Made by a program: the position numbers and the translations under genes. A DNA stretch of 64,000 nucleotides from the NCBI GenBank assembly GCA_031254105.1, contig JAIRVB010000050.1:1-64000 (forward strand). Direction: 5' to 3'. The notes under the pieces were generated by a model, which was not told the origin of the DNA, ran no database searches, and saw nothing but the letters and a program-made list of their open reading frames with translations. The stretch comes from Chitinispirillales bacterium. Its GTDB lineage: Bacteria > Fibrobacterota > Chitinivibrionia > Chitinivibrionales > Chitinispirillaceae. This document shows positions 1 to 64,000 of this stretch, in pieces; position 1 is the stretch's first letter; each line of letters starts with the position of its first letter.

Positions 1-977
1 AGATAATCGTCCGAACCCTTATTTACAACCACTTCACCCAGAATAAGCGGTTCTATTATTTTGCGTACACGCTCCTCTTTGAGTCTCTCCATCAAGCTGT
101 CAAAATGCGTTCCGCGAGCGAATACTATATTTTGGATTGATTGTTCAATCATGTCTCTGGTGATGGATTTTGTGTAATCTTTTTTTAAAATCTTTTCTAC
201 GATTTCCACAGCTATCGCGTTTACAAGCCAAGGCTGTCCCTGTGTCTGTTCAAAAGCGTAATCAACAGCTTGCGGTTCAAATTCCTGCCCTGTTTGCGCT
301 GTGTGCTGGCCGTAAAGCTGCGCAACTTCCGCATGTGTGAAATTTCTCAAATTAAGACTTTTCTTTACGATATTAAACGGACTTGCGCTTCCCAGCGTTG
401 CGCTATCCGGCCTGATACTCGCTTTATAGTCACGAATATTGCGCATCCCGACCAAAGCGGCAGAATGGACAAACGGTACATCGGGTCTGTTTATATAACC
501 CTCACGTAATTGTCTCAAAAAGGTGATCAGGGTTCCGTTTGACAGGCAGTCCGCTTCGTCAAAAAATAAAATTAGCGGTTTATCTAATGTTCGGCAATAA
601 CTTACAAGTGAAGTTTTCAGGACTCCGGTAAAGTTCTCGTAATTAGCATCTTTCGCGAATCCACCAGGCAAGCTGTGTTCTTCAATACAATTACCTATAT
701 TTCTAACAATTTCCGGGATTCCTTTTTCAGGATTAGTCAGCTCCTGTATCGCTTCTAACGAACAATACAAAGCATAGTAATCACCTTGTCCGTTTATTCG
801 CCTCGCAAGCTCTTTTAACAGTGTGGTCTTACCGCTTTGGCGAGCCGCGTGTATTACGAAATACTGTTCCTGATCAATTAAATCGGTCAATTCATTGCTG
901 ATACCACGCAATGGGTCAAGCATATAGTGTTTACTTGGCACACAGGGGCCGGACACGTTGAAATATAGTTTTGACAT
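1..977 (-). CDS. AAA-like ATPase, copy 1 (C-terminus beyond left edge)
   Basis: The frame is open from ATG at 977 to the window edge, about 325 codons. It aligns throughout with the complete paralogue at 2039-3613. The P-loop reads ARQSGKTT at about residue 45 and the Walker B-like stretch is FFDEADC. The start follows AAGGAGCG, as in copy 2. By analogy the missing part should hold the PD-(D/E)XK domain. Both copies follow a small homologous reading frame, so this is one of two tandem units. The cellular role is unknown; this AAA-like class is usually annotated only as ATP-binding protein. Confidence 0.8.
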   Translation of the reverse strand, partial: MSKLYFNVSGPCVPSKHYMLDPLRGISNELTDLIDQEQYFVIHAARQSGKTTLLKELARRINGQGDYYALYCSLEAIQELTNPEKGIPEIVRNIGNCIEEHSLPGGFAKDANYENFTGVLKTSLVSYCRTLDKPLILFFDEADCLSNGTLITFLRQLREGYINRPDVPFVHSAALVGMRNIRDYKASIRPDSATLGSASPFNIVKKSLNLRNFTHAEVAQLYGQHTAQTGQEFEPQAVDYAFEQTQGQPWLVNAIAVEIVEKILKKDYTKSITRDMIEQSIQNIVFARGTHFDSLMERLKEERVRKIIEPLILGEVVVNKGSDDY

Positions 978-1079
978 AAACTTACCGCTCCTTTTTCGTT
1001 TCTACTCTCACATAATATATTTTATAAACGATAAAAGGACAATGTTTTAGCTCCGCTGAAATAAACAAGTTATCCGTAC

Positions 1080-1445
1080 TCATTCTTCCGCCATAATTAA
1101 ATCATAGAGACTCGCCTTTTCTTTCTTCACCTGCCTGATTTTCTTTTCATGTCTCCCTTGTCTCTCTTTCTGCTTTTCAGCCTTGTATTTTTAACGATAA
1201 TTATCAAACCTCAACTGCTCCATGATACTGCGGTTTTCGTACCATTTATCAAAGACCGCCCTCTTCTGCGGACTACCGCTCAGAGCGCGCGCCGCCATAG
1301 CCGCGTAAACGCCTTTATCCTCCTGTAAATATTTTGACCACACCATGCGCCGCGGCTTCCCGCTTTCAACTGCACCGTCTTTTCCAAATATTCGCTTACC
1401 TGTTACATATCCGGGCAGACCGGGAACCTGAATGCCAACGCGCAT
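1080..1445 (-). pseudogene. Small partner protein of AAA unit 1, broken by an in-frame stop
   Basis: The frame opens at 1445 and reads 84 codons to a TAA at 1191-1193. The same frame then continues 36 codons to a TGA at 1080-1082, and that tail still matches the end of the intact homologue at 3696-3956 (both end SLYDLIMAE). The matching codon in the homologue is GAA, so one G-to-T change explains the stop. The tail is Lys/Glu/Gln-rich and likely helical. I do not recognise the family. It lies about 100 bp upstream of AAA copy 1 on the same strand. Confidence 0.6.
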
Positions 1446-1784
1446 AATATCCTCACCTTTTATCTCCCCGACAAGAGCGACCTGTATATCATTAATCGCG
1501 GACGTTACAGGACTTATACTGCCAGGACGGAATTTCTGTAAGCGCAGAAAGAAAGGAAAAGAAATCGTGCAAAAAAATGAGCGGGGAGAGTGGTTGTCGA
1601 GTTGGTAATCCCCTGGGCCGGCTTGTAAGGGTGAGCGATAAGGGACTTAGCGGACAAAAATAGAAAATTGTGTATGAAAGTATAAGGTTGTAGTGATCTT
1701 GTAGTGAATTGACGCTCTTACGAACATAGAATCAAGACTTGGTACTTTACCGTAACTTGTTGATTTTCAATGAGTTAAAGATGG
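1446..1784. other. Intergenic stretch of AAA unit 1
   Basis: I see no convincing gene here. The last ~30 bases before 1785 (around GTTGATTTT) resemble the bases just left of tRNA-Arg at 4155-4185, which extends the attachment-site-like similarity imperfectly beyond the 42-bp core. A 28-codon frame starting near 1576 lacks support. Confidence 0.4.
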
Positions 1785-1826
1785 TACCCCCGACAGGATT
1801 CGAACCTGTTACCCTCTGCTTAGAAG
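1785..1826 (-). repeat. Duplicated 3' part of tRNA-Arg(UCU), att-like core
   Basis: This 42-bp stretch is identical to 4186-4227, which is the discriminator base, acceptor 3' strand, T arm, variable loop and 3' half of the anticodon arm of tRNA-Arg(UCU). Identity stops abruptly at 1827, within the anticodon loop. A displaced tRNA 3' end some 2.4 kb downstream of the intact tRNA is the classic trace of site-specific integration into a tRNA gene. Confidence 0.85.
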
Positions 1827-2038
1827 ATAGTTGTTACCTCGTTAAAGTGCCTGGTAGCATTGCGTTTCATTGACTTTACGACATGGCAAGTTACTATGAA
1901 ATCACTATGTTTTCGATCAGTCAAACACAATTTTATGTAAATTCATGGTACACTCATACACAATTTTTTAAAAAGGCAGATGGTACATAGTAACACAGTC
2001 AGGTCTTATTATGGGGTCAATTCGCCCGTGCAATTACC
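1827..2038. other. Left-end non-coding stretch of AAA unit 2
   Basis: This is the AT-rich sequence between the tRNA fragment and the 3' end of the AAA-ATPase gene. No gene or terminator stands out. Confidence 0.3.
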
Positions 2039-3613
2039 TTAGCATCCCGCTACAGTTATCTCTTTGCCGTTCACGGATTCTTTTTTCAAATAAATTTTTT
2101 CTTCCCAAGCTTTCTCTGTATCACGATCAAACACAACAAGCCATCCTGTATCTGAGCCGACTTTATCCATATAACCGGATAATTGCTTCAAACCATCTGG
2201 AACGCTACTATTGTCACGCAGGATTTTAAGTTCGACTGGATATTTAAGGCCATCATAAAGAACGCACAGATCGGCTCGATCTTTGCCCAAAGCCATTTCG
2301 CGGATGACCTTGCCCCCGCCGTTTACTACTCTTTGCAAAAAAGCCTGTATAATTAAATGCGGCGCCGCTTCCTCATATTCATAGAAGTCAATTTTGTAAC
2401 GTCTTTTCCAGATTTCGCTGTTTTCGCGCCAGTACTGTTGAAAATCGTTAATCAGAAAATCCATGTCTATCTTGCCGTTTTTCATGTAGCGCGGGACAGT
2501 ATAATCAGTATGGGCGTTTTTTATTGAATTTTGAACATTCCAGTTCAATGCCCTTATTATCAACTCTGCATAAATCGGATTTGCCGGTTCAGTCTTGCTG
2601 CCGATTTCTCTTATAAGACCCAAATCTCTTGTATACAAATAATCGTCTGAACCCATATCTACGACTTCTTCACCCAGAATAAGCGGTTCTATGACTCTGC
2701 GCACCCGCCCTTCTTTGAGTCTCTCCATCAGACTGTCGAAATGAGTTCCACGAGCTAAGATTATGTTTTGGATTGCCTGTTCCAGCAGGTCTTTGGTGAT
2801 AGGTTTTGTATAGTCTTTTTTCAATATCTCTTCTATGATCTCAGTGGCTATCGCATTTACAAGCCAGGGCTGTCCCTGCGTCTGTTCAAAAGCGTAATCA
2901 ATAGCCTGCGGTTCAAAACCTTGCCCTGTTTGAGCAGTGTGTTGACCGTAAAGCTGCACTACTTCCGCATGTGTGAAATTTCTTAAATTAAGACTTTTCT
3001 TTACGATGTTAAACGGACTTGCGCTTCCAAGCGTTGCGCTATCCGGCCTGATACTTGCCTTATAATCCCGAATATTGCGCATCCCGACAAGAGCTATAGA
3101 ACTGACAAACGGTACCATTCCTCTGGAGACAAACCCGTCCCGCAGTTGTCTCAAAAAAGTAATCAATGTACCATTACTGAGGCAGTCTGCCTCATCAAAA
3201 AGTAAAATTAATGGTTTGTCAAGCGACCGGCAGTAATCCACAAGCGTAGATTTTAGCACTCCGGTAAAATCACTGTAATCGGCCTCTTTTGCGAATCCAT
3301 CAGGTAAGCGCTGTTCTTTTACGCAATTTCCGATTTTCTTTACAACAGCAGGAATTCCTACTTGGGGATCTGTCAACTCCTGTATGGCCTCTAACGAGCA
3401 ATATAGGGCATAGTAATCACCCTTAGCGTTAATGTTTCTAACTAATTCCCAAAGCAGCGTAGTCTTTCCGCTCTGACGAGCCGCGTGTATTATAAAATAC
3501 TGCCTCTGATCAATCAAATCAGTCAATTCATAGTCTATACCTCGTAATGGATCGAGCATATAGTGTTCTCCCGGCACACAGGGGCCGGATATGTTAAAAA
3601 ATAGTTTTGACAT
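2039..3613 (-). CDS. AAA-like ATPase with C-terminal PD-(D/E)XK nuclease-like domain, copy 2
   Basis: The start is taken at 3613 (MSKLFFN, 524 aa) because AAAGGAGCG sits just upstream; an in-frame ATG at 3649 lacks this and is absent from copy 1. The N-terminal ATPase has a P-loop ARQSGKTT (residues 45-52) and a Walker B-like LLFDEADC. The middle resembles the helical lid of STAND/AAA ATPases. Near residues 450-475 the pattern GKDRAD...VELKI matches a PD-(D/E)XK core. Families of this architecture are mobile and of mostly unknown function. It lies inside the tRNA-Arg repeats and is the only full-length gene there, so it may be cargo or part of the element's maintenance. Confidence 0.8.
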   Translation of the reverse strand: MSKLFFNISGPCVPGEHYMLDPLRGIDYELTDLIDQRQYFIIHAARQSGKTTLLWELVRNINAKGDYYALYCSLEAIQELTDPQVGIPAVVKKIGNCVKEQRLPDGFAKEADYSDFTGVLKSTLVDYCRSLDKPLILLFDEADCLSNGTLITFLRQLRDGFVSRGMVPFVSSIALVGMRNIRDYKASIRPDSATLGSASPFNIVKKSLNLRNFTHAEVVQLYGQHTAQTGQGFEPQAIDYAFEQTQGQPWLVNAIATEIIEEILKKDYTKPITKDLLEQAIQNIILARGTHFDSLMERLKEGRVRRVIEPLILGEEVVDMGSDDYLYTRDLGLIREIGSKTEPANPIYAELIIRALNWNVQNSIKNAHTDYTVPRYMKNGKIDMDFLINDFQQYWRENSEIWKRRYKIDFYEYEEAAPHLIIQAFLQRVVNGGGKVIREMALGKDRADLCVLYDGLKYPVELKILRDNSSVPDGLKQLSGYMDKVGSDTGWLVVFDRDTEKAWEEKIYLKKESVNGKEITVAGC

Positions 3614-3695
3614 AAATTTGCGCTCCTTTTCTGCTTTTCGCTCTTTCATAATATATTATATCAGCGATAAAAGGACAATGTTTTATCCGTACTCA

Positions 3696-3956
3696 TTATT
3701 CTGCCATAATCAAATCATAAAGACTCATTTTTTCTTTCTTCTCCTGCCGCATTTTCTTTTCCTGTTTACTTTGCCTTTCTCCCTGCTTTTTAGCCCTGTA
3801 TTCTTCAAGGTAATTATCAAACTTCAACTGTTCTATGGAACTGCGGTTTTCATACCATTTATCATAGACCGCTTTTTTCTGCGGATTACCGCTCACCGTT
3901 CGCGCCGCCATAGCCGCGTAAACGCCAGTGTCCTCCTGTAACCGTTTTGACCACAC
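3696..3956 (-). CDS. Small basic/charged protein, partner of AAA copy 2 (5'-truncated)
   Basis: 86 aa from a GTG at 3956. It is homologous to the broken gene at 1080-1445, but similarity begins only at VWSK; the ~33 N-terminal residues present in copy 1 are replaced here by unrelated sequence. The C-terminal half is Lys/Gln/Glu-rich and probably helical, ending LYDLIMAE. It is encoded about 80 bp upstream of AAA copy 2. The family is not recognised, and the gene may no longer be functional because the natural start appears lost. Confidence 0.5.
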   Translation of the reverse strand: MWSKRLQEDTGVYAAMAARTVSGNPQKKAVYDKWYENRSSIEQLKFDNYLEEYRAKKQGERQSKQEKKMRQEKKEKMSLYDLIMAE

Positions 3957-4103
3957 CGCGCGCGTAATAAGGACAGTTTACGGTCTGCTCAGAGGATGGT
4001 TTTTAAGGCAGCGTCTGAAAAGGCAGATGTTGCGGAGAAATTGGGCGTTGTCGCATTTAGCAAGCATCCGGTCACTATGTCGTCACTATAATCGGTGTTA
4101 TTT

Positions 4104-4123
4104 GGGGCTAATTGGGGCTAATT
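4104..4123. repeat. Two tandem 10-bp repeats beside tRNA-Arg
   Basis: Two perfect direct copies of GGGGCTAATT lie 63 bp from the tRNA 3' end. Short direct repeats near an attachment core can be recombinase arm sites. That role is inferred only from position. Confidence 0.4.
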
Positions 4124-4185
4124 CAGGGGGTAGCCAGTTTTAAGTAGATGTTTTCTAAGTGGTTGATTTTTAAGGGTTTAGGAAT

Positions 4186-4259
4186 TACCCCCGACAGGAT
4201 TCGAACCTGTTACCCTCTGCTTAGAAGGCAGATGCTCTATCCAAATGAGCTACGGGGGC
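4186..4259 (-). tRNA. tRNA-Arg (anticodon UCU)
   Basis: A full cloverleaf with anticodon loop CTTCTAA and T loop TTCGAAT. CCA is not encoded. Its 3' 42 bp are duplicated at 1785-1826, marking it as an integration target. Confidence 0.95.
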
Positions 4260-4312
4260 TTTTTTGTGATAGTTGGCGCGAAAGAGTTTTGTTTCTGTAA
4301 TCAAAATAACTA

Positions 4313-4386
4313 TCGGGATGGAGGGATTCGAACCCCCGACACCCTGGTCCCAAACCAGGTGCGCTACCAGACTGCGCTACATCCCG
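4313..4386 (-). tRNA. tRNA-Pro (anticodon UGG)
   Basis: A cloverleaf with a perfect 7-bp acceptor CGGGATG/CATCCCG and anticodon loop TTTGGGA. CCA is not encoded. It lies in a minus-strand cluster Ser-Pro-Arg. Confidence 0.95.
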
Positions 4387-4395
4387 GAAAGACAG

Positions 4396-4422
4396 TAAGG
4401 GCACCCCTCGCGGGTGCCCTTA
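4396..4422. repeat. Short palindrome (GGGCACCC type)
   Basis: An 11-bp perfect stem TAAGGGCACCC with a CTCGC loop, between tRNA-Ser and tRNA-Pro. It belongs to the window-wide palindrome family described in the findings. Confidence 0.75.
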
Positions 4423-4427
4423 AAAAA

Positions 4428-4512
4428 TGGCGGAGGAAGAGGGATTCGAACCCCCAAGGCCGTTAGGCCGGCGGTTTTCAAGACCGCTGAATTACCGTTA
4501 TCCTATTCCTCC
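4428..4512 (-). tRNA. tRNA-Ser (anticodon UGA)
   Basis: Class II tRNA with a long variable arm, anticodon loop CTTGAAA, acceptor GGAGGAA/TTCCTCC, G discriminator and an encoded CCA (4428-4430). Confidence 0.93.
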
Positions 4513-4765
4513 GAGAGAAACAAAATAGTAAATGAGAGGGGAAAATGCAAGTGGAAGCTGCGCCAGGATACTTTATTATGATAATGTGCCGGTAGAATCT
4601 TGACAGCTCCGAAGGGTGTCCCTCTACAGCATGCCAGTTCTCCGCTCTTCCCGCGTTATACAACAGGAATAGAAAATTGCATAATTCATTCTGAAATATA
4701 AGCTCAAACTATTGCATGGGTTACAAAAAAATCACAAAAACAGTAATCATTAAACCGTAATATAC

Positions 4766-4800
4766 TATATTGATATAGACTTCATATTCATATCAATATA
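4766..4800 (+). promoter_or_regulatory. 11-bp inverted repeat directly before the 4811 gene
   Basis: TATATTGATAT and ATATCAATATA are perfect inverted arms separated by 13 bases, ending 10 bases before the ATG. The element could be a dimeric repressor operator or an mRNA hairpin next to the ribosome-binding site. Confidence 0.5.
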
Positions 4801-4810
4801 GGAATAAAAG

Positions 4811-5614
4811 ATGCGGGAACAGGAATTGTCGTATTTAAGGGGCGAATTAAATCAATTAATTAATTTTTCCAATGAGAATTCAGGCAAAACAATAAGTCAG
4901 ATATTTCTGATGTGGGTTGGAGCGCTGGCTTTATGTGGTGCGGCTAAAGATTTTTTTGAGCTTAGCATAATTATTACGGGCGGTATAATTTTTATTTCCA
5001 ATATAGTTCTTTATTTCGGCTTTCAGAAAGACCGGTGTTTTATAGATGATATTTGTAGAATATCATCCTATATCACCATTTTTTATGAAAATAGGATCAA
5101 CAAAAACAGGGAAGATAATATTTTCTGGGAAATAACAAACTTTGAATTTGAGGTAGAGTCAGAGAAAAGCAATGGAATGAAAAAACATAGGTTTAGTTGG
5201 AGTTTGAAGATGCGCGAGTATAAAATAATGGCTTTTTTAACGGCTGGCTTGATATTAATTTGGTCTTACTGTTTCTTTACAATGGTTGAAGTGCAGAGTA
5301 TGGATAAATTAGCAATGTTTGCTTTTTATGCTCTTGGTGTTACCCCTTTTTGCTTTTCAATATTTCTGATATGTTGGATATTAAAAAATGAAACATTAAG
5401 CTATAAAAAGATTAAAAAAAAGTGGCTGTATAAGTATTTGGAATATGCAATAGATAATGGGTATTATACTAATAAAAAGGAGATTGAAAACTCTTTTGGT
5501 GAAGTCTTTTTTAGCTTTATAGTGGACGATAAACTACGCGAAAAATTAGATTCACTGAGCAGCAAGATGCTTAATTCCGGCACAGCGCAAGAGATGCGGG
5601 CTAATTTTACCTGA
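4811..5614 (+). CDS. Four-TM membrane protein of unknown function
   Basis: 267 aa with GGAATAAAAG ahead of the ATG. Two hydrophobic segments lie at about 30-72, and a second pair at about 137-187. A charged ~65-residue loop separates the pairs, and a ~75-residue Lys/Glu-rich cytoplasmic-type tail follows. I recognise no family. Base composition is clearly more AT-rich than the housekeeping genes, which suggests acquisition. An inverted repeat immediately upstream hints at individual regulation. Confidence 0.6.
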   Translation: MREQELSYLRGELNQLINFSNENSGKTISQIFLMWVGALALCGAAKDFFELSIIITGGIIFISNIVLYFGFQKDRCFIDDICRISSYITIFYENRINKNREDNIFWEITNFEFEVESEKSNGMKKHRFSWSLKMREYKIMAFLTAGLILIWSYCFFTMVEVQSMDKLAMFAFYALGVTPFCFSIFLICWILKNETLSYKKIKKKWLYKYLEYAIDNGYYTNKKEIENSFGEVFFSFIVDDKLREKLDSLSSKMLNSGTAQEMRANFT

Positions 5615-5677
5615 GATGGCAGCCATCAAAAGCTCTTACGGTATGCAGCCCGATGTATGGAAATTCTATACGGGATA

Positions 5678-5706
5678 TTGATAGTTTTATAAGAATTAAA
5701 TATTTT
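5678..5706 (+). promoter_or_regulatory. Sigma-70-type promoter for the FISUMP lipoprotein
   Basis: TTGATA, a 17-bp spacer, then TATTTT, about 50 bp before the 5755 start. Confidence 0.5.
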
Positions 5707-5754
5707 ATACTTTCGTGTTAGATGTAGAGTATTTCTCTTAAAGGAGCGGTTGTT

Positions 5755-6990
5755 ATGAAGCCTGTTGTCAAGATTGCGGTTTTTACGAAAATTGTGACAT
5801 TAGCGTTGTTGTTGACAAGCAGCGTTACAGTATCGAATTGCGGCGGCTCTGCGTCGCAAACGTCAGTTTCGCCGCAAACTCAAACCATACAGAAGACTGT
5901 CCCCGTAACTTCGTCCGCTCCTGCCGTGGTACATCAGGATCAACTTGATTTGACATTACAGGATGCTTCAACATATTTCAATACGAAAATACCCGAAGGT
6001 ACAAAGCTCGCGGTTATCGCCATAAAGTCCGATTATCCCGCTCTCTCGGAGTATATAATTGATGGAATGTTAGAGAACTTGGTCAATACCAGTAAATTTA
6101 CCGTAGTCGACCGCCAACAGCTTGAAACTATACGGGAGGAACTGAAATTCCAAATGTCCGGCGAAGTTGACGATAACTCGGTACAGGCGATCGGACGGCT
6201 GACAGGAGCGCAATCTATTGTCCTTGGCTCTGCAGCTCCTATTGGGGATACGTGGCGTATCTCAATACGGGCGCTTACAGTCAAAAACGCCGAAATGATA
6301 GGAATATTTAATAAGAATATTCCCAACGCGGGAATTATCGCGAAGTTTAATTTGATGCCTAAGAATCAGGCGGCGGTTTTCGCAAGTGTACCACCTGTCA
6401 TAACATCATCTCAGCAGGAGGCAAAAGTTGTAACTCCATCAGGTTCTTCACACGTGTCAAGTAATGGTTCAGACGGCGGCGTTTCAGGCAATACCATGAC
6501 AGACCCCAGAGACGGCAGGAAGTACAGGGTTGTTAAAATTGGTGATAAGGTATGGATGGCGGAGAATCTAAATTATGATACCGGCAACAAATGGTGTTAC
6601 GAAAATAAAGAGTCCAATTGTGAAAAGTATGGCAGTCTTTATAGTTGGAGTACCGCAATGCTTGCCTGTCCTAAAGGATGGCATTTGCCGACTCGTCAGG
6701 AATGGAATGATTTGGTTAAAGATGCGGGCGGCAATCTTGCGGGGGTACAGCTTAAGGCGAAGAGGCCTGGTTGGGATGGTATGGACATTCATGGTTTCTC
6801 GGCTTTGCCTGGCGCCTACCGCAACACCGATGGCACGTTCCACTACGTTGGCGGCCGCGGCTACTGGTGGTCGGCGTCGGAGGGCGGCAGCGGTGCGTAC
6901 TACCGGCACATGGATTCGGGCTCCGAGAATGTGGGTGAGTACACCGACAGCAAGGGCTACGGTTTCTCCCTAAGGTGTGCGCAGGACTGA
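5755..6990 (+). CDS. FISUMP-domain lipoprotein with CsgG/LpoB-like domain
   Basis: 411 aa; AAAGGAGCGG precedes the ATG. The signal peptide ends in a lipobox-like SVTVSNC, with Cys29 as the likely lipidated residue. Residues ~70-205 resemble the CsgG/LpoB-type alpha/beta fold (EGTKLAVIAI; FTVVDRQQLE; LTGAQSIVLG). After a Ser-rich linker, residues ~245-410 form a FISUMP domain (VWMAENLNYD, CPKGWHLPT, GFSALPGAYR, YWWSASE, GYGFSLRC). An outer-membrane or surface location is expected. The last ~210 bp are strikingly GC-rich relative to the rest of the gene (see findings). Confidence 0.85.
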   Translation: MKPVVKIAVFTKIVTLALLLTSSVTVSNCGGSASQTSVSPQTQTIQKTVPVTSSAPAVVHQDQLDLTLQDASTYFNTKIPEGTKLAVIAIKSDYPALSEYIIDGMLENLVNTSKFTVVDRQQLETIREELKFQMSGEVDDNSVQAIGRLTGAQSIVLGSAAPIGDTWRISIRALTVKNAEMIGIFNKNIPNAGIIAKFNLMPKNQAAVFASVPPVITSSQQEAKVVTPSGSSHVSSNGSDGGVSGNTMTDPRDGRKYRVVKIGDKVWMAENLNYDTGNKWCYENKESNCEKYGSLYSWSTAMLACPKGWHLPTRQEWNDLVKDAGGNLAGVQLKAKRPGWDGMDIHGFSALPGAYRNTDGTFHYVGGRGYWWSASEGGSGAYYRHMDSGSENVGEYTDSKGYGFSLRCAQD

Positions 6991-7026
6991 AGCGGTAAAA
7001 ACATAGCGAAGCAATGTTTACCCCGC

Positions 7027-7066
7027 CGCCTCAAGCCGCGTGTTTTTCCGGCATGAGGCGTTTCTG
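7027..7066 (+). terminator. Intrinsic terminator after the FISUMP gene
   Basis: The stem CGCCTCA/TGAGGCG is followed by a short T-rich run (TTTCTGT), 37 bp after the stop codon. Confidence 0.5.
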
Positions 7067-7218
7067 TACCGCAAAGAATGTTTGGAATTGCTTTTGTTTT
7101 TATCACTGCCGTAAGGCGTCCGCGCTGAATTAATTTTCTGTACGGGCGGAATTCCGCAATACCAACATACTCCCAATATTATATTGCTTACTGACGAAAT
7201 AAATGATTAGAAACAACA

Positions 7219-7620
7219 ATGACTCAAGACGAAAAATATCAATATTGGTTTGACTGCGCGAAGTACGATTTAGATACGGCAGAAGCGGTGTTTTCTTCCG
7301 CAGATGGCTCTATGTTGTATTTATGTGTCAGCAGGCAATGGAAAAACTGGTAAAAGGTCTTTACAATTATTACATAGGCGATGATGTTCCGAGAATACAT
7401 AATATTGTGAATCTTATGGAGAGCGCTTGTGGATAAATTACCGGAAAAAATATCTGATGACAGGTACAAATTGTTAGCGGACCTTTCCTCTTACTATGTC
7501 GCCAACCGCTACCCTAAGTTTATATCAAAAGTTGGTGCGGGTATTGATAAAATAGTAGCAAGTAATATTCTGATAGACTCAAAGGAGCTGTTTATATGGC
7601 TTACGGGTTTGAAAAAGTAA
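7219..7620 (+). pseudogene. HEPN-domain protein, frameshifted
   Basis: The protein can be read only by switching frames twice. Frame 1 gives MTQDEKYQYWFDCAKYDLDT up to about 7306. The next frame gives RWLYVVFMCQQAMEKL and LYNYYIGDD to about 7424. Frame 1 then resumes with DKLPEKISDDRYKLL to 7620. The assembled product has the look of a HEPN domain (the CQQAMEKL helix is typical). Two compensating indels, or read errors, disrupt it. It precedes and overlaps an intact MNT nucleotidyltransferase by 25 bp, the standard HEPN/MNT gene order. Confidence 0.75.
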
Positions 7621-7916
7621 AAAATGAGGCTATAAGATACGCGGATGAGGCAAAAAGAAAATTATCCGCAAAAAAAGTTTATTTATACGGCTCCTATGCT
7701 AAGGGAACAGCCGGTAAGGGAAGCGATGTAGATATCTGTTTTTTTTTTGATAACATTGACGGAGGACAGTCACAGATTGAGATAATATCAAAACTAATTA
7801 TGCTCGGAACAAAATACGACGCGTTTTTCGAACCTAACGCGATGCCCACTTCAGAATTGTACAATGATAACCCTTTTGTAAAAGAAATTGTACAAACCGG
7901 AGTCGAATTGATATAA
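7596..7916 (+). CDS. MNT-type nucleotidyltransferase (HEPN/MNT antitoxin)
   Basis: 106 aa; AAAGGAGC lies 9 bases before the ATG. The polymerase-beta-type signature is GSYAKGTAGKGSDVDI at residues 32-47; Asp44 and Asp46 are the expected metal ligands. In HEPN/MNT systems this small enzyme neutralises the HEPN RNase, for Shewanella-type pairs by AMPylation. Here the antitoxin is intact while its partner is frameshifted, so the pair is probably inactive. Confidence 0.85.
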   Translation: MAYGFEKVKNEAIRYADEAKRKLSAKKVYLYGSYAKGTAGKGSDVDICFFFDNIDGGQSQIEIISKLIMLGTKYDAFFEPNAMPTSELYNDNPFVKEIVQTGVELI

Positions 7917-8206
7917 TTATTGTAATATGGCGTGTTGACTTTTTAATTCCTAAGCCCCAAAGGGGCGTCATACCCTGACGATGGGTGCAGCCCGTCGGCG
8001 CTGCCAAAAATTATAAATCATCTAAAAACCAAATAAAGCGTCATAACCCCTTGTCCGCCCCCCATCCATAAATTATATTTATTCGGCTATTTTCTCCTCT
8101 CGGTTATCTGGCGAAAATTCCAAAACATCATGCTTTCAGAGAAGATATAAATTTCAGCGTCTTTCTATAAATTCCACTACCAAAGTACCAAAAGGAGTGC
8201 AGAGAA
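7917..8206. other. Intergenic region before clpP
   Basis: It holds a short hairpin AGCCCCAAAGGGGC (about 7952-7966) that may terminate the MNT transcript, and a second GC-rich fold near 7970-8005. AAAGGAGTG precedes clpP. No gene is visible. Confidence 0.4.
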
Positions 8207-8791
8207 ATGAACAGAGGTAAGGGCGGCGACTTTCTCAAAGATATGAAAAACGCGCTTGTCGGTTCGGAAATGGAAGAACAGTTTCTCAAGAGACGTGAGA
8301 TTTTCCTGTGGGGTGAGGTTCATGACGAGTCTGCGGAAAATATCGTCAAGAAAATTCTTTTCCTTGACAGTATTAACGATGATGACATTACCGTTTACAT
8401 CAATAGTCCGGGTGGCGTGATCACTTCTGGGCTCGCGATTTATGATGCTATGCGCTGCGCGAAAAGCGATGTGTCAACAGTTGTGATGGGTCAGGCGGCG
8501 AGTATGGGCGCGGTGCTTTTATGTGCGGGGGCAAAGGGTAAGAGATACGCGTGGGAGAACGCGCGGGTGCTTATTCACCAACCGCTTATTTCAGGGAACA
8601 TGTACGGCCCCGCAAGCGACATTCAGATTCAGGCTGAAGAGATGCTGCGTACACGTGAAAAGCTCAATCAGATACTCGCTTCTCATACGGGGCAATCTCT
8701 GAAAACGATTACCGAAGATACGGACAGAGATAATTTTATGTCTGCCGATGAGGCGAAAAAATATGGTATCATTGATAAAATTATGAAGTAG
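8207..8791 (+). CDS. clpP: ATP-dependent Clp protease proteolytic subunit
   Basis: 194 aa. The serine protease triad of the barrel-shaped ClpP peptidase is visible: Ser99 in GQAASMGAVLL, His124 in VLIHQPL and Asp171 in EDTDRDNF. The oxyanion-loop motif YINSPGG and the handle-region helix AEEMLRTREKLN are conserved. The partner would be an AAA+ unfoldase (ClpX/ClpA/ClpC), not found in this window. The N-terminus is somewhat divergent. Monocistronic; the start is set by AAAGGAGTG. Confidence 0.93.
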   Translation: MNRGKGGDFLKDMKNALVGSEMEEQFLKRREIFLWGEVHDESAENIVKKILFLDSINDDDITVYINSPGGVITSGLAIYDAMRCAKSDVSTVVMGQAASMGAVLLCAGAKGKRYAWENARVLIHQPLISGNMYGPASDIQIQAEEMLRTREKLNQILASHTGQSLKTITEDTDRDNFMSADEAKKYGIIDKIMK

Positions 8792-8837
8792 TTAGAAGCG
8801 GCCTGAATTATATTTGTAAGCTCTGCGTAAAAAATGT

Positions 8838-8866
8838 TTGACATGGCTTGCGCCATATAGTATCTT
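8838..8866 (+). promoter_or_regulatory. Promoter for the tRNA-Thr cluster
   Basis: A perfect -35 TTGACA, a 17-bp spacer and -10 TATCTT, 41 bp before tRNA-Thr(UGU). Confidence 0.75.
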
Positions 8867-8906
8867 TGAAAAACTTTTTTTATGCGTAAAACAGGTTGAA
8901 ATTTTT

Positions 8907-8982
8907 GCCGGTGTAGCTCAGTTGATAGAGCACCCGACTTGTAATCGGACGGTCGGGGGTTTGAATCCCTCCACCGGCTCCA
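8907..8982 (+). tRNA. tRNA-Thr (anticodon UGU)
   Basis: A cloverleaf with acceptor GCCGGTG/CACCGGC, anticodon loop CTTGTAA and an encoded CCA. First gene of the tRNA cluster leading into tuf. Confidence 0.96.
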
Positions 8983-9011
8983 TGTAGGGGCGGCTGCGTG
9001 CCGCCTCTGCA
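8983..9011. repeat. Short palindrome (GTAGGGGCGGC type)
   Basis: TGTAGGGGCGGC, loop TGCGT, GCCGCCTCTGCA. It sits between tRNA-Thr and tRNA-Tyr and is a member of the dispersed palindrome family. Confidence 0.75.
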
Positions 9012-9024
9012 TTATAAATTTAAC

Positions 9025-9107
9025 GGGTAGGTGCCCGAGTGGCTAAAGGGGATGGACTGTAAATCCATTGACTCCGGTCTACGGTGGTTCGAAACCACCC
9101 CTGCCCA
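9025..9107 (+). tRNA. tRNA-Tyr (anticodon GUA)
   Basis: Class II tRNA with a variable arm, anticodon loop CTGTAAA and acceptor GGGTAGG/CCTGCCC. CCA is not encoded. Confidence 0.95.
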
Positions 9108-9189
9108 TTTTAGTAATGTGTATATGTTGTGAGTCAAAGGTGTTTTTTTAAGATGCCTTTATATTGTGCGGCGGCAGAGAAAAACTTGG

Positions 9190-9232
9190 GGACAGATGTG
9201 TCTATAGTCACTGCCGTATCACGATCAAAAAA
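9190..9232 (+). repeat. Recurring leader motif before tRNA-Gly
   Basis: A GACA-GATG-TGTC mini-hairpin followed by GTCACTGCCGTATCACG and an A-run. Related copies precede tRNA-Trp, secE and rpsK. Confidence 0.55.
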
Positions 9233-9233
9233 C

Positions 9234-9305
9234 GCGAGCGTAGCTCAATGGTAGAGCTCCACCCTTCCAAGGTGGCTGTTGTGAGTTCGAATCTCATCGC
9301 TCGCT
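9234..9305 (+). tRNA. tRNA-Gly (anticodon UCC)
   Basis: Acceptor GCGAGCG/CGCTCGC, anticodon loop CTTCCAA. CCA is not encoded. Confidence 0.95.
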
Positions 9306-9314
9306 TTGAGTTTT

Positions 9315-9388
9315 GCCCATGTAGCTCAGTTGGTAGAGCACATCCTTGGTAAGGATGAGGTTCACGGGTTCGAGCCCCGTCGTGGGCT
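9315..9388 (+). tRNA. tRNA-Thr (anticodon GGU)
   Basis: Acceptor GCCCATG/CGTGGGC, anticodon loop TTGGTAA. Second threonine tRNA of the cluster. CCA is not encoded. Confidence 0.95.
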
Positions 9389-9586
9389 TTTTTGGTAAGC
9401 TTCTTGTGGCGGATTCGCGGGCAGGGGTATGTTGCGGTTGGAGAACATGGTTGTTGCGTAAGTGTTAAATAGTAGAGAGTAAAAAACTGTATTCTTAAAA
9501 ATTAAGTGAGGACGCAGTTTAAAGTTTGATCATAGATATAATTGATAATCACTATCTAAAAAACCATATTCTGGGAGAGGTTTTAA

Positions 9587-10795
9587 ATGGGTAAGGAAAA
9601 ATTTGATCGCGGCGGAAAGCCTCACGTAAACGTTGGTACTATCGGACACGTTGACCATGGTAAGACCACCTTGACAGCTGCTATTACTACTGTCATGGCT
9701 GAGAGAGGTCTTGCGAAGTCTATCGCTTACGATGAAGTCGCTAAGGCGTCTGAGTCTCAGGGCCGTCGTGACGATACGAAGATTTTGACGATTGCGACAT
9801 CGCACGTTGAGTATTCAACAGAGAACCGTCACTATGCTCACGTTGACTGTCCCGGACACGCAGATTATGTTAAGAATATGATCACCGGCGCAGCTCAGAT
9901 GGATGGCGCGATTTTGGTTGTAAGCGCTGCTGACGGCCCCATGCCTCAGACACGCGAGCACATCCTTCTTGCCCGTCAGGTTGGTGTGCCTTATATCGTT
10001 GTATTCCTCAACAAAGTTGATGTTGTTGATGATCCTGAACTTCTTGAACTCGTTGAACTCGAAGTCCGCGAGCTTCTCAGCAAGTACGATTTTCCCGGCG
10101 ATGACACACCTATCATTCGCGGAAGCGCAATCGGCGCTCTAAATAATCCTAAAGATGAAGAGAAGGCGAAGTGCATTCTTGAACTTATGGCTGCCGTTGA
10201 CAGCTACGTGCCTACTCCTCAGCGTGAAGTTGACAAGCCGTTCCTTATGTCTGTTGAAGACGTGTTCTCAATCACAGGCCGCGGAACAGTTGCTACAGGC
10301 CGTGTAGAACGCGGTGTGGTAAAAGTAGGCGATGAAGTGGAACTGGTTGGTCTCAGAGACAGCCGCAAGTCTATTGTTACAGGTGTAGAAATGTTCCGCA
10401 AGCTTCTTGACAAGGCTGAAGCCGGCGATAACATCGGCACTCTTCTCCGCGGTATCGACAAAAACGATATTGAGCGCGGTATGGTTCTTTCAAAGCCCGG
10501 AACAATCACTCCGCATAAGAAGTTTAAGGCGGAGGTGGTTGTGCTTTCCAAGGAAGAAGGCGGACGTCATACTCCTTTCTTCAGCAACTATCGTCCTCAG
10601 TTCTATTTCCGTACGACTGACGTTACAGGCGCGATTAAGCTTGCGGAAGGTGTGGAGATGATCATGCCCGGCGATAACGCGCAGATTGAGGTTGAGCTTA
10701 TCGCTCCTGTAGCTATGGAGAAAGAGCTCCGCTTCGCGATCCGTGAAGGCGGCCGCACAGTAGGCGCCGGCGTTGTAACAGAGATTATTGAATAG
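9587..10795 (+). CDS. tuf: Elongation factor Tu
   Basis: 402 aa GTPase that delivers aminoacyl-tRNA to the ribosome. G1 is [10 protein letters not shown]3 DCPGHADY, G4 NKVDVVDD. Domains II and III follow at full length. It is preceded by the four-tRNA cluster and GGGAGAGG, and followed by rpmG. The tRNA-tuf-rpmG-secE-nusG order is common in bacteria. No second tuf occurs between fusA and rpsJ here. Codon use is strongly biased, as for highly expressed genes. Confidence 0.98.
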
Positions 10796-10802
10796 ATGGT
10801 TT

Positions 10803-10836
10803 TGTAGGGAACGGCCATTGGCCGTTCCGCTTACCA
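10803..10836. repeat. Short palindrome (GGGAACGGCC type)
   Basis: TGTAGGGAACGGCC-ATT-GGCCGTTCC, just after the tuf stop codon. It may also act as an RNA hairpin protecting or ending the tuf message. Confidence 0.75.
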
Positions 10837-10855
10837 AAATAGAGGTTAACTAAAA

Positions 10856-11008
10856 ATGCCAAGAGAAAAAGTAACGCTGGAATGTACATCTTGCAAACAG
10901 CGTAATTACGAAACGACCAAGAACAAGAAAAAACATTCCGGCCGTGTAGAATTTATAAAGTTCTGCCCTTTTGAGCGTAAAAGAACCGCGCACAAGGAAT
11001 CACGGTAA
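10856..11008 (+). CDS. rpmG: 50S ribosomal protein L33
   Basis: 50 aa; AGAGG lies 12-16 bases before the ATG, a rather long spacing. The zinc-ribbon keeps ECTSC and FC, but the fourth usual cysteine is replaced (FCPFERK instead of a CPxC). It is thus a partially degenerated zinc-binding form. It lies 60 bp after tuf. Confidence 0.93.
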   Translation: MPREKVTLECTSCKQRNYETTKNKKKHSGRVEFIKFCPFERKRTAHKESR

Positions 11009-11068
11009 TAATGTAACGTAGCGGCAAAAATTTTTTTGCTCGTACACACGGAAAAAATTCGTATTGCG

Positions 11069-11128
11069 CAGGGAACGGCCATTGGCGGTTCCCTGAATTT
11101 TGGCAGGGCAGAAAATATTTGCCCTGCC
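11069..11128. repeat. Two short palindromes between rpmG and tRNA-Trp
   Basis: CAGGGAACGGCC-ATT-GGCGGTTCCCTG (11069-11095) and GGCAGGGCA...TGCCCTGCC (11102-11128). Dispersed palindrome family. Confidence 0.7.
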
Positions 11129-11151
11129 GGCTGGAGACCTTACGAAGAGAC

Positions 11152-11197
11152 GGGGAGACGGTATGCGTCTCGGTCTACTGCCGTATCACGACTAAAA
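11152..11197 (+). repeat. Recurring leader motif before tRNA-Trp
   Basis: The hairpin GAGACG-GTATG-CGTCTC is followed by CTACTGCCGTATCACGAC and an A-run that abuts the tRNA. Same motif as 9190-9232. Confidence 0.55.
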
Positions 11198-11270
11198 AGG
11201 TCTGTAGCTCAATTGGTAGAGTAGCGGTCTCCAAAACCGTTGGTTGGGGGTTCGAGTCCCTCCAGGCCTG
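11198..11270 (+). tRNA. tRNA-Trp (anticodon CCA)
   Basis: Acceptor AGGTCTG/CAGGCCT, anticodon loop CTCCAAA, G discriminator. The 3' CCA is not encoded. Its position just before secE-nusG is a classic arrangement. Confidence 0.95.
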
Positions 11271-11373
11271 TGTAAATTGTACGAAACAACCTGTGAATTG
11301 CTCCGTATAAAAATTGTAGGGAACAATCATTGGTCTTTCAGCTCTGTTAAATTGATAATGACTGTAAACTTTG

Positions 11374-11416
11374 GAGACAGATGCATCCCGCGTCACTCCG
11401 TATCACAACCAAAAAC
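11374..11416 (+). repeat. Recurring leader motif before secE
   Basis: GAGACAGATG, then GTCACTCCGTATCAC and an A-run, ending beside the secE start region. Same motif as 9190-9232. Confidence 0.55.
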
Positions 11417-11429
11417 GGTGAACGAATGT

Positions 11430-11612
11430 ATGAATAAAGTGATTCAATATTTTAAGGATGTGCGTACTGAGGTTGCCAAGGTAAACTGGCCTACAAAGTC
11501 TGAGGTTAAGGGAGCTACTATTTTGGTGATTATCCTGAGCATAGTTATGTCCATTTTTGTGTTTGGATGCGATCAGGTGCTTCAGTTCATACTTGGTTTA
11601 TTTTTGAGATAG
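11430..11612 (+). CDS. secE: Preprotein translocase subunit SecE
   Basis: 60 aa, the short one-TM form. An amphipathic helix (YFKDVRTEVAKVNWPTKSEV) is followed by one TM segment at about residues 30-57. SecE clamps SecY in the SecYEG channel. The ATG at 11430 gives the normal family N-terminus; an in-frame GTG at 11418 is possible, and neither has a strong Shine-Dalgarno sequence. nusG follows after 13 bp. Confidence 0.93.
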   Translation: MNKVIQYFKDVRTEVAKVNWPTKSEVKGATILVIILSIVMSIFVFGCDQVLQFILGLFLR

Positions 11613-11625
11613 GCGGAGAAGCGCG

Positions 11626-12156
11626 ATGGCGGCGAGATGGTATGTGGTGCATACATATTCGGGTCAGGAGACGAAGGTTTTTAACTACTTGAATGAGGTC
11701 ATTGCGTCTGGTGAGATGGGGGAGGAGATTAAAAATGTTCTCATGCCTACTCAGGATGTGGTGCAGGTTAAGAATGGCAAAAAGTTAAAGACTACGCGCA
11801 AGTTTTTTCCCTCTTATGTGCTTGTTGAGATGGAACTGACAAAGGAGACTATGCACGTTGTGCAGGCTGCCGCGGGGGTCACTGGATTTGTAGGCGGTAA
11901 GAAACCTCAACCCTTACGTGAGGATGAGGTCAGAAGAATTCTTGGACAGACCGAAAAAGTTTCTCGCCAGCAGGTTTCGGAGGTTCCCTTTGAAATTGGC
12001 GATGCTGTAAAAATCAAAGAAGGCCCGTTTAAGGATTTCGATGGTGTTGTAGATGAAATTCACCCTGAAAAGGGTAAGATAAAGGTAATGGTAAGCGTAT
12101 TCGGCAGGTCAACGCCCGTAGAGGTCGATTTCATGCACGTAACGCCAATATCTTAA
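11626..12156 (+). CDS. nusG: Transcription termination/antitermination protein NusG
   Basis: 176 aa. The NGN domain (RWYVVHTYSGQE at the start, FFPSYVLVEM) is followed by a C-terminal KOW domain (GDAVKIKEGPFKDFDG). NusG binds RNA polymerase and links it to Rho or ribosomal S10. It is co-directional with secE and followed by the rplKAJL block. Confidence 0.97.
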   Translation: MAARWYVVHTYSGQETKVFNYLNEVIASGEMGEEIKNVLMPTQDVVQVKNGKKLKTTRKFFPSYVLVEMELTKETMHVVQAAAGVTGFVGGKKPQPLREDEVRRILGQTEKVSRQQVSEVPFEIGDAVKIKEGPFKDFDGVVDEIHPEKGKIKVMVSVFGRSTPVEVDFMHVTPIS

Positions 12157-12205
12157 AGCATACGGTAACGAAATTGAAAATTGGGGGGGGATGGATTGAT
12201 TCCCC

Positions 12206-12376
12206 GTAGGGGCGGCCACTGGCCGCCCGCTCTGTAAAATCGAAAAACAGGCGGATAAACAGGCAATAAACCATCCGCCAAAAATTGAAAAAACGCGATA
12301 CCGAAAAACCACGTTTACGGTATTAAAAACGCAGTAAAGAAAATTATACAGAGCGGCAACAGTGCCGTTCCGCCGA
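12206..12376. repeat. Palindromes in the nusG-rplK spacer
   Basis: GTAGGGGCGGCC-ACT-GGCCGCCCGC (12206-12230) and a weaker fold AGCGGCAACAGTGCCGTTCC near 12352-12372. They account for part of an unusually long (240 bp) spacer. Confidence 0.65.
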
Positions 12377-12396
12377 AAATATAGGAGCAGTTAAAA

Positions 12397-12819
12397 ATGG
12401 CAAAGAAAGTTGTTGGACAGGTAAAGTTGCAGATAACGGGCGGCGCGGCTACTCCGGCTCCTCCCGTGGGGCCTGCGCTTGGTCAGCAGGGCGTTAACAT
12501 TATGGAGTTCTGCAAGGCGTTTAACGCAAAGACCAAAGATTCGCAGGGGATGACTATTCCGGTAGTGATCACGGTTTATTCAGACCGCTCCTTTACATTT
12601 ATCACAAAGACTCCTCCTGCCGCGGTTCTTATTATGAAGGAGCTTGGCAAGGATAAGGGGTCAGGCGTTCCTAACAAGGACAAAATCGGTACGCTTACAA
12701 AAGCGCAGGTGAGAAAAATAGCCGAGATGAAGCTTGCGGATCTCAATGCGGCAAGTGTTGAGGCGGCGATGAATACAGTAATGGGCACAGCCCGCAGCAT
12801 GGGCGTCTCCATCGAATAA
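12397..12819 (+). CDS. rplK: 50S ribosomal protein L11
   Basis: 140 aa of normal length. The N-terminal domain has [19 protein letters not shown]; the C-terminal domain binds 23S rRNA at the GTPase-associated centre. TAGGAG precedes the ATG. It heads rplK-rplA-rplJ-rplL. Confidence 0.97.
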
Positions 12820-12822
12820 ATT

Positions 12823-12888
12823 TTGTATGGATGCGATAACCGCACCCATACAACGGATGCACGTAGGGGCGGCCAGTGGCCGCCCGCA
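12823..12888. repeat. Two palindromes in the rplK-rplA spacer
   Basis: TTGTATGGATGCG-ATAAC-CGCACCCATACAA (12823-12853) and TGCACGTAGGGGCGGCC-AGT-GGCCGCCCGCA (12858-12888). Confidence 0.75.
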
Positions 12889-12968
12889 TTACTAATAACG
12901 GGGAGGCTGTAAGGACGAATAGATTCGCCCGATGGCCGCAGACCCAAAAAGCGAAAGCAGAGTTACAA

Positions 12969-13658
12969 ATGAAACACGGTAAGAAGTACAACAGTACTTA
13001 CGAGAAGGTAGACAAACTCAAAGAGTACGGCGCGATTGAAGCGCTTGATTTCCTCAAAGCTAATTCCTATGTAAAGTTCGATGAAACAGTGGAAATGGCT
13101 GTTAAGCTTGGCGTTGATCCCAGAAAAAGCGATCAGGCTGTACGCGGCGCCGCTGTGCTTCCTCATGGTTTGGGAAAAACCGTGCGGGTGTTGGTCTTTG
13201 CTCAGGGTGATAAGGAAGCTGAGGCTAAGGAAGCGGGAGCCGATTTTACAGGCGGAGATGAGATTGCCGAGAAGATCAAAGAGGGATGGCTTGACTTTGA
13301 CGCTGTAGTCGCTACTCCGGACATGATGAAAGTGGTTGGAAAGCTGGGTAAGATTCTCGGTACAAGAGGCCTTATGCCTAACCCCAAAGTTGGAACAGTG
13401 ACTCCTGATGTCGCTAAGGCTGTGCGTGAGCTTAAGAAAGGTAAAGCTGAGTTTCGGGTTGACAAAGGCGCGATCATTCACGCCGCAATCGGAAAGCTCT
13501 CTTTTGACAGTCAGAAGCTCCTTGAAAACGGACGCGCTCTTCTTGACGCGGTTGTAAAGGCGAAGCCCGCTACCGCCAAGGGTACTTACCTTAAAAAGGT
13601 TACGCTTACAAGCACAATGGGTCAGGGACTGAAGGTTAATATTAACGATCTGAAATAG
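12969..13658 (+). CDS. rplA: 50S ribosomal protein L1
   Basis: 229 aa from the ATG at 12969 (MKHGKKY). A longer frame from 12876 would run through spacer sequence and is rejected. Family signatures are [12 protein letters not shown] and [15 protein letters not shown]1 binds the L1 stalk of 23S rRNA and in many bacteria represses its own operon. Confidence 0.95.
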
Positions 13659-13713
13659 GCACTGTCCGGTCTGATTGTCCGGCTTGCAGTTTTTAGAATA
13701 GAGGACTTTTACA

Positions 13714-14238
13714 ATGTCAACAAAAACCGAGAGAACAGCAGTAATTGAGGAGCTTGAGCGGGAATTTCGCGGCGCTGCGGGTATATACGTCACGAACAAC
13801 CATAAGATTACTGTGGAAGCTGTGACAAAACTGCGCTCTGAGCTTCGCAAGAACGGCGTACGTTTTATCGTTGTCAAAAACACTTTGGCTAAGGAAGCTT
13901 GCAAAAAAGTCGGAATTGACTCGCTTGATTCCTACTTTAAAGGCCCTACGGCAGTTGCGGTGGCGCCTAAGGACAGTACGGTTCCGGCCAAAATCCTGCG
14001 TGATTTCCGTAAAGAATATAAGGATCTTTTAGAAGTAAAGGCCGCCTATGTAGACGGTTCTCTTTTCGTTGGTGAGCAGGCTACGCGTCTTGCCGATCTG
14101 CCAAGCAGAGAGGCGCTCCTGGCGCAGCTTCTGGGCGTGCTCAAGGCTCCTGTCGGCAATATGGCCGGGGTGCTCAGCGGAGTGCTTACGAAATTTGTTC
14201 GCACGCTTGATGCTGTCAGGGAAAAGAAAAGCGCGTAA
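13714..14238 (+). CDS. rplJ: 50S ribosomal protein L10
   Basis: 174 aa. L10 anchors L12 dimers on the ribosomal stalk. The N-terminal RNA-binding domain (RFIVVKNTLAKEA) and the C-terminal helix that carries L12 are both present. AGAGGAC precedes the ATG. Confidence 0.96.
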   Translation: MSTKTERTAVIEELEREFRGAAGIYVTNNHKITVEAVTKLRSELRKNGVRFIVVKNTLAKEACKKVGIDSLDSYFKGPTAVAVAPKDSTVPAKILRDFRKEYKDLLEVKAAYVDGSLFVGEQATRLADLPSREALLAQLLGVLKAPVGNMAGVLSGVLTKFVRTLDAVREKKSA

Positions 14239-14328
14239 CACGGCTGGAAACCGCAGGGACGTGACGCGTTACGCCCTTGTGGTATTATTAGAAAAAACTA
14301 AAAAATTTCACCATACTGGAGGTTTATT

Positions 14329-14715
14329 GTGGCTACCCTTACAAAGGATGAATTCGTTGATGCAATTGGGAACATGACTGTTCTTGAGCTCTCCGATCTG
14401 ATTAAGGCTATTGAAGAGAAGTTTGATGTTAAGGCAGCGGCTCCTATGGCTGTTGCCGCCGCTCCTGCTGCAGGCGGCGGCGCTGTCGAAGCTGCTGAGG
14501 AGAAGACTGAGTTTGACGCTATTCTTACAAGCGGCGGTGATAAGAAGATTCAGGTTATTAAAGTAGTTCGCGAAATCACAGGTCTTGGTCTCAAGGAAGC
14601 CAAGGATCTGGTTGAAGGTGCGCCAAAGCCAATTAAAGAAGGCTGCTCAAAGGAAGAGGCTGAGACAATTAAGAAAAAGATCGCTGAAGTCGGCGGAACT
14701 GTTGATATTAAGTAA
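14329..14715 (+). CDS. rplL: 50S ribosomal protein L7/L12
   Basis: 128 aa from a GTG start (TGGAGG 8 bases upstream). The N-terminal dimerisation domain, an Ala/Gly-rich hinge ([16 protein letters not shown]) and the C-terminal factor-binding domain ([27 protein letters not shown]) are complete. Confidence 0.97.
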
Positions 14716-15002
14716 TCTGTGACGCGCCGGTTTACATAACATATCCCGCATATAGGGCAGGGCTCGCCCCTGCCCTTTTGCGGTTTGTTTTATGTTTTTG
14801 ATGGGTAGGGAAACCCTGCCTTTACATGTGGATGCAAGTGGGCTAAATCATGCCCTTACTGTGGATGCGGAAGTGTAAGCCCTGATCCTGCGTGGATGCG
14901 GGGATAAGTCTTGCCCATATTATAGTTACGTTGATTTTTGTAAGGCAGGCGGGAATATGTCCCGGCTGCCTGATGACCTACGAAAACCTGAAGGGATGTG
15001 CG
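14716..15002 (+). promoter_or_regulatory. rplL-rpoB spacer with folded repeats, possible attenuator
   Basis: The 287-bp spacer holds the hairpin AGGGCAGGG-CTCG-CCCCTGCCCT followed by TTTTGCGG (about 14752-14780) and a second GTAGGG...CCCTGC fold. The octamer GTGGATGC then occurs three times (near 14828, 14861 and 14893), about 32-33 bases apart, each beginning a fold. In many bacteria this spacer attenuates rpoBC relative to rplL; that role is inferred here. Confidence 0.5.
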
Positions 15003-18000
15003 ATGACAGATAGAAAGAGCTACTCCCAAATAAAACGGGGTGTGGAGCTGCCAAATCTTCTGGAGATTCAGACCAAATCTTATGAATCGTTTCTCCAGCC
15101 CGATACACCGCCGCGCCTGCGCAAGAAGCAGGGACTTCACGGTGCTTTTTTAAGCCTTTTTCCGGTAAACGATGTTAAGGGATACTACTCGCTTGAGTAC
15201 GATGGGTACAAACTCGGAATTCCTAAATATACTCTGAGGGAGTGTAAAGAGAGGGGCATGACATTTGCCGCTCCTCTTAAAGTTGATATGTCGCTGCTCG
15301 TTTACGAACAGGATGGGGAGACTAAGAAGTTTGTCGAGAAGATATCCAATGAGGTTTACATCGGCGAAATTCCCCTTATGACTGAGCGCGGTACTTTTGT
15401 TATTAACGGAGCTGAGCGTGTTATTGTCAGCCAGCTGCACCGTTCACCGGGTATTACATTTGACGAAATCGTTCACCCTAATGGTAAAAAACTTCTAACC
15501 GCCCGTATTATCCCGCAGCGCGGTTCATGGGTGGAAATTCTGCTTGATGTTGATGATGTTCTGACTGTTAATATTGACAGACGTAAAAAGATGCCGGCCA
15601 CCGTGCTTTTACGCGCGCTTGGCTTTTCAACGGATGAGGATATTTTAGCGCTTTTTTATGATACAGCGCGTGTAAAGGTTACGCCTGAAAACCGTGAAAC
15701 GCTTCTTGGATCAATATGCGCGAAGCCTGTTTATAATGAAGAAACAGGTGAGATTATTATTGATGCCAACGAAGCTGTTACAGAAGACAAGTTAAAAAAG
15801 TTGCTTGACAATGGCGTGCAGGCTGTAGAGATTCTTAAAGATACGCCGAATGCTGAGAACATGATCATACGCAATACTCTTGGCGCGGATTCTACAAAGT
15901 CAGAAGAGGAAGCGCTGTTTCATATTTACGCTACAATGCGCCCCGGCGATCCTCCCAACGTGGAAACCGCGCGCAATCTGGTTCAGCGTTCTTTCTTTGA
16001 TGACAAACGCTACGATCTTGGAAGTGTAGGACGGTATAGAATAAATACCCGTCTTAACGTTATCCCGCCTGACGGCGTTACTACTCTTACGAGGGATGAT
16101 TTTATCGCGGCTTTCAAGTACATGGTCGGACTTAGCGTTGGTGTTGGATTTATAGATGATATCGACCACCTTGGCAACCGCCGCGTGCGCTCTGTGGGTG
16201 AACTTTTGGCCGCTCAGTTTACAGTCGGTCTTACAAGAATGGTCCGTACAATAAAAGAACGGTTGAGTCTGCGCGATACGGAGAACATCACTCCGCAGGA
16301 TTTAATAAACGCACGTACTGTGTCAACTGTGGTGCAGGCGTTTTTCGGTTCAAGCCAGCTCTCTCAGTTTCTTGACCAGACAAACCCGCTCTCCGAGCTT
16401 ACTCACAAACGCCGCGTCAGCGCGCTGGGCCCCGGCGGTCTTACGCGTGAACGCGCGGGCTTTGAGGTTCGCGACGTACACCACACTCACTACGGACGCC
16501 TCTGTCCGATCGAAACGCCTGAAGGACCGAACATCGGTCTTATCGCGTCGTTGAGTACGTTTGCGCGTGTAAATGAGTTTGGATTTATTGAGACGCCCTA
16601 TCAGAAGATAGAAAACGGCATCGCTACCGGTAATATTGAGTACCTGACCGCTGACCAGGAAGATAATTACATTATCGCTCAGGCTAACACGCCTGCTGAC
16701 AAGAGCGGCAAGATTACCGATAATATGCTTTTTGCCCGTTACCGCGGAGACTTCCCGATTGTTTCGCCGCAGGAAGTTACATATATGGACGTGTCTCCGA
16801 TGCAGCTTGTAAGTATCGCGGCAGGTCTTATCCCATTTTTGGAACACGATGACGCCAACCGCGCGCTCATGGGTTCAAACATGCAGCGTCAGGCAGTGCC
16901 GCTTCTCAGAACGGAAGCTCCATTTGTGGGTACAGGTCTTGAGGGGCGCGCGGCGATTGACTCCGGCTGTATGATCATTGCTAAGAGCGCTGGCGTAGTT
17001 GAAAAAGTTGACGCCACGAAAATAATCGTGCGTAAAACCGATAAAGCGACAAACGATATCCTTGGTCTTACTGAGTTTGATACTTATGAACTTGTCAAAT
17101 TCGAGCGTTCAAACCAGGATACTACAATCAATCAGAAAGTATGCATAAAAGAGGGGCAGCAAGTTGAAGTCGGAACAGTTTTGGCCGATGGTCACGCCAC
17201 AAGCGAAGGTGAGCTTGCTCTTGGAAGAAACGTCATGGTTGCTTTTATGCCCTGGCGCGGTTACAACTTCGAAGACGCGATTATAATTTCTGAAAAACTT
17301 GTCGCTGAGGATATTTACACATCCGTACATATCGAAGTTTTTGAAACAGAGGTGCGCGACACCAAGCGCGGTCCCGAAGAGCTTACGCGTGAAATACCGA
17401 ATGTCAGTGAAGAGGCGCTTCGTAATCTGGATGAAAGCGGCGTTGTCCGGATAGGTACCGAAGTTGAGGCCGGGGATATTTTAGTTGGTAAAGTAACTCC
17501 AAAGGGTGAAACGGAGCTTTCCCCTGAAGAGCGGCTTCTCAGAGCTATCTTCGGTGAAAAGGCGGGCGATGTTCGCGACTCATCACTTAAGGCGCCTCCG
17601 GGACTTAAGGGTGTAGTTATCGACACTCGCGTTTACTTCAGAAAAGAACGTGATAAGCGCTCAAAGAAAAAAGATAAGAAGCGTATCGATGAGCTTAAAG
17701 AGGAGATAACAAATGAGATAGCTGAGATCGAAAAGGTGCGTCTCTCGCGCCTTGGAGAGTTCTTGGCTGATACGGTAACTAATGAGATTACCAATTTCCA
17801 TACCGATGAGGTGATTATACCCGCAGGCAAGAAGTGGACGAAAGCGATGCTTTCGAAGCTTGACTTTGCCGCTATTTCATTTAAAGATGGCCTTTGTAAA
17901 GAACTTGAACAGAACAGAATGGCTGAAGAGGTTCTTTACCGCGCTAATGACCTGATTGCTAAAAAAGAGGATAAACTCGATAAAGAGATCGATAAAATCG

Positions 18001-18758
18001 TCAGAGGTGATGAGCTTAAACCCGGTGTTCTTCAGCTTGTAAAAATCTACATTGCCAAGAAGCGTAAGCTTTCTGTAGGTGATAAGATGGCGGGACGTCA
18101 TGGAAACAAGGGTGTTATTTCAAAGATTCTCCCTGTTGAAGAGCTGCCGTATCTGCCTGATGGCACTCCTGTGGACATCATTCTTAATCCTCTGGGCGTT
18201 CCCTCCCGTATGAATGTAGGGCAGATTCTTGAAACTCACATGGGATGGGCGGTGGCCAAGCTTGGGCTTAAGATAGCCACGCCAGTTTTTGACGGCGCGA
18301 GTTATGAGGATGTAATTGCCATGCTCAAAAAAGCTAAGCTCCCGCAGAGCGGTAAAGTTCAGCTCAGAGATGGGAGAACCGGAGAACCATTTGACCACGA
18401 AGTTACTGTCGGCCCCATTTACATGCTCAAGCTTTGCCACCTTGTAGATGACAAGATTCACGCCCGTTCCATTGGTCCATACTCGCTTGTTACCCAGCAG
18501 CCCCTTGGCGGTAAGTCGCAGTTTGGAGGTCAGCGTTTTGGTGAGATGGAGGTGTGGGCGCTTGAAGCTTACGGCGCGGCGTATACTTTACAGCAGATTC
18601 TTACTGTAAAGAGCGACGACCTGACCGGACGTTCCAAGATCTATGAGGCAATTGTCAAAGGTGAAAACGCTCCGGCTGCTGGAATACCGGAATCGTTTAA
18701 GGTGCTTGTGAGGGAAATTAAAGCTCTCGCGTTAGACCTTGATATAATTCTAGAGTAA
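15003..18758 (+). CDS. rpoB: DNA-directed RNA polymerase subunit beta
   Basis: 1251 aa from the ATG at 15003 (MTDRKSYSQ), supported by AAGGGATG just upstream. The rifampicin-pocket region reads [20 protein letters not shown] and [10 protein letters not shown]. The C-terminal [20 protein letters not shown] interacts with beta-prime. No large lineage insertion stands out apart from a charged segment near residues 880-920 ([17 protein letters not shown]). Confidence 0.97.
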
Positions 18759-18772
18759 TTTTTGATGATAGG

Positions 18773-18837
18773 TACAGGCGTTGCGCGCAATGTCCGTACA
18801 TGATAAATAGTAGGAGCGCGGTTAACCGCGCCTGTAC
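18773..18837. repeat. Two palindromes in the rpoB-rpoC spacer
   Basis: TACAGGCGTTGCGCGCAATGTCCGTACA-like fold at 18773-18800 and GTAGGAGCGCGG-TTAA-CCGCGCCTGTAC at 18810-18837. They lie in a 155-bp spacer that in most genomes is much shorter. The sequence after them (GTCTCGATAATCACGATCA plus A-run) also resembles the recurring leader motif. Confidence 0.7.
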
Positions 18838-18913
18838 GGGACGGCGAATGAATCAGGCGTCTCGATAATCACGATCAAAAAATATCCCTAACATAATAAG
18901 CAGGGGGGTTGCA

Positions 18914-21900
18914 GTGGCGGAAGCTTTTGGCCAGTTAGATAGAAAAGCGCAGGAGATAACAGGGGTGTCAATTAAGCTGGCGTCCCATGAGACAATCAGG
19001 AACTGGTCTTTTGGTGAGGTAACAAAGCCGGAAACCATCAACTACCGTTCTTTCAAACCGGAGCGCGACGGCCTTTTTTGTGAAAAGATCTTTGGCCCTG
19101 TCCGTAACTGGGAGTGTAACTGCGGTAAGTATAAGAGAATCCGTTACCGCGGCGTTGTGTGCGACCGCTGCGGAGTTGAGGTTACACACTCCAAGGTAAG
19201 GCGCGAGCGGATGGGACACATTGAGTTGGCTGTCCCTATTGTCCATATTTGGTTTTTGAAGAGCGTTCCTTCGCATATTAGTTATCTTTTGGGACTTCCC
19301 AATACTGTTTTGGAACGTATTGTTTACTATGAGTCATATGTAGTGATTGATCCGGGCAATACAAATTTACGCAGGGGAATGCTTCTTACTGAAGATGAAT
19401 ATTTTGAGCTTCAGGATCAGGATAAGCAGTTTGACGCGAAGATGGGGGGGAAAGCTGTCCTTGAGATGCTTGCCACACTTGACGTTGAAGAGCTTGTTAT
19501 TGACTTGCGTTCAAAAATCAAACTTGAGTCTTCAGAACAGCGCCGTCAGGAGCATTTGAAGCGTTTACGTATCGCGGAGGCGTTCAACCGTTCGAAGAAC
19601 AATCCTGAGAACATGGTTCTGCGTGTTCTTCCTGTGCTGCCGCCGGATCTGCGTCCTCTTGTTCCGCTTGAGGGCGGGCGTTTCGCGACATCGGATCTTA
19701 ACGATCTTTACAGACGTGTGATAAACCGTAATAACCGTTTAAAGAAGCTCATTGAAATTAAGGCGCCTGATGTCATCCTGCGCAATGAGATGAGAATGCT
19801 TCAGGAAGCGGTTGATACACTGTTTGACAATGGACGCCGCACTTTCTCAGTAAAAGGGGAAGGAAAACGCCCGCTTAAGTCTCTCAGCGACCTGCTTAAA
19901 GGCAAACAGGGACGTTTCCGTCAGAACCTGCTTGGAAAGCGAGTTGACTATTCGGGCCGAAGCGTTATCGTTGTCGGGCCTGAACTTAAGATTCATCAGT
20001 GCGGGCTGCCCAAGATGATGGCTCTTGAGCTTTTCAAACCGTTTGTAATTCAGAAACTTGAGGAGAAGGGTCTTGTACAGACTGTAAAGAGCGCGAAAAA
20101 ATTTGTAGAGAAGGAGCGCACGGAAGTTTGGGATATTCTTGAAGAGGTTATCAAGGATCATCCAGTGCTTCTTAACCGTGCGCCTACGCTGCACAGACTT
20201 GGTATCCAGGCATTCTTTCCGGTGCTTGTAGAAGGGAAAGCTATCAGGCTTCATCCGCTTGTCTGTTCCGCGTTTAACGCTGACTTTGACGGTGACCAGA
20301 TGGCTGTTCACGTGCCGCTCTCGTTTGAGTCGCAGCTTGAGTGCCGCTTCCTGATGTTAAGCGCAAACAACCTTTTGAGCCCAGCCTCCGGACATCCGGT
20401 GATGACTCCGACTCAGGATATTGTTCTTGGTATATATTATCTAACAAAAATGTCTCTTGATCGTAAAGGACAGGCGCGCGCTTTCAGTGGCGCGGATGAA
20501 GTGCTTCATGCACTGGCTGATAAGCAGGTTGACCTGCACGCAAAAATAAAGGTGCGTATTAAAGATCAAAATATTGAGACAACGCCCGGCCGTGTTGTGT
20601 TCAATTCCGTTGTTCCTAAAGAGATACCTTTTGTTAATGACCTTCTTAATAAAAAACGGGTTCAAAAGCTTGTTGAAGATGTTTATACCGCTACAGGTAC
20701 AAAGGTTACCTGTAAGTTTCTTGACAACATCAAGGCCCTCGGTTATGAATACGCCACGCAGGCGGGTATCACTTTTGGCGCCGATGATCTTGTTATACCG
20801 GATGAGAAGAAAGATATTATCGACAAGGCGACGGAAGAAGTTACACGTATCAGAAAGCAGTATGACCGCGGTATCATTACAGAGGGTGAACGCTACAACA
20901 AACTTATTGACTTGTGGACACATACGACAAGCGCGATTGCCGACAAGATGCATGAGCGTCTCGCAAGTGACAAAAACGGCTTTAACCCTGTCTATATTAT
21001 GATGGATTCTCAGGCGAGAGGAAGCAAAGACCAGATAAAACAGCTTGCGGGTATGCGCGGTCTGATGCAGAAACCTCAGAAGAAGATCACCGGAGCTGTA
21101 GGTGAAATTATTGAGAATCCGATTATCTCAAACTTTAAGGATGGTCTGACGGTTCTTGAGTATTTCATCTCCACTCACGGCGCGCGTAAAGGTTTGGCCG
21201 ATACAGCGCTTAAAACCGCTGATGCGGGATATCTTACACGCCGTCTTGTAGACGTTGTGCAGGATGTGGTTATTTACGAAACTGACTGCGGCACATCTAA
21301 AGGGATCACAATCGAAGCTCTTAAAGAGGGTGATGATGTGATGGAACCTCTCAGCGCCCGTCTTTTGGGCCGCGTTACACAGGAGGATATTTATGATCCC
21401 GTGTCGGAAGAGCTTATCTGCTCTGTAAATACGCTGCTTGATGATAAACTCGCAAAGAGAATAGAAGGCGCTGGTATCGAAGCCGTTTTTATAAGATCTG
21501 TCCTTACCTGCGACAGTGAAGCAGGTGTTTGCAAACTCTGCTATGGAAGAAACCTCGCTACGGGTAAGATTGTTGACGAAGGTGAAGCGGTTGGTATAAT
21601 GGCCGCTCAGAGTATCGGTGAGCCAGGTACACAGCTCACATTGCGTACTTTCCATATCGGAGGTACGGCTTCCCGTCTTATCGCTCAGTCCAAAGAGGTT
21701 GCTAAGATTGACGGTATAATAAAACTTAAAGATGTGGAAACGATTAAACACCCCACAGGGTTTGTTGTAATGAATCGTACGGGTGAAGTTATTGTTCTTG
21801 ATGAAGCGGAACGGGAGCGTTACCGTTACAATGTTCCTTACGGGTCGTTTATGAAAGTAAATGATGGCGACAGGATTACAAAGGGTCAGGAACTTTTCAT

Positions 21901-22993
21901 TTGGGATCCATACAATAACGTTATTCTTTCACCACGTGACGGAACCGTTAAGTATGTGGATCTGATTGAAGGCGAAACGCTCCAACAGCATTACGATGAG
22001 CGCTCCGGTGTGACAAACTCCGTAGTTATGGAGCACAGGGAGAGAAAACTGCATCCTCAGATTCAGGTTTACGAAGATGATAAGCGTGTGGCAAATCTCG
22101 CCATGCCGGCAGGATGTCTGCTGCAGCTTAAAGATGGAGCGGTTATTGTCGCAGGCGACATCATAGCGAAGATTCCGCGTGAGAGCGCAAAGAGCCGTGA
22201 CATTACCGGCGGGTTGCCTCGTGTGGCGGAACTTTTTGAGGCGAGAAGGCCGAAAGACCCGGCTGTTGTTGCCGAAATAGATGGATTTGTCTCTTTTGGA
22301 GATACGGAACGCGGAAACCGTAAAATTATTGTAAGAGATGAGAATAACGACACAAGAGAATACTCAATTACTCTTGGAAAACATATGCGCGTTCACGAGG
22401 GCGACAGAGTAAAAGCGGGTGACAGGCTTTGTGAAGGGGCTATTGATCCGCACGACATTTTGCGCATCCTTGGAGAAAACGCGGTTCAGGAGTATATGCT
22501 TGATGAGATTCAGGCAGTATACCGCCTGCAGGGTGTAACGATTAACGACAAGCACGTTGAGGTTATAGTATCGCAGATGCTTCGCAAGGTGCGAGTTGAT
22601 AAATCAGGAGACACCGATTATCTTGAAGGCGATGATGTAGACAGAAAAGAGCTGCGCAAGGCAAATGAAAAGGTAATTGCCGACGGCGGCGAACCGGCGA
22701 CCTTTAAACCAATGCTTCTTGGTATCACAAAAGCTTCTCTTACTACGGAATCATTTTTGTCTGCCGCGTCCTTTCAGGAGACAACAAAGGTTCTCTCAAA
22801 GGCCGCTGTTGAGGGCAAGACAGATTCCCTCAGCGGACTTAAGGAAAATCTTATTATGGGTAATCTTATCCCTGCGGGTACAGGCTCAAAGATGTACCGT
22901 AACCTGCGCGTCAAAGACCTCGAATCGGATATGGTTCAGGTTGATGAGCCTGAGAACAATGATGATTTTATGGAGATTGGCGGGGAGTTTTAA
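18914..22993 (+). CDS. rpoC: DNA-directed RNA polymerase subunit beta-prime
   Basis: 1359 aa from a GTG start. The catalytic [12 protein letters not shown] loop (about residues 456-467) provides the three Mg2+-binding aspartates. The N-terminal zinc site (CNCGKYK, CDRCG) and the second zinc site ([13 protein letters not shown]) are present. The trigger-loop region ([19 protein letters not shown]) is intact. Confidence 0.97.
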
Positions 22994-23011
22994 AAAAAGT
23001 TAATAAAACTC

Positions 23012-23040
23012 TTGTAAGTTTGCAAACATATTATTATATT
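23012..23040 (+). promoter_or_regulatory. Promoter for rpsL-rpsG
   Basis: TTGTAA, a 17-bp spacer, then TATATT, 33 bp before the rpsL start. It suggests that the str operon is transcribed independently of rpoBC. Confidence 0.55.
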
Positions 23041-23073
23041 TGAACACTGTCATTTTTATTTGGAGGATATAAG

Positions 23074-23451
23074 GTGCCTACTATTAGTCAACTGATTCGT
23101 AAAGGACGGGAGAATCTTGAGAACAGGAGTAAATCGCCTGCGCTGCATAGTTGCCCTCAGAGGCGCGGTGTATGTACGCGAGTGTTCACTACCACTCCCA
23201 AGAAACCAAACTCGGCGCTTCGTAAAGTTGCCCGTGTGCGTTTGACCAACCACATGGAAGTCAACGCCTACATTCCCGGTGAGGGACATAACCTCCAGGA
23301 ACACTCAATAGTGCTTATCAGGGGCGGCCGTGTGAAGGATGTTCCTGGTGTGCGTTATCACATTGTTCGCGGAGCGCTTGATACTCAGGGTGTTCAGAAC
23401 CGTAAACGCAGCCGTTCCAAATATGGCGTAAAGCGGCCTAAGGCAAAATAG
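23074..23451 (+). CDS. rpsL: 30S ribosomal protein S12
   Basis: 125 aa from a GTG start after TGGAGGA. The decoding-centre motifs [15 protein letters not shown] and [13 protein letters not shown] are wild-type at the lysines linked to streptomycin response. rpsG follows after 13 bp. Confidence 0.97.
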
Positions 23452-23464
23452 GGATATATAAAAA

Positions 23465-23935
23465 ATGTCTAGAAGAAGAAATGCGGAAAAACGTGAAATT
23501 GTAGCTGATCCCAAGTTCAACAGTACTCTGGTGACTCAGTTTGTAAACAGTGTGACCAAGAGCGGCAAGAAGCGGTTGGCCGAAAATATCTTTTACAGCG
23601 CGGTTGAGATGGCCGGTCAGCGTTCCGGTCAGGACGGTCTCTCTGTTTTCAAGAAAGCTGTTGACAATGTTAAGCCTGCGCTTGAGGTGAAATCCCGCCG
23701 TATCGGCGGGGCTAACTATCAGGTTCCTGTTGAGGTGTCTCCTGAAAGGCGTGTATCGCTTGCGATCCGCTGGCTCATAAATTACGCAAGAGAACGTTCC
23801 GAGAAAAGCATGGCTGAAAAGCTTGCTAATGAGTTTGTTCAGGCGTCAAAGAACGAGGGCGGGGCGATCAGAAAAAAAGTTGATACTCATAAAATGGCTG
23901 AAGCAAACAAGGCGTTCGCCCATTTCCGGTATTAA
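23465..23935 (+). CDS. rpsG: 30S ribosomal protein S7
   Basis: 156 aa. It organises the 3' major domain of 16S rRNA. Signatures are ENIFYSAVEMAGQRSGQDGL, VKSRRIGGANYQVPVEV and RWLINYARER. It lies between rpsL and fusA as in the standard str operon. Confidence 0.97.
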   Translation: MSRRRNAEKREIVADPKFNSTLVTQFVNSVTKSGKKRLAENIFYSAVEMAGQRSGQDGLSVFKKAVDNVKPALEVKSRRIGGANYQVPVEVSPERRVSLAIRWLINYARERSEKSMAEKLANEFVQASKNEGGAIRKKVDTHKMAEANKAFAHFRY

Positions 23936-24165
23936 TGAAGGGGCGGAAAAAGTTTGTCTTTACATCAGATTTTAAGGTGGTCTTGATAGCATAGGTGATC
24001 ATTACCAGAAAAGTTCTTTGAATCTATTGAGGGGCATGGATGTTATAGCGGAATGTCGGCGCGCCAAGCGCCGCCAAGTACGTATAGCAGAAAAGGATGT
24101 CAGTGAGTTATTTCTAGGACGTGCGTTGCGCGTCCATACTCCGGGCGGCAGGAAAAAATTAGAAT
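23936..24165. other. rpsG-fusA spacer
   Basis: 230 bp with no gene. It contains two short folds, GGCGCGCCAAGCGCC-like near 24059 and GGACGTGCG-TT-GCGCGTCC near 24118. A weak GGCAGG lies before the fusA ATG. Confidence 0.45.
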
Positions 24166-26250
24166 ATGAACGGCCAAAAAATTGAACTACCGGATGTAAG
24201 AAATATCGGCATCATGGCTCACATAGATGCGGGGAAGACCACCACTACTGAAAGAATTCTGTTTTATACAGGCATTCTGCACCGTATGGGTGAAGTTCAT
24301 GAAGGCAACACTGTCATGGACTGGATGATTCAGGAGAGAGAGCGGGGAATAACAATTACCTCCGCCGCTACCACATGTCAGTGGAAAAACTATCGTATCA
24401 ATATCATAGATACGCCAGGTCATGTAGATTTTACCATTGAAGTGGAACGTTCTTTGAGAGTTCTGGACGGCGCAGTTGCCGTATTCGATTCTGTGGGAGG
24501 CGTAGAACCTCAAACGGAGACTGTCTGGAGACAGGCCGATAAGTATAACGTACCACGGATAGCCTATGTAAATAAGATGGACCGTATCGGGGCTGATTTT
24601 GACGGCTGCATAGATGGGATGAAGCGTAAATTTCACTCATTAAAAGCAGTGGCGGTTCAAATGCCTCTTGGCAAGGAAGATAAGTTTGAAGGCGTTATTG
24701 ATCTTGTTGAGATGAAAGCGTACCGTTACGATGAAGAAACTCTTGGCTCTAAGGTAATTGAGGGTGTTATTCCTGCCGAATATGAGGAAGAGGCTCTTGC
24801 AAGACGTGAGGAGATGCTCGAAGTTGTTGTTGATTTTAATGATGAACTTATGCAAAAGATGCTTGAAGGCGAAGCGGTTAAGCCGGAACTAATCAGAACG
24901 GCTTTGAGGCATGGGGTTCTTTCAAATAAGATTTGTCCTGTTGTTTGCGGGTCATCATTTAAAAATAAAGGGATACAGCAGCTCATTGACGCGATAGCAT
25001 TTTACCTGCCTTCGCCGCTTGACAGGGGTGCGGTAACGGGAATGGAGCCTGCGAGCGGAGAAGTAAAAGAGAGGCTTCCTGATGTAAAGCAGCCTTTTGC
25101 GGGTTTAGTGTTTAAGATCGCTTCGGACGCTCATGTGGGGCGTCTTGCTTACGCAAGAGTTTACTCGGGTAAAGCGGGATTTAAAAATATTCTTTATAAT
25201 CCCCGGTTAAAAATTAAAGAGAAGGCGACAAGAATTTTTCGCATGCACTCTAACAAAAGGCACGCGGAGCAGTCGATGGAGTGCGGGGATATAATCTCGC
25301 TTGTCGGACTTAGGGATACTACCACAGGCGATACGATCTGTGATCCCGATTTCCCGATAGTTTTTGAGCAGATGACTTTTCCTGATCCTGTTATTTCGCG
25401 CTCAATCGAGCCGAAAAGTACGGTGGATGAAGAGAAGTTAAATCATGCCCTTGAGAGATTAGTTGATGAAGACCCGACATGCAGGGTGAGAATCGACAGT
25501 GAAACGGGGCAGAGGCTTATCTCCGGCATGGGAGAGCTTCACGTTGAGATTTTGGTTGACAGGCTCATTAAAGAGTTTCATGTAAATGTAAATGTAGGCA
25601 AGCCGCAGGTTTCTTATAGGGAAACTGTAACAGGGGCTGCCAAATTAGAATATGAGTTTGCCCAAATGGTGGGCGGTAAAAATCACCATGGCAATGTAAC
25701 TATCAACGTTCAGTCTGTTGACGCAAGCCGCGGAGTTGAGTTTTCTAGTAAGGTTTCTCCGGAGGAGCTTCCTGTTGAGTTTGTGAATGCTGTAAAACAG
25801 GGAGTTACTGAAGCGGCGAGCGGAGGGGTTTTATCAGGGTTTCAGGTTGCGGGTGTGTGCGTAACTCTTGTAGATGTAAAATACAGTGAAGATGATTCTA
25901 CCGAGATCGGTTTTAAAATAGCGGGCAGTATGGCTTTTAAGGAAGCGTGTACAAAGGCGGTACCAGCGGTACTTGAGCCAATAATGAGTGTAGAAGTTGT
26001 AGTGCCCGGTGAATATATGGGGTCAGTAATTAATGACTTCAACAGCAGGCGGGGTAAGGTTCTTGGAATAGACACCCGTAGAGATGTTCAGGTAGTAAAC
26101 GGTCAGGCGCCGCTTTCTGAAATGTTTGGATATGCAACTGCGTTAAGGTCTCTTACTCAGGGCCGGGCCGTGTACACTATGCAACTTGATAAATACGAAA
26201 TCACGGCTAAAGCCATACAGGATGAAATTTTACGCAGGATCGGAAGATAA
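24166..26250 (+). CDS. fusA: Elongation factor G
   Basis: 694 aa translocation GTPase. G1 is [20 protein letters not shown]3 DTPGHVDF, G4 NKMDR. Domains III-V are complete ([29 protein letters not shown]). rpsJ follows 17 bp downstream; tuf, often next, is instead upstream near 9587. Confidence 0.97.
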
Positions 26251-26267
26251 GAGGGGAGTTTAGAGCA

Positions 26268-26576
26268 ATGCCAGGTGAAAGAATACGTATTCGGCTGAAA
26301 TCATTTGACCACAATATTCTCGACAAATCGGCATCGGATATTGTGCGTACAGCCAAAGGTACAGGCGCCCGTATATCAGGCCCCATACCGCTGCCGACAG
26401 AAAAGACAATCTACACGGTTTTGCGTTCACCGCATGTGAACAAAAAATCCCGTGAGCAGTTTGAGACAAGGGTACATAAAAGACTCATTGACATTTTAGA
26501 GTCTACTCCTCAGACTGTCGATTCACTGATGAAGCTGGATCTTCCGGCCGGAGTGGATGTAGAAATTAAGGTGTAA
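26268..26576 (+). CDS. rpsJ: 30S ribosomal protein S10
   Basis: 102 aa. Also the NusE factor, partner of NusB and NusG. Signatures are [25 protein letters not shown] and [13 protein letters not shown]. It opens the S10 operon. The last 27 bp of coding/stop plus 6 bp downstream are duplicated at 26701-26733. Confidence 0.97.
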
Positions 26577-26585
26577 TGCAGGGAT

Positions 26586-26772
26586 AGGGCACCCGCGAGG
26601 GGTGCCCGTACGAGCGCGCAGGGTCGAAAAAATTTTCGCCTGCCCGTACAGATAATGGGGAATCAGGGTGTATCGTAGGGGCGACCCTCGCGGTCGCCCA
26701 TGGATGTAGAGATCAAGGTGTAATGCAGGGATATGTGAAAGGTTGCGCCGCAGGGGCGAAAATTTTTCGCCC
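26586..26772. repeat. rpsJ-rplC spacer: four palindromes and a partial rpsJ copy
   Basis: The palindromes are GGGCACCC-GCGAG-GGGTGCCC (26587-26608), TCGAAAAAATTTTCG (26623-26638), GTAGGGGCGACC-CTCGC-GGTCGCC (26675-26699) and GGGGCGAAAATTTTTCGCCC (26753-26772). Bases 26701-26733 repeat the rpsJ 3' end (26554-26586) with two mismatches. Confidence 0.75.
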
Positions 26773-26829
26773 AAATGTATGCAATAAGAATATTGATTGA
26801 TAGTTGATATAATGAAAAGAGAGATTGGT

Positions 26830-27459
26830 ATGCAGGGGTTGATCGGAAAAAAAATCGGAATGACACGGCTTTTTAATGATGCGGGCCGGGCGGTTGCCGT
26901 TACGGTCATACAGGCCGGAAATAATGTCGTAGAGCAGGTGAAGACCGCTGACAAAGATGGCTATAGCGCGGTGCAGCTTGGCTTTGAGCCGGTTGCGGAC
27001 AGGAAAGTGACAATGCCTGAGCTTGGACACTTTAAGAAGCTTGGTACCGCTCCCATGAAGATTCTCAAGGAGTTCAAACTTGACAGCGCGGAAGAGGCTC
27101 TTGCGGCCGGTCAGGTTGTTGGAGTAGAAGTTTTTGAGAATGTGAAATTTGTCAATGTAACCGGAATTTCAAAGGGACGCGGTCACGCCGGTACCATTAA
27201 GAAGTACAACTTCCAGCGCGGACGCGAATCTCACGGTAATACAAATGTGCGTGAACGCGGTTCTGCCGGAGCGAACTCTTACCCCGCGCGTGTTATGCCC
27301 GGTCTCAAGATGTCCGGACATATGGGAGCGGCTCAGGTAACAACCAGAAGACTTGAGGTTGTTGGTATTGACAAAGAAGCAGGCCTCGTTTTTGTAAAGG
27401 GTTCCGTTCCCGGACACAAAACAGGCTTTGTATTTCTGAAGAAATTTATCGGCAAATAA
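26830..27459 (+). CDS. rplC: 50S ribosomal protein L3
   Basis: 209 aa from the ATG at 26830 (MQGLIGKKIGMTRLF), chosen because AGAGAG precedes it and it gives the usual family start; an in-frame ATG at 26812 is possible. Signatures are SKGRGHAGTIKKYNFQRG and GLKMSGHMG near the peptidyl-transferase centre. Confidence 0.95.
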   Translation: MQGLIGKKIGMTRLFNDAGRAVAVTVIQAGNNVVEQVKTADKDGYSAVQLGFEPVADRKVTMPELGHFKKLGTAPMKILKEFKLDSAEEALAAGQVVGVEVFENVKFVNVTGISKGRGHAGTIKKYNFQRGRESHGNTNVRERGSAGANSYPARVMPGLKMSGHMGAAQVTTRRLEVVGIDKEAGLVFVKGSVPGHKTGFVFLKKFIGK

Positions 27460-27463
27460 CGTG

Positions 27464-27511
27464 GGGGGCGTTGCGCGCAACGCCCGTACAGGAACGGCAG
27501 CCTGCCGTTCC
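27464..27511. repeat. Two palindromes in the rplC-rplD spacer
   Basis: GGGGCGTTGC-GC-GCAACGCCC (27464-27485) and GGAACGGCAG-C-CTGCCGTTCC (27491-27511). Confidence 0.75.
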
Positions 27512-27550
27512 GCAGTAATCGCGAAAATTTTTTGATAGGATGATATATAA

Positions 27551-28183
27551 ATGAAAGCGAAACTTTATCAGCAGAATGGAACGGTCAAGGGCGACATTGA
27601 TTTGCCGGACGCTGTTTTTGCTGCGGAAGTAAATGAGCATGTCCTGCATCAGGTTATTACCTCCTACCAGACGAATCAGCGTCAGGGGACGGCTAAGACC
27701 AAGAGCCGGGATGAGGTTAGCGGAAGCGGTAAGAAGCCGTGGCGTCAGAAAGGAACGGGCCGTGCCCGCGCCGGATCAAACACGTCTCCCATATGGGTGC
27801 GTGGCGGAAAAGCTTTCGGGCCTGTACCGCGTGACTATTACACCGTAATACCCCGTAAACTCAAGAAGTTGGCGCTTGCGGGCGCGCTCTCATCAAGGGC
27901 TAAAGAAGAGAAAATTTTGGTATTGGATGCTCTCGAATGTACAGAACCCAAGACCAAAATGATAAGTACGCTTTTGGGCGCTCTGAAGCTTAGTGAAAAA
28001 AAGAATTTGCTTATTGTTGATGGAGATGGTGCCAAGAATGTATATTTGTCGGGCCGAAATATTAAGAACCTTAACATCAAACCGGTTTCTGAAATTAACG
28101 CGCTTGATATTGTAAGTTCCGAAAATATTATCTTCGGCGGACAAACTCTTATAGGCAAAGTTGAGGAGGTGGTGGTGTCATGA
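27551..28183 (+). CDS. rplD: 50S ribosomal protein L4
   Basis: 210 aa. The extended loop that reaches the exit tunnel is visible (GKKPWRQKGTGRARAG). In many bacteria L4 represses the S10 operon. The stop codon overlaps the rplW start by 4 bp (ATGA). Confidence 0.96.
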   Translation: MKAKLYQQNGTVKGDIDLPDAVFAAEVNEHVLHQVITSYQTNQRQGTAKTKSRDEVSGSGKKPWRQKGTGRARAGSNTSPIWVRGGKAFGPVPRDYYTVIPRKLKKLALAGALSSRAKEEKILVLDALECTEPKTKMISTLLGALKLSEKKNLLIVDGDGAKNVYLSGRNIKNLNIKPVSEINALDIVSSENIIFGGQTLIGKVEEVVVS

Positions 28184-28470
28184 GTAAGTATCATTCGATA
28201 ATTCGCTATCCTTCTATTACTGAGAAAAATACGGCGCTCCGCAGCAGCCAGAATAAGTTTGTATTTGAAGTTGCTGACGGCGTAACAAAGGCTGATATAA
28301 AGGAAGCTGTGCAAAAACTCTTTAATGTAGATGTAGAATCGGTAAACACGATGATCGTCAAAGGTAAGAAGAAACGCATGGGCCGCCACAGCGGTTACCG
28401 TTCCGATTGGAAAAAAGCAATCGTAAAAGTAAAAGCCGGACAAAATATAGCAAAATTCGGTGAGGTTTAA
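28180..28470 (+). CDS. rplW: 50S ribosomal protein L23
   Basis: 96 aa. It sits at the tunnel exit and docks trigger factor and SRP. Signatures are PSITEKNTALRSSQNKFVFEV and KGKKKRMGRHSGYRSDWKKA. GGAGGTGGTG inside the rplD end serves as the ribosome-binding site. Confidence 0.96.
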   Translation: MSKYHSIIRYPSITEKNTALRSSQNKFVFEVADGVTKADIKEAVQKLFNVDVESVNTMIVKGKKKRMGRHSGYRSDWKKAIVKVKAGQNIAKFGEV

Positions 28471-28472
28471 TT

Positions 28473-28583
28473 GCAAGGGCGAAAGATCTTTCGCCCTTGC
28501 GCGGAAAAGAAATTAAAATACATGCGGGAAATACGATCATCCCGCAAAAATACGAATGTATGGGCGGCATGATCACCACCCGC
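28473..28583. repeat. Palindromes in the rplW-rplB spacer
   Basis: GCAAGGGCGAAAGA-TCTTTCGCCCTTGC is a perfect 28-bp palindrome (28473-28500). GCGGG...CCCGC (28524-28545) and GGGCGG...CCACCC (28561-28583) follow. Confidence 0.75.
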
Positions 28584-28605
28584 AAAACGTAGGGACAAAC
28601 AGGAA

Positions 28606-29433
28606 ATGCCAGTAAAACAGTACAGACCGTTAACGCCGACTCTAAGATATAAAACGACTGCGGCGTTTGAACAGATCACTGCAGATGAGCCTCATAAGCC
28701 GCTTTTAGTTCCAAAATCAAGATGTAACGGGCGTAACAACAGGGGTGTGATCACCGTCAGGCACAGGGGCGGCGGACACAAAAGATTCATCCGTATAATC
28801 GATTTTAAGCGTGACAAGTTTAATATCCCCGGTATTGTCGAAACAATAGAGTATGATCCCAACCGCACATCGTTTATCGCTCTTATTAAGTATATGGATG
28901 GGGAGCGCAGATATATTCTGGCGACTGTCAATATGAAGGTTGGCCAGAAGATAATGTCAGGCAGTGAGGCTGAAATTGCTGAAGGCAACTGTCTGCCGCT
29001 TGCAAACATTCCTCTTGGGACTCAGGTTCATAATATTGAGCTTCGTGAAAAAAAAGGCGGTCAGATAGCCCGCTGTGCGGGAGCTTATGCAGAAGTCGTT
29101 GCTAAAGAGAACAAAATGGTGCAGCTCAAGTTCCCATCATCTGAAGTGCGTAATGTACGTGAAGCGTGCGTTGCCACAATCGGTCAGGTAAGTAACTCCG
29201 AACATATGAATATGACAATCGGTTCCGCTGGCCGTAAACGTCACTTGGGTTTCCGCCCGACTGTTCGCGGTGTTGCGATGAACCCGGTTGACCATCCTAT
29301 GGGTGGTGGTGAAGGTAAGAGCGCGGGTGGAGGACATCCAGTTTCACCTTGGGGGCAGAAGGCAAAAGGTCTTAAAACACGTAAGTCAACAAAACCGTCC
29401 AGTAAATATATTGTACGTCGCAGATCCAAGTAG
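28606..29433 (+). CDS. rplB: 50S ribosomal protein L2
   Basis: 275 aa. It supports the peptidyl-transferase centre. Signatures are [21 protein letters not shown] and [20 protein letters not shown]. rpsS follows after 9 bp. Confidence 0.97.
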
Positions 29434-29442
29434 AGGTAAAAA

Positions 29443-29727
29443 ATGGCGCGTTCCATAAAAAAAGGGCCATTTGTAGATGGCTATTTAGTAAAAAAAGTTG
29501 ATGACTCAAATAAGAGCGGTCAGAAAAAGGTTATTAAAACCTGGTCAAGACGTTCTGTCATACTTCCTGAATTTGTTGGGCAGACTTTTTCCGTGCACAA
29601 CGGAAGCAAGTTTTTGCCTGTGTATGTAACTGAGAATATGGTTGGACACCGCTTGGGTGAGTTCGCTCCTACGCGCAACTACCGCGGTCACAGCGGAAGC
29701 AAAACGGATAAGGCCGCCAAGAAATAA
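29443..29727 (+). CDS. rpsS: 30S ribosomal protein S19
   Basis: 94 aa. Starts [18 protein letters not shown]; the core is [19 protein letters not shown] and [15 protein letters not shown]. It contacts S13 in the head of the small subunit. Confidence 0.97.
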
Positions 29728-29745
29728 GCGGGCATAGGAGATACA

Positions 29746-30087
29746 ATGGAATCCAAAGCAGTAATAAAGAATCTGAAGTCCACGCCCAGAAAAGCGCGTC
29801 TTGTCGCTGATGCTGTGCGGGGCAGGAACGTAAGTGAGGCGCTTACTCTGCTTGAGTTTGGAATTAAAAAAGATGTAGCTGTTGATGTTGCCAAACTGAT
29901 CAAATCGGCGGTGGCTAATATTTCAAATATAGACAGTGACGCAAGTGTTGAAGTTGACGCTCTGCGGGTGAAAGAGATCAGGGTTGATGAGGGGGTAGTG
30001 ATGAAGCGGTTTCGTCCACGCGCCAAAGGCAGCGCGTCCCCTGTTGTTAAGCGCATGTGTCATATAACCGTCACGGTTTCCAATTAA
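29746..30087 (+). CDS. rplV: 50S ribosomal protein L22
   Basis: 113 aa. Signatures are STPRKARLVADAVRGRNVSEA and the tunnel hairpin RFRPRAKGSASPVVKRMCHIT. Part of the tight rplB-rpsS-rplV-rpsC block. Confidence 0.96.
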   Translation: MESKAVIKNLKSTPRKARLVADAVRGRNVSEALTLLEFGIKKDVAVDVAKLIKSAVANISNIDSDASVEVDALRVKEIRVDEGVVMKRFRPRAKGSASPVVKRMCHITVTVSN

Positions 30088-30099
30088 TCAGGAGGAGTT

Positions 30100-30765
30100 G
30101 TGGGTCAGAAAACAAATCCGGTAGGCTTGCGTCTGGGAATCACCAGATCTTGGTTTTCCAACTGGTATGCCAAAGAGCGGTTTGCCGATTATCTCCATGA
30201 AGATATGGTAATAAGAAAATATCTTAAGAAGCGTCTTGAGCACGGCGGCATAAGCTCTCTTGAGATTGAGCGTACCGCTAAGCGTGTGACTGTTGGAGTT
30301 CATACTTCACGTCCCGGTATTGTCATCGGTAAAAAGGGTGAAGAGGTTGAAAGAATCAAGGGAGAGCTTCAGCATCTAACTCAAAAAGAGATTCAGATAA
30401 ATATCCGTGAAGTCAAGAAACCTGAGATGGACTCACAGCTTGTGGCTGATAATATCGCGCGTCAGGTTGAGAAGCGCGTATCATATAAGAAGGCGACAAA
30501 GAAGGCTATATCAACAGCGATGCGTATGGGCGCTGAGGGTATTAAGATAATGGCGTCGGGCCGTCTTAACGGAGCGGAAATCGCTCGTACTGAAACTTTT
30601 AAAGAGGGACGCATTCCCCTGCATACACTACGCGCCGATATCGATTACGCAACAGCGACGGCGCACACAACATACGGCTGTATTGGCGTGAAAGTGTGGA
30701 TCTGTAAGGGAGATGTTATCAAGCGTATCGAAAAGCAGCCCGCAAAGGCAGCCGAAGGCAAATAA
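30100..30765 (+). CDS. rpsC: 30S ribosomal protein S3
   Basis: 221 aa from a GTG start after AGGAGG. The KH domain motif GIVIGKKGEEVERIKGEL lies at about residues 68-86. The C-terminal RIPLHTLRADIDYATA domain is present. Confidence 0.97.
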   Translation: MGQKTNPVGLRLGITRSWFSNWYAKERFADYLHEDMVIRKYLKKRLEHGGISSLEIERTAKRVTVGVHTSRPGIVIGKKGEEVERIKGELQHLTQKEIQINIREVKKPEMDSQLVADNIARQVEKRVSYKKATKKAISTAMRMGAEGIKIMASGRLNGAEIARTETFKEGRIPLHTLRADIDYATATAHTTYGCIGVKVWICKGDVIKRIEKQPAKAAEGK

Positions 30766-30836
30766 TGTAGGGGTGGGCCCTCGCGGCTGCCCAAAACGTG
30801 CAAGACAGGAAGGGCAGCCGCAAGGACTGCCTGTGC
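30766..30836. repeat. Two palindromes in the rpsC-rplP spacer
   Basis: TGTAGGGGTGGGCC-CTCGC-GGCTGCCC (30766-30792) and GGAAGGGCAGCC-GCAA-GGACTGCCTG (30808-30833). In the first, the stem is imperfect (GTGGGCC against GGCTGCC). Confidence 0.7.
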
Positions 30837-30914
30837 AGAGCAGATAAAATTTGATAAAATAGACGAAAGCGAAATCGCTGAAGTCATCAGGCGTAGAGAG
30901 GATCGTTACTAAAA

Positions 30915-31340
30915 ATGTTATCGCCGAAAAAAGTAAAGTGGAGAAAAACGCAGCGGGGTAGAATGGGCGGTATGGCTACCAGCTGTAATGAGGTATCGTT
31001 TGGGGAGTTTGGTCTGCAGGCTACTCAAGCCGGTTGGATTGACAACCGTCAAATTGAGGCTGCCCGTATAGCAATGACCCGTTTTGTCAAACGCGGCGGA
31101 AAGATCTGGATCCGTGTTTTCCCTGATAAGCCTACTACAAAGCATCCGGCTGAGTCCCGTATGGGTAAAGGTAAGGGAGCGCCTGAGGGGTGGGTAGCGG
31201 TTGTGCGTCCCGGAACGGTTATGTTTGAAATCGCCGGTATAAAGAGTGAAATTGCCAAGGAAGCGATGCGTTTAGCCGCACAGAAACTTCCTATCATATG
31301 CAGATTTATTGAAGTGGAAAAGCAGGGTACACAGATATGA
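30915..31340 (+). CDS. rplP: 50S ribosomal protein L16
   Basis: 141 aa. Signatures are [24 protein letters not shown]-like [20 protein letters not shown] and [13 protein letters not shown]. No strong Shine-Dalgarno is seen; the CGTTACTAAAAATG context resembles the tail of the recurring leader motif. It overlaps rpmC by 4 bp. Confidence 0.96.
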
Positions 31341-31543
31341 AAGCAAAAGAGATAAGAGAACTTTCTGTTGATGAGATTGTCAAGAAAGTGGATAGTCTTG
31401 AAGAGGAGCTTTTTAATCTCCGGTTTCAGGCGAAGATGGGGCAGCTTGGCAACGCGCTTCAACTGCGCTATGTCCGCCGCGACATCGCGAAGGCAAAGAC
31501 GATTCTTAAAGAGAAGCGTACAGCTTCAGAGGTAAAGGCGTAA
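31337..31543 (+). CDS. rpmC: 50S ribosomal protein L29
   Basis: 68 aa two-helix protein at the tunnel exit ([38 protein letters not shown]). It is translationally coupled to rplP by ATGA overlap and is 3 bp from rpsQ. Confidence 0.96.
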
Positions 31544-31546
31544 GCA

Positions 31547-31804
31547 ATGACTGAAAGAAATTACAGAAAAGAGCGTGTCGGCGTTGTAGTCAGCGATAAA
31601 ATGAACAAGAGTGTTGTTGTGAGCGTAGAGCGTCAGCTCATGCACCCGATTTACGGACGTACCGTTAAATTCAAAAAGCGTTATGTCGCTCACGATGAAA
31701 CAAATGATTGCAAAGTCGGCGACACGGTAAAAATTATTGAAACCCGTCCCCTCTCCAAAACAAAACGTTGGAGGATTGGAGAGGTTGTCGAACGCGCGAA
31801 GTAA
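31547..31804 (+). CDS. rpsQ: 30S ribosomal protein S17
   Basis: 85 aa OB-fold protein ([40 protein letters not shown]). In nearly all bacteria rplN follows directly; here an 877-bp insertion intervenes. Confidence 0.96.
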
Positions 31805-31817
31805 GGCAATGTGCAAA

Positions 31818-31846
31818 TTGATAGTGTGTAGTGTAAATATTATTAT
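31818..31846 (+). promoter_or_regulatory. Promoter of the cassette inside the ribosomal operon
   Basis: TTGATA, a 17-bp spacer and TATTAT, lying right after the rpsQ stop and 28 bp before the first cassette gene. Confidence 0.65.
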
Positions 31847-31873
31847 CACTCAATCACTAAGGAGGCTGTTGTA

Positions 31874-32041
31874 ATGACGATTAATATTGAGAATATGGCG
31901 CAAGAGATTTTCAAAGAATACAACACTCAAATTGAGGATGATAATGCGAATGATTCCGGGGCATCTACCGAGAATGCGTTTAATGTTGCTTCGAAGTCGC
32001 TGATTAAGGATTTTGCAAAAGTCACGGAAGGTATTCAATGA
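31874..32041 (+). CDS. 55-aa protein, first gene of inserted cassette
   Basis: A perfect AAGGAGG Shine-Dalgarno precedes the ATG by 9 bases. The product is acidic (MTINIENMAQEIFKEYNTQI, then EDDNANDSG) and looks mostly helical or partly disordered. The stop overlaps the next start as ATGA (32038-32041). I do not recognise a family. Size, acidity and coupling fit a small antitoxin or immunity-like partner, but that is inference only. Confidence 0.6.
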   Translation: MTINIENMAQEIFKEYNTQIEDDNANDSGASTENAFNVASKSLIKDFAKVTEGIQ

Positions 32042-32628
32042 CGATTGGCAGTATAGGTGGAACGGAGATTGAAGAAATAAGAGGTTGTCAATCTATTGAC
32101 GATGTAGAAAGAATAATTCTTGAGAGGGTAAGAGTAAAAGAATATGAGTATTATAACAAAATTGTATACAAGAGAATAAAAACATTTCTTAAAGCGTATA
32201 GTGATTTAATTGAGATAGGGAAGTATGATGGGAATAAATTCACGGTAAATAGGTCCCTTGCTGCTAATGCTATTGAACATTACGTAAAAGACCTCCGTGC
32301 TTTGAAGAACAGGTATAAGATTCATAACAATGTGCAGAGTCCTAAAATAGCGGGGCTTATGGTCAATGCGATAATGAAGTATCGTCCTATTGTGCCAAAG
32401 AATGGGAATGAGTCAGGTATAAGGGATATTAATATTAACGAGATGGTTGCTATCTACCATGGTTTTGTTGTGTGTGCGGAGGACTGTTACGATATTGTGA
32501 AGAAGTTTTTTAATGGAACGAATTTTAATGAATGGCTTAAAAGCATGATATATATTCTGAAACACCGTAACTTCACTGCTGAATCGTTGTATATGATTTT
32601 TCAGACGGTTAGGGACGCTGGAAATTGA
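32038..32628 (+). CDS. 196-aa protein of unknown function in ribosomal operon
   Basis: The start overlaps the preceding stop (ATGA coupling). The sequence is soluble, Lys/Ile/Asn/Tyr-rich and predicted helical; notable stretches are VKEYEYYNKIVYKRIKTFLK and KIAGLMVNAIMKYRPIVPK, the latter resembling a motif of uncharacterised small proteins in gut bacteria, recalled without a named family. Base composition is much more AT-rich than the flanking ribosomal genes. It is located between rpsQ and rplN, a junction almost never interrupted. Possible defence, toxin-antitoxin or selfish cassette. Confidence 0.65.
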   Translation: MTIGSIGGTEIEEIRGCQSIDDVERIILERVRVKEYEYYNKIVYKRIKTFLKAYSDLIEIGKYDGNKFTVNRSLAANAIEHYVKDLRALKNRYKIHNNVQSPKIAGLMVNAIMKYRPIVPKNGNESGIRDININEMVAIYHGFVVCAEDCYDIVKKFFNGTNFNEWLKSMIYILKHRNFTAESLYMIFQTVRDAGN

Positions 32629-32637
32629 TATTGTTTG

Positions 32638-32667
32638 TTGGTTAGAGTCGGTAATTTTAAGTATAAC
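32638..32667 (+). promoter_or_regulatory. Possible promoter restoring rplN transcription
   Basis: TTGGTT, an 18-bp spacer and TATAAC between the cassette and rplN. It is a modest match, of interest because it would decouple downstream ribosomal genes from the insertion. Confidence 0.35.
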
Positions 32668-32681
32668 TGTTTGAGGAAAAC

Positions 32682-33050
32682 ATGATACAGGTAGAAACAA
32701 ATTTGATCGTAGCCGACAATTCCGGCGCCAAAAAGGTTCGGTGCATCAGGATTCTTGGCGGTACACGCAGACGTTATGCGCGTGTTGGTGACGTTATCGT
32801 GGTAGCTGTTAAGGACGCGATTCCTAACGGCGCGGTTAAAAAGGGCGCGGTTGCCAGAGCAGTTGTGGTCAGAACCGCCAAGGAATATGGCCGCAAGGAC
32901 GGGACCTACATCCGTTTCAGCGACAATGCGGCGGTGATTATTAATGAAGCAGGTGAGCCTAAGGGGACGCGTATTTTCGGCCCTGTGGCAAGAGAGCTGC
33001 GCGAGAAGAAATTCATGCGTATAGTATCACTCGCACCTGAAGTACTATAA
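32682..33050 (+). CDS. rplN: 50S ribosomal protein L14
   Basis: 122 aa ([40 protein letters not shown]). TGAGGA precedes the ATG. First gene of the spc block after the inserted cassette. Confidence 0.97.
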
Positions 33051-33062
33051 GGAGAGGATGTC

Positions 33063-33377
33063 ATGTCGTTAGGGTTGCGCAAAGATGATATGGTCGTTGT
33101 GATATCCGGTGAATACAAAGGAAAGAGCGGTAAGATCCTTAAGGTAATTCCGGAAAAAGCAAGAGCTATCGTAGAGGGAATTAATTTTGTAAAGCGTCAT
33201 ACCAAGCCCAGCATGAAGAATCAGCAGGGCGGAATTATGGAAAAGGAAGCTTCTATTCATATCTCTAATCTTATGCTCAAGTGCCCCAAGTCTGGCGAGG
33301 CTACACGGGTGGGTGTTAAGGTTCTTGAAAATGGCGAGCGGGTTAGGTTTTCAAAAAAGGCTAAGGAGTCGATATAA
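33063..33377 (+). CDS. rplX: 50S ribosomal protein L24
   Basis: 104 aa with an N-terminal KOW motif (KDDMVVVISGEYKGKSGKIL). An early assembly protein. AGGAGAGG precedes the ATG; rplE starts immediately after the stop. Confidence 0.96.
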   Translation: MSLGLRKDDMVVVISGEYKGKSGKILKVIPEKARAIVEGINFVKRHTKPSMKNQQGGIMEKEASIHISNLMLKCPKSGEATRVGVKVLENGERVRFSKKAKESI

Positions 33378-33938
33378 GTGAGCACGGCAGCAAATAAAAA
33401 GCCCCGCATGAGGGTTAAATACGATAAAGAAGTTGTACCGGCGCTCATGAAACGGTTCGGCTTCAAGAATGTAAATCAAGTGCCGAAACTTGATAAAATT
33501 GTTATCAATATGGGAGTCGGCGATGCGGTCTCCGATGCCAAGCTTATTGACGAAGCGGTTAACTGCCTCAGAGATATAAGCGGGCAGAAGCCGGTTGTTA
33601 CCCGCGCCAAAAAAGCTATATCTAACTTTAAGCTTCGTGAGAACCTGCCTATTGGCGTTAAGGTTACTCTTCGCGGGGTGCGTATGTGGGAATTTTTTGA
33701 CAGGCTTGTGGCAATTACTATCCCCCGTATCCGCGACTTTAGAGGGCTTTCCAGAAGATCGTTTGATGGTTTTGGAAATTATACAATGGGGTTAAAAGAG
33801 CAGATTGTTTTCCTTGAAATCGACCGTGACAAGGTATCAAAGATTTCAGGTATGGATATCTGCATCAATACTACAGCCGCGAACAACGAAGAAGGTTTTG
33901 GGCTGCTTGAAGAACTGGGAATGCCGTTTCGTAAATAA
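33378..33938 (+). CDS. rplE: 50S ribosomal protein L5
   Basis: 186 aa from a GTG start. It binds 5S rRNA. Signatures are [41 protein letters not shown] and [20 protein letters not shown]. Confidence 0.96.
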
Positions 33939-34025
33939 CAATAAAATACGGTGATGGTGAAGCGCAAATTATACGGTTTATGTCTTGCGCAAGCATGATC
34001 ACTACTAAAAAAGGGGCAGTAGAGA

Positions 34026-34211
34026 GTGGCACGTAAGGCACTTATAGAGAAGAACAGAAAAAAGCCTAAATTTGAGGTTCGCGCTTATACGCGATGTAAA
34101 CGTTGCGGCAGGGCCCGCGCCTTTATCCGTGATTTCGGGCTGTGCAGGCTTTGCTTCAGACAGATGGCTCTGGCTGGGGAAATTCCTGGTGTGACGAAGT
34201 CGAGTTGGTGA
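34026..34211 (+). CDS. rpsZ: 30S ribosomal protein S14, zinc-binding short form
   Basis: 61 aa from a GTG start. The zinc ribbon is [10 protein letters not shown] and [11 protein letters not shown] (CxxC...CxxC). This is the C+ 'type Z' form rather than the ~100-aa zinc-free form. Confidence 0.96.
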
Positions 34212-34392
34212 TCCGGCAGGGGCACCCGCGAGGGGTACCCGTACACGGGAAAATTTGATAAAGGCAATAGGAGGGGCGAATAATTATTCGCCCGTACAAT
34301 GGGTGATAATGATATCGTAGGGAACGGCCGGTGGCCGTTGCCGCAAATAAATAAATGTATACGGCGGGGGAGCAGATTTCCTGCACGTACAG
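34212..34392. repeat. Four palindromes in the rpsZ-rpsH spacer
   Basis: GGGGCACCC-GCGA-GGGGTACCC (about 34219-34240), GGGGCGAATA-AT-TATTCGCCC (34273-34294), TAGGGAACGGCC-GGT-GGCCGTTGCC (34318-34342) and a weaker GGGGGAGCAG...CTGCACG. Two end in CGTACA. Confidence 0.75.
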
Positions 34393-34408
34393 AAGGGGTT
34401 AAGTAAGG

Positions 34409-34804
34409 ATGCTAACAGATCAGATCGCAGATATGTTCAACAGAATAAGAAACGCTATACAGGCAAGAAAGCGTACTGTTGACATTCCATCAAACAAGCT
34501 TAAAAAAGAGATTGCAAGAATTCTTTTTGAGAATCATTTTATAAGCAAGTACGCTTTTGTCGAGAGTGAAACTCAGGGTACGATAAAAATCCTGTTAAAG
34601 TACGATGAGGATATGCGTAGCGCGATACAGGGGCTCAAGCGCGTTTCTACTCCAGGCCGCAAGAAGTATTCCGGAGCGCAGGGCGTTCCCAAAGTTCTCA
34701 ACGGTATGGGTATGGCGATTATCAGCACATCCAAGGGTGTAATGACAGACGCGGACTGCCGAAAGATGAATGTCGGCGGCGAAGTGATCGGTTTGGTTTG
34801 GTAA
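34409..34804 (+). CDS. rpsH: 30S ribosomal protein S8
   Basis: 131 aa. Starts MLTDQIADMFNRIRNAIQAR; the C-terminal STSKGVMTDADCRKMNVGGE is typical. S8 represses the spc operon in E. coli. Confidence 0.96.
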   Translation: MLTDQIADMFNRIRNAIQARKRTVDIPSNKLKKEIARILFENHFISKYAFVESETQGTIKILLKYDEDMRSAIQGLKRVSTPGRKKYSGAQGVPKVLNGMGMAIISTSKGVMTDADCRKMNVGGEVIGLVW

Positions 34805-34810
34805 TTTTTG

Positions 34811-35037
34811 GATAGAGGGCACCCGCAAGGGGCGCCCGTACAGTGGATAATGTAGGGCAAACGGCAGGGGCGAAAAATTTTTCGCCTGTACAATTGATGG
34901 ATAATGTAGGGGCACCCCTCGCGGGTGCCCATGCACGAATAGAAAAAAATCGGTTTGCAGGACAGGGCGAACACGCAGGTTAGCCCGTACAATGGATGAT
35001 AATGATATTGTAGGGAACGATCATTGGTCGTTTCGTA
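34811..35037. repeat. Five palindromes in the rpsH-rplF spacer
   Basis: GGGCACCC-GCAA-GGGGCGCCC, GGGGCGAAAAA-TTTTTCGCC (34874-34893), TGTAGGGGCACCC-CTCGC-GGGTGCCC (34905-34930), GGGCGAAC-ACGCA-GGTTAGCCC and TGTAGGGAACGATC-ATT-GGTCGTTTC. Several are followed by CGTACA or TGTACA. They occupy nearly the whole 256-bp spacer. Confidence 0.75.
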
Positions 35038-35060
35038 TATAAAGATAGGAGCATAAAAAA

Positions 35061-35603
35061 GTGTCTCGCATAGGAAAAGTACCGGTAAAAATACCAAGCG
35101 GCGTTCAGGTCAAGGTTGATGGCCGTAAAATTGAGGTCAAGGGGAGCAAGGGTACTCTTAGCCGTGAACTCCCCGCCGAACTTAAGGTTGAGGTCGGTGA
35201 GGGGATTATTAATGTAATTCCTGTGGCAGTAGATGCTGAGGGCACAAAGGCGCTGTGGGGTCTTTACCGCGTTCTTATCAACAACATGGTTGTTGGTGTG
35301 TCAAGCGGTTACAAAAGAGAATTAGAGATATTTGGAGTAGGTTACAAGGTTGAGCTCAAGGGCAAAGACCTTAACATCGCCGCGGGTCTCTCTTATCAGG
35401 TGCTCTTTAAGGCGCGTCCCGGTCTTGAGTATAAGACCGATGGTCCAAGTAAGATTGTAATTGAAGGTATCGACAAGGAATCTGTAGGACAGGCGGCAGC
35501 CGACATCCGCAGAATCCGCCCTCCTGAGCCATACAAGGGTAAAGGTATCAGATATGCCGGTGAGCGGATTCGCAGAAAAGCCGGTAAGACAGCGGGTAAG
35601 TAG
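35061..35603 (+). CDS. rplF: 50S ribosomal protein L6
   Basis: 180 aa from a GTG start after TAGGAGC. Tandem RNA-binding modules (MSRIGKVPVKIPSGVQVKVD; GVSSGYKRELEIFGVGYKVE; PPEPYKGKGIRYAGE) are complete. Confidence 0.97.
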   Translation: MSRIGKVPVKIPSGVQVKVDGRKIEVKGSKGTLSRELPAELKVEVGEGIINVIPVAVDAEGTKALWGLYRVLINNMVVGVSSGYKRELEIFGVGYKVELKGKDLNIAAGLSYQVLFKARPGLEYKTDGPSKIVIEGIDKESVGQAAADIRRIRPPEPYKGKGIRYAGERIRRKAGKTAGK

Positions 35604-35606
35604 TTT

Positions 35607-35876
35607 GGGGGGGGCGGTGCGCGCAACGCCCGTACAAGGGATCGATGATGTAGAAGGCAGTAGGGGCACCCCTTGCGGGTGCCCGAAATGTGCGGGACAG
35701 AGAGGGCACCCGCAAGGGGTGCCCGTACAACGGATGATACGGATAATAATGTAGGGGCGCCCCTCGCGGGTGCCCAATATACGGAAACGATGATGTTTGC
35801 AGGGGGGCGCGATTCGCCGCGCCGCAAATTACGAAAAAAATGCGGGACACAATATGTATAGAATATTGCCCCGCGA
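35607..35876. repeat. Six palindromes in the rplF-rplR spacer
   Basis: GGGGGGCGGTGC-GC-GCAACGCCC, TAGGGGCACCC-CTTGC-GGGTGCCC (35662-35685), AGGGCACCC-GCAA-GGGGTGCCC (35703-35724), TGTAGGGGCGCCC-CTCGC-GGGTGCCC (35751-35776), GGGGGGCGCG-ATT-CGCCGCGCC (35800-35822) and GCGGGACAC...GCCCCGC. This is the longest run of the family, in a 298-bp spacer. Confidence 0.75.
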
Positions 35877-35901
35877 TTGTGGATAGAGGAGCATTATAGA
35901 A

Positions 35902-36279
35902 ATGAACAGCGCAAAACGTAGAATTGTTGAAAGATCACGTCGTGCCGCGCGGGTACGCAAGACAATCAGCGGAACAGCTGAGCGTCCCCGGTTGTGTGTA
36001 AGGCGCAGTATCAATCATATTTACGCACAGATTATTGACGATGTACAGGGCAAGACACTGGCTTACGCCGGAAGCACCGGTAAAGAGTTTAGCGCAAAAA
36101 TATCCGGTAAGGAGAAGCTCAACAAGATGGAAGTTTCAAAGATTGTTGGAGAGATTCTTGCCGAGAAAGCGGTTGGTCAGGGCGTTAAGGCTGTCGTGTT
36201 TGACAGAAAAGGATATCTTTACCATGGCCGCGTAAAAGCTTTGGCTGAGGGTGCGCGCAGCAAGGGACTTGTATTCTGA
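35902..36279 (+). CDS. rplR: 50S ribosomal protein L18
   Basis: 125 aa; binds 5S rRNA with L5. Signatures are [20 protein letters not shown] and [28 protein letters not shown] precedes the ATG. Confidence 0.96.
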
Positions 36280-36290
36280 GGTGTAGAGGA

Positions 36291-36318
36291 AGGACAAAAA
36301 ATTATTTTGTCCGTACAT
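36291..36318. repeat. Palindrome in the rplR-rpsE spacer
   Basis: GGACAAAAAATTATTTTGTCC followed by GTACA. The core is AT-rich, but the outer CGTACA flank of the family is kept. Confidence 0.65.
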
Positions 36319-36334
36319 TGGAGGGGGTTTTCCT

Positions 36335-36829
36335 TTGAGTAATGAAGAATTGAATGTTGGCGGCGGAGAGTTAGCTGAAAGGTTAGTTGCTGTAAGCCGT
36401 GTCGCGAAAGTGGTTAAGGGCGGACGCCGTTTCGGCTTTAACGCGCTTGTAGCGGTTGGGGATGGAAACGGTACTATCGGGCTTGGTATGGGTAAAGCCA
36501 ATGACGTGACTGAAGCTATCCGCAAGGCTGGAGAGAGCGCGAGAAAAAGTCTTGTTAAAGTCAGCTTGATTGAGGGTACGATACCTCACGATGTACTTGG
36601 ACATTTCGGCGCAGGCAGGATAATACTGAAGCCTGCCGCTCCCGGTACCGGTGTTATCGCCGGCGGCCCTGCGCGCGCTGTGCTTGAATTGGCCGGTGTA
36701 CGTAATATCCTGACCAAGTGCCTTGGAACAACCAACGCTCATAACGTGGTTAAGGCTACGCTTGACGGGCTTAAGCAACTGAAAACAAAAGAACAGATAA
36801 GAAAATTGCGCCAGGTGGCGGCAGCTTAA
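36335..36829 (+). CDS. rpsE: 30S ribosomal protein S5
   Basis: 164 aa from a TTG start (TGGAGGGGG 8 bases upstream). The double-stranded-RNA-binding-like fold ([20 protein letters not shown]) and the C-terminal lobe ([18 protein letters not shown]) are present. Confidence 0.96.
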
Positions 36830-36845
36830 GTTAAGGAGAGAGCCG

Positions 36846-37031
36846 GTGAGCAAGAAAATTAAAATCACTCAAGTGAAAAGCGCGATAGGGCGTCTTGAAA
36901 ATCAGAAAGCGACTATTAAGGCTTTAGGTATCCGTAAACTGAATCACTCGGTAGTTCACGAAGATAACGCGGTGATCCGCGGTATGGTAAACACCGTGAA
37001 ACACCTTGTGAAGGTTGAAGACGAAAAATAA
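36846..37031 (+). CDS. rpmD: 50S ribosomal protein L30
   Basis: 61 aa from a GTG start, 16 bp after rps[21 protein letters not shown] and [20 protein letters not shown] are typical. L30 is absent from many lineages; here it is retained. Confidence 0.95.
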
Positions 37032-37168
37032 CTGTAGAAACACGATTTATCGCGTACTATCAATGCGCAGGTAAAATTGATAAGTGCGCGGTAAATCCCG
37101 CTCCAGCAGGAGCAGGATTGAAGTCAGGGCAAGTAAATGAGCCCGAATTATTGAGGAGCTTACAAAAA

Positions 37169-37615
37169 ATGGTTAAATTAAACTCTTTAAGACCCGGAGC
37201 AGGTTCACGCAGGCCGACAAAAAGGCTTGGGCGGGGTACCGCGAGCGGTCAGGGTAAGACAGCTGGACATGGAAGCAATGGTGACAAGGCAAGAAGCGGA
37301 GCTTACCAGAAGTTTTATTTTGAAGGCGGTCAGACTCCGCTCACACGCAGAGTGCCCAAGTTTGGTTTTCACAGCCCTTTCAAGATGGAATATCAGATTG
37401 TAAACGTAGGGTCGTTAGAGAAAGCTGATGTTGCCGGTAAGGACATTACGGCAGAGGTGCTTCGTGAGCTTGGATTGATTCACGAAGTTGATGTGCCTGT
37501 GAAGATACTTGGTTCCGGCGAACTCAGCAGGGCTCTTACTTTTAAGGTAAACGCATACTCTAAGACAGCTAAAGAGAAAATCGAAAAAGCAAAAGGAAAA
37601 GCAGAGGTAATCTGA
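37169..37615 (+). CDS. rplO: 50S ribosomal protein L15
   Basis: 148 aa from the ATG at 37169, supported by TTGAGGAGC. The Gly/Arg-rich N-terminal tail (RRPTKRLGRGTASGQGKTAG) is typical. secY starts 2 bp after the stop, implying coupling. Confidence 0.96.
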   Translation: MVKLNSLRPGAGSRRPTKRLGRGTASGQGKTAGHGSNGDKARSGAYQKFYFEGGQTPLTRRVPKFGFHSPFKMEYQIVNVGSLEKADVAGKDITAEVLRELGLIHEVDVPVKILGSGELSRALTFKVNAYSKTAKEKIEKAKGKAEVI

Positions 37616-37617
37616 CC

Positions 37618-38925
37618 GTGATTGATACCGTGCGCAATATGTTTAAGATCCCCGAGCTGAAGAAGCGTATAATCTTCACTCTGGTGATTATTTTTATTTA
37701 CAGGCTTGGCGGCCATGTGCCTACTCCCGGCGTTAACGCGGAAGTACTCAAGAATTTTGTCGCGGGCAACAGCGAAGGTCTATTTGGCCTTTATGATATG
37801 TTTGTGGGCGGAAACTTCAGCCGCTTTACAGTGTTTGCGCTTGGCATCATGCCATACATCAGCGCTTCCATTATCATACAGCTTATGGGGACAGTGTTTC
37901 CATATTTTCACAAACTGCAGCGTGAAGGCGCTGAAGGGCGTAAGAAGCTGACTCAATATACGAGATACGGCACGGTTCTCATTGGGCTTGTTCAAGCTGT
38001 GGGCTTGTCGGTTTTCATGTTGAGCGTTAATGATAACGGTGTTCCTGCGGTTATAATGAATAATGCTCTGTTTATGTTTACTACTGCGATATCGTTGACT
38101 ACCGGTACGGTTGTCATAATGTGGCTTGGTGAACAGATTACGAGCCGGGGTATAGGAAACGGAATATCGCTCATAATTTTTATAGGTATTGTTGCCGCGA
38201 TTCCGGGATCTGTCGGGGTTCAGATACGTCAAATAATGGCTGATCAGGGGCATGTAGTTATATCTTTGATTTTCCTTGCGATTGTACTTACGGCAACCGT
38301 GGCGGTTGTTATTATGACACAGGCGATGAGGCGCATTCCCATACAAACACCCAAGAAAGTTGTGGGGTCAAAGATGTATGCGGGACAGAATACTGTACTG
38401 CCGCTTCGTCTTAACATGGCCGGTGTTATCCCGATTATCTTCGCCTCTTCAATCATGACATTCCCAGGTATGATCGGCAGTTTCCTGCCTCATTCGGGGG
38501 TTTGGGAGGAGATTTCCAGATTTTTTGCTCCCGGTGGAATAATTTATTCGCTTATTTACGCGGTATTAATTATATTCTTTACCTATTTTTACACGGCGAT
38601 TGTTTTTAATCCGGTTGACATAGCCGATAATCTCAAGCGTCAGGGCGGTTTTATCCCTGGTATTCGTCCAGGAAAGAAAACCGCAGAGTTTCTTGACAAT
38701 GTGTTGGCGCGTATTACCCTGCCAGGATCGGCTTTTCTTGCTATAATAGCGGTTGGGCCGATTATGCTTATGAGTTCATTTGGAGGCGGATTTTACTTTG
38801 GAGGTACAAGTATTCTTATTGTCGTGGGCGTGGCGCTTGATACTTTGCAGCAGCTTGAATCACATTTGCAAACACGCAATTACGCTGGATTCATGAAAAA
38901 AGGCAGCTTGCGCGGAAGGAGATAA
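37618..38925 (+). CDS. secY: Preprotein translocase subunit SecY
   Basis: 435 aa from a GTG start. Ten TM segments are readable, starting with RIIFTLVIIFIYRLGGHVPTPG. The plug and pore-ring region follows (FALGIMPYISASIIIQLM), and the cytosolic loop ends near the C-terminus. It forms the channel with SecE at 11430. adk and map, which often follow secY, are absent; infA comes next after 106 bp. Confidence 0.97.
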   Translation: MIDTVRNMFKIPELKKRIIFTLVIIFIYRLGGHVPTPGVNAEVLKNFVAGNSEGLFGLYDMFVGGNFSRFTVFALGIMPYISASIIIQLMGTVFPYFHKLQREGAEGRKKLTQYTRYGTVLIGLVQAVGLSVFMLSVNDNGVPAVIMNNALFMFTTAISLTTGTVVIMWLGEQITSRGIGNGISLIIFIGIVAAIPGSVGVQIRQIMADQGHVVISLIFLAIVLTATVAVVIMTQAMRRIPIQTPKKVVGSKMYAGQNTVLPLRLNMAGVIPIIFASSIMTFPGMIGSFLPHSGVWEEISRFFAPGGIIYSLIYAVLIIFFTYFYTAIVFNPVDIADNLKRQGGFIPGIRPGKKTAEFLDNVLARITLPGSAFLAIIAVGPIMLMSSFGGGFYFGGTSILIVVGVALDTLQQLESHLQTRNYAGFMKKGSLRGRR

Positions 38926-39031
38926 GAGCTTTTTACTTTGCAATGCAGAAATAAGAATGCAAAAACAGGAAAAAATGGCATAGAAATACTAAATGAGTTT
39001 GTTATTCAGCAAGGTGCAAAGCTAATTAAAA
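38926..39031. other. secY-infA spacer
   Basis: No gene. The segment around 38941-38970 (AATGCAGAAATAAGAATGC) resembles one arm of the long palindromic elements at 43063 and 58696, so it may be a decayed copy. Confidence 0.35.
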
Positions 39032-39250
39032 ATGGGGAAAAACGATTCAATACAGGTTGAGGGTACGGTTACGGAGAATTTGCCAAACGCGTCTTTCAAG
39101 GTGCAGCTTGAGAATAAGCATGAGGTTTTGGCGCACATATCGGGAAAAATGCGTATGAATTATATACGGATTTTGCCTGGCGACAAGGTTCTTGTCGAGC
39201 TTTCACCGTATGATTTGTCCCGCGGCAGGATTGTTTACAGATATAAATAG
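39032..39250 (+). CDS. infA: Translation initiation factor IF-1
   Basis: 72 aa S1-type OB fold ([47 protein letters not shown]). It lies in the common infA-rpmJ-rpsM order. The ribosome-binding site is weak. Confidence 0.96.
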
Positions 39251-39251
39251 A

Positions 39252-39349
39252 TAGGGGCGAAAAATTTTTCACCCGTACAAAATATAGGCCAGGGAAGGGC
39301 GCGGTAAACCGCGGCCGTACGTAGGGGCAAAGTTTTTTGCCTGTATAAT
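39252..39349. repeat. Three palindromes in the infA-rpmJ spacer
   Basis: GGGGCGAAAAATTTTTCACCC+GTACA (39254-39278), GGGCGCGGT-AAA-CCGCGGCC+GTAC (39298-39320) and TAGGGGCAAA-GTT-TTTTGCC+TGTA (39321-39344). Confidence 0.7.
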
Positions 39350-39364
39350 TTAAGGAGATTGAAG

Positions 39365-39481
39365 TTGAAAGTTCGGGCATCAGTTAAGACAATGTGCAAT
39401 GGGTGCAAGGTGATCCGGCGCAAGGGGGTTGTTAGAGTTATTTGTTCTAAAAACCCCAAGCACAAGCAGCGTCAGGGTTAA
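39365..39481 (+). CDS. rpmJ: 50S ribosomal protein L36
   Basis: 38 aa from a TTG start (AAGGAG 9 bases before). The zinc site C-x2-C...C...H is intact ([24 protein letters not shown]). Confidence 0.95.
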
Positions 39482-39560
39482 TGGCTTTGTGGATTTGAGT
39501 GATATGAGTAAGCTTGGCTTGAATAGAAGCTTGCTGAAACATTTTTAGAAAGGGTTGATT

Positions 39561-39941
39561 GTGGCTCGTGTAGCAGGAGTCGAAATTCCAAACAATAAGC
39601 GCAGCGTGATTGCGCTTACCTATATATTCGGGATAGGTCATTCATCCGCTGCCGCTATTCTGGCAAAAGCGGGACTTGATGAGAACAAGAGAGTAAAAGA
39701 TCTTACAGAGGATGAACTCAACCGTATACGCGCGGTTATTGACGCGGAGTATCAAACAGAGGGTAATTTACGCTCTGATATCAGAATGAATATCAAGCGC
39801 CTGATGGATATAGCATGTTACCGCGGTTTGCGCCATCGCCGCAGTCTGCCTGCCCGCGGTCAGCGTACACGTACCAATAGCCGTACACGCAAGGGACCGC
39901 GCAAGACAATTGCGAATAAGAAAAAGGCTCCGGCTAAATAA
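39561..39941 (+). CDS. rpsM: 30S ribosomal protein S13
   Basis: 126 aa from the GTG at 39561 ([15 protein letters not shown]), the usual family start; an in-frame TTG two codons earlier is less likely. The C-terminal basic tail [20 protein letters not shown] contacts P-site tRNA. Confidence 0.96.
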
Positions 39942-39952
39942 TTTTGGATAGA

Positions 39953-40016
39953 ACGGGGCAGGAGTGAACTCTGCCCGTACATGATTATGTAGAGGCGCAG
40001 TTTGTCTGCGCCCGTA
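39953..40016. repeat. Two palindromes in the rpsM-rpsK spacer
   Basis: GGGGCAGGAGT-GA-ACTCTGCCC+GTACA (39955-39981) and TAGAGGCGCAG-TTTGT-CTGCGCCC+GTA (39990-40015). Confidence 0.7.
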
Positions 40017-40041
40017 AATTTGGAAGCAAGAGGAGTGATGG

Positions 40042-40087
40042 CGGATGCAGATGTGTCTTGAGTCACTTCGTATCATAAGTAAAAAAG
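40042..40087 (+). repeat. Recurring leader motif before rpsK
   Basis: GCAGATGTGTCTTGAGTCAC, then TTCGTATCATAAGT and an A-run, 14 bp before the rpsK start. Same motif as 9190-9232, 11152-11197 and 11374-11416. Confidence 0.5.
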
Positions 40088-40100
40088 AGGAAATTCGCAG

Positions 40101-40499
40101 ATGAATAAGGAAGCATCCGGAAGCAGCGCAGCTAAGAAGGCCAAGAAGAAGGCCCCGGCTGATGGTGTTGCTCATGTTCGCGCAACGTTTAATAACACTA
40201 TCATTAACGTGACAGACACAAGAGGTAATGTGGTTGCGTGGCATACGCCCGGCAAGGCGGGTTTTAAGGGATCTCGCAAGAGCACTCCCTTTGCGGCGGG
40301 TATTGCCGCTGAGGTTGTGGGTAAGGCTGCTTATGATGCCGGTGTACGCAAGGTAGAGGTTCATCTGCGCGGCGCCGGCAATGGCCGTGAGAGTGCAATA
40401 AGGTCTTTGGCGGCGGCAGGTTTAAAAATCACATGCATCAAAGATTTTACGGCAGTTCCGCATAATGGATGCCGTCCGCCCAAAAAGCGCAGGGTATAA
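40101..40499 (+). CDS. rpsK: 30S ribosomal protein S11
   Basis: 132 aa. Lys/Ala-rich N-terminus, then [20 protein letters not shown] and the C-terminal [12 protein letters not shown]. Part of the alpha operon. Confidence 0.97.
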
Positions 40500-40525
40500 T
40501 AAAAATGCGAATCGCCCATGGCCGG

Positions 40526-40726
40526 TAGGGGCGGTAGGGGCAGCCCTCGCGGCTGCCCGAAAATGCGCGCGGTAATGGCGCATTAGAGATGCATTAGGGG
40601 CGCGGGAAAGGGGCAACCGCAAGGGTTGCCCGTACAAATGATAGATAGATAGGGGGCGATTGGTAATCGCCCGCTTGTGAATAGAAAATAGATGCATGCG
40701 GGACGCGCAAAATACGTCCCGCAGAG
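40526..40726. repeat. Four palindromes in the rpsK-rpsD spacer
   Basis: TAGGGGCAGCC-CTCGC-GGCTGCCC (40537-40559), GGGGCAACC-GCAA-GGGTTGCCC+GTACA (40610-40636), GGGGGCGATT-GGT-AATCGCCC (40651-40671) and TGCGGGACG...CGTCCCGCA (40696-40723). Confidence 0.75.
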
Positions 40727-40747
40727 TATAAATAGAGGAGAACGCTA

Positions 40748-41371
40748 ATGGCAGTTTATCATGGCCCTAAGTGCAGACAATGCCGCAGGGAAGGAACAAA
40801 ATTGATGCTGAAGGGTGAGCGGTGCAATTCTGAGAAGTGCGCTGTTGACCGCAGGCCTTTTCCGCCCGGAATGCGCACTTCAAAGCGCAGGCGTGCGGCG
40901 ACAGAGTATAATACTCAGTTGCGTGAGAAGCAGAAGATCCGCAGAATTTACGGTATACTTGAGAGACAGTTCAGTCTCTATTTTGAAACAGCTTCCAAGT
41001 CAAGCGGGGTTACCGGTGAAGCGCTTTTACAGCTGCTCGAAACCAGACTTGATAATATCGTATACCGTTTGGGTTTTGCTCCCTCAAGGAGCAGCGCCCG
41101 TCAGCTGGTGCTTCATAATCATTTTACGGTGAACGGAAAGAAAGTCAACATCCCTTCCTATCGCGTTAAGGGGAACGATATCATCCAGGTGCGCCCAAAA
41201 AGCGAAAAGCTTGAGTTGATTCATTCCTCCTTAAAAGCTATGAAAGAGATCCCGGACTGGTTGACTGTAGATAAAGTAAAACTTACCGGGCAAGTAGTGC
41301 GGATACCAGACCGTGCGTCTATTCCTGTAAATGTACAGGAACAGCTTGTTGTCGAACTCTACTCCAGATAA
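40748..41371 (+). CDS. rpsD: 30S ribosomal protein S4
   Basis: 207 aa. The N-terminal cysteine cluster is kept (CRQC...CNSEKC), the zinc-binding C+ form. The S4 RNA-binding domain RLDNIVYRLGFAPSRSSARQ follows. S4 is a 16S assembly initiator and alpha-operon repressor in E. coli. Confidence 0.97.
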   Translation: MAVYHGPKCRQCRREGTKLMLKGERCNSEKCAVDRRPFPPGMRTSKRRRAATEYNTQLREKQKIRRIYGILERQFSLYFETASKSSGVTGEALLQLLETRLDNIVYRLGFAPSRSSARQLVLHNHFTVNGKKVNIPSYRVKGNDIIQVRPKSEKLELIHSSLKAMKEIPDWLTVDKVKLTGQVVRIPDRASIPVNVQEQLVVELYSR

Positions 41372-41390
41372 AAGGGAGACTTGATACAAG

Positions 41391-42368
41391 ATGAAGTGGA
41401 AGAGTTTGTTGATGCCCAAAGGCATCCAGTTAGTAAATCCGGACAAAATTCCTAATTACGGTAACGTCACTATTGAACCGCTTGAGCGGGGCTGGGGACA
41501 TACGATAGGTAACTCTCTGCGCAGAATTATGCTCTCTTCATTGCAGGGTGCCGCTGTCATATCGGTGCGCATTGATGGAGCCGCGCATGAATATTCGATG
41601 CTTAACGGAGTGGTGGAGGATGTTACGGATATAATCCTCAACATTAAGCAGCTGCGTCTTAAACTCCTCAGTGATTCGGGCACGATGCTTCGGCTTGAAG
41701 TGAGCGGTAAGGGTGATGTGAAAGCTTCTGACATTGAGAAAAATCCCGATGTTGAGATTCTTAACCCTGATCTTCATATCGCAACCATTAATGCCGACGC
41801 GAAGCTCAAGATTGAGATGAGAGTTGCGGACGGGCGCGGATATGTTGCCGCTGAGATGAACAGGAGGGAAGATGATCCGGTGGGGACTATTCCTATCGAC
41901 GCGCTTTTCTCACCGATAACAAAAGTCAACTATGTCGTTGAAAACACCCGTGTGGGACAGCGTACAGACCTTGATAAAATTATTATGGATGTTTGGACAG
42001 ACGGTAGTCTTTCAGTAGAGGACGCTATCGGTTACGCTTCAAAACTTCTTTACGATCATCTTGAAATACTCATTAATGTTGAGGGCGAGTTTGTGCCCGT
42101 TGAGATCAAGGTGAGAGATGAGAAAACCGAAAAGCTCAGGCAGCTTCTTAAAATGAGAGTGGATGAGCTTGAACTCTCAGTGCGTTCCAACAACTGTCTG
42201 CGGGCAGCTAATATCCATACATTAGCGGATTTGGTGAGAAACCAGGAGGCTGATATGCTCAAGTATAAGAACTTTGGTAGAAAGTCTCTTGTCGAGCTCA
42301 ATCAGGTTCTTACCAATATGGGTTTGACTTTTGGTATGGATGTTGACAGAATTATGGGTGACGCCTGA
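41391..42368 (+). CDS. rpoA: DNA-directed RNA polymerase subunit alpha
   Basis: 325 aa. The N-terminal dimerisation domain (LERGWGHTIGNSLRRIMLSS) and the C-terminal domain that binds UP elements and activators (LELSVRSNNCLRAANIHTLA; NFGRKSLVELNQVL) are joined by the usual linker. GGGAGA lies 12 bases before the ATG. Confidence 0.97.
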   Translation: MKWKSLLMPKGIQLVNPDKIPNYGNVTIEPLERGWGHTIGNSLRRIMLSSLQGAAVISVRIDGAAHEYSMLNGVVEDVTDIILNIKQLRLKLLSDSGTMLRLEVSGKGDVKASDIEKNPDVEILNPDLHIATINADAKLKIEMRVADGRGYVAAEMNRREDDPVGTIPIDALFSPITKVNYVVENTRVGQRTDLDKIIMDVWTDGSLSVEDAIGYASKLLYDHLEILINVEGEFVPVEIKVRDEKTEKLRQLLKMRVDELELSVRSNNCLRAANIHTLADLVRNQEADMLKYKNFGRKSLVELNQVLTNMGLTFGMDVDRIMGDA

Positions 42369-42379
42369 TTTTTCAGATA

Positions 42380-42510
42380 AGGGGCAGGGGCAAGCCCTGC
42401 CAGTACAGTTATATCGTATCATATGTAGGGAACGGTCAGTGACCGTTCCGTTTAATAGAAAAGATGGCAGGGGCGCGGGATGGGCGAAAATTTTTTTGTC
42501 TGTACAAAGA
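42380..42510. repeat. Palindromes in the rpoA-rplQ spacer
   Basis: GGGGCAGGG-GCAA-GCCCTGCC+AGTACA (42382-42407), TGTAGGGAACGGTC-AGT-GACCGTTCC (42424-42450) and a degenerate GGGCGAAAATTTTTTTGTC+TGTACA (42482-42506). Confidence 0.7.
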
Positions 42511-42575
42511 TGGGGCGCCTTTGCGGGATATATATAGAAAAATAATTTTTCAGGATCAAATATAAGGAAGAGGCC

Positions 42576-43058
42576 ATGCGTCATTTAGTATCAGGACGGA
42601 AACTTAACAGAACCGCCAGCCACCGCAGAGCGATGCTTTCAAATATGGCTGTATCAATTCTTGAGCATGAGAGAGTGACGACAACGCTTGCGAAGGCAAA
42701 GGAAGTGCGCGGCGTTGTGGAGCGCCTCATTACCTATGGTAAGAAGGGTGATTTGCACGCGATTCGTCTTGCGGCGCGCAGAGTCAACAATGAAACTGTG
42801 CTTAAAAAGTTATTCAGTGATATCGCCCCAAGCTACAAAGACCGTGAAGGCGGATACACAAGAATAGTAAAGATTGATGACCGCAAAGGTGACAATGCGC
42901 CTATGGCAATTATAGAGCTTGTTGGCCGCGGACATCAGGATGCGGTAAGAAAGCGTAAAAAGAAGAGCGGTAACGCTAAGGCAAAGTCGGCTCAGACAAG
43001 CGCTCCGCAGACGGCTGCTCCTTCAGAAGAGCAGGCTCCTGAAGCAAATAACGGGTGA
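42576..43058 (+). CDS. rplQ: 50S ribosomal protein L17
   Basis: 160 aa. The L17 core ([40 protein letters not shown]) is followed by a ~40-residue Lys/Ala/Gln/Pro-rich extension absent from minimal L17. Last gene of the ribosomal run. Confidence 0.96.
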
Positions 43059-43062
43059 AATA

Positions 43063-43175
43063 ATAATGCGGAATGCAGAATGCAGAAATAAAGGGAAGCT
43101 GCTTTCCATAGGCCGGAGCAGGTAAGCACTTCATCTTAATTTCTGCATTTTGCCTGTTATTTCTGCATTGTATAA
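43063..43175. repeat. Long imperfect palindrome (AATGCAGAAATAA arms)
   Basis: Both ends carry AATGCAGAAATAA in opposite orientation around a ~60-bp centre, between rplQ and fba. Related in arm sequence to elements at 58392 and 58696. MITE-like. Confidence 0.55.
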
Positions 43176-43198
43176 ATACTCTCCGAAAGGAAATTAAA

Positions 43199-44194
43199 AT
43201 GGCTGTAAGTTACAAAGATCTTGGTTTTGTGAACACTAAGGACATGTTTGAGAAAGCGTTTAAAGGCGGCTACGCTATCCCCGCTTACAATTTCAACAAC
43301 ATGGAGCAGATTCAGTCAATAATCACGGCTTGCGGTAAGTCGAATTCTCCGGTGATTATGCAAGTGTCAAGCGGAGCGCGTAAGTACGCAAACGCCACAC
43401 TTTTGCGCTATATGGCTCAGGGCGCTGTAGCGATGGCTCGCGAACAGGGTTTTAACATGCCCGTAGCGCTTCACCTGGATCACGGTGATACTTATGAACT
43501 TTGCGTTCAGTGTATTGAGAGCGGTTTCTCATCTGTTATGATTGACGGTTCACATCACTCCTATGAAAAGAATATTGAAGTTACATCTAAAGTTGTAGAG
43601 TACGCTCACAAGTACGATGTAACCGTTGAAGGTGAACTTGGCGTTCTCGCGGGTATCGAAGATGATGTATCGGCTGAAAAATCAGTTTACACTCAACCTG
43701 ATCAGGTTGAGGATTTTGTAAAGAAAACAGGCGTTGACTCTTTGGCTATTTCCATAGGTACTTCTCATGGCGCTTTCAAGTTCAAGCCTGAGCAGTGCAC
43801 TAAAAACGCTCAGGGCGTACTCGTTCCGCCGGAACTCCGTTTTGATATCTTAGAAGAGATTGAAAAAAGAATCCCAGGTTTCCCAATTGTACTGCATGGC
43901 GCAAGCTCGGTGCTGCCTGAGTATGTAAAGATCATTGAGGAAAACGGCGGCGCGCTTAAGGCAGCTATTGGTATTCCTTCCGACCAGCTCAGAAAAGCGG
44001 CTAAATCAGCAGTTTGCAAAATAAATATCGATTCTGACGGCCGTTTGGTTCTTACCGCTATCATCCGTAAGGTTTTCAAGGAGACTCCCGCAGAGTTCGA
44101 TCCAAGGAAGTACCTCGGCCCCGCGAGAGAAGAACTTGTCAAGATGATGATTGATAAGAATGAGAATGTTCTTGGCAGTGCGGGTAAGGGTTGA
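43199..44194 (+). CDS. fba: Class II fructose-bisphosphate aldolase
   Basis: 331 aa. Zinc-dependent glycolytic/gluconeogenic aldolase. The signature VALHLDHGD carries a metal-binding His, with further ligand regions GSHHSYEKN, EGELGVLAGIEDD and GTSHGAFKF, and LHGASSV near the end. CCGAAAGGAA precedes the ATG. Single gene with its own terminator. Confidence 0.95.
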   Translation: MAVSYKDLGFVNTKDMFEKAFKGGYAIPAYNFNNMEQIQSIITACGKSNSPVIMQVSSGARKYANATLLRYMAQGAVAMAREQGFNMPVALHLDHGDTYELCVQCIESGFSSVMIDGSHHSYEKNIEVTSKVVEYAHKYDVTVEGELGVLAGIEDDVSAEKSVYTQPDQVEDFVKKTGVDSLAISIGTSHGAFKFKPEQCTKNAQGVLVPPELRFDILEEIEKRIPGFPIVLHGASSVLPEYVKIIEENGGALKAAIGIPSDQLRKAAKSAVCKINIDSDGRLVLTAIIRKVFKETPAEFDPRKYLGPAREELVKMMIDKNENVLGSAGKG

Positions 44195-44235
44195 TTTTAG
44201 TTTTTATTGAAAAATGTTCTGAAGCATTATAAAAT

Positions 44236-44264
44236 AAAGGGGTGAATAGCCCCTTTTGTTTTTT
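44236..44264 (+). terminator. Intrinsic terminator of fba
   Basis: AAAGGGG-TGAATAG-CCCCTTTT followed by a run of Ts, about 40 bp after the stop. Confidence 0.8.
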
Positions 44265-44343
44265 GTAGAATATAGAAAGCTATTTATATAATTCTCGAAA
44301 TTTTGTATACTCACTCAAAAATCAATATCTGAGGAGTAAAAAT

Positions 44344-44646
44344 ATGCCAACAGAGTTGACACAGCCTAAAGGTTTGACACATGAGCAGTTTCAATATCTC
44401 CTTTTATCTTTTGAAAGTATAGATAATGCGGATAAATTTGTTGGCAAAGCTTTTCCTGATTTTAGCTACGTAGAAAAATTTAAAATGCTGGGTAGTTATT
44501 TTAACTTCGCTATGGTAAGCGGATATATACCTGACGGACAATCGGAAGAGGATAAGGCTAAAGACGATTACATATTTACGCTTCAGCATCTGCTCAATAA
44601 AGTTAAGGTAGTAGGAATAAAAGAAGTTGTTAAGTCTTTGGCTTAA
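44344..44646 (+). CDS. 100-aa protein upstream of a metallopeptidase
   Basis: TGAGGAG precedes the ATG by 7 bases. The product is soluble and mostly helical, without a clear helix-turn-helix. It is followed after 35 bp by an ImmA/IrrE-type metallopeptidase, whose partner is usually a DNA-binding repressor. Family not recognised. The two genes probably form one transcript ending at 45430. Confidence 0.55.
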   Translation: MPTELTQPKGLTHEQFQYLLLSFESIDNADKFVGKAFPDFSYVEKFKMLGSYFNFAMVSGYIPDGQSEEDKAKDDYIFTLQHLLNKVKVVGIKEVVKSLA

Positions 44647-44681
44647 AGAATCAGTAACTTTGTTGTTTTGGAGTGAATAGA

Positions 44682-45320
44682 TTGAATACTGAGATCATAA
44701 AAAAAGCGAATGAATTGCATGAGTTGGCAAAGGTTTTCTCTTTATCTCATGCGGTATTTGCAACCGGCAAAGTTATTGAGGATGGCAAAAGACAATTCAC
44801 ATCAGGCAATGATGATAAATTTGTAAATTATGATACTATGGAAGTGCAAGAGATAGATAGGTGTATGCAGGATATAAAGGGGAAAGAGAATGTTACTGAT
44901 GAGAAAGTCTATGTGTCCGTAGGTTGTTTGGAAGGGGATAGTTCGGTAACAGAGCGGTCAAGAACTTTTTATTATAAAAGGAAAATGCTTCCTGAGCGCA
45001 GCGGCGCTTCGTTATCTTTCTCTGAGCATTTTGAAATAATCCTGCCGTCTAAAAAGCAGGAAATTCCGATTGTAGATTATGATAAAGACGGGAAACTTTT
45101 AAAAAGAAGCATAAGGTTTTTAGTTGGGCATGAATTAGGACATTTGTGGCTGCATTTGGATGAAATTAGAAGAAATATTAATGAATTCAGCGGAGCGAAA
45201 TTTTCTAAAGATAAGGAAGAGGAAGCGAATGCTTTTTCTTTTGAATTATCAAGATTAAGAGATGAATACAGAAGAGATGTGTTATGTAAAAATACCATAG
45301 GCTGTTCCTCTGGTACTTGA
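44682..45320 (+). CDS. ImmA/IrrE-type zinc metallopeptidase
   Basis: 212 aa from the TTG at 44682, placed 8 bases after TTGGAG; a GTG at 44673 overlaps that site and is less likely. The zinc motif is FLVGHELGHLWLHL (HELGH at about 150-154), with a likely third ligand Glu in KEEEANAFSFELSRL. The spacing matches ImmA/IrrE-like peptidases, which cleave repressors in mobile elements and stress circuits. The N-terminal ~140 residues are unfamiliar. Confidence 0.7.
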   Translation: MNTEIIKKANELHELAKVFSLSHAVFATGKVIEDGKRQFTSGNDDKFVNYDTMEVQEIDRCMQDIKGKENVTDEKVYVSVGCLEGDSSVTERSRTFYYKRKMLPERSGASLSFSEHFEIILPSKKQEIPIVDYDKDGKLLKRSIRFLVGHELGHLWLHLDEIRRNINEFSGAKFSKDKEEEANAFSFELSRLRDEYRRDVLCKNTIGCSSGT

Positions 45321-45395
45321 TGATGGGAAAGGGAATAATGACATAAATGTATCATGGAAAATTGCTGGCTTTTTTATTTGGAATATAATCCATCA

Positions 45396-45430
45396 AAGAC
45401 GCAGTCTGAATTCGGGCTGTGTCTTTTTTG
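45396..45430 (+). terminator. Intrinsic terminator after the metallopeptidase
   Basis: AAGACGCAG...CTGTGTCTT with a TTTTTTG tail. Confidence 0.75.
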
Positions 45431-45471
45431 TTTAGGCTTGGGGAAAAAGACTTTTAAGAGAGGAATATTAT

Positions 45472-46824
45472 ATGGCATTTCCGAAAGATTTCGTATGGGG
45501 AGCAGCGACGGCTTCTTATCAGGTTGAAGGGGCTGCTTTTGAGGATGGTAAGGGGCAGGGGATATGGGATGTGTTTTGTAAACGTCCCGGCGCTGTGTGG
45601 CAGAATCATAGCGGGGACGTGGCCTGTGATCATTATCACCGTTATGTTGAAGATGTTGAGATAATGAAGAAAATCGGGCTCAAAGCTTACAGGATGGAGA
45701 TGAGCTGGCCGCGCGTTATGCCTGATGGAGTGGGGAATGTCAATCGTAAGGGAATTGATTTTTATGACAAGCTGTTTGATGAGCTTTTGAAAGCTGATAT
45801 AGAACCTTGGGTTACTCTTTATCACTGGAATCTGCCTCAGGCGCTTCAGGAGAAGGGGGGATGGCAGAGTCCTGAATCATCGAAGTGGTTTAGTGAGTAT
45901 ACAGCGCTTGTGGTAAACAAATTTTCAGACCGTGTGACTAAATGGATGACTATTAACGAACCGCAGGTCATAATTATGCATGGTTTGCTGACAGGATTAC
46001 ACGCTCCGGGGTTCAAACTTGGTATGGCCGAGGCGCTTGCCGCGGGGCACAATCTTCTCCTTGCTCATGGCCGCGCGGTATCCGCTGTAAGGCAAAACGC
46101 AAAGAGAGAAGTGAGTGTCGGGTACGCTCCCGTGGGGTGGATAAGGCGTCCCGCGACTAATGATCAGTGTGATATTGACGCCGCGCGAAAAGCTTCTTTT
46201 GAAATAGATCCTACAACATTATGGAATAGCGCATGGTGGATGGATCCGGTGTTTTTTGGCAAATACCCGGATCAGGGGCTTGAGGCATTCGGCTCAATTG
46301 CACCGCGAGTCTCCGCTGGGGATATGGAAATCATAAGTTTGCCGTTAGATTTCTTAGGTGTCAATATTTATACCGCTTCCGCTGTAAAGGCGGGTGAGGA
46401 TGGAAAGCCGGAATTAGTTCCATATAAAGTCGGGTATCAGATGAATACCTACGACTGGCCTGTAGTGCCGGATGTTGTTTACTGGGCAGGCAAGTTTTTC
46501 CATGAACGGTATAACAAACCTCTCGTGATAACCGAAAACGGTACCGCTGTTGCTGAGATTATCGCGAGGGATGGCGGCGTTCATGACCCTCAGCGAAGTG
46601 AGTTTATCGCAAAGCATCTTATTGAAGTTGACAGAGCGATACAGGAAGGCGTACCTTACAAAGGGTATTTCTACTGGAGTCTGCTTGACAATTTTGAGTG
46701 GAATTGTGGGTATAAGCACCGCTTCGGTCTGGTGTATGTGGATTTTGAGACGGGGGAGCGGATTGTAAAGGATTCGGCTGTTTTTTATGGGGATGTGATT
46801 AACGGGAAGATCGGGCTTGGTTAA
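45472..46824 (+). CDS. GH1 beta-glucosidase
   Basis: 450 aa. Family 1 glycoside hydrolase: the N-terminal signature FPKDFVWGAATASYQVEGA, acid/base Glu163 in TINEPQ, nucleophile near Glu355 in VITENGT, and the C-terminal FYWSLLDNFEWNCGYKHRFG. It should hydrolyse cellobiose or other beta-glucosides. No signal peptide, so cytoplasmic. AGAGAGG precedes the ATG. The enzyme fits a plant-fibre-degrading lifestyle. Confidence 0.95.
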   Translation: MAFPKDFVWGAATASYQVEGAAFEDGKGQGIWDVFCKRPGAVWQNHSGDVACDHYHRYVEDVEIMKKIGLKAYRMEMSWPRVMPDGVGNVNRKGIDFYDKLFDELLKADIEPWVTLYHWNLPQALQEKGGWQSPESSKWFSEYTALVVNKFSDRVTKWMTINEPQVIIMHGLLTGLHAPGFKLGMAEALAAGHNLLLAHGRAVSAVRQNAKREVSVGYAPVGWIRRPATNDQCDIDAARKASFEIDPTTLWNSAWWMDPVFFGKYPDQGLEAFGSIAPRVSAGDMEIISLPLDFLGVNIYTASAVKAGEDGKPELVPYKVGYQMNTYDWPVVPDVVYWAGKFFHERYNKPLVITENGTAVAEIIARDGGVHDPQRSEFIAKHLIEVDRAIQEGVPYKGYFYWSLLDNFEWNCGYKHRFGLVYVDFETGERIVKDSAVFYGDVINGKIGLG

Positions 46825-46946
46825 TGTGGAATTCCGAATGCCGATTGTAAATCTTGCCGCAACGGGGAACGGTAATATTAAAAAACAGAAAAAAGCTCTG
46901 ACTGAGAAACCGGAAATTCGTCAAAAGACGATACTTCAGAAAAATA

Positions 46947-46975
46947 TTGACTTGGAATCAAAGGAAATATATCTT
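46947..46975 (+). promoter_or_regulatory. Promoter for the 47045 lipoprotein
   Basis: TTGACT, a 17-bp spacer, then TATCTT, 69 bp before the start codon. The same -10 occurs in the tRNA-Thr promoter. Confidence 0.6.
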
Positions 46976-47044
46976 ATAAATATGTTATTGACTCGGCGGA
47001 GTCTACGCTTAGATTCAATTTTTAATCAACAAAAGGAGCGTATT

Positions 47045-47767
47045 ATGTGCGCATCTGTTCTCGGTAAGACACGTCTGATTTTCAGCGTGGTTGTTACAGC
47101 GGTTTTTTCTATGTTGGTTTTGGTGGGTTGCGGGGATGGTGATAAGGGAACCGGACTTAATAACAAAGGGTCTAACTTGGGGGGCGATGAGAGCAAACTT
47201 ATTCTTGCTGACAAATATGCATGGGTAAACGTAGTTGGAGGTGTTGAGAGGAATAAAGGCTATATTTTTAAAAGTGATGGTACTTTTACATTAGTGACTA
47301 AAGATTTTACAACAAATGAGTGGGCTGAACAATCTACCGGCGGTGGTAAATGGTCTGATGCAAATGGAACCACAATAAGCATAACTTATGATCAAATAGC
47401 TTCTGGTACTGCTCCATATGAGTATACAATCTCTGCGGATGGTACAACTTTTACATTTCAATTTCTTACTTATGAAAAAAGAGACATAGGTATCAGTACT
47501 AATTCTGACGGCAATAATAACAATCTCAACGGTTTAATGTGGTTTAATGAGGATGATAATTACGGTTTCTATTTTGACGGTACTACTGTTTACAAGGTCG
47601 TTAAGTGTGGCAGTGTATACTATGCTTTTGATCCAGAGCTAATAACGGATATTGAAGCATTTTTGGGTTCTAATTTCAAATTTACCGAACAATCGTTAAA
47701 CCAAATGGATTATACTAAAACCCCCGCTTCAATAACGAAAGCTAGTCCACCATGTGGATCCTTTTAA
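47045..47767 (+). CDS. Putative lipoprotein of unknown function
   Basis: 240 aa from the ATG at 47045 (AAAGGAGCG upstream). The signal peptide ends in the lipobox MLVLVGC. The mature part is Gly/Asn/Thr-rich with a beta-rich pattern (YIFKSDGTFTLVTK; GGGKWSDANGTTISITYDQI) like small lipocalin-type lipoprotein domains. Just past the stop the +1 frame continues plausibly (VDPFNDLSKKKNSG... to TAA at 47824-47826), so a frameshift near the 3' end is possible. Confidence 0.7.
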   Translation: MCASVLGKTRLIFSVVVTAVFSMLVLVGCGDGDKGTGLNNKGSNLGGDESKLILADKYAWVNVVGGVERNKGYIFKSDGTFTLVTKDFTTNEWAEQSTGGGKWSDANGTTISITYDQIASGTAPYEYTISADGTTFTFQFLTYEKRDIGISTNSDGNNNNLNGLMWFNEDDNYGFYFDGTTVYKVVKCGSVYYAFDPELITDIEAFLGSNFKFTEQSLNQMDYTKTPASITKASPPCGSF

Positions 47768-47836
47768 TGATTTGTCCAAGAAAAAGAACTCCGGTAAACT
47801 TTCAAAAATCAAACTGAAAAAATAAGCGGCATATTT

Positions 47837-47868
47837 TAGGGTCGGGCCCTTCGGGGCTGCCCTTTTTC
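47837..47868 (+). terminator. Intrinsic terminator
   Basis: AGGGTCGGGCCC-TTCG-GGGCTGCCCT followed by TTTTC, about 70 bp after the lipoprotein stop. Confidence 0.7.
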
Positions 47869-47996
47869 GTAACGTAATTTCCTTAGATATTTACATCCCC
47901 CCATTCCCTGAGCTATATTTAAGTTCTATACAAAACAAAGAACTGAGAATATATCAACATATCTATATATCTTAATAGTTTTTAAAGGAAGTGCAA

Positions 47997-48935
47997 ATGC
48001 TAAGAAAACTTACTTTTATTAAGGCTGCCGCAGCTGCCGCTGTTTTGGTTCAAGGTTTAACGGCTGCGCAGGATGACGCTGTAATCATAAGCGCGCCTTC
48101 TCCCTGGGTAACGCTGCGCGGAGATTCTCTTGTTGTGACAGTTCAGGCTGATACATCAAAGCTGCCTAAAAACATGATTACGTTTAAGGTACAGAAAGGC
48201 TCAGGCGGCCGCACCACCACACTTTTTTCAAAAAATGTAAAAATGGAGGATTACAACGCGGATCTCTTTCTTGGGACTATCAAAGAACGGCATTTAGGCG
48301 GGACAGATTTTTTAAGCATAGAATGGAGCGTTCCGGGCACTGAGCTAGCAGGAACTATAGAGCCTTTTGGCACGGCAAGACTTGACCCGGTTTCCGACAG
48401 CAACAAAAATTTACTCACTGCCGTGAAGCTAAAGGACGGGGCGTCTATCGGACAGATCTCAGATGTGTTGATAGGGGCGCAGAGCCAGAGCATTGGCGCA
48501 AGTAAATTTGCCGCGGGATGGAATAAGGAAGGGCTTTACATATTACTTAACGCGGCGGATGGCGTTTCAGAGGTAGAATTTGCTTTTGACCCCAAGTGCG
48601 GCAGGAACGCGTTTTTATCATGGGCCGACAGGTTTGCCGTTTACTTAACAGACGCGGACAGCGTTTACGGTGTGAACTACAGAAGATCGTTTGACAAAAC
48701 GGCTGTAACGTATGCCGGTATGCAGTGGGGAGAAGGGTTATCTGTACAAACGAGCGAGAGTGCGAAAGTGATAAAAATTCAGTGGCATGAACTTGGTTTA
48801 CAGCCGTTTGAAGAACGTAACATCGGGATTGCCGTTTTTGTAAAAGAGAAGTCAAAAAGAACGGCTCTCTCATATCCGGCCGCAGCTAACCGCACTATTC
48901 CCGTGACATGGGGCTCACTTAGGTTAGAAAAGTAG
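47997..48935 (+). CDS. Exported protein of unknown function
   Basis: 312 aa. AAAGGAAG lies before the ATG at 47997; a GTG two codons earlier overlaps the spacer. A signal peptide of ~24 residues (FIKAAAAAAVLVQGLTAAQ) is followed by a beta-rich N-terminal domain and a C-terminal part (FAAGWNKEGLYILLNAADG, then VEFAFDPK) that recalls CBM9/DOMON-like beta-sandwich domains. No catalytic motif is seen. Likely periplasmic or surface. Confidence 0.6.
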   Translation: MLRKLTFIKAAAAAAVLVQGLTAAQDDAVIISAPSPWVTLRGDSLVVTVQADTSKLPKNMITFKVQKGSGGRTTTLFSKNVKMEDYNADLFLGTIKERHLGGTDFLSIEWSVPGTELAGTIEPFGTARLDPVSDSNKNLLTAVKLKDGASIGQISDVLIGAQSQSIGASKFAAGWNKEGLYILLNAADGVSEVEFAFDPKCGRNAFLSWADRFAVYLTDADSVYGVNYRRSFDKTAVTYAGMQWGEGLSVQTSESAKVIKIQWHELGLQPFEERNIGIAVFVKEKSKRTALSYPAAANRTIPVTWGSLRLEK

Positions 48936-48985
48936 TTGCGGATAAGCTTTGGAATTTGCTATATTTTAACTCTTCGTTTTGCGAG

Positions 48986-49015
48986 AGGGGCGAACACGCC
49001 AGGTTTGCCCTTACA
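48986..49015. repeat. Short palindrome before tRNA-His
   Basis: GGGGCGAAC-ACGCCA-GGTTTGCCC followed by TTACA. Same core as the copy near 34962. Confidence 0.7.
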
Positions 49016-49016
49016 T

Positions 49017-49093
49017 GGTGGCTGTAGTTCAATGGTTAGAGCACTGGATTGTGGTTCCAGTTGTTGGGGGTTCGAGTCCCCTCAGTCACCCCA
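49017..49093 (+). tRNA. tRNA-His (anticodon GUG)
   Basis: Carries the histidine-specific extra G at -1, acceptor GTGGCTG/CAGTCAC, anticodon loop TTGTGGT, C discriminator and an encoded CCA. Confidence 0.96.
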
Positions 49094-49095
49094 TT

Positions 49096-49205
49096 TTAAT
49101 TAAAAATGTCTAAATTGGCGAAATTAAGCTGATAGCCGAGTCTGTCTGATACCCATCTGTTGTTATAAAATCCTTCAATCCACGAAAATACCGTCTGACG
49201 CAGTT
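49096..49205 (-). pseudogene. IS3-family transposase C-terminal remnant
   Basis: A minus-strand frame reads LRQTVFSWIEGFYNNRWVSD then RLGYQLNFANLDIFN and stops at 49096-49098. This matches the end of IS3-type OrfB transposases (FEYIEGFYN...LGYxSP...). An in-frame stop lies just upstream, and no inverted repeats or OrfA are visible. The fragment ends 3 bp from the tRNA-His 3' end. Confidence 0.5.
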
Positions 49206-49496
49206 TTTAACGTGCGCAAAAATGTTTGAAATGAATACACTCTTTTTTCAAAGTCGTAAAGAAATGCGCTTATTACAAGCTGAGAGGGTAGTGTCAATAT
49301 CTATCTTTAGTTGGTAGAGAGATGCGTTTGAAGCGAACAAATTCCTATTTGTCCGCGGGTAAAATGTTTGCTCGGCCGTTTTTTGCTTTTGATTTTTGCT
49401 TTATGTATGGACGCGTAATAAAGGGCACCCGTAAGGTGTGCCCATACGATGTGAGATAGCAATATGTCAACGAACGCCTTATATCACCGTTCCCAT
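49206..49496. other. Spacer between transposase remnant and P-type ATPase
   Basis: No gene seen. A palindrome at 49427-49448 (AGGGCACCC-GTA-AGGTGTGCCC, inside an outer GTATGG/CCATAC) follows the ATPase 3' end and may terminate its minus-strand message. Confidence 0.45.
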
Positions 49497-52145
49497 TCAG
49501 GATTGCGGAGAAGTTACCCTTTTTATAATCTTAAAAATCTCAGATACAAAAATTACCGTTGCGGCCATACCAATAATTTTAATCCACATAACAAACGATA
49601 AAGGTACCGTGCGGAAGAACGCTCCGGCAAACTGTATTATAAGTATCTGAACACCAAACGTAATACCAACCACTGAAAGCATCAGTCTGTTGCGCGCGAT
49701 ATTTTTAAATATGCTTACGTTGCCTAATTCGCGGCTGTTAAACGAGTTAAGCAGCTGGAACATAACAAACAACGCAAACAATACTGTGTGTTCCTGCTCC
49801 TGAGACGCTTCCAAAAAATTAAACTTGAATTGCAGCAGGGAAACAATAGCGATGTAAAGCCCGTTCCCGATAATTCTTGTCAGCATACCTCTTGTTATGA
49901 TATTCGCGTTCCTTTGAGTTGGGCGGCGCTTCATAAGGTTATCGTGTATAGGTTCAAGCCCAAGCGTGAGCGCCGGAGGGCCGTCCATAATAATGTTGAC
50001 CCATAAAAGCTGCAATGCGGTGAATGGAGCCCCAAGTCCCATAAATATTGACGAAAGAACTACTGTGACAGATGAAAAATTCGCCGTGAGCTGAAAGCTT
50101 ATGAATCTTTGAAAATTCTCATAAATACCCCGCCCCCACTGCACAGCCTTTACAATTGTAGAAAATGAATCGTTAAGCAGAACTATATCGGCAGCTTCCT
50201 TTGAAACTTCCGTCCCTGTAATACCCATTGCAACCCCAACATCCGCGTTTTTGATCGCCGGAGCGTCGTTTATTCCATCCCCGGTAACAGCAACAACATG
50301 TCCCACAGCTTTTAAAAGATTGACAACACGCATCTTTACAATCGGCGTGCTCCTTGCGATTATGCGCACTTTAGAGAGTTTTCCGGTAAGCTCTTCGTCG
50401 CTGAGGTGTTCCAGATCCTTCGCCTCGCAGGCTTGGAATCCATCTTCAAGCAGATCCAGTTCCTCGGCAATCGCTTTAGCTGTAACTATATTATCACCTG
50501 TTAATATCTTCAAGTCAATGCCCGCGCTGCGGCAATTTTTCACAGCTTCATACACATCGGCCCTAAGCGGATCTGTGATCGCCACAAAGCCGTCAAAAAC
50601 CATATCCGATTCTATCTGAGCTCTTTTCGCTTCAAAATCATTGTATGCTGAAACTGTCCTATGGGAAAAAGCAATTACCCTGTGTGCTTTCTCCTGAAAA
50701 GAGGTAATTTGTTTGAGGGCTTCCTTTACGTCTGATTCTGAAATATCGCACATTGAAAGTATTTTCTCTGGACTTCCCTTTGAGAAAGCGGTGAGCCCGC
50801 AAGGTGTGCGCACTATTGTTGTCATGTTTTTGTTTTCAGATGAAAATGGGAAAACATGCTCCGCCGTATATTTTGTACGAATCTCCGCATAATCAAACCC
50901 CGCCTTTTTAGCCGCAAAAATAAGAGCGCCTTCCGTGGGATTACCGATAAACTTAACTTCATTCCCAGTTAAATTTATATCCGCGGTACTGTTTATACAG
51001 ATGTTTTCAAGTAATAAACCGTCCTTTAAGTTTTCAGGCTTTATAATTTTTTTGCTCTCGTAAATATCGGTAACCGTCATCCGGTTTTCGGTAAGCGTTC
51101 CCGTTTTATCTGAACAAATTACATTGATAGAACCGATAGTTTCGCATGCGACAAGTTTTTTTACAAGCGCGTTCTGCTTTGCCATTTTCATAATATTTAT
51201 CGCAAGGGAGATCGCGACAATTGTAGGCAGCCCCTCAGGAACGGAAGCAACGATAAGTACTATACTTGTAAGAAAGGCTTCAGCGATATTTTTCAGATTA
51301 GCGGTGCCCTCACTGACAAATATTATAAGCTGAACTACAAAAGCGATAGCCGCAGCGATAGAACCAAACAGAGCGATAGTCTTGCCGAGTTTTCCAAGTT
51401 TTTCCTGAAGGGGCGTACTAGTTTTTTCCGTTGCAGAAAGTTCAGCCGCTATTTTGCCGAATTCGGTATCATACCCAACCGCGGCAACTACCATCTTCCC
51501 GCTGCCGTTTGTAATGAAGCTGCCAGAATAGAGCATATTTAAGCGCTCCGCCACAGGTGTGCTTTCATCGCTTATTACCGCTCCCGCGTTTTTCTTTACA
51601 GGGACACTCTCTCCGGTTAAGGAGGACTCATCCGTATATAAAGAGACGCTCTCCAAAAGCCGTCCATCCGCCGGGATCTTATCCCCTGTTCCGATAAGAA
51701 CAATATCCCCGGCAACGATTGATTTTTGGCAGATCAACTGAGGCTTGCCGTTCCTTATCACCTTGATTGTAGTATCATCATTTATTTTTGTAAGAGCTTC
51801 AAACGCCTTGGCGCTCCTGCCCTCCATTACAACCGCGATAATTACGGAGATCGAAATCGCGGCAAAAATCCCTACGCATTCTAAAAAGTCAGCATGTCCT
51901 CCTGTCATATATAATACTATATTGACAACAACGGCGATAACAGCCGCCAGTATCAGAAGTATTATCATCGGCTCGCAGGCCGCTTCGATAACGCGGCGGA
52001 TAAGGGAAACCTGCTTTTTTGCCGCCAGCACGTTTGAACCGTATTTGGCAGTGTTTTCGGCAACCTGTGAATCACTTAATCCCTTATCAGGATTTGAGTT
52101 TAATCTTTTGAGAACCGCTTCTTTGGACTCCGTAAAGGAACTCAT
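49497..52145 (-). CDS. P-type cation-transporting ATPase (Ca2+/Mn2+ type)
   Basis: 882 aa. P2-type pump layout: N-terminal cation ATPase domain, TM pair, actuator TGES (SSLTGESVPV), PEGL motif (VASVPEGLPTIVAISLA), phosphorylation site CSDKTGTLTENRM, hinge TGDGINDAPAIKNADVGVAMG and C-terminal TM bundle. It resembles SERCA/PMCA-like bacterial Ca2+ ATPases. The leader holds a yybP-ykoY riboswitch, a Mn2+ sensor, so manganese export is the most likely physiological role. AGAGGAG precedes the ATG. Confidence 0.93.
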   Translation of the reverse strand: MSSFTESKEAVLKRLNSNPDKGLSDSQVAENTAKYGSNVLAAKKQVSLIRRVIEAACEPMIILLILAAVIAVVVNIVLYMTGGHADFLECVGIFAAISISVIIAVVMEGRSAKAFEALTKINDDTTIKVIRNGKPQLICQKSIVAGDIVLIGTGDKIPADGRLLESVSLYTDESSLTGESVPVKKNAGAVISDESTPVAERLNMLYSGSFITNGSGKMVVAAVGYDTEFGKIAAELSATEKTSTPLQEKLGKLGKTIALFGSIAAAIAFVVQLIIFVSEGTANLKNIAEAFLTSIVLIVASVPEGLPTIVAISLAINIMKMAKQNALVKKLVACETIGSINVICSDKTGTLTENRMTVTDIYESKKIIKPENLKDGLLLENICINSTADINLTGNEVKFIGNPTEGALIFAAKKAGFDYAEIRTKYTAEHVFPFSSENKNMTTIVRTPCGLTAFSKGSPEKILSMCDISESDVKEALKQITSFQEKAHRVIAFSHRTVSAYNDFEAKRAQIESDMVFDGFVAITDPLRADVYEAVKNCRSAGIDLKILTGDNIVTAKAIAEELDLLEDGFQACEAKDLEHLSDEELTGKLSKVRIIARSTPIVKMRVVNLLKAVGHVVAVTGDGINDAPAIKNADVGVAMGITGTEVSKEAADIVLLNDSFSTIVKAVQWGRGIYENFQRFISFQLTANFSSVTVVLSSIFMGLGAPFTALQLLWVNIIMDGPPALTLGLEPIHDNLMKRRPTQRNANIITRGMLTRIIGNGLYIAIVSLLQFKFNFLEASQEQEHTVLFALFVMFQLLNSFNSRELGNVSIFKNIARNRLMLSVVGITFGVQILIIQFAGAFFRTVPLSFVMWIKIIGMAATVIFVSEIFKIIKRVTSPQS

Positions 52146-52164
52146 CTCTAAATATCTCCTCTAT

Positions 52165-52192
52165 GTTAGGGCACCCAACGCGTGGGCGCTTT
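52165..52192. repeat. Short palindrome in the ATPase leader
   Basis: AGGGCACCC-AACGC-GTGGGCGCT, between the riboswitch terminator and the ATPase start. Confidence 0.6.
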
Positions 52193-52200
52193 CTGTTGAT

Positions 52201-52244
52201 ACAATAAAAAAACTCAAGTACAGTTTTGGAGGCTATACTTGAGT
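52201..52244 (-). terminator. Regulated intrinsic terminator of the riboswitch
   Basis: On the minus strand a perfect 9-bp stem ACTCAAGTA...TACTTGAGT is followed by seven Ts and ATTGT. It lies between the aptamer and the ATPase gene, as expected for a transcriptional switch. Confidence 0.85.
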
Positions 52245-52290
52245 CTTATTATATTATATAAGTTCACGCATAGCGCCGTATAAAGCAGCC

Positions 52291-52388
52291 ATACGTGAGT
52301 CTCGTTAATTAAGTCAAACCAGGTTAAAAGTAAACCGGGATTGTTGGTTTGACGCACAACTGTCTGTGCTAACTACTCCCTCACGGGT
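52291..52388 (-). ncRNA. yybP-ykoY (manganese) riboswitch aptamer
   Basis: The minus strand reads CCGTGAGGGAGTAG near the 5' end and AACGAGACTCACG at the 3' end; CGTGAG/CTCACG form P1, and GGGAGTAG and CGAGAC are the two conserved blocks of this class. Between them are the stem GTCAAACCA/TGGTTTGAC and a CCGG...CCTGG internal helix. A promoter-like TTAACT-17 bp-TACAAT precedes it. The class binds Mn2+ and turns on exporters. Confidence 0.85.
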
Positions 52389-52465
52389 ATTTGTCGCAAT
52401 TTATTATTGTATAATATATATTAAAGCAAGTTAACAGTGATTAGAAATATGAATGTATAGATTTT

Positions 52466-52619
52466 TCTCCTCTCACCACTCAAAAAACTTATTACTCATA
52501 ACAAAAGTATCTCTACTCAACTTGTAAAGTTTGCTTTATCAGGAAATTATTACCGATTCAAGAAAACATTTCCTGTGGAATTCCATTTGCTTTGTTATGA
52601 GATTTGGTGAGAAATTTGC
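52466..52619. repeat. Inverted repeat upstream of the sigma-54 promoter
   Basis: Left arm CTCACCA...CTCATAACAAAAG (52472-52507), right arm CTTTGTTATGAG-ATTTGGTGAG (52590-52611), separated by ~80 bp. It could be a pair of enhancer sites for a sigma-54 activator; this is positional inference. Confidence 0.45.
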
Positions 52620-52661
52620 GATTACGTTCATTTTAAGCCATTTTGTACCTTTTTAAAAAAT

Positions 52662-52677
52662 TGGCACGTCCATTGCT
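52662..52677 (+). promoter_or_regulatory. Sigma-54 (-24/-12) promoter
   Basis: TGGCACGTCCATTGCT matches the sigma-54 consensus TGGCAC-N5-TTGC exactly, with correct spacing of the GG and GC elements. Confidence 0.8.
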
Positions 52678-52686
52678 ATAATATAA

Positions 52687-52792
52687 TGGCAGGTGTAATG
52701 CCATGCAAATGGTAGATGTGTGTGTGATGATGATGGGTCTCAGGTGCAATGCCTGAGAGGGAAGGGGGTTCTTCGGAGCCCCTTTCTTATTT
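52687..52792 (+). ncRNA. Predicted sigma-54-dependent small RNA
   Basis: Starts ~12 bp after the sigma-54 -12 element and ends at a strong terminator. It contains hairpin 1 ATGGCA-GGTGTAA-TGCCAT (52686-52704) and hairpin 2 CTCAGG-TGCAATG-CCTGAG (52739-52757). Both contain the submotif CAGGTGYAATGCC, so the RNA may present a repeated binding module. No start codon with a plausible long reading frame lies inside. Isolated between divergent minus-strand genes. Not a class I recognise. Confidence 0.7.
52761..52792 (+). terminator. Intrinsic terminator of the small RNA
   Basis: An 11-bp stem GAAGGGGGTTC with a TTCG tetraloop and GAGCCCCTTTC, followed by TTATTTT. Confidence 0.9.
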
Positions 52793-53002
52793 TAAGCACT
52801 GGAATTACACAACTTGGTTTAACTGCCATTTTTGATAGTTCTCTTTCGTACACCACAACAACATCTGTACACATTAGTTCTCCAAAAATTTAAATGTGCT
52901 TTCACTATCTCCAGAAACATACCTGTGCGTTGCGTCAAATAAAAATGTAACGTAATGTATCGAAAAATGAGTTTTAGTTTTTGATCTATTGTATTCTTTA
53001 AC

Positions 53003-53121
53003 TATAGTCATTCAACTTGAAAAAGATATTAATGCATAAATAGATGTTCAAATACAGAAATGGGGTGATCAGATCTTTTATTTCTGCATTCGGATATCTA
53101 TTTTGAAGTTGAATTACTATA
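53003..53121 (+). mobile_element. MITE-like palindromic element, copy A
   Basis: Terminal inverted repeats of ~21 bp (TATAGTCATTCAACTTGAAAA against TATAGTAATTCAACTTCAAAA). The interior (GGTGATCAGATCTTTTATTT) is nearly identical to the reverse complement of copy B at 58392-58499. No coding capacity. Confidence 0.7.
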
Positions 53122-53250
53122 CCAATGCCTTATTCTTTCTTATTTCTAATGGTGTCCATTAAGAATAATACTTTTCATTTTTCAAAAAATCTTCTAACGA
53201 ATAATTTGGGATTATTTGTCCCGTATTATCCTACTACCTGCCGTTTGCCT
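53122..53250. other. Spacer after the 53251 gene
   Basis: Mostly AT-rich. A minus-strand stretch reads plausibly as protein (GQIIPNYSLEDFLKNEKYYS, then stop) at about 53160-53220, but stops lie just before it; possibly a gene remnant. Confidence 0.25.
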
Positions 53251-53715
53251 TCATCTCCGTTTTACAATATCTTCAAAAAAGATTGAGTTTTCTGTAAACG
53301 GAATGAAATATATAACAGCAACCGGAGCCGGAGGCGCATATTGAGGGCCGCCTGGAATATCCGGTGGAAGGAATTTGGTAAATGTTATTACGATAGTATC
53401 TTTTTTGTACGAAATATCTGTATTACGCGGCCAGTCAGCTCCGGCAAATGCGAAATAAGTCCATTTTTTGAAATCCGGCCGGTGCGTTTTTTTCCTGATT
53501 ATCATAGGACCGTTTTCATCATACATAGTAGACTTCAAAAATGAGGTCAATTCCGTTTTATCTTTTAAAAGATAATTTCCATTGAAGTCATTAATAATTC
53601 CGTAAGCGCATAAAGTATCAATTTTAATTTTTCGAGAAATATCGGAAGCGTTTACGTAGTTTATCACGGACAATAGCATTATAATCAACCATAATCCGGC
53701 GTTTATCCTGCTCAT
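53251..53715 (-). CDS. Small secreted protein of unknown function
   Basis: 154 aa from the ATG at 53715 (AAAAGGAGATGTC upstream); a longer start at 53811 would run into the previous gene. A signal peptide ends around residue 22 (LWLIIMLLSVINYVNAS). The mature part is basic with beta-like segments and a Pro-rich PPDIPGGPQYAPPAPV. Last of three co-oriented minus-strand genes, 58 bp after the FISUMP gene. Confidence 0.6.
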   Translation of the reverse strand: MSRINAGLWLIIMLLSVINYVNASDISRKIKIDTLCAYGIINDFNGNYLLKDKTELTSFLKSTMYDENGPMIIRKKTHRPDFKKWTYFAFAGADWPRNTDISYKKDTIVITFTKFLPPDIPGGPQYAPPAPVAVIYFIPFTENSIFFEDIVKRR

Positions 53716-53773
53716 GACATCTCCTTTTCTATTCAATATTGTTGAAGCAGGGCCCTTAAAGAGCTCTGCCGAA

Positions 53774-55189
53774 TTATTGCAAGTTTTGAACACATCTGAC
53801 AGAATAACCAAAAGCCTTGTTTAGGCCGTGCCAGTTGGTGGCTTCGTATACTATGCTGACGTATGCTCTCTCATAGTAGTAGTAAATTTCCCTGTAATAA
53901 GCGTGTCCGGTGCTGTCTTCAGCTGTGCTCCACCAATATCCGCTACGGTTGACATCATTGAACCAGTCTGTGTTTGGGTTGTGTTGGCCGCCTGGCAAAG
54001 CCGAAAAACCAAAGGTATCCCAAGCCTCTGTGACACCGGGAACATGAAACCACCCGCTTGTTGTTTTAAGATGTTTACCGGCAGTAGGACTAGCATAAGG
54101 GCTTGAAGTACCATTGGAACCATCAGCGTAACGGTACAGCCTGTCCCAATCGGCATGATCGGGAATATGATAACCTTCCGGACAGATTCCGCGATGGTTA
54201 GGAATTGTTAGCCCACAATCAGGATCTGTGGTGCTGTGCACGTTGTTACATTTTAATGGAAGGTTCATCGCTGTAGCCCAGTCATAAAGACGTCCGTATG
54301 TATCGCACTGCCCCGGGTCGATATCTTCATGACATCCGTCAGCACCGCATATTATGGCTTTGTATTCACCATAACACCATGAATTACCGGAATCCGGGAT
54401 ATAGTTAAGATTCTCAGCCATCCATAATTGACTGCCTATTACTACGGAACGGTAAGCCAGGCTGTCCCTTAAATCTAAGAACGATCCGATAAAATTTATA
54501 TTCTGCGTAGGATTTATTCCTCTGACTGGAACAAGTGTGTATGTGGTATCATTATATCCGGTGGCTTTCACGCTTATTGTCCAAATACTGCCGTTATCAC
54601 TTTGTGCTGCCGAATACGCCTCTTTCTCTAAAAGCGCCGCGGCGCCAAACGCGACTCCGATGTTCAGTTTTCCTCCGCGATGGGTAAGTCTGGCGGAAAA
54701 TGAGCCGGCGTTTATCCCTTTTACGGAGAGTATGTAAATGCCCGGAGCAATGTTAGAATATGATATGCGCTTCGTAGATTCGGACAATTCTGTCTTTTGG
54801 TTTATAATCCGTTTTCCATTTACAGAATGCAATGAAACTGCTGCTTTTTGATACGATGTTTGCGGCAGACGCAGAGTGATATTTCCACGAGAATCTGAGA
54901 TTAACGATGGAGCGTTATACTGCGTCCGCATGCTGCCGCGTTTTATGGAAGACACAGGGCCTAAGTATATGGCTAGTGTATCAGGCTTACCTGCTTTCAC
55001 ATCTATTTGTAAAGTATCTGCGTTCTGCTCCCAGCCAATAACTTTTGCGTCCGCATTTATTCTGAATGGAATGTATGCAGTATCCGTAGTTTGTGAAAAT
55101 CCGCTCCACGTAAGAATCGATACAAAAAATGTTACGGTTATAACGCAAAAAAACACTCTTGTATCTTTTATAATGTTAATGTTCATCAT
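53774..55189 (-). CDS. Secreted FISUMP-domain protein
   Basis: 471 aa from the ATG at 55189 (or the adjacent ATG at 55186); AAGGAA precedes. Signal peptide FFCVITVTFFVSILTWSGFS. A middle segment (GIYILSVKGINAGSFSARL) resembles a sorting-signal-type beta domain. The C-terminal FISUMP domain (about 245-470) has LWMAENLNYIPDSG, CPEGYHIPDHADWDRLY, GFSALPGG, GYWWSTAED and GYSVRCVQ. No compositional break is seen here, unlike the 5755 paralogue. Likely surface-exposed. Confidence 0.85.
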   Translation of the reverse strand: MMNINIIKDTRVFFCVITVTFFVSILTWSGFSQTTDTAYIPFRINADAKVIGWEQNADTLQIDVKAGKPDTLAIYLGPVSSIKRGSMRTQYNAPSLISDSRGNITLRLPQTSYQKAAVSLHSVNGKRIINQKTELSESTKRISYSNIAPGIYILSVKGINAGSFSARLTHRGGKLNIGVAFGAAALLEKEAYSAAQSDNGSIWTISVKATGYNDTTYTLVPVRGINPTQNINFIGSFLDLRDSLAYRSVVIGSQLWMAENLNYIPDSGNSWCYGEYKAIICGADGCHEDIDPGQCDTYGRLYDWATAMNLPLKCNNVHSTTDPDCGLTIPNHRGICPEGYHIPDHADWDRLYRYADGSNGTSSPYASPTAGKHLKTTSGWFHVPGVTEAWDTFGFSALPGGQHNPNTDWFNDVNRSGYWWSTAEDSTGHAYYREIYYYYERAYVSIVYEATNWHGLNKAFGYSVRCVQNLQ

Positions 55190-55300
55190 ACATTCCTTAT
55201 AATAAAAACATTTTGTTTCCATTTTGTAAATATGCTCATGAAGGTTTTTTACTTTTTATTTAGACGGGGCTTGTAAAGCCCCGCCGTAATTTACAGGTGA

Positions 55301-57952
55301 TCACCGCTCGAAACGCATATTATCAAAATAATAAGCTCCTGTATTCGCGTTAGTATTTATGCTTAAAGAGAATGAAAAATCTGAATAGCTTCCATTCAGA
55401 ATATCCACTATGCTTTGAGGTAACGCAAATGAGAGCGTACTGAACTTATCAAGCAGTAAACCGGTAAGATCAATTGAACCGATATATTGATTATGAACGT
55501 TTGCCGATGGGCAGAATACATACAACTGCACTTGTCCTGTCCAGTATGGGTTAGTCTGTGTATTTCCCATAAATAAATCAACGGAAAGTGTATTCGTAAC
55601 ATTTTGCAATTCATCGGTATTTATAGCGCTGCTTCTTATCTGCTGCCAGCCGTTTCCGGATATTTGCAGTGAAGCGCTGCCTTCCGTTTTGGTGGTCGCG
55701 TTGCTTGATAATGTTCCCGAACTATGAATAATAGACCACAATGAGTCTTTTTCAAAGCCCATTATTGATCCCGTTCTGGTAGGAGCCTGAGCGTTAACGC
55801 CTTTAACATGAAAAACAACGCTCTCGGTTCTGTCAAAATTGTCCGTCACAAAAACCGTATCAACAGGTACCATAACGCCAGACTCGGGAAGCGCGTAGGA
55901 AACGCCGCCAATAGCGTAATATGCGTTGACTGAATCATTATCAAACTGTACGGACAACGTATATTGCCCGTTTTCAGTATAGTCTGAATAATCTAAAGAA
56001 TAAATGCCGTCATGCGCAATTTTGTCGCCGTTAACGCCATTATCATTCAACACAACGCTTATAACATTTCCTGAAGGGGTTGTAAGCGCAGCCGTTAAAT
56101 TAAGGTTTGCTATCAACCCTTGTTTACCTGTTGTCGACGCTGATAAACGCAGAGGTTGCGGCCAGATATAGAAACTGTTTTGGTGGCTCTCAACAGAAGC
56201 CGAGTATGTTCCGCCGGATTTTCCTTCGACCCGCACTTTTCCTTTAAGGTTTGCGGAAACAAGTCCAGCCGATGAACTTACATGGCACTTCCATTTTCCC
56301 GGGTTTGCCCCGGCAACCGCGCTGCTGCTGATGCTTATTAAAGCTATTTGTTCTCGCGGATATAAGCTGCTTAACGGAATGATAGTGGTTGTCGAAGGAA
56401 CTTGGTTTCCGTTTCCATCTGTAATTGTAAAATCGCAGTATGAATTTGCGTCCAAAAGAGTATATCTCACCTCTGCGACACCGGAGTAAACAGTCGGATC
56501 AATAATAAAATCTAAACCTGCATTTGAAGAAAACGTCGCATCTTTTATATACTGCAGGTCAGCGGCATTATCGAACATAGCAAGCAGTATTTTGCTTACA
56601 CTATCAGCGGAACCCTTCAAATCGGCAATAAATATGCCTTTGGTTCCATTAGAAAGTTCCATGCAATTGTTGTGGGATGCGCCGCTGCCGTATCCAATCG
56701 TGTAAATGGGGATATTATTCTCAGTAAATTCATTAATTACATTCGAAACGTTTTTTTCCGAAGAGTAATTCTCCTCCCCATCTGTAAAGAGTATGGCCAA
56801 ACGGGCCGAATTAACCGTAGAATGCGATTTCAGTTTATTTAGGCTAAATAAACAGGCATCGTACATTGCAGTCATACCTTCATCGCTGATAGCGTCGATA
56901 ATGCTTTTAATCCGATTAACGTTATTATCATTAAGAATAGTAATTGGATAGGTATTCTCCGGTTTTGTACAGAATGCGGTTATGCCGATGGATGGAGTAA
57001 TTCCGAAATTTTTACCAAAAACATTTATAGCGTCTACGAACGCTTTCGCCGCGTTCTTCATATTCGTAAGCGGCTCTCCGTACATGCTTCCGGATTTATC
57101 AAGTATCAGGTCAATATCTAGGTTATTGCCCATCCAGATAATTTTTAAGCTGTCTCTGGCGCTGTTTGAAGGAAGTTCTACCCGCATCCAGGGATATGTT
57201 GTAGTGTTATTAAAAGTATATGTATTCGAAACAGAGGGGCTAAGGTTTTTTAATACATCATATCTTCCCTTGTCAGAAGATAAAAATGTCCATGCGTCAA
57301 CACCATGCACTCGTCCCTGCCTGGTTTTTGTAATATCGCCGATGTTATAAGATGTTGAAAAATTCAGCCATGCGTAATTTCCGTTTCGCGCATTCCATTG
57401 AGAATTCATTATGGATGGTACTACCGGCACATCTCCTGTTTCCAAACTGTATTCGTCATACAGACCGTAGATATAATGACCGCCCTCATGCGCCAAAGTA
57501 TAACCGGCTCCCCGCCAGTCCCAATCCATGCCGGTGGGAACATTGTACCCGCTGAAGAAATCACTCATTAGAATTCTCAGACTTGCGTTTGGTGACATAA
57601 ACCCGTATATATGAGCATTAGGCCAACCGTTTTCAATCCATTGAACATCTACAGCATTCGTGAAGCGCGAACCTGTAAAAATTCTGATATTGCCGAGTTT
57701 GTGCCCGCCGTTAGTCATTTCGTATGTCCCGTCAGCCCAGTAACGAATCGTTTGTTCATATTGGTTTCTTAATAATGAGTCAGATGCAATTTCATCCCAT
57801 GAACGGTGTAAGGAGATTGTAAGGTCCAGAATTTGTACGCTGTCTCCAACATTTCTTATGCTGCTAAAACTCGCTATCTGACCGTAAGACACCGCATTAA
57901 AAATCATAACACTAATCAGAGCAAACCCAAACATTTTGATTTTTGAACTCAT
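55301..57952 (-). CDS. CLCA-like secreted metalloprotease with vWA domain
   Basis: 883 aa with a signal peptide (~24 residues). Residues ~25-265 resemble the CLCA metallohydrolase domain; HEGGHYIYGLYDEY (155-168) fits the CLCA pattern HExxHxxxGxxDE. A vWA domain follows (~275-455) with MIDAS DKSGS at 285-289 and FTDGEEN. Beta-sandwich domains come next, one with DNDSVNAYYAIGG. A C-terminal ~150-residue domain ending YYFDNMRFER resembles carbohydrate-binding modules. Calcium/zinc-dependent extracellular proteolysis is plausible. Confidence 0.75.
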   Translation of the reverse strand: MSSKIKMFGFALISVMIFNAVSYGQIASFSSIRNVGDSVQILDLTISLHRSWDEIASDSLLRNQYEQTIRYWADGTYEMTNGGHKLGNIRIFTGSRFTNAVDVQWIENGWPNAHIYGFMSPNASLRILMSDFFSGYNVPTGMDWDWRGAGYTLAHEGGHYIYGLYDEYSLETGDVPVVPSIMNSQWNARNGNYAWLNFSTSYNIGDITKTRQGRVHGVDAWTFLSSDKGRYDVLKNLSPSVSNTYTFNNTTTYPWMRVELPSNSARDSLKIIWMGNNLDIDLILDKSGSMYGEPLTNMKNAAKAFVDAINVFGKNFGITPSIGITAFCTKPENTYPITILNDNNVNRIKSIIDAISDEGMTAMYDACLFSLNKLKSHSTVNSARLAILFTDGEENYSSEKNVSNVINEFTENNIPIYTIGYGSGASHNNCMELSNGTKGIFIADLKGSADSVSKILLAMFDNAADLQYIKDATFSSNAGLDFIIDPTVYSGVAEVRYTLLDANSYCDFTITDGNGNQVPSTTTIIPLSSLYPREQIALISISSSAVAGANPGKWKCHVSSSAGLVSANLKGKVRVEGKSGGTYSASVESHQNSFYIWPQPLRLSASTTGKQGLIANLNLTAALTTPSGNVISVVLNDNGVNGDKIAHDGIYSLDYSDYTENGQYTLSVQFDNDSVNAYYAIGGVSYALPESGVMVPVDTVFVTDNFDRTESVVFHVKGVNAQAPTRTGSIMGFEKDSLWSIIHSSGTLSSNATTKTEGSASLQISGNGWQQIRSSAINTDELQNVTNTLSVDLFMGNTQTNPYWTGQVQLYVFCPSANVHNQYIGSIDLTGLLLDKFSTLSFALPQSIVDILNGSYSDFSFSLSINTNANTGAYYFDNMRFER

Positions 57953-58236
57953 CTCATACTCCTTCTTTAAAATTCTAAAAATATTGAAAATTACAAACCA
58001 TCGCTAAGTTTTTAACAACTCAGCGCGTATTCGAATCTTTGCAACCCCATAGGGAAGTTGCCATAGCGGCTATTGTATTGTTCCTCCTTTCTGTTGTTTA
58101 AACGCAAAAACACTTGAAATGCGTATAAGACATACGACGTACAGCACTACTTAAGATTTAGAGAACATGGAGGAGAGAGAGGGATGTAGAGAGAATATGA
58201 CTTCAGAGAGTAGGGAATACTGTATTCATACTTAAT
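57953..58236 (-). promoter_or_regulatory. Long structured leader of the CLCA-like gene
   Basis: From the predicted start near 58230 to the gene is ~275 bases. On the minus strand GGAGGAACAATACAATAG is followed by a fold GCAAC-TT-CCC-TAT-GGG-GTTGC (about 58040-58062) and the hairpin CGCTGAGTT...AACTTAGCG. The GGCAA...GCAAAG arrangement faintly recalls c-di-GMP-I riboswitches, but key elements are missing. Confidence 0.4.
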
Positions 58237-58265
58237 ATTATAAAATGTTTTTTTTAAAAATACAA
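58237..58265 (-). promoter_or_regulatory. Promoter of the CLCA-like gene
   Basis: On the minus strand -35 TTGTAT, a 17-bp spacer and a perfect -10 TATAAT. Confidence 0.7.
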
Positions 58266-58280
58266 CACTTTTTTTAAATT

Positions 58281-58391
58281 TTAAAATTCGCGATTCAGAT
58301 TTGGCCCTGTGATAGCTTCCGGCGCATCGGGAATCTCATATATGGTAGGCGTCTCCCCAGATTGATTGCTATTTGGCAGCGCGTTATAATA
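58281..58391 (-). pseudogene. Possible gene-end fragment cut by MITE copy B
   Basis: The minus strand reads NALPNSNQSGETPTIYEIPD and APEAITGPNLNREF to a TAA at 58281-58283. It has protein-like character, but only ~35 codons remain before the palindromic element at 58392. It is weak evidence and no family is assigned. Confidence 0.3.
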
Positions 58392-58499
58392 ATTCAACTT
58401 TAAAATAGATGTCCGAACGCAGAAATAAAAGATCAGATCACCTCATTTTTGCATTCTGCATTATTATTTCTGCATTAATAATATCTTTTCAAGTTGAAT
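58392..58499 (-). mobile_element. MITE-like palindromic element, copy B
   Basis: Ends ATTCAACTT and AAGTTGAAT are inverted repeats. The element is the near-exact reverse complement of copy A (53003-53121). Confidence 0.7.
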
Positions 58500-58573
58500 G
58501 ACCGCGGATCATTAGATCGGACTTGACTCCATCTTTGACTTTATTTATATTAGTACCCGAAGTTCCCGAAAAC

Positions 58574-58647
58574 GGCAGCGTAGCTCAGTCGGTTAGAGCA
58601 GTGGAATCATAATCCACGTGTCGGGGGTTCGATTCCCTCCGCTGCTA
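58574..58647 (+). tRNA. tRNA-Met (anticodon CAU), elongator-like
   Basis: Acceptor GGCAGCG/CGCTGCT, anticodon loop ATCATAA. The 5' and D-arm sequence fits elongator Met; a tRNA-Ile2 that needs lysidine (made by TilS, two genes away) cannot be excluded. CCA is not encoded. Confidence 0.9.
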
Positions 58648-58695
58648 TTTTTTAGTTAGGCTTTCGCTCTTCTATAAAATATACAAATACAAAAT

Positions 58696-58809
58696 AATGC
58701 GGAAATAATAATTCAGAATGAGGAAATAAAACCACTAGTGTATAAAAGACTTTCTTTGCGCTATAAGAGTTTTTAATATTTCCGCATTCTGAATTATTAT
58801 TTCCGCATT
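58696..58809. repeat. Long palindrome before tilS (33-bp arms)
   Basis: Arms of 33 bp (58696-58728 and 58777-58809) are inverted copies with a single mismatch, separated by 48 bp. The arm motif AATGCGGAAATAATAATTCA is shared in part with elements at 43063, 58392 and 59948. Confidence 0.7.
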
Positions 58810-58835
58810 GCCTTAAATACCCTCAGGAGGATGTT

Positions 58836-59825
58836 TTGTCCTCTGTTTCCGATTTTTTATCATCAGAATTAACCGCGTTTTTTGGTTCGTTGAATCCTCG
58901 CGTATCATCGGTTCTTGTTGGGGTAAGCGGCGGAGCTGATTCTGTCGCGTTGATACATTTGCTGCATCTGTATAAAGAGCGGTTGGGGATCTCGCGGCTT
59001 GCTATTGCTCATGTCAATCACTCCCTGAGGGGCGCTGAGTCAGATGGCGATGAGGAGTTTGTAAGAGAGACCGCGGCTTGTCTGCAAATAGAATTTTTCA
59101 ACACAAGACTTTCCCCATCAACAAATATTGAGAGCGGTATTGAGGATTGGGCGCGCGGTGAAAGATACAGCTTTTTTCATCACATCAAACTAACTCAAAA
59201 AATTGACCGCGTAGCCACGGCTCATACAGCTAATGACCAGGCGGAAACGCTCATTATGCGTATTATGCGGGGCGCCGGGGTGAGGGGGATGCGCGGGGTG
59301 CTTCCTGTGCGCGGGGATGGTGTTATCAGGCCGCTGCTTTCCGTCGAAAGGCATCATCTTGAAGAGTGGCTTAAGACGCGGGGACTATCGTACCGTGTTG
59401 ATTCCTCCAATTCGAATCAAAAATTCCGCAGAAACTGGGTACGCAGCGAGATAATCCCTAAAATGGTTGAGCGGAACAGGGATGCTGTGGCAAATATCGC
59501 CTCAAGCGCGGCAAGCGCGGGCCGGGTTTGGGAGATAGTAATGGAAAAAGTCAATATATGGATAAGCTCCCACGTAATAAGGGGAGATGAATTTTCTTTT
59601 TATATAATTAAGAGCGGATTGTTGGATGAAGGAATCGCGTCTGAGGCAATCGTTACGCTTTTTGATGAGTACGAAATTACTGTTTCAAAGCTTCATGTGA
59701 GAAGGGTTATTTCGGCTAAGGCTTTGTTTAACGGAGAGCATCTTCTGCCGGACGGTTGGGGGTTTTATCCATCGCGTGACCGTATACTTTTTATGAGACG
59801 GGACAAGAGGCAGCAAAATTCGTGA
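58836..59825 (+). CDS. tilS: tRNA(Ile)-lysidine synthase
   Basis: 329 aa from a TTG start (CAGGAGG 8 bases upstream). PP-loop SGGADS at 31-36, VNHSLRG and TAHTANDQAETLIMRIMRG are typical. TilS converts C34 of tRNA-Ile2(CAU) to lysidine. This is a short form, with only a compact C-terminal part. It precedes ftsH, as in many bacteria. Confidence 0.92.
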   Translation: MSSVSDFLSSELTAFFGSLNPRVSSVLVGVSGGADSVALIHLLHLYKERLGISRLAIAHVNHSLRGAESDGDEEFVRETAACLQIEFFNTRLSPSTNIESGIEDWARGERYSFFHHIKLTQKIDRVATAHTANDQAETLIMRIMRGAGVRGMRGVLPVRGDGVIRPLLSVERHHLEEWLKTRGLSYRVDSSNSNQKFRRNWVRSEIIPKMVERNRDAVANIASSAASAGRVWEIVMEKVNIWISSHVIRGDEFSFYIIKSGLLDEGIASEAIVTLFDEYEITVSKLHVRRVISAKALFNGEHLLPDGWGFYPSRDRILFMRRDKRQQNS

Positions 59826-60129
59826 GAGTATTTTGTGTACCGGCGGGCAAGAAGGTTGCCACAGGGGAGCGGGCGGTTAATTATTCGCCCTTATGCGGAG
59901 GCGCGGAAGCGCTGCCTTAATGTATTTTAGATAGATTTTGAGAAAATGCGGAAATAAAGCGGGAAAGGTACAGAATATTTTCTTTTTATCTTAGGCATTT
60001 TTAATATATTTCTGTATTAATTTGTAGTATGTAGATATGGAAAAATTGACAACTTGGTATAAATTTCTCCCAAAAACTCAAAAGGGGTATTTGGTAGAGT
60101 AACAATATAAAGTAGCTTGGAGGTAGAGT
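59826..60129. other. tilS-ftsH spacer
   Basis: Contains a palindrome GGGCGGTTAATTATTCGCCC (59872-59891) and a degenerate long inverted repeat (AATGCGGAAATAA near 59945; ATTTCTGTATT near 60008) of the 58696 type. A TTGACA at 60046 lacks a well-spaced -10. TTGGAGG precedes ftsH. Confidence 0.45.
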
Positions 60130-62223
60130 TTGGGTTCTGAAGAAAAAAAACATAGCGCCGATCAGAAAAACGGCGCGGGCGCTCCCAAGCGGCCAACTGA
60201 AAGCGATGGGGGAAAGAAAACCCCGCGCGGCCGCGGTTCCAAACCGGTTTTAATATGGCTTCTTATTATCGCGGCTGTATTTATGGGTTTACGTTCGATA
60301 GAGAGTTACAGCGGCCAGAGAGAGACAAGAATCACCTACTCTCAGTTTAAGGAGCTGCTTAACAATCCGGAATTGAGTATTTCGGAGGCAAGTGTGACTC
60401 AGAAAGGTGACGGACGCGCTGTTCTTCGCGGCCAGGTCAGTGATCCTGCTGAGCTTGCCGAGGTATCTGGCGCGAAGGGCAACGCTGCCGCCAATAAATT
60501 CTTTGTGGTAAACTTGCCGTTTCTGGATTCACAGATGCTTGGCGTATGGGATGAGGCTGGTTTTAAGTACACTTTTGAACAGGAGAGGATGTGGGGCAGC
60601 GTTATTTTCCAGATTGGGATCATAGTGATGATCTCAGTTGTCTTCTACATGCTCTTTATCCGCAACATGCAATCCGCTCAAAAAGGGATGTTCTCTTTTG
60701 GAAAGAGCCGTGCCAAGCTGCATAATATAGACCGTCCGCAGGTAACATTTGCGGACGCGGCAGGTGTTGAGGAAGCGAAGGCTGAGCTTGCTGAAATAAT
60801 TGACTTTCTGAAAGATCCGAAAAAATTTAAAAAGCTTGGAGGAAAAATTCCTAAAGGCGTACTTCTTCTGGGGCCGCCGGGAACCGGAAAAACGCTTCTC
60901 GCGCGCTGTGTAGCGGGTGAAGCTGGAGTGCCTTTTCTTTCAATGAGCGGATCTGACTTTGTGGAGATGTTTGTTGGTGTAGGAGCTTCCCGTGTACGTG
61001 ACCTGTTTGAGACCGCAAAGAAGAACTCACCGTGTATCGTCTTTATAGACGAGATTGACGCTGTCGGCCGTCAGCGCGGCGCCGGTCTTGGCGGCGGTCA
61101 TGATGAACGTGAACAGACCTTAAACCAGATGCTTGTTGAGATGGATGGATTTGAACCTAATTCGGGGGTTATTCTCATAGCGGCCACTAACCGCGCCGAT
61201 GTTCTTGATCCGGCGCTTTTAAGGCCGGGCCGTTTTGACAGGCAGGTTGTGGTTGACGCGCCCGACGTTAAGGGACGCGAGGGTATATTAAAAGTTCACA
61301 CTAAGGAGACTCCGCTTGCTGAGGATGTAGATCTGTACACAATAGCGAGAGGCACTCCGGGGTTTGTGGGAGCTGATCTTGCCAACTTAGTAAATGAGGC
61401 AGCTCTTATGGCAGCGAGGTTTAATCAGGATATAGTGACTATGCTTGACTTTGAAGAAGCAAAGGATAAGGTGCTGATGGGTACCGAACGCAAGAGTATG
61501 GTGCTTTCCGAGAAACAGAAGCAGATTACCGCTTATCACGAAGCGGGACACGCGGTATGTAATCTTCACTGTGAGGAAGCTGATTCTCTGCATAAGGTGA
61601 CAATTATCCCGCGCGGACGGGCTCTGGGGGTAACATTCTCCCTTCCAGGCGAAGACAGGCACATGCATACGAAACAGTTTATTTTGGATCAGGTTTGCAT
61701 ATTTCTTGGCGGGCGTATTGCCGAGGAGATCATTTTCGGGAATCAAACCACAGGCGCGTCTAATGATATAAAGCGGGCCACAGGTCTTGTGCGCAAAATG
61801 GTGTGCGATTTCGGGATGACAGATGAGCTTGGGCCTGTGTCCTACGGCGATAAGGATGATTCGATTTTTATAGGCCGTGAGATGAACCGTCACCGTGACT
61901 ATTCGGAGTCAACCGCCGAGGCTATCGACAGATTAGTACGCTCTATAATTGAGGAGCAGGCAGTGAGGGCCAAAAAGATCCTTACAGATCACAGAGAGCA
62001 GCTCGAGCGGCTCGCAAAGGCGTTGCTTGAACACGAATTGCTTGACCGTGAAGAGATAATGAAAGTCATAAGCGGCGCAACACTGGCGGCAGCGAAAAAG
62101 ACACGGTCTTTTCTGCCGCGTAAACCGGCTGCTGCTTCAGGGGAGATAAACGTGACAATTCCCTCTGAAGTCCCGGTGCCTGTAACTGAGGAGAACGCGG
62201 CGTCAGGCTCACCGCTCTCTTAA
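60130..62223 (+). CDS. ftsH: ATP-dependent zinc metalloprotease FtsH
   Basis: 697 aa from a TTG start. An unusually long basic N-terminus (~40 residues) precedes TM1 ([12 protein letters not shown]-like, ~40-58); TM2 is at ~158-178. AAA domain: Walker A GPPGTGKT (~248-255), Walker [16 protein letters not shown] and the [21 protein letters not shown]. Zinc site HEAGH (~471-475). Membrane-anchored quality-control protease. Confidence 0.96.
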
Positions 62224-62244
62224 TTTAAAAATGACCGATAACAG

Positions 62245-62286
62245 AACTCCCGTTCCCTTAGCCGGAACGGGAGTTTTCTGTTTTTT
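62245..62286 (+). terminator. Intrinsic terminator of ftsH
   Basis: A perfect 12-bp stem AACTCCCGTTCC with a 7-base loop, followed by TTCTGTTTTTT. Confidence 0.9.
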
Positions 62287-62359
62287 AATATAGATCAGTA
62301 AACACTGGTGAAAACTTGCGGGATCGCACCGCAATGTGCCAGTTTTATATAAAGGAAGA

Positions 62360-62472
62360 GATTAGAACTCAAAACTCAGAAAAATCAAAACAACAGTGTC
62401 CTTTGGGAGAAAATCCTGCCATGTGTTGTTTTTAATTTCTGAATACTGGGTTCTAAGCTCTGAGTTCTAATC
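62360..62472. repeat. Imperfect inverted repeat between ftsH and folP
   Basis: Outer arms GATTAGAACTCA/TGAGTTCTAATC and inner AAAACAACA/TGTTGTTTT flank a short centre; the right arm carries ~17 extra bases. MITE-like in form, different sequence from the other families. Confidence 0.55.
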
Positions 62473-62494
62473 ATGACAACGGGAGTTGTATCAG

Positions 62495-63328
62495 ATGGAA
62501 AGACACGGTTTGCTGAAAAAGCCTTACTTGGTTATGGGTATTGTTAACATGACCACCGATTCTTTTTATGATGGCGGCCGTTATATAAGCGCTGCTGCCG
62601 CGCTCGAACACGCTTTGCGGCTTAAAGAGGAGGGTGCGGATATTATTGATATCGGCGGGTCCTCCTCACGGCCCGGCGCTGCGCTTCTCAGTGCCGCGGA
62701 GGAGATTCGCCGCATTATTCCTGTTGTCAATGAACTTGTTAAACGGACAGGCTTGCCGGTTAGTGTTGATACGACCTGGAGCGGTACTGCCAGAGCCGCG
62801 CTTGACGCGGGGGCTTCCTGGATAAATGATATAAGCGCCGGCAGGATGGACAAGCTTACGGCTCCTATAACAGGATGGGCCGGATGCACCGTAGTGCTCA
62901 CGCACAGCCGCTGCACTCCTCAGACAATGCAGGACAATCCGCAGTATAATGATGTAGCCTCGGAGGTGGCCATGGAACTGCTTACAGCTGTGGAGGAGTT
63001 CAAGGAGTCCGGTGTCAGCGAAAATAAAATAGTGATTGATCCGGGGTTTGGATTTGCAAAAAGCAGCGAGCATAATATCGCGCTTCTTAACAGACTTGAT
63101 AAAATAGCACGGCTTGGTTACCCGCTTATGGTAGGTACATCGCGTAAGTCGTTTATCGGTAAAATTACGGGAAGGCCAGTTGACGAAAGGTTATATGGAA
63201 CGCTTGCGACTATAGCAACCGCGTATTCCAAAGGCGCCCGCATTTTCAGAGTGCATGATGTGAAGGAAACAGTGGATTTTCTCAAGGTGCTTACGGCAGT
63301 GGAGCAGTTGGAAACTGTGTATGCGTGA
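62495..63328 (+). CDS. folP: Dihydropteroate synthase
   Basis: 277 aa from the ATG at 62495 (GGGAG 9 bases upstream). TIM-barrel enzyme joining p-aminobenzoate to dihydropterin pyrophosphate. Signatures are VMGIVNMTTDSFYDGG, GADIIDIGGSSSRPGA and VIDPGFGFAKSSEHN. The ftsH-folP order is widespread. Confidence 0.95.
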   Translation: MERHGLLKKPYLVMGIVNMTTDSFYDGGRYISAAAALEHALRLKEEGADIIDIGGSSSRPGAALLSAAEEIRRIIPVVNELVKRTGLPVSVDTTWSGTARAALDAGASWINDISAGRMDKLTAPITGWAGCTVVLTHSRCTPQTMQDNPQYNDVASEVAMELLTAVEEFKESGVSENKIVIDPGFGFAKSSEHNIALLNRLDKIARLGYPLMVGTSRKSFIGKITGRPVDERLYGTLATIATAYSKGARIFRVHDVKETVDFLKVLTAVEQLETVYA

Positions 63329-63416
63329 TTTAGGGACAGTTTCCAGTTGCCGGGAAAACAAAAGGCAAAACCTTTTTGATTAACAGTTGGTAACTATTGT
63401 TTGGACGGTTAACTTG

Positions 63417-64000
63417 ATGGGTAAAAAATCTGCTGATAAAAGAAGGCGTATGCATATCATTATCTTGCTGATCATTCTTATTGTTATCATACTGTTGTTT
63501 TTCGTTGGATACCAGTATTTTGGGTCTAAAAAAAATAAGGTTGTCAATTATGGGGAGCCGGTTATCGAAGTCAATTACGAATCGGATCTTGATCGTACGA
63601 GGATAGCCGATTCGCTTAAGAGAATAGCGGACTCACTCAGAATTGCCGATTCGCTTAGAATTATCGATTCTCTTAGAGCCGCGGGATTATCTAAGATCGC
63701 AGATTCGCTGAGAGTTGCTAATTCATTCAGGGTTGCCGATTCGTTGAGAATAGCAGATTCACTTAGGGTTGCCGATTCATTAAGAATAGCAGATTCGCTT
63801 AGAGTTGTCGATTCATTGAGAATAGTTGATTCACTTAGGGTTGCAGATTCGTTGAGAATAATTGACTCACTTAGAATTGCAGATTCGGCCAGGGTTGCAG
63901 ATTCGCTTAAGGCGGCGGCGGATCCTTGTGTCAGAGATACGCTTCCGCCATGGGTGTACCCCGATCCTTCCGGCGGAATGCACCGGCAAGTTGTCGATGT
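63417..64000 (+). CDS. Membrane-anchored protein with RIADSL repeat stalk (3' end beyond window)
   Basis: Starts MGKKSADKRRR; one TM segment lies at about residues 12-35. After a ~25-residue linker, ~17 near-perfect R-(I/V)-(A/I/V)-D-S-L hexapeptides run from ~63599 to 63915 (18-bp DNA units). Then comes PCVRDTLPPWVYPDPSGGMH, which resembles the start of a chitobiase/hexosaminidase C-terminal-type beta domain. The repeat probably forms a helical, charged stalk holding a periplasmic domain. Similar repeats are recalled from Fibrobacter proteins. Truncated at 64000. Confidence 0.75.
   Translation, partial: MGKKSADKRRRMHIIILLIILIVIILLFFVGYQYFGSKKNKVVNYGEPVIEVNYESDLDRTRIADSLKRIADSLRIADSLRIIDSLRAAGLSKIADSLRVANSFRVADSLRIADSLRVADSLRIADSLRVVDSLRIVDSLRVADSLRIIDSLRIADSARVADSLKAAADPCVRDTLPPWVYPDPSGGMHRQVVD

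Follow-up and report, generated by a model that had tools for sequence, protein, structure and literature searches.

Type II toxin-antitoxin modules consist of two adjacent, co-oriented genes, usually with the small antitoxin gene first and often overlapping. A pair of genes between rpsQ and rplN in the window (the whole 64,000-nucleotide stretch of Chitinispirillales DNA that was analysed) has this order, its frames (ORF1 and ORF2) overlapping by the 4 nt ATGA, and it shares with the type II modules a patchy, multi-copy spread, transfer, and the occurrence of solitary small genes. It is unlike them in its lack of known homology, in a large protein that is longer than usual and in a small protein without a recognisable DNA-binding domain, and the role of its large protein as a toxin is putative. 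The pair would resemble the type II class in its working, with membership only putative; the absence of family homology bars filing it under a known toxin-antitoxin family, not the working analogy. HEPN-type all-alpha RNase toxins (for example HepT of MNT-HEPN) likewise offer an all-helical protein in a two-gene unit, but the ORF2 family matches no Pfam family or fold and does not conserve R-X4-6-H (the best column pair is found in only 4 of 33 sequences). Phage morons and abortive-infection cargo are comparable as autonomous small units amid unrelated genes, and one copy of the pair does lie on a phage contig (L097, the only one); in contrast with such cargo, almost every copy is chromosomal and solitary, and a defence role is here putative. 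Foreign genes breaking a conserved ribosomal cluster have also been reported; the accessible parts of those reports concern metabolic and iron-storage genes, between or within operons of Gammaproteobacteria and Bacilli, and thus other genes and another junction. A literature search on the pair, on toxin-antitoxin modules in Fibrobacterota and on such modules in ribosomal operons found nothing directly relevant. The pair belongs to a family of small travelling gene pairs that had no name before; its members are scattered across gut Fibrobacterota, and one was found in a phage.

The insert is exactly as an earlier note on this DNA had it: a stretch of AT-rich sequence (36.2% GC, against 47.7% over the flanking 10 kb) between neighbours that Pfam confirms on both sides (Table 1), encoding, behind a perfect Shine-Dalgarno sequence, an acidic 55-residue protein (net charge -6) and an ATGA-coupled protein of 196 residues. 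The same note's ranking of the rpsQ-rplN junction among the most conserved in bacteria needs qualifying for this clade. The window genome (G000) is placed with Chitinispirillales MAGs in family f1 (order Chitinispirillales, phylum Fibrobacterota), and in 21 other genomes of that family the spacer already varies from 33 to 254 bp. In genome G010 (locus L078) the gap holds a different ORF of 57 aa, DUF4177-like (E=1.4e-4, under the Pfam cut-off), a second case of gene gain at this junction. Many intergenic junctions of the S10-spc-alpha operon contain repeated REP-like palindromes, GTAGGGGCACCCCTCGCGGGTGCCC and its relatives among them (window 26583-40635; examples near 26583, 34216, 34813, 35660 and 40607). 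With its variable gap, its palindromes and the extra ORF of G010, the S10-spc operon of this clade is loosely built. Vertical presence of the pair at this locus across the phylum was looked for, and the pair is absent from the gap in all 21 other family f1 genomes. An assembly join is an unlikely source of the insert because the insert is complete, the flanking genes are intact within an 88.7-kb contig, and homologous pairs exist elsewhere. The ribosomal location, which the pair occupies only in the window genome, is therefore new and probably incidental, given the pair-free gap of the 21 relatives and the presence of the large protein at other, non-ribosomal places. No flanking target-site duplication emerged at the window copy: AAATTGATA on the two sides gives a 27-nt match at 74%, not above background, and when flanking repeats were compared with shuffled pairings, most copies, that of the window included, showed nothing above background.

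Table 1. Features of the insert and its neighbours (window coordinates)
Feature	Position	Strand	Basis
rpsQ (S17), upstream neighbour	31547..31804	+	Pfam PF00366, E=8.5e-32
Insert between rpsQ and rplN	31805..32681	+	877 bp
Putative sigma-70 promoter TTGATA-17-TATTAT	31818..31846	+	10/12 match
Shine-Dalgarno AAGGAGG of ORF1	31859..31865	+	sequence; 8 nt before ORF1 start
ORF1, 55-aa small acidic protein (putative antidote)	31874..32041	+	family alignment, profile search, AF2
ORF2, 196-aa all-helical protein (putative effector or toxin)	32038..32628	+	homologues, AF2
Weak promoter-like TTGGTT-18-TATAAC before rplN	32638..32667	+	8/12, under scan threshold
rplN (L14), downstream neighbour	32682..33050	+	Pfam PF00238, E=3.8e-55

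The promoter that had been proposed for the cassette is present as a site, although taken singly it is near chance: promoter-like sites in the region number 4, against 4.0 expected, and shuffling the 90 bp upstream gives a site as good in 3% of cases. It is the family that makes a private promoter plausible, because a site matching at 10 or more of 12 positions lies within 90 bp upstream in 7 of 33 copies, against 0.84 expected. The possible promoter for rplN scores under the threshold of the same scan.

The small ORFs of the family encode 55-85 aa and lie upstream of the large gene, usually overlapping it or within 42 nt; their alignment has a near-invariant Asn in a PN-x-[SA] motif. The AF2 model of ORF1 has two helices joined by the conserved loop (pLDDT 71), with a low pTM (0.36) such as would be expected of a partner-binding peptide. 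No DNA-binding domain is recognisable in the small protein, and small and large proteins do not always carry opposite charges. The large proteins (160-245 aa) are predicted to be all-helical (AF2 model of ORF2: pLDDT 78, pTM 0.76). Across 33 diverse homologues N134 and E135 never vary and P117, A138 and R177 hardly do, a conservation that suggests a putative functional site. Neither protein has a meaningful match in Pfam, NCBIfam, PADLOC, PHROGs or known folds: there is no homology to a known toxin or antitoxin family (Pfam, NCBIfam, PADLOC), no match to PADLOC anti-phage profiles (best E=0.011, in 1 of 11 members), no enzyme family match for the large protein, no Fic/Doc motif of the H-[PA]-F-x-[DEN]-[GA]-N-x-R type in any of the 33 sequences, and no significant fold match to the ORF2 model among solved or viral structures. 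Assignments of ORF1 to ChaB (Pfam E=0.003) and of ORF2 to DUF1694 (Pfam E=0.008) were rejected as lying below the cut-off and not being shared by homologues; Foldseek matches of ORF2 to Bcl-2-like and designed helical proteins (E>0.2, TM about 0.2) were also set aside.

Detecting the family takes alignments: scans of viral and genome contigs with single sequences matched nothing, and tblastn found no matches in plasmid and phage collections. A profile of 33 large proteins finds 57 places in 20 of 168 Fibrobacterota genomes, all within five genera; two subfamily profiles made from divergent matches add ~47 places (some of them fragments or weak) and bring the genomes to 23, for an overall count, divergent subfamilies included, of about 100 places in 23 of the 168 genomes. 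The subfamilies are probable rather than certain relatives of the core family, since profile-profile comparison with the core gives P=8e-5 and 5e-4. The named loci belong to MAGs of Chitinispirillales and Fibrimonadaceae, the host lineages being, by inference, gut bacteria, mainly of termites; one further copy adjoins an AAA_14/DUF4143 gene on a 3.5-kb contig binned as Bacteroidales (L104, JAITUN010000009.1), which reflects either misbinning or transfer between phyla. A genome may hold up to about six divergent copies, and G000 has five places, four with an open large frame and one broken. About 30 related loci were read closely and their neighbours are unrelated genes; neither the four further places in G000 nor the loci examined in relatives adjoin ribosomal genes. 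Copies are mostly solitary between housekeeping genes and do not cluster in defence islands. One (L018, G020:C227, 3624-6474) is near genes resembling, by sequence, ZorA/ZorB of the Zorya defence system.

Several observations show that the two ORFs are conserved together and that inheritance and transfer take them as one unit. A small-protein profile gives 32 matches in 19 genomes, all but one adjoining a large gene, intact or broken (the exception is the solitary G023:C151, and a pair split across contigs is counted as paired), a figure that is partly circular in that most of these sequences had built the profile. Divergent large-gene loci outside the profile set have a small ORF directly upstream in 18 of 18 cases, and 21 of 31 pairs show an overlap of 1-23 nt between small and large gene. 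Purifying selection acts on both genes (dN/dS 0.08-0.18 for the small and 0.04-0.16 for the large gene), as measured in related copies, the window copy having no homologue close enough. The distance matrices of small and large proteins are correlated (Mantel r = 0.79; 0 of 10,000 permutations as high); correlated divergence demonstrates joint inheritance, not by itself binding. Three defective copies (G000:C23, G019:C32 and G023:C151) keep the small gene, with the large gene broken or missing, against no intact large gene without an upstream small gene among the copies read; the three are few, and a 3:0 asymmetry has a one-sided probability of 0.125 if both directions are equally likely, too little for proof. 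Loss of the large but not the small gene would be, in these small numbers, the direction expected of a putative antidote; in Klebsiella, antitoxins commonly occur without a partner (PMC7192599). The layout also varies: a 53-aa membrane-protein gene lies between small and large gene at two loci (L014, 6539-6700, and L062, 5143-5304), and at two others (L066 and L068) the upstream small gene is of a different type, membrane-anchored through an N-terminal membrane segment.

The pair also moves. In two pairs of recent copies, L057 with L067 (91.5% DNA similarity) and L053 with L056 (79%), the sequences are alike only over both ORFs and a few bases before them; their flanks are unrelated. In the tree the copies of G000 are placed apart from one another, and one of them (L014) groups at 100/100 with L062 of G072 (Fibrimonadaceae, group f8); this grouping across families, together with their common three-gene layout, argues for horizontal transfer. 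On the viral contig L097, which also has phage tail, terminase and capsid genes, the pair adjoins a CI-type repressor; this is the only phage-borne pair in eight scans, and scans of IMG/VR with five subfamily alignments yielded no further viral copies. There is strong support for a mobile pair with an incidental ribosomal address.

The earlier note had offered a selfish, addictive or translation-linked module, and these suggestions fare differently. The selfish or addictive part fits dispersed multi-copy pairs, transfer, phage carriage, obligate pairing and loss confined to the large gene. A translation-linked role is unsupported because the roughly 30 related loci read closely have unrelated neighbours and only G000 has the pair at the ribosomal position. 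An accessory translation or ribosome-assembly module, held in the S10-spc operon for co-expression, would draw on the position and orientation of the pair inside that operon, but against the same uniqueness, and against the unrelated neighbours of the four further G000 places and the other examined loci, this reading is largely refuted already and we regard it as very improbable. Neutral or decaying foreign DNA, having no present function, would account for the low GC content and the broken copies; the strong purifying selection that acts on the two genes of related copies, and a window copy that is intact, with its promoter-like site and Shine-Dalgarno sequence, make this improbable as well, if somewhat less so. 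A little more credit, though still not much, is due to a non-toxic pair, either a small substrate or precursor peptide with a modifying or transport partner or else a signalling pair: the one conserved internal motif of the small protein and the variants with a membrane protein between the genes speak for it, while against it the motif lies within the protein, neither a leader nor a terminal core is obvious, and the large protein matches no enzyme family.

What the balance favours is a toxin-antitoxin-like cognate pair, perhaps for phage exclusion, a reading that we hold to be about evenly poised between right and wrong. Chance would have brought a dispersed, horizontally moving two-gene module into a permissive gap of the S10-spc operon, where it would be expressed from its own promoter and by operon read-through. 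By analogy with toxin-antitoxin and abortive-infection systems, the small protein may act as a flexible partner that inhibits or regulates the all-helical large protein; with the small gene translated first and the coupled large gene second, the antidote would stay in excess, and the pair, once acquired, might be hard to lose or might protect against phages. Weighing against the toxin-antitoxin-like reading are the missing match to known toxin or antitoxin families, the small protein without a recognisable DNA-binding domain, charges that are not always opposite, the variants with an inserted membrane-protein gene or a membrane-anchored small protein, the too few defective copies (three) and the single viral contig. 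Its main rival, or overlapping partner, is a phage-exclusion or abortive-infection module carried as phage cargo, in which the large protein would sense or block an incoming phage, the small protein would restrain it and the copies would differ in specificity. The phage-borne pair beside the CI-type repressor and the several divergent copies per genome are consistent with such a module, which is rather unlikely all the same, as PADLOC has no match and the copies stand mostly alone between housekeeping genes, not in defence islands.

Should the pair prove toxic and self-neutralising, a little-studied phylum would have yielded a new family of conflict modules whose fold is unmatched in solved structures, and one such module would have settled inside the S10-spc operon and left it unbroken. 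More broadly, there is as much to be said for as against a new superfamily of two-protein modules, for toxin-antitoxin action or phage exclusion, that has expanded within the lineage and has an undescribed all-helical effector; it would comprise at least five small/large subfamilies at about 100 places in gut Fibrobacterota and would spread, with no transposase, as pairs of bare ORFs that enter essential operons and phages. The exact ORF-to-ORF edges of the recent copies raise the question of how such a transposase-free pair moves. At one locus (L060, G066:C270) a flanking 100-bp repeat was considered as an insertion duplication and rejected, because a third copy in the same contig makes it part of a repeat array. 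There, an array of small ORFs is separated by ~100-bp repeats that include promoter-like TTTGTATATT, and the module copy sits inside this array, its last codons derived from the repeat.
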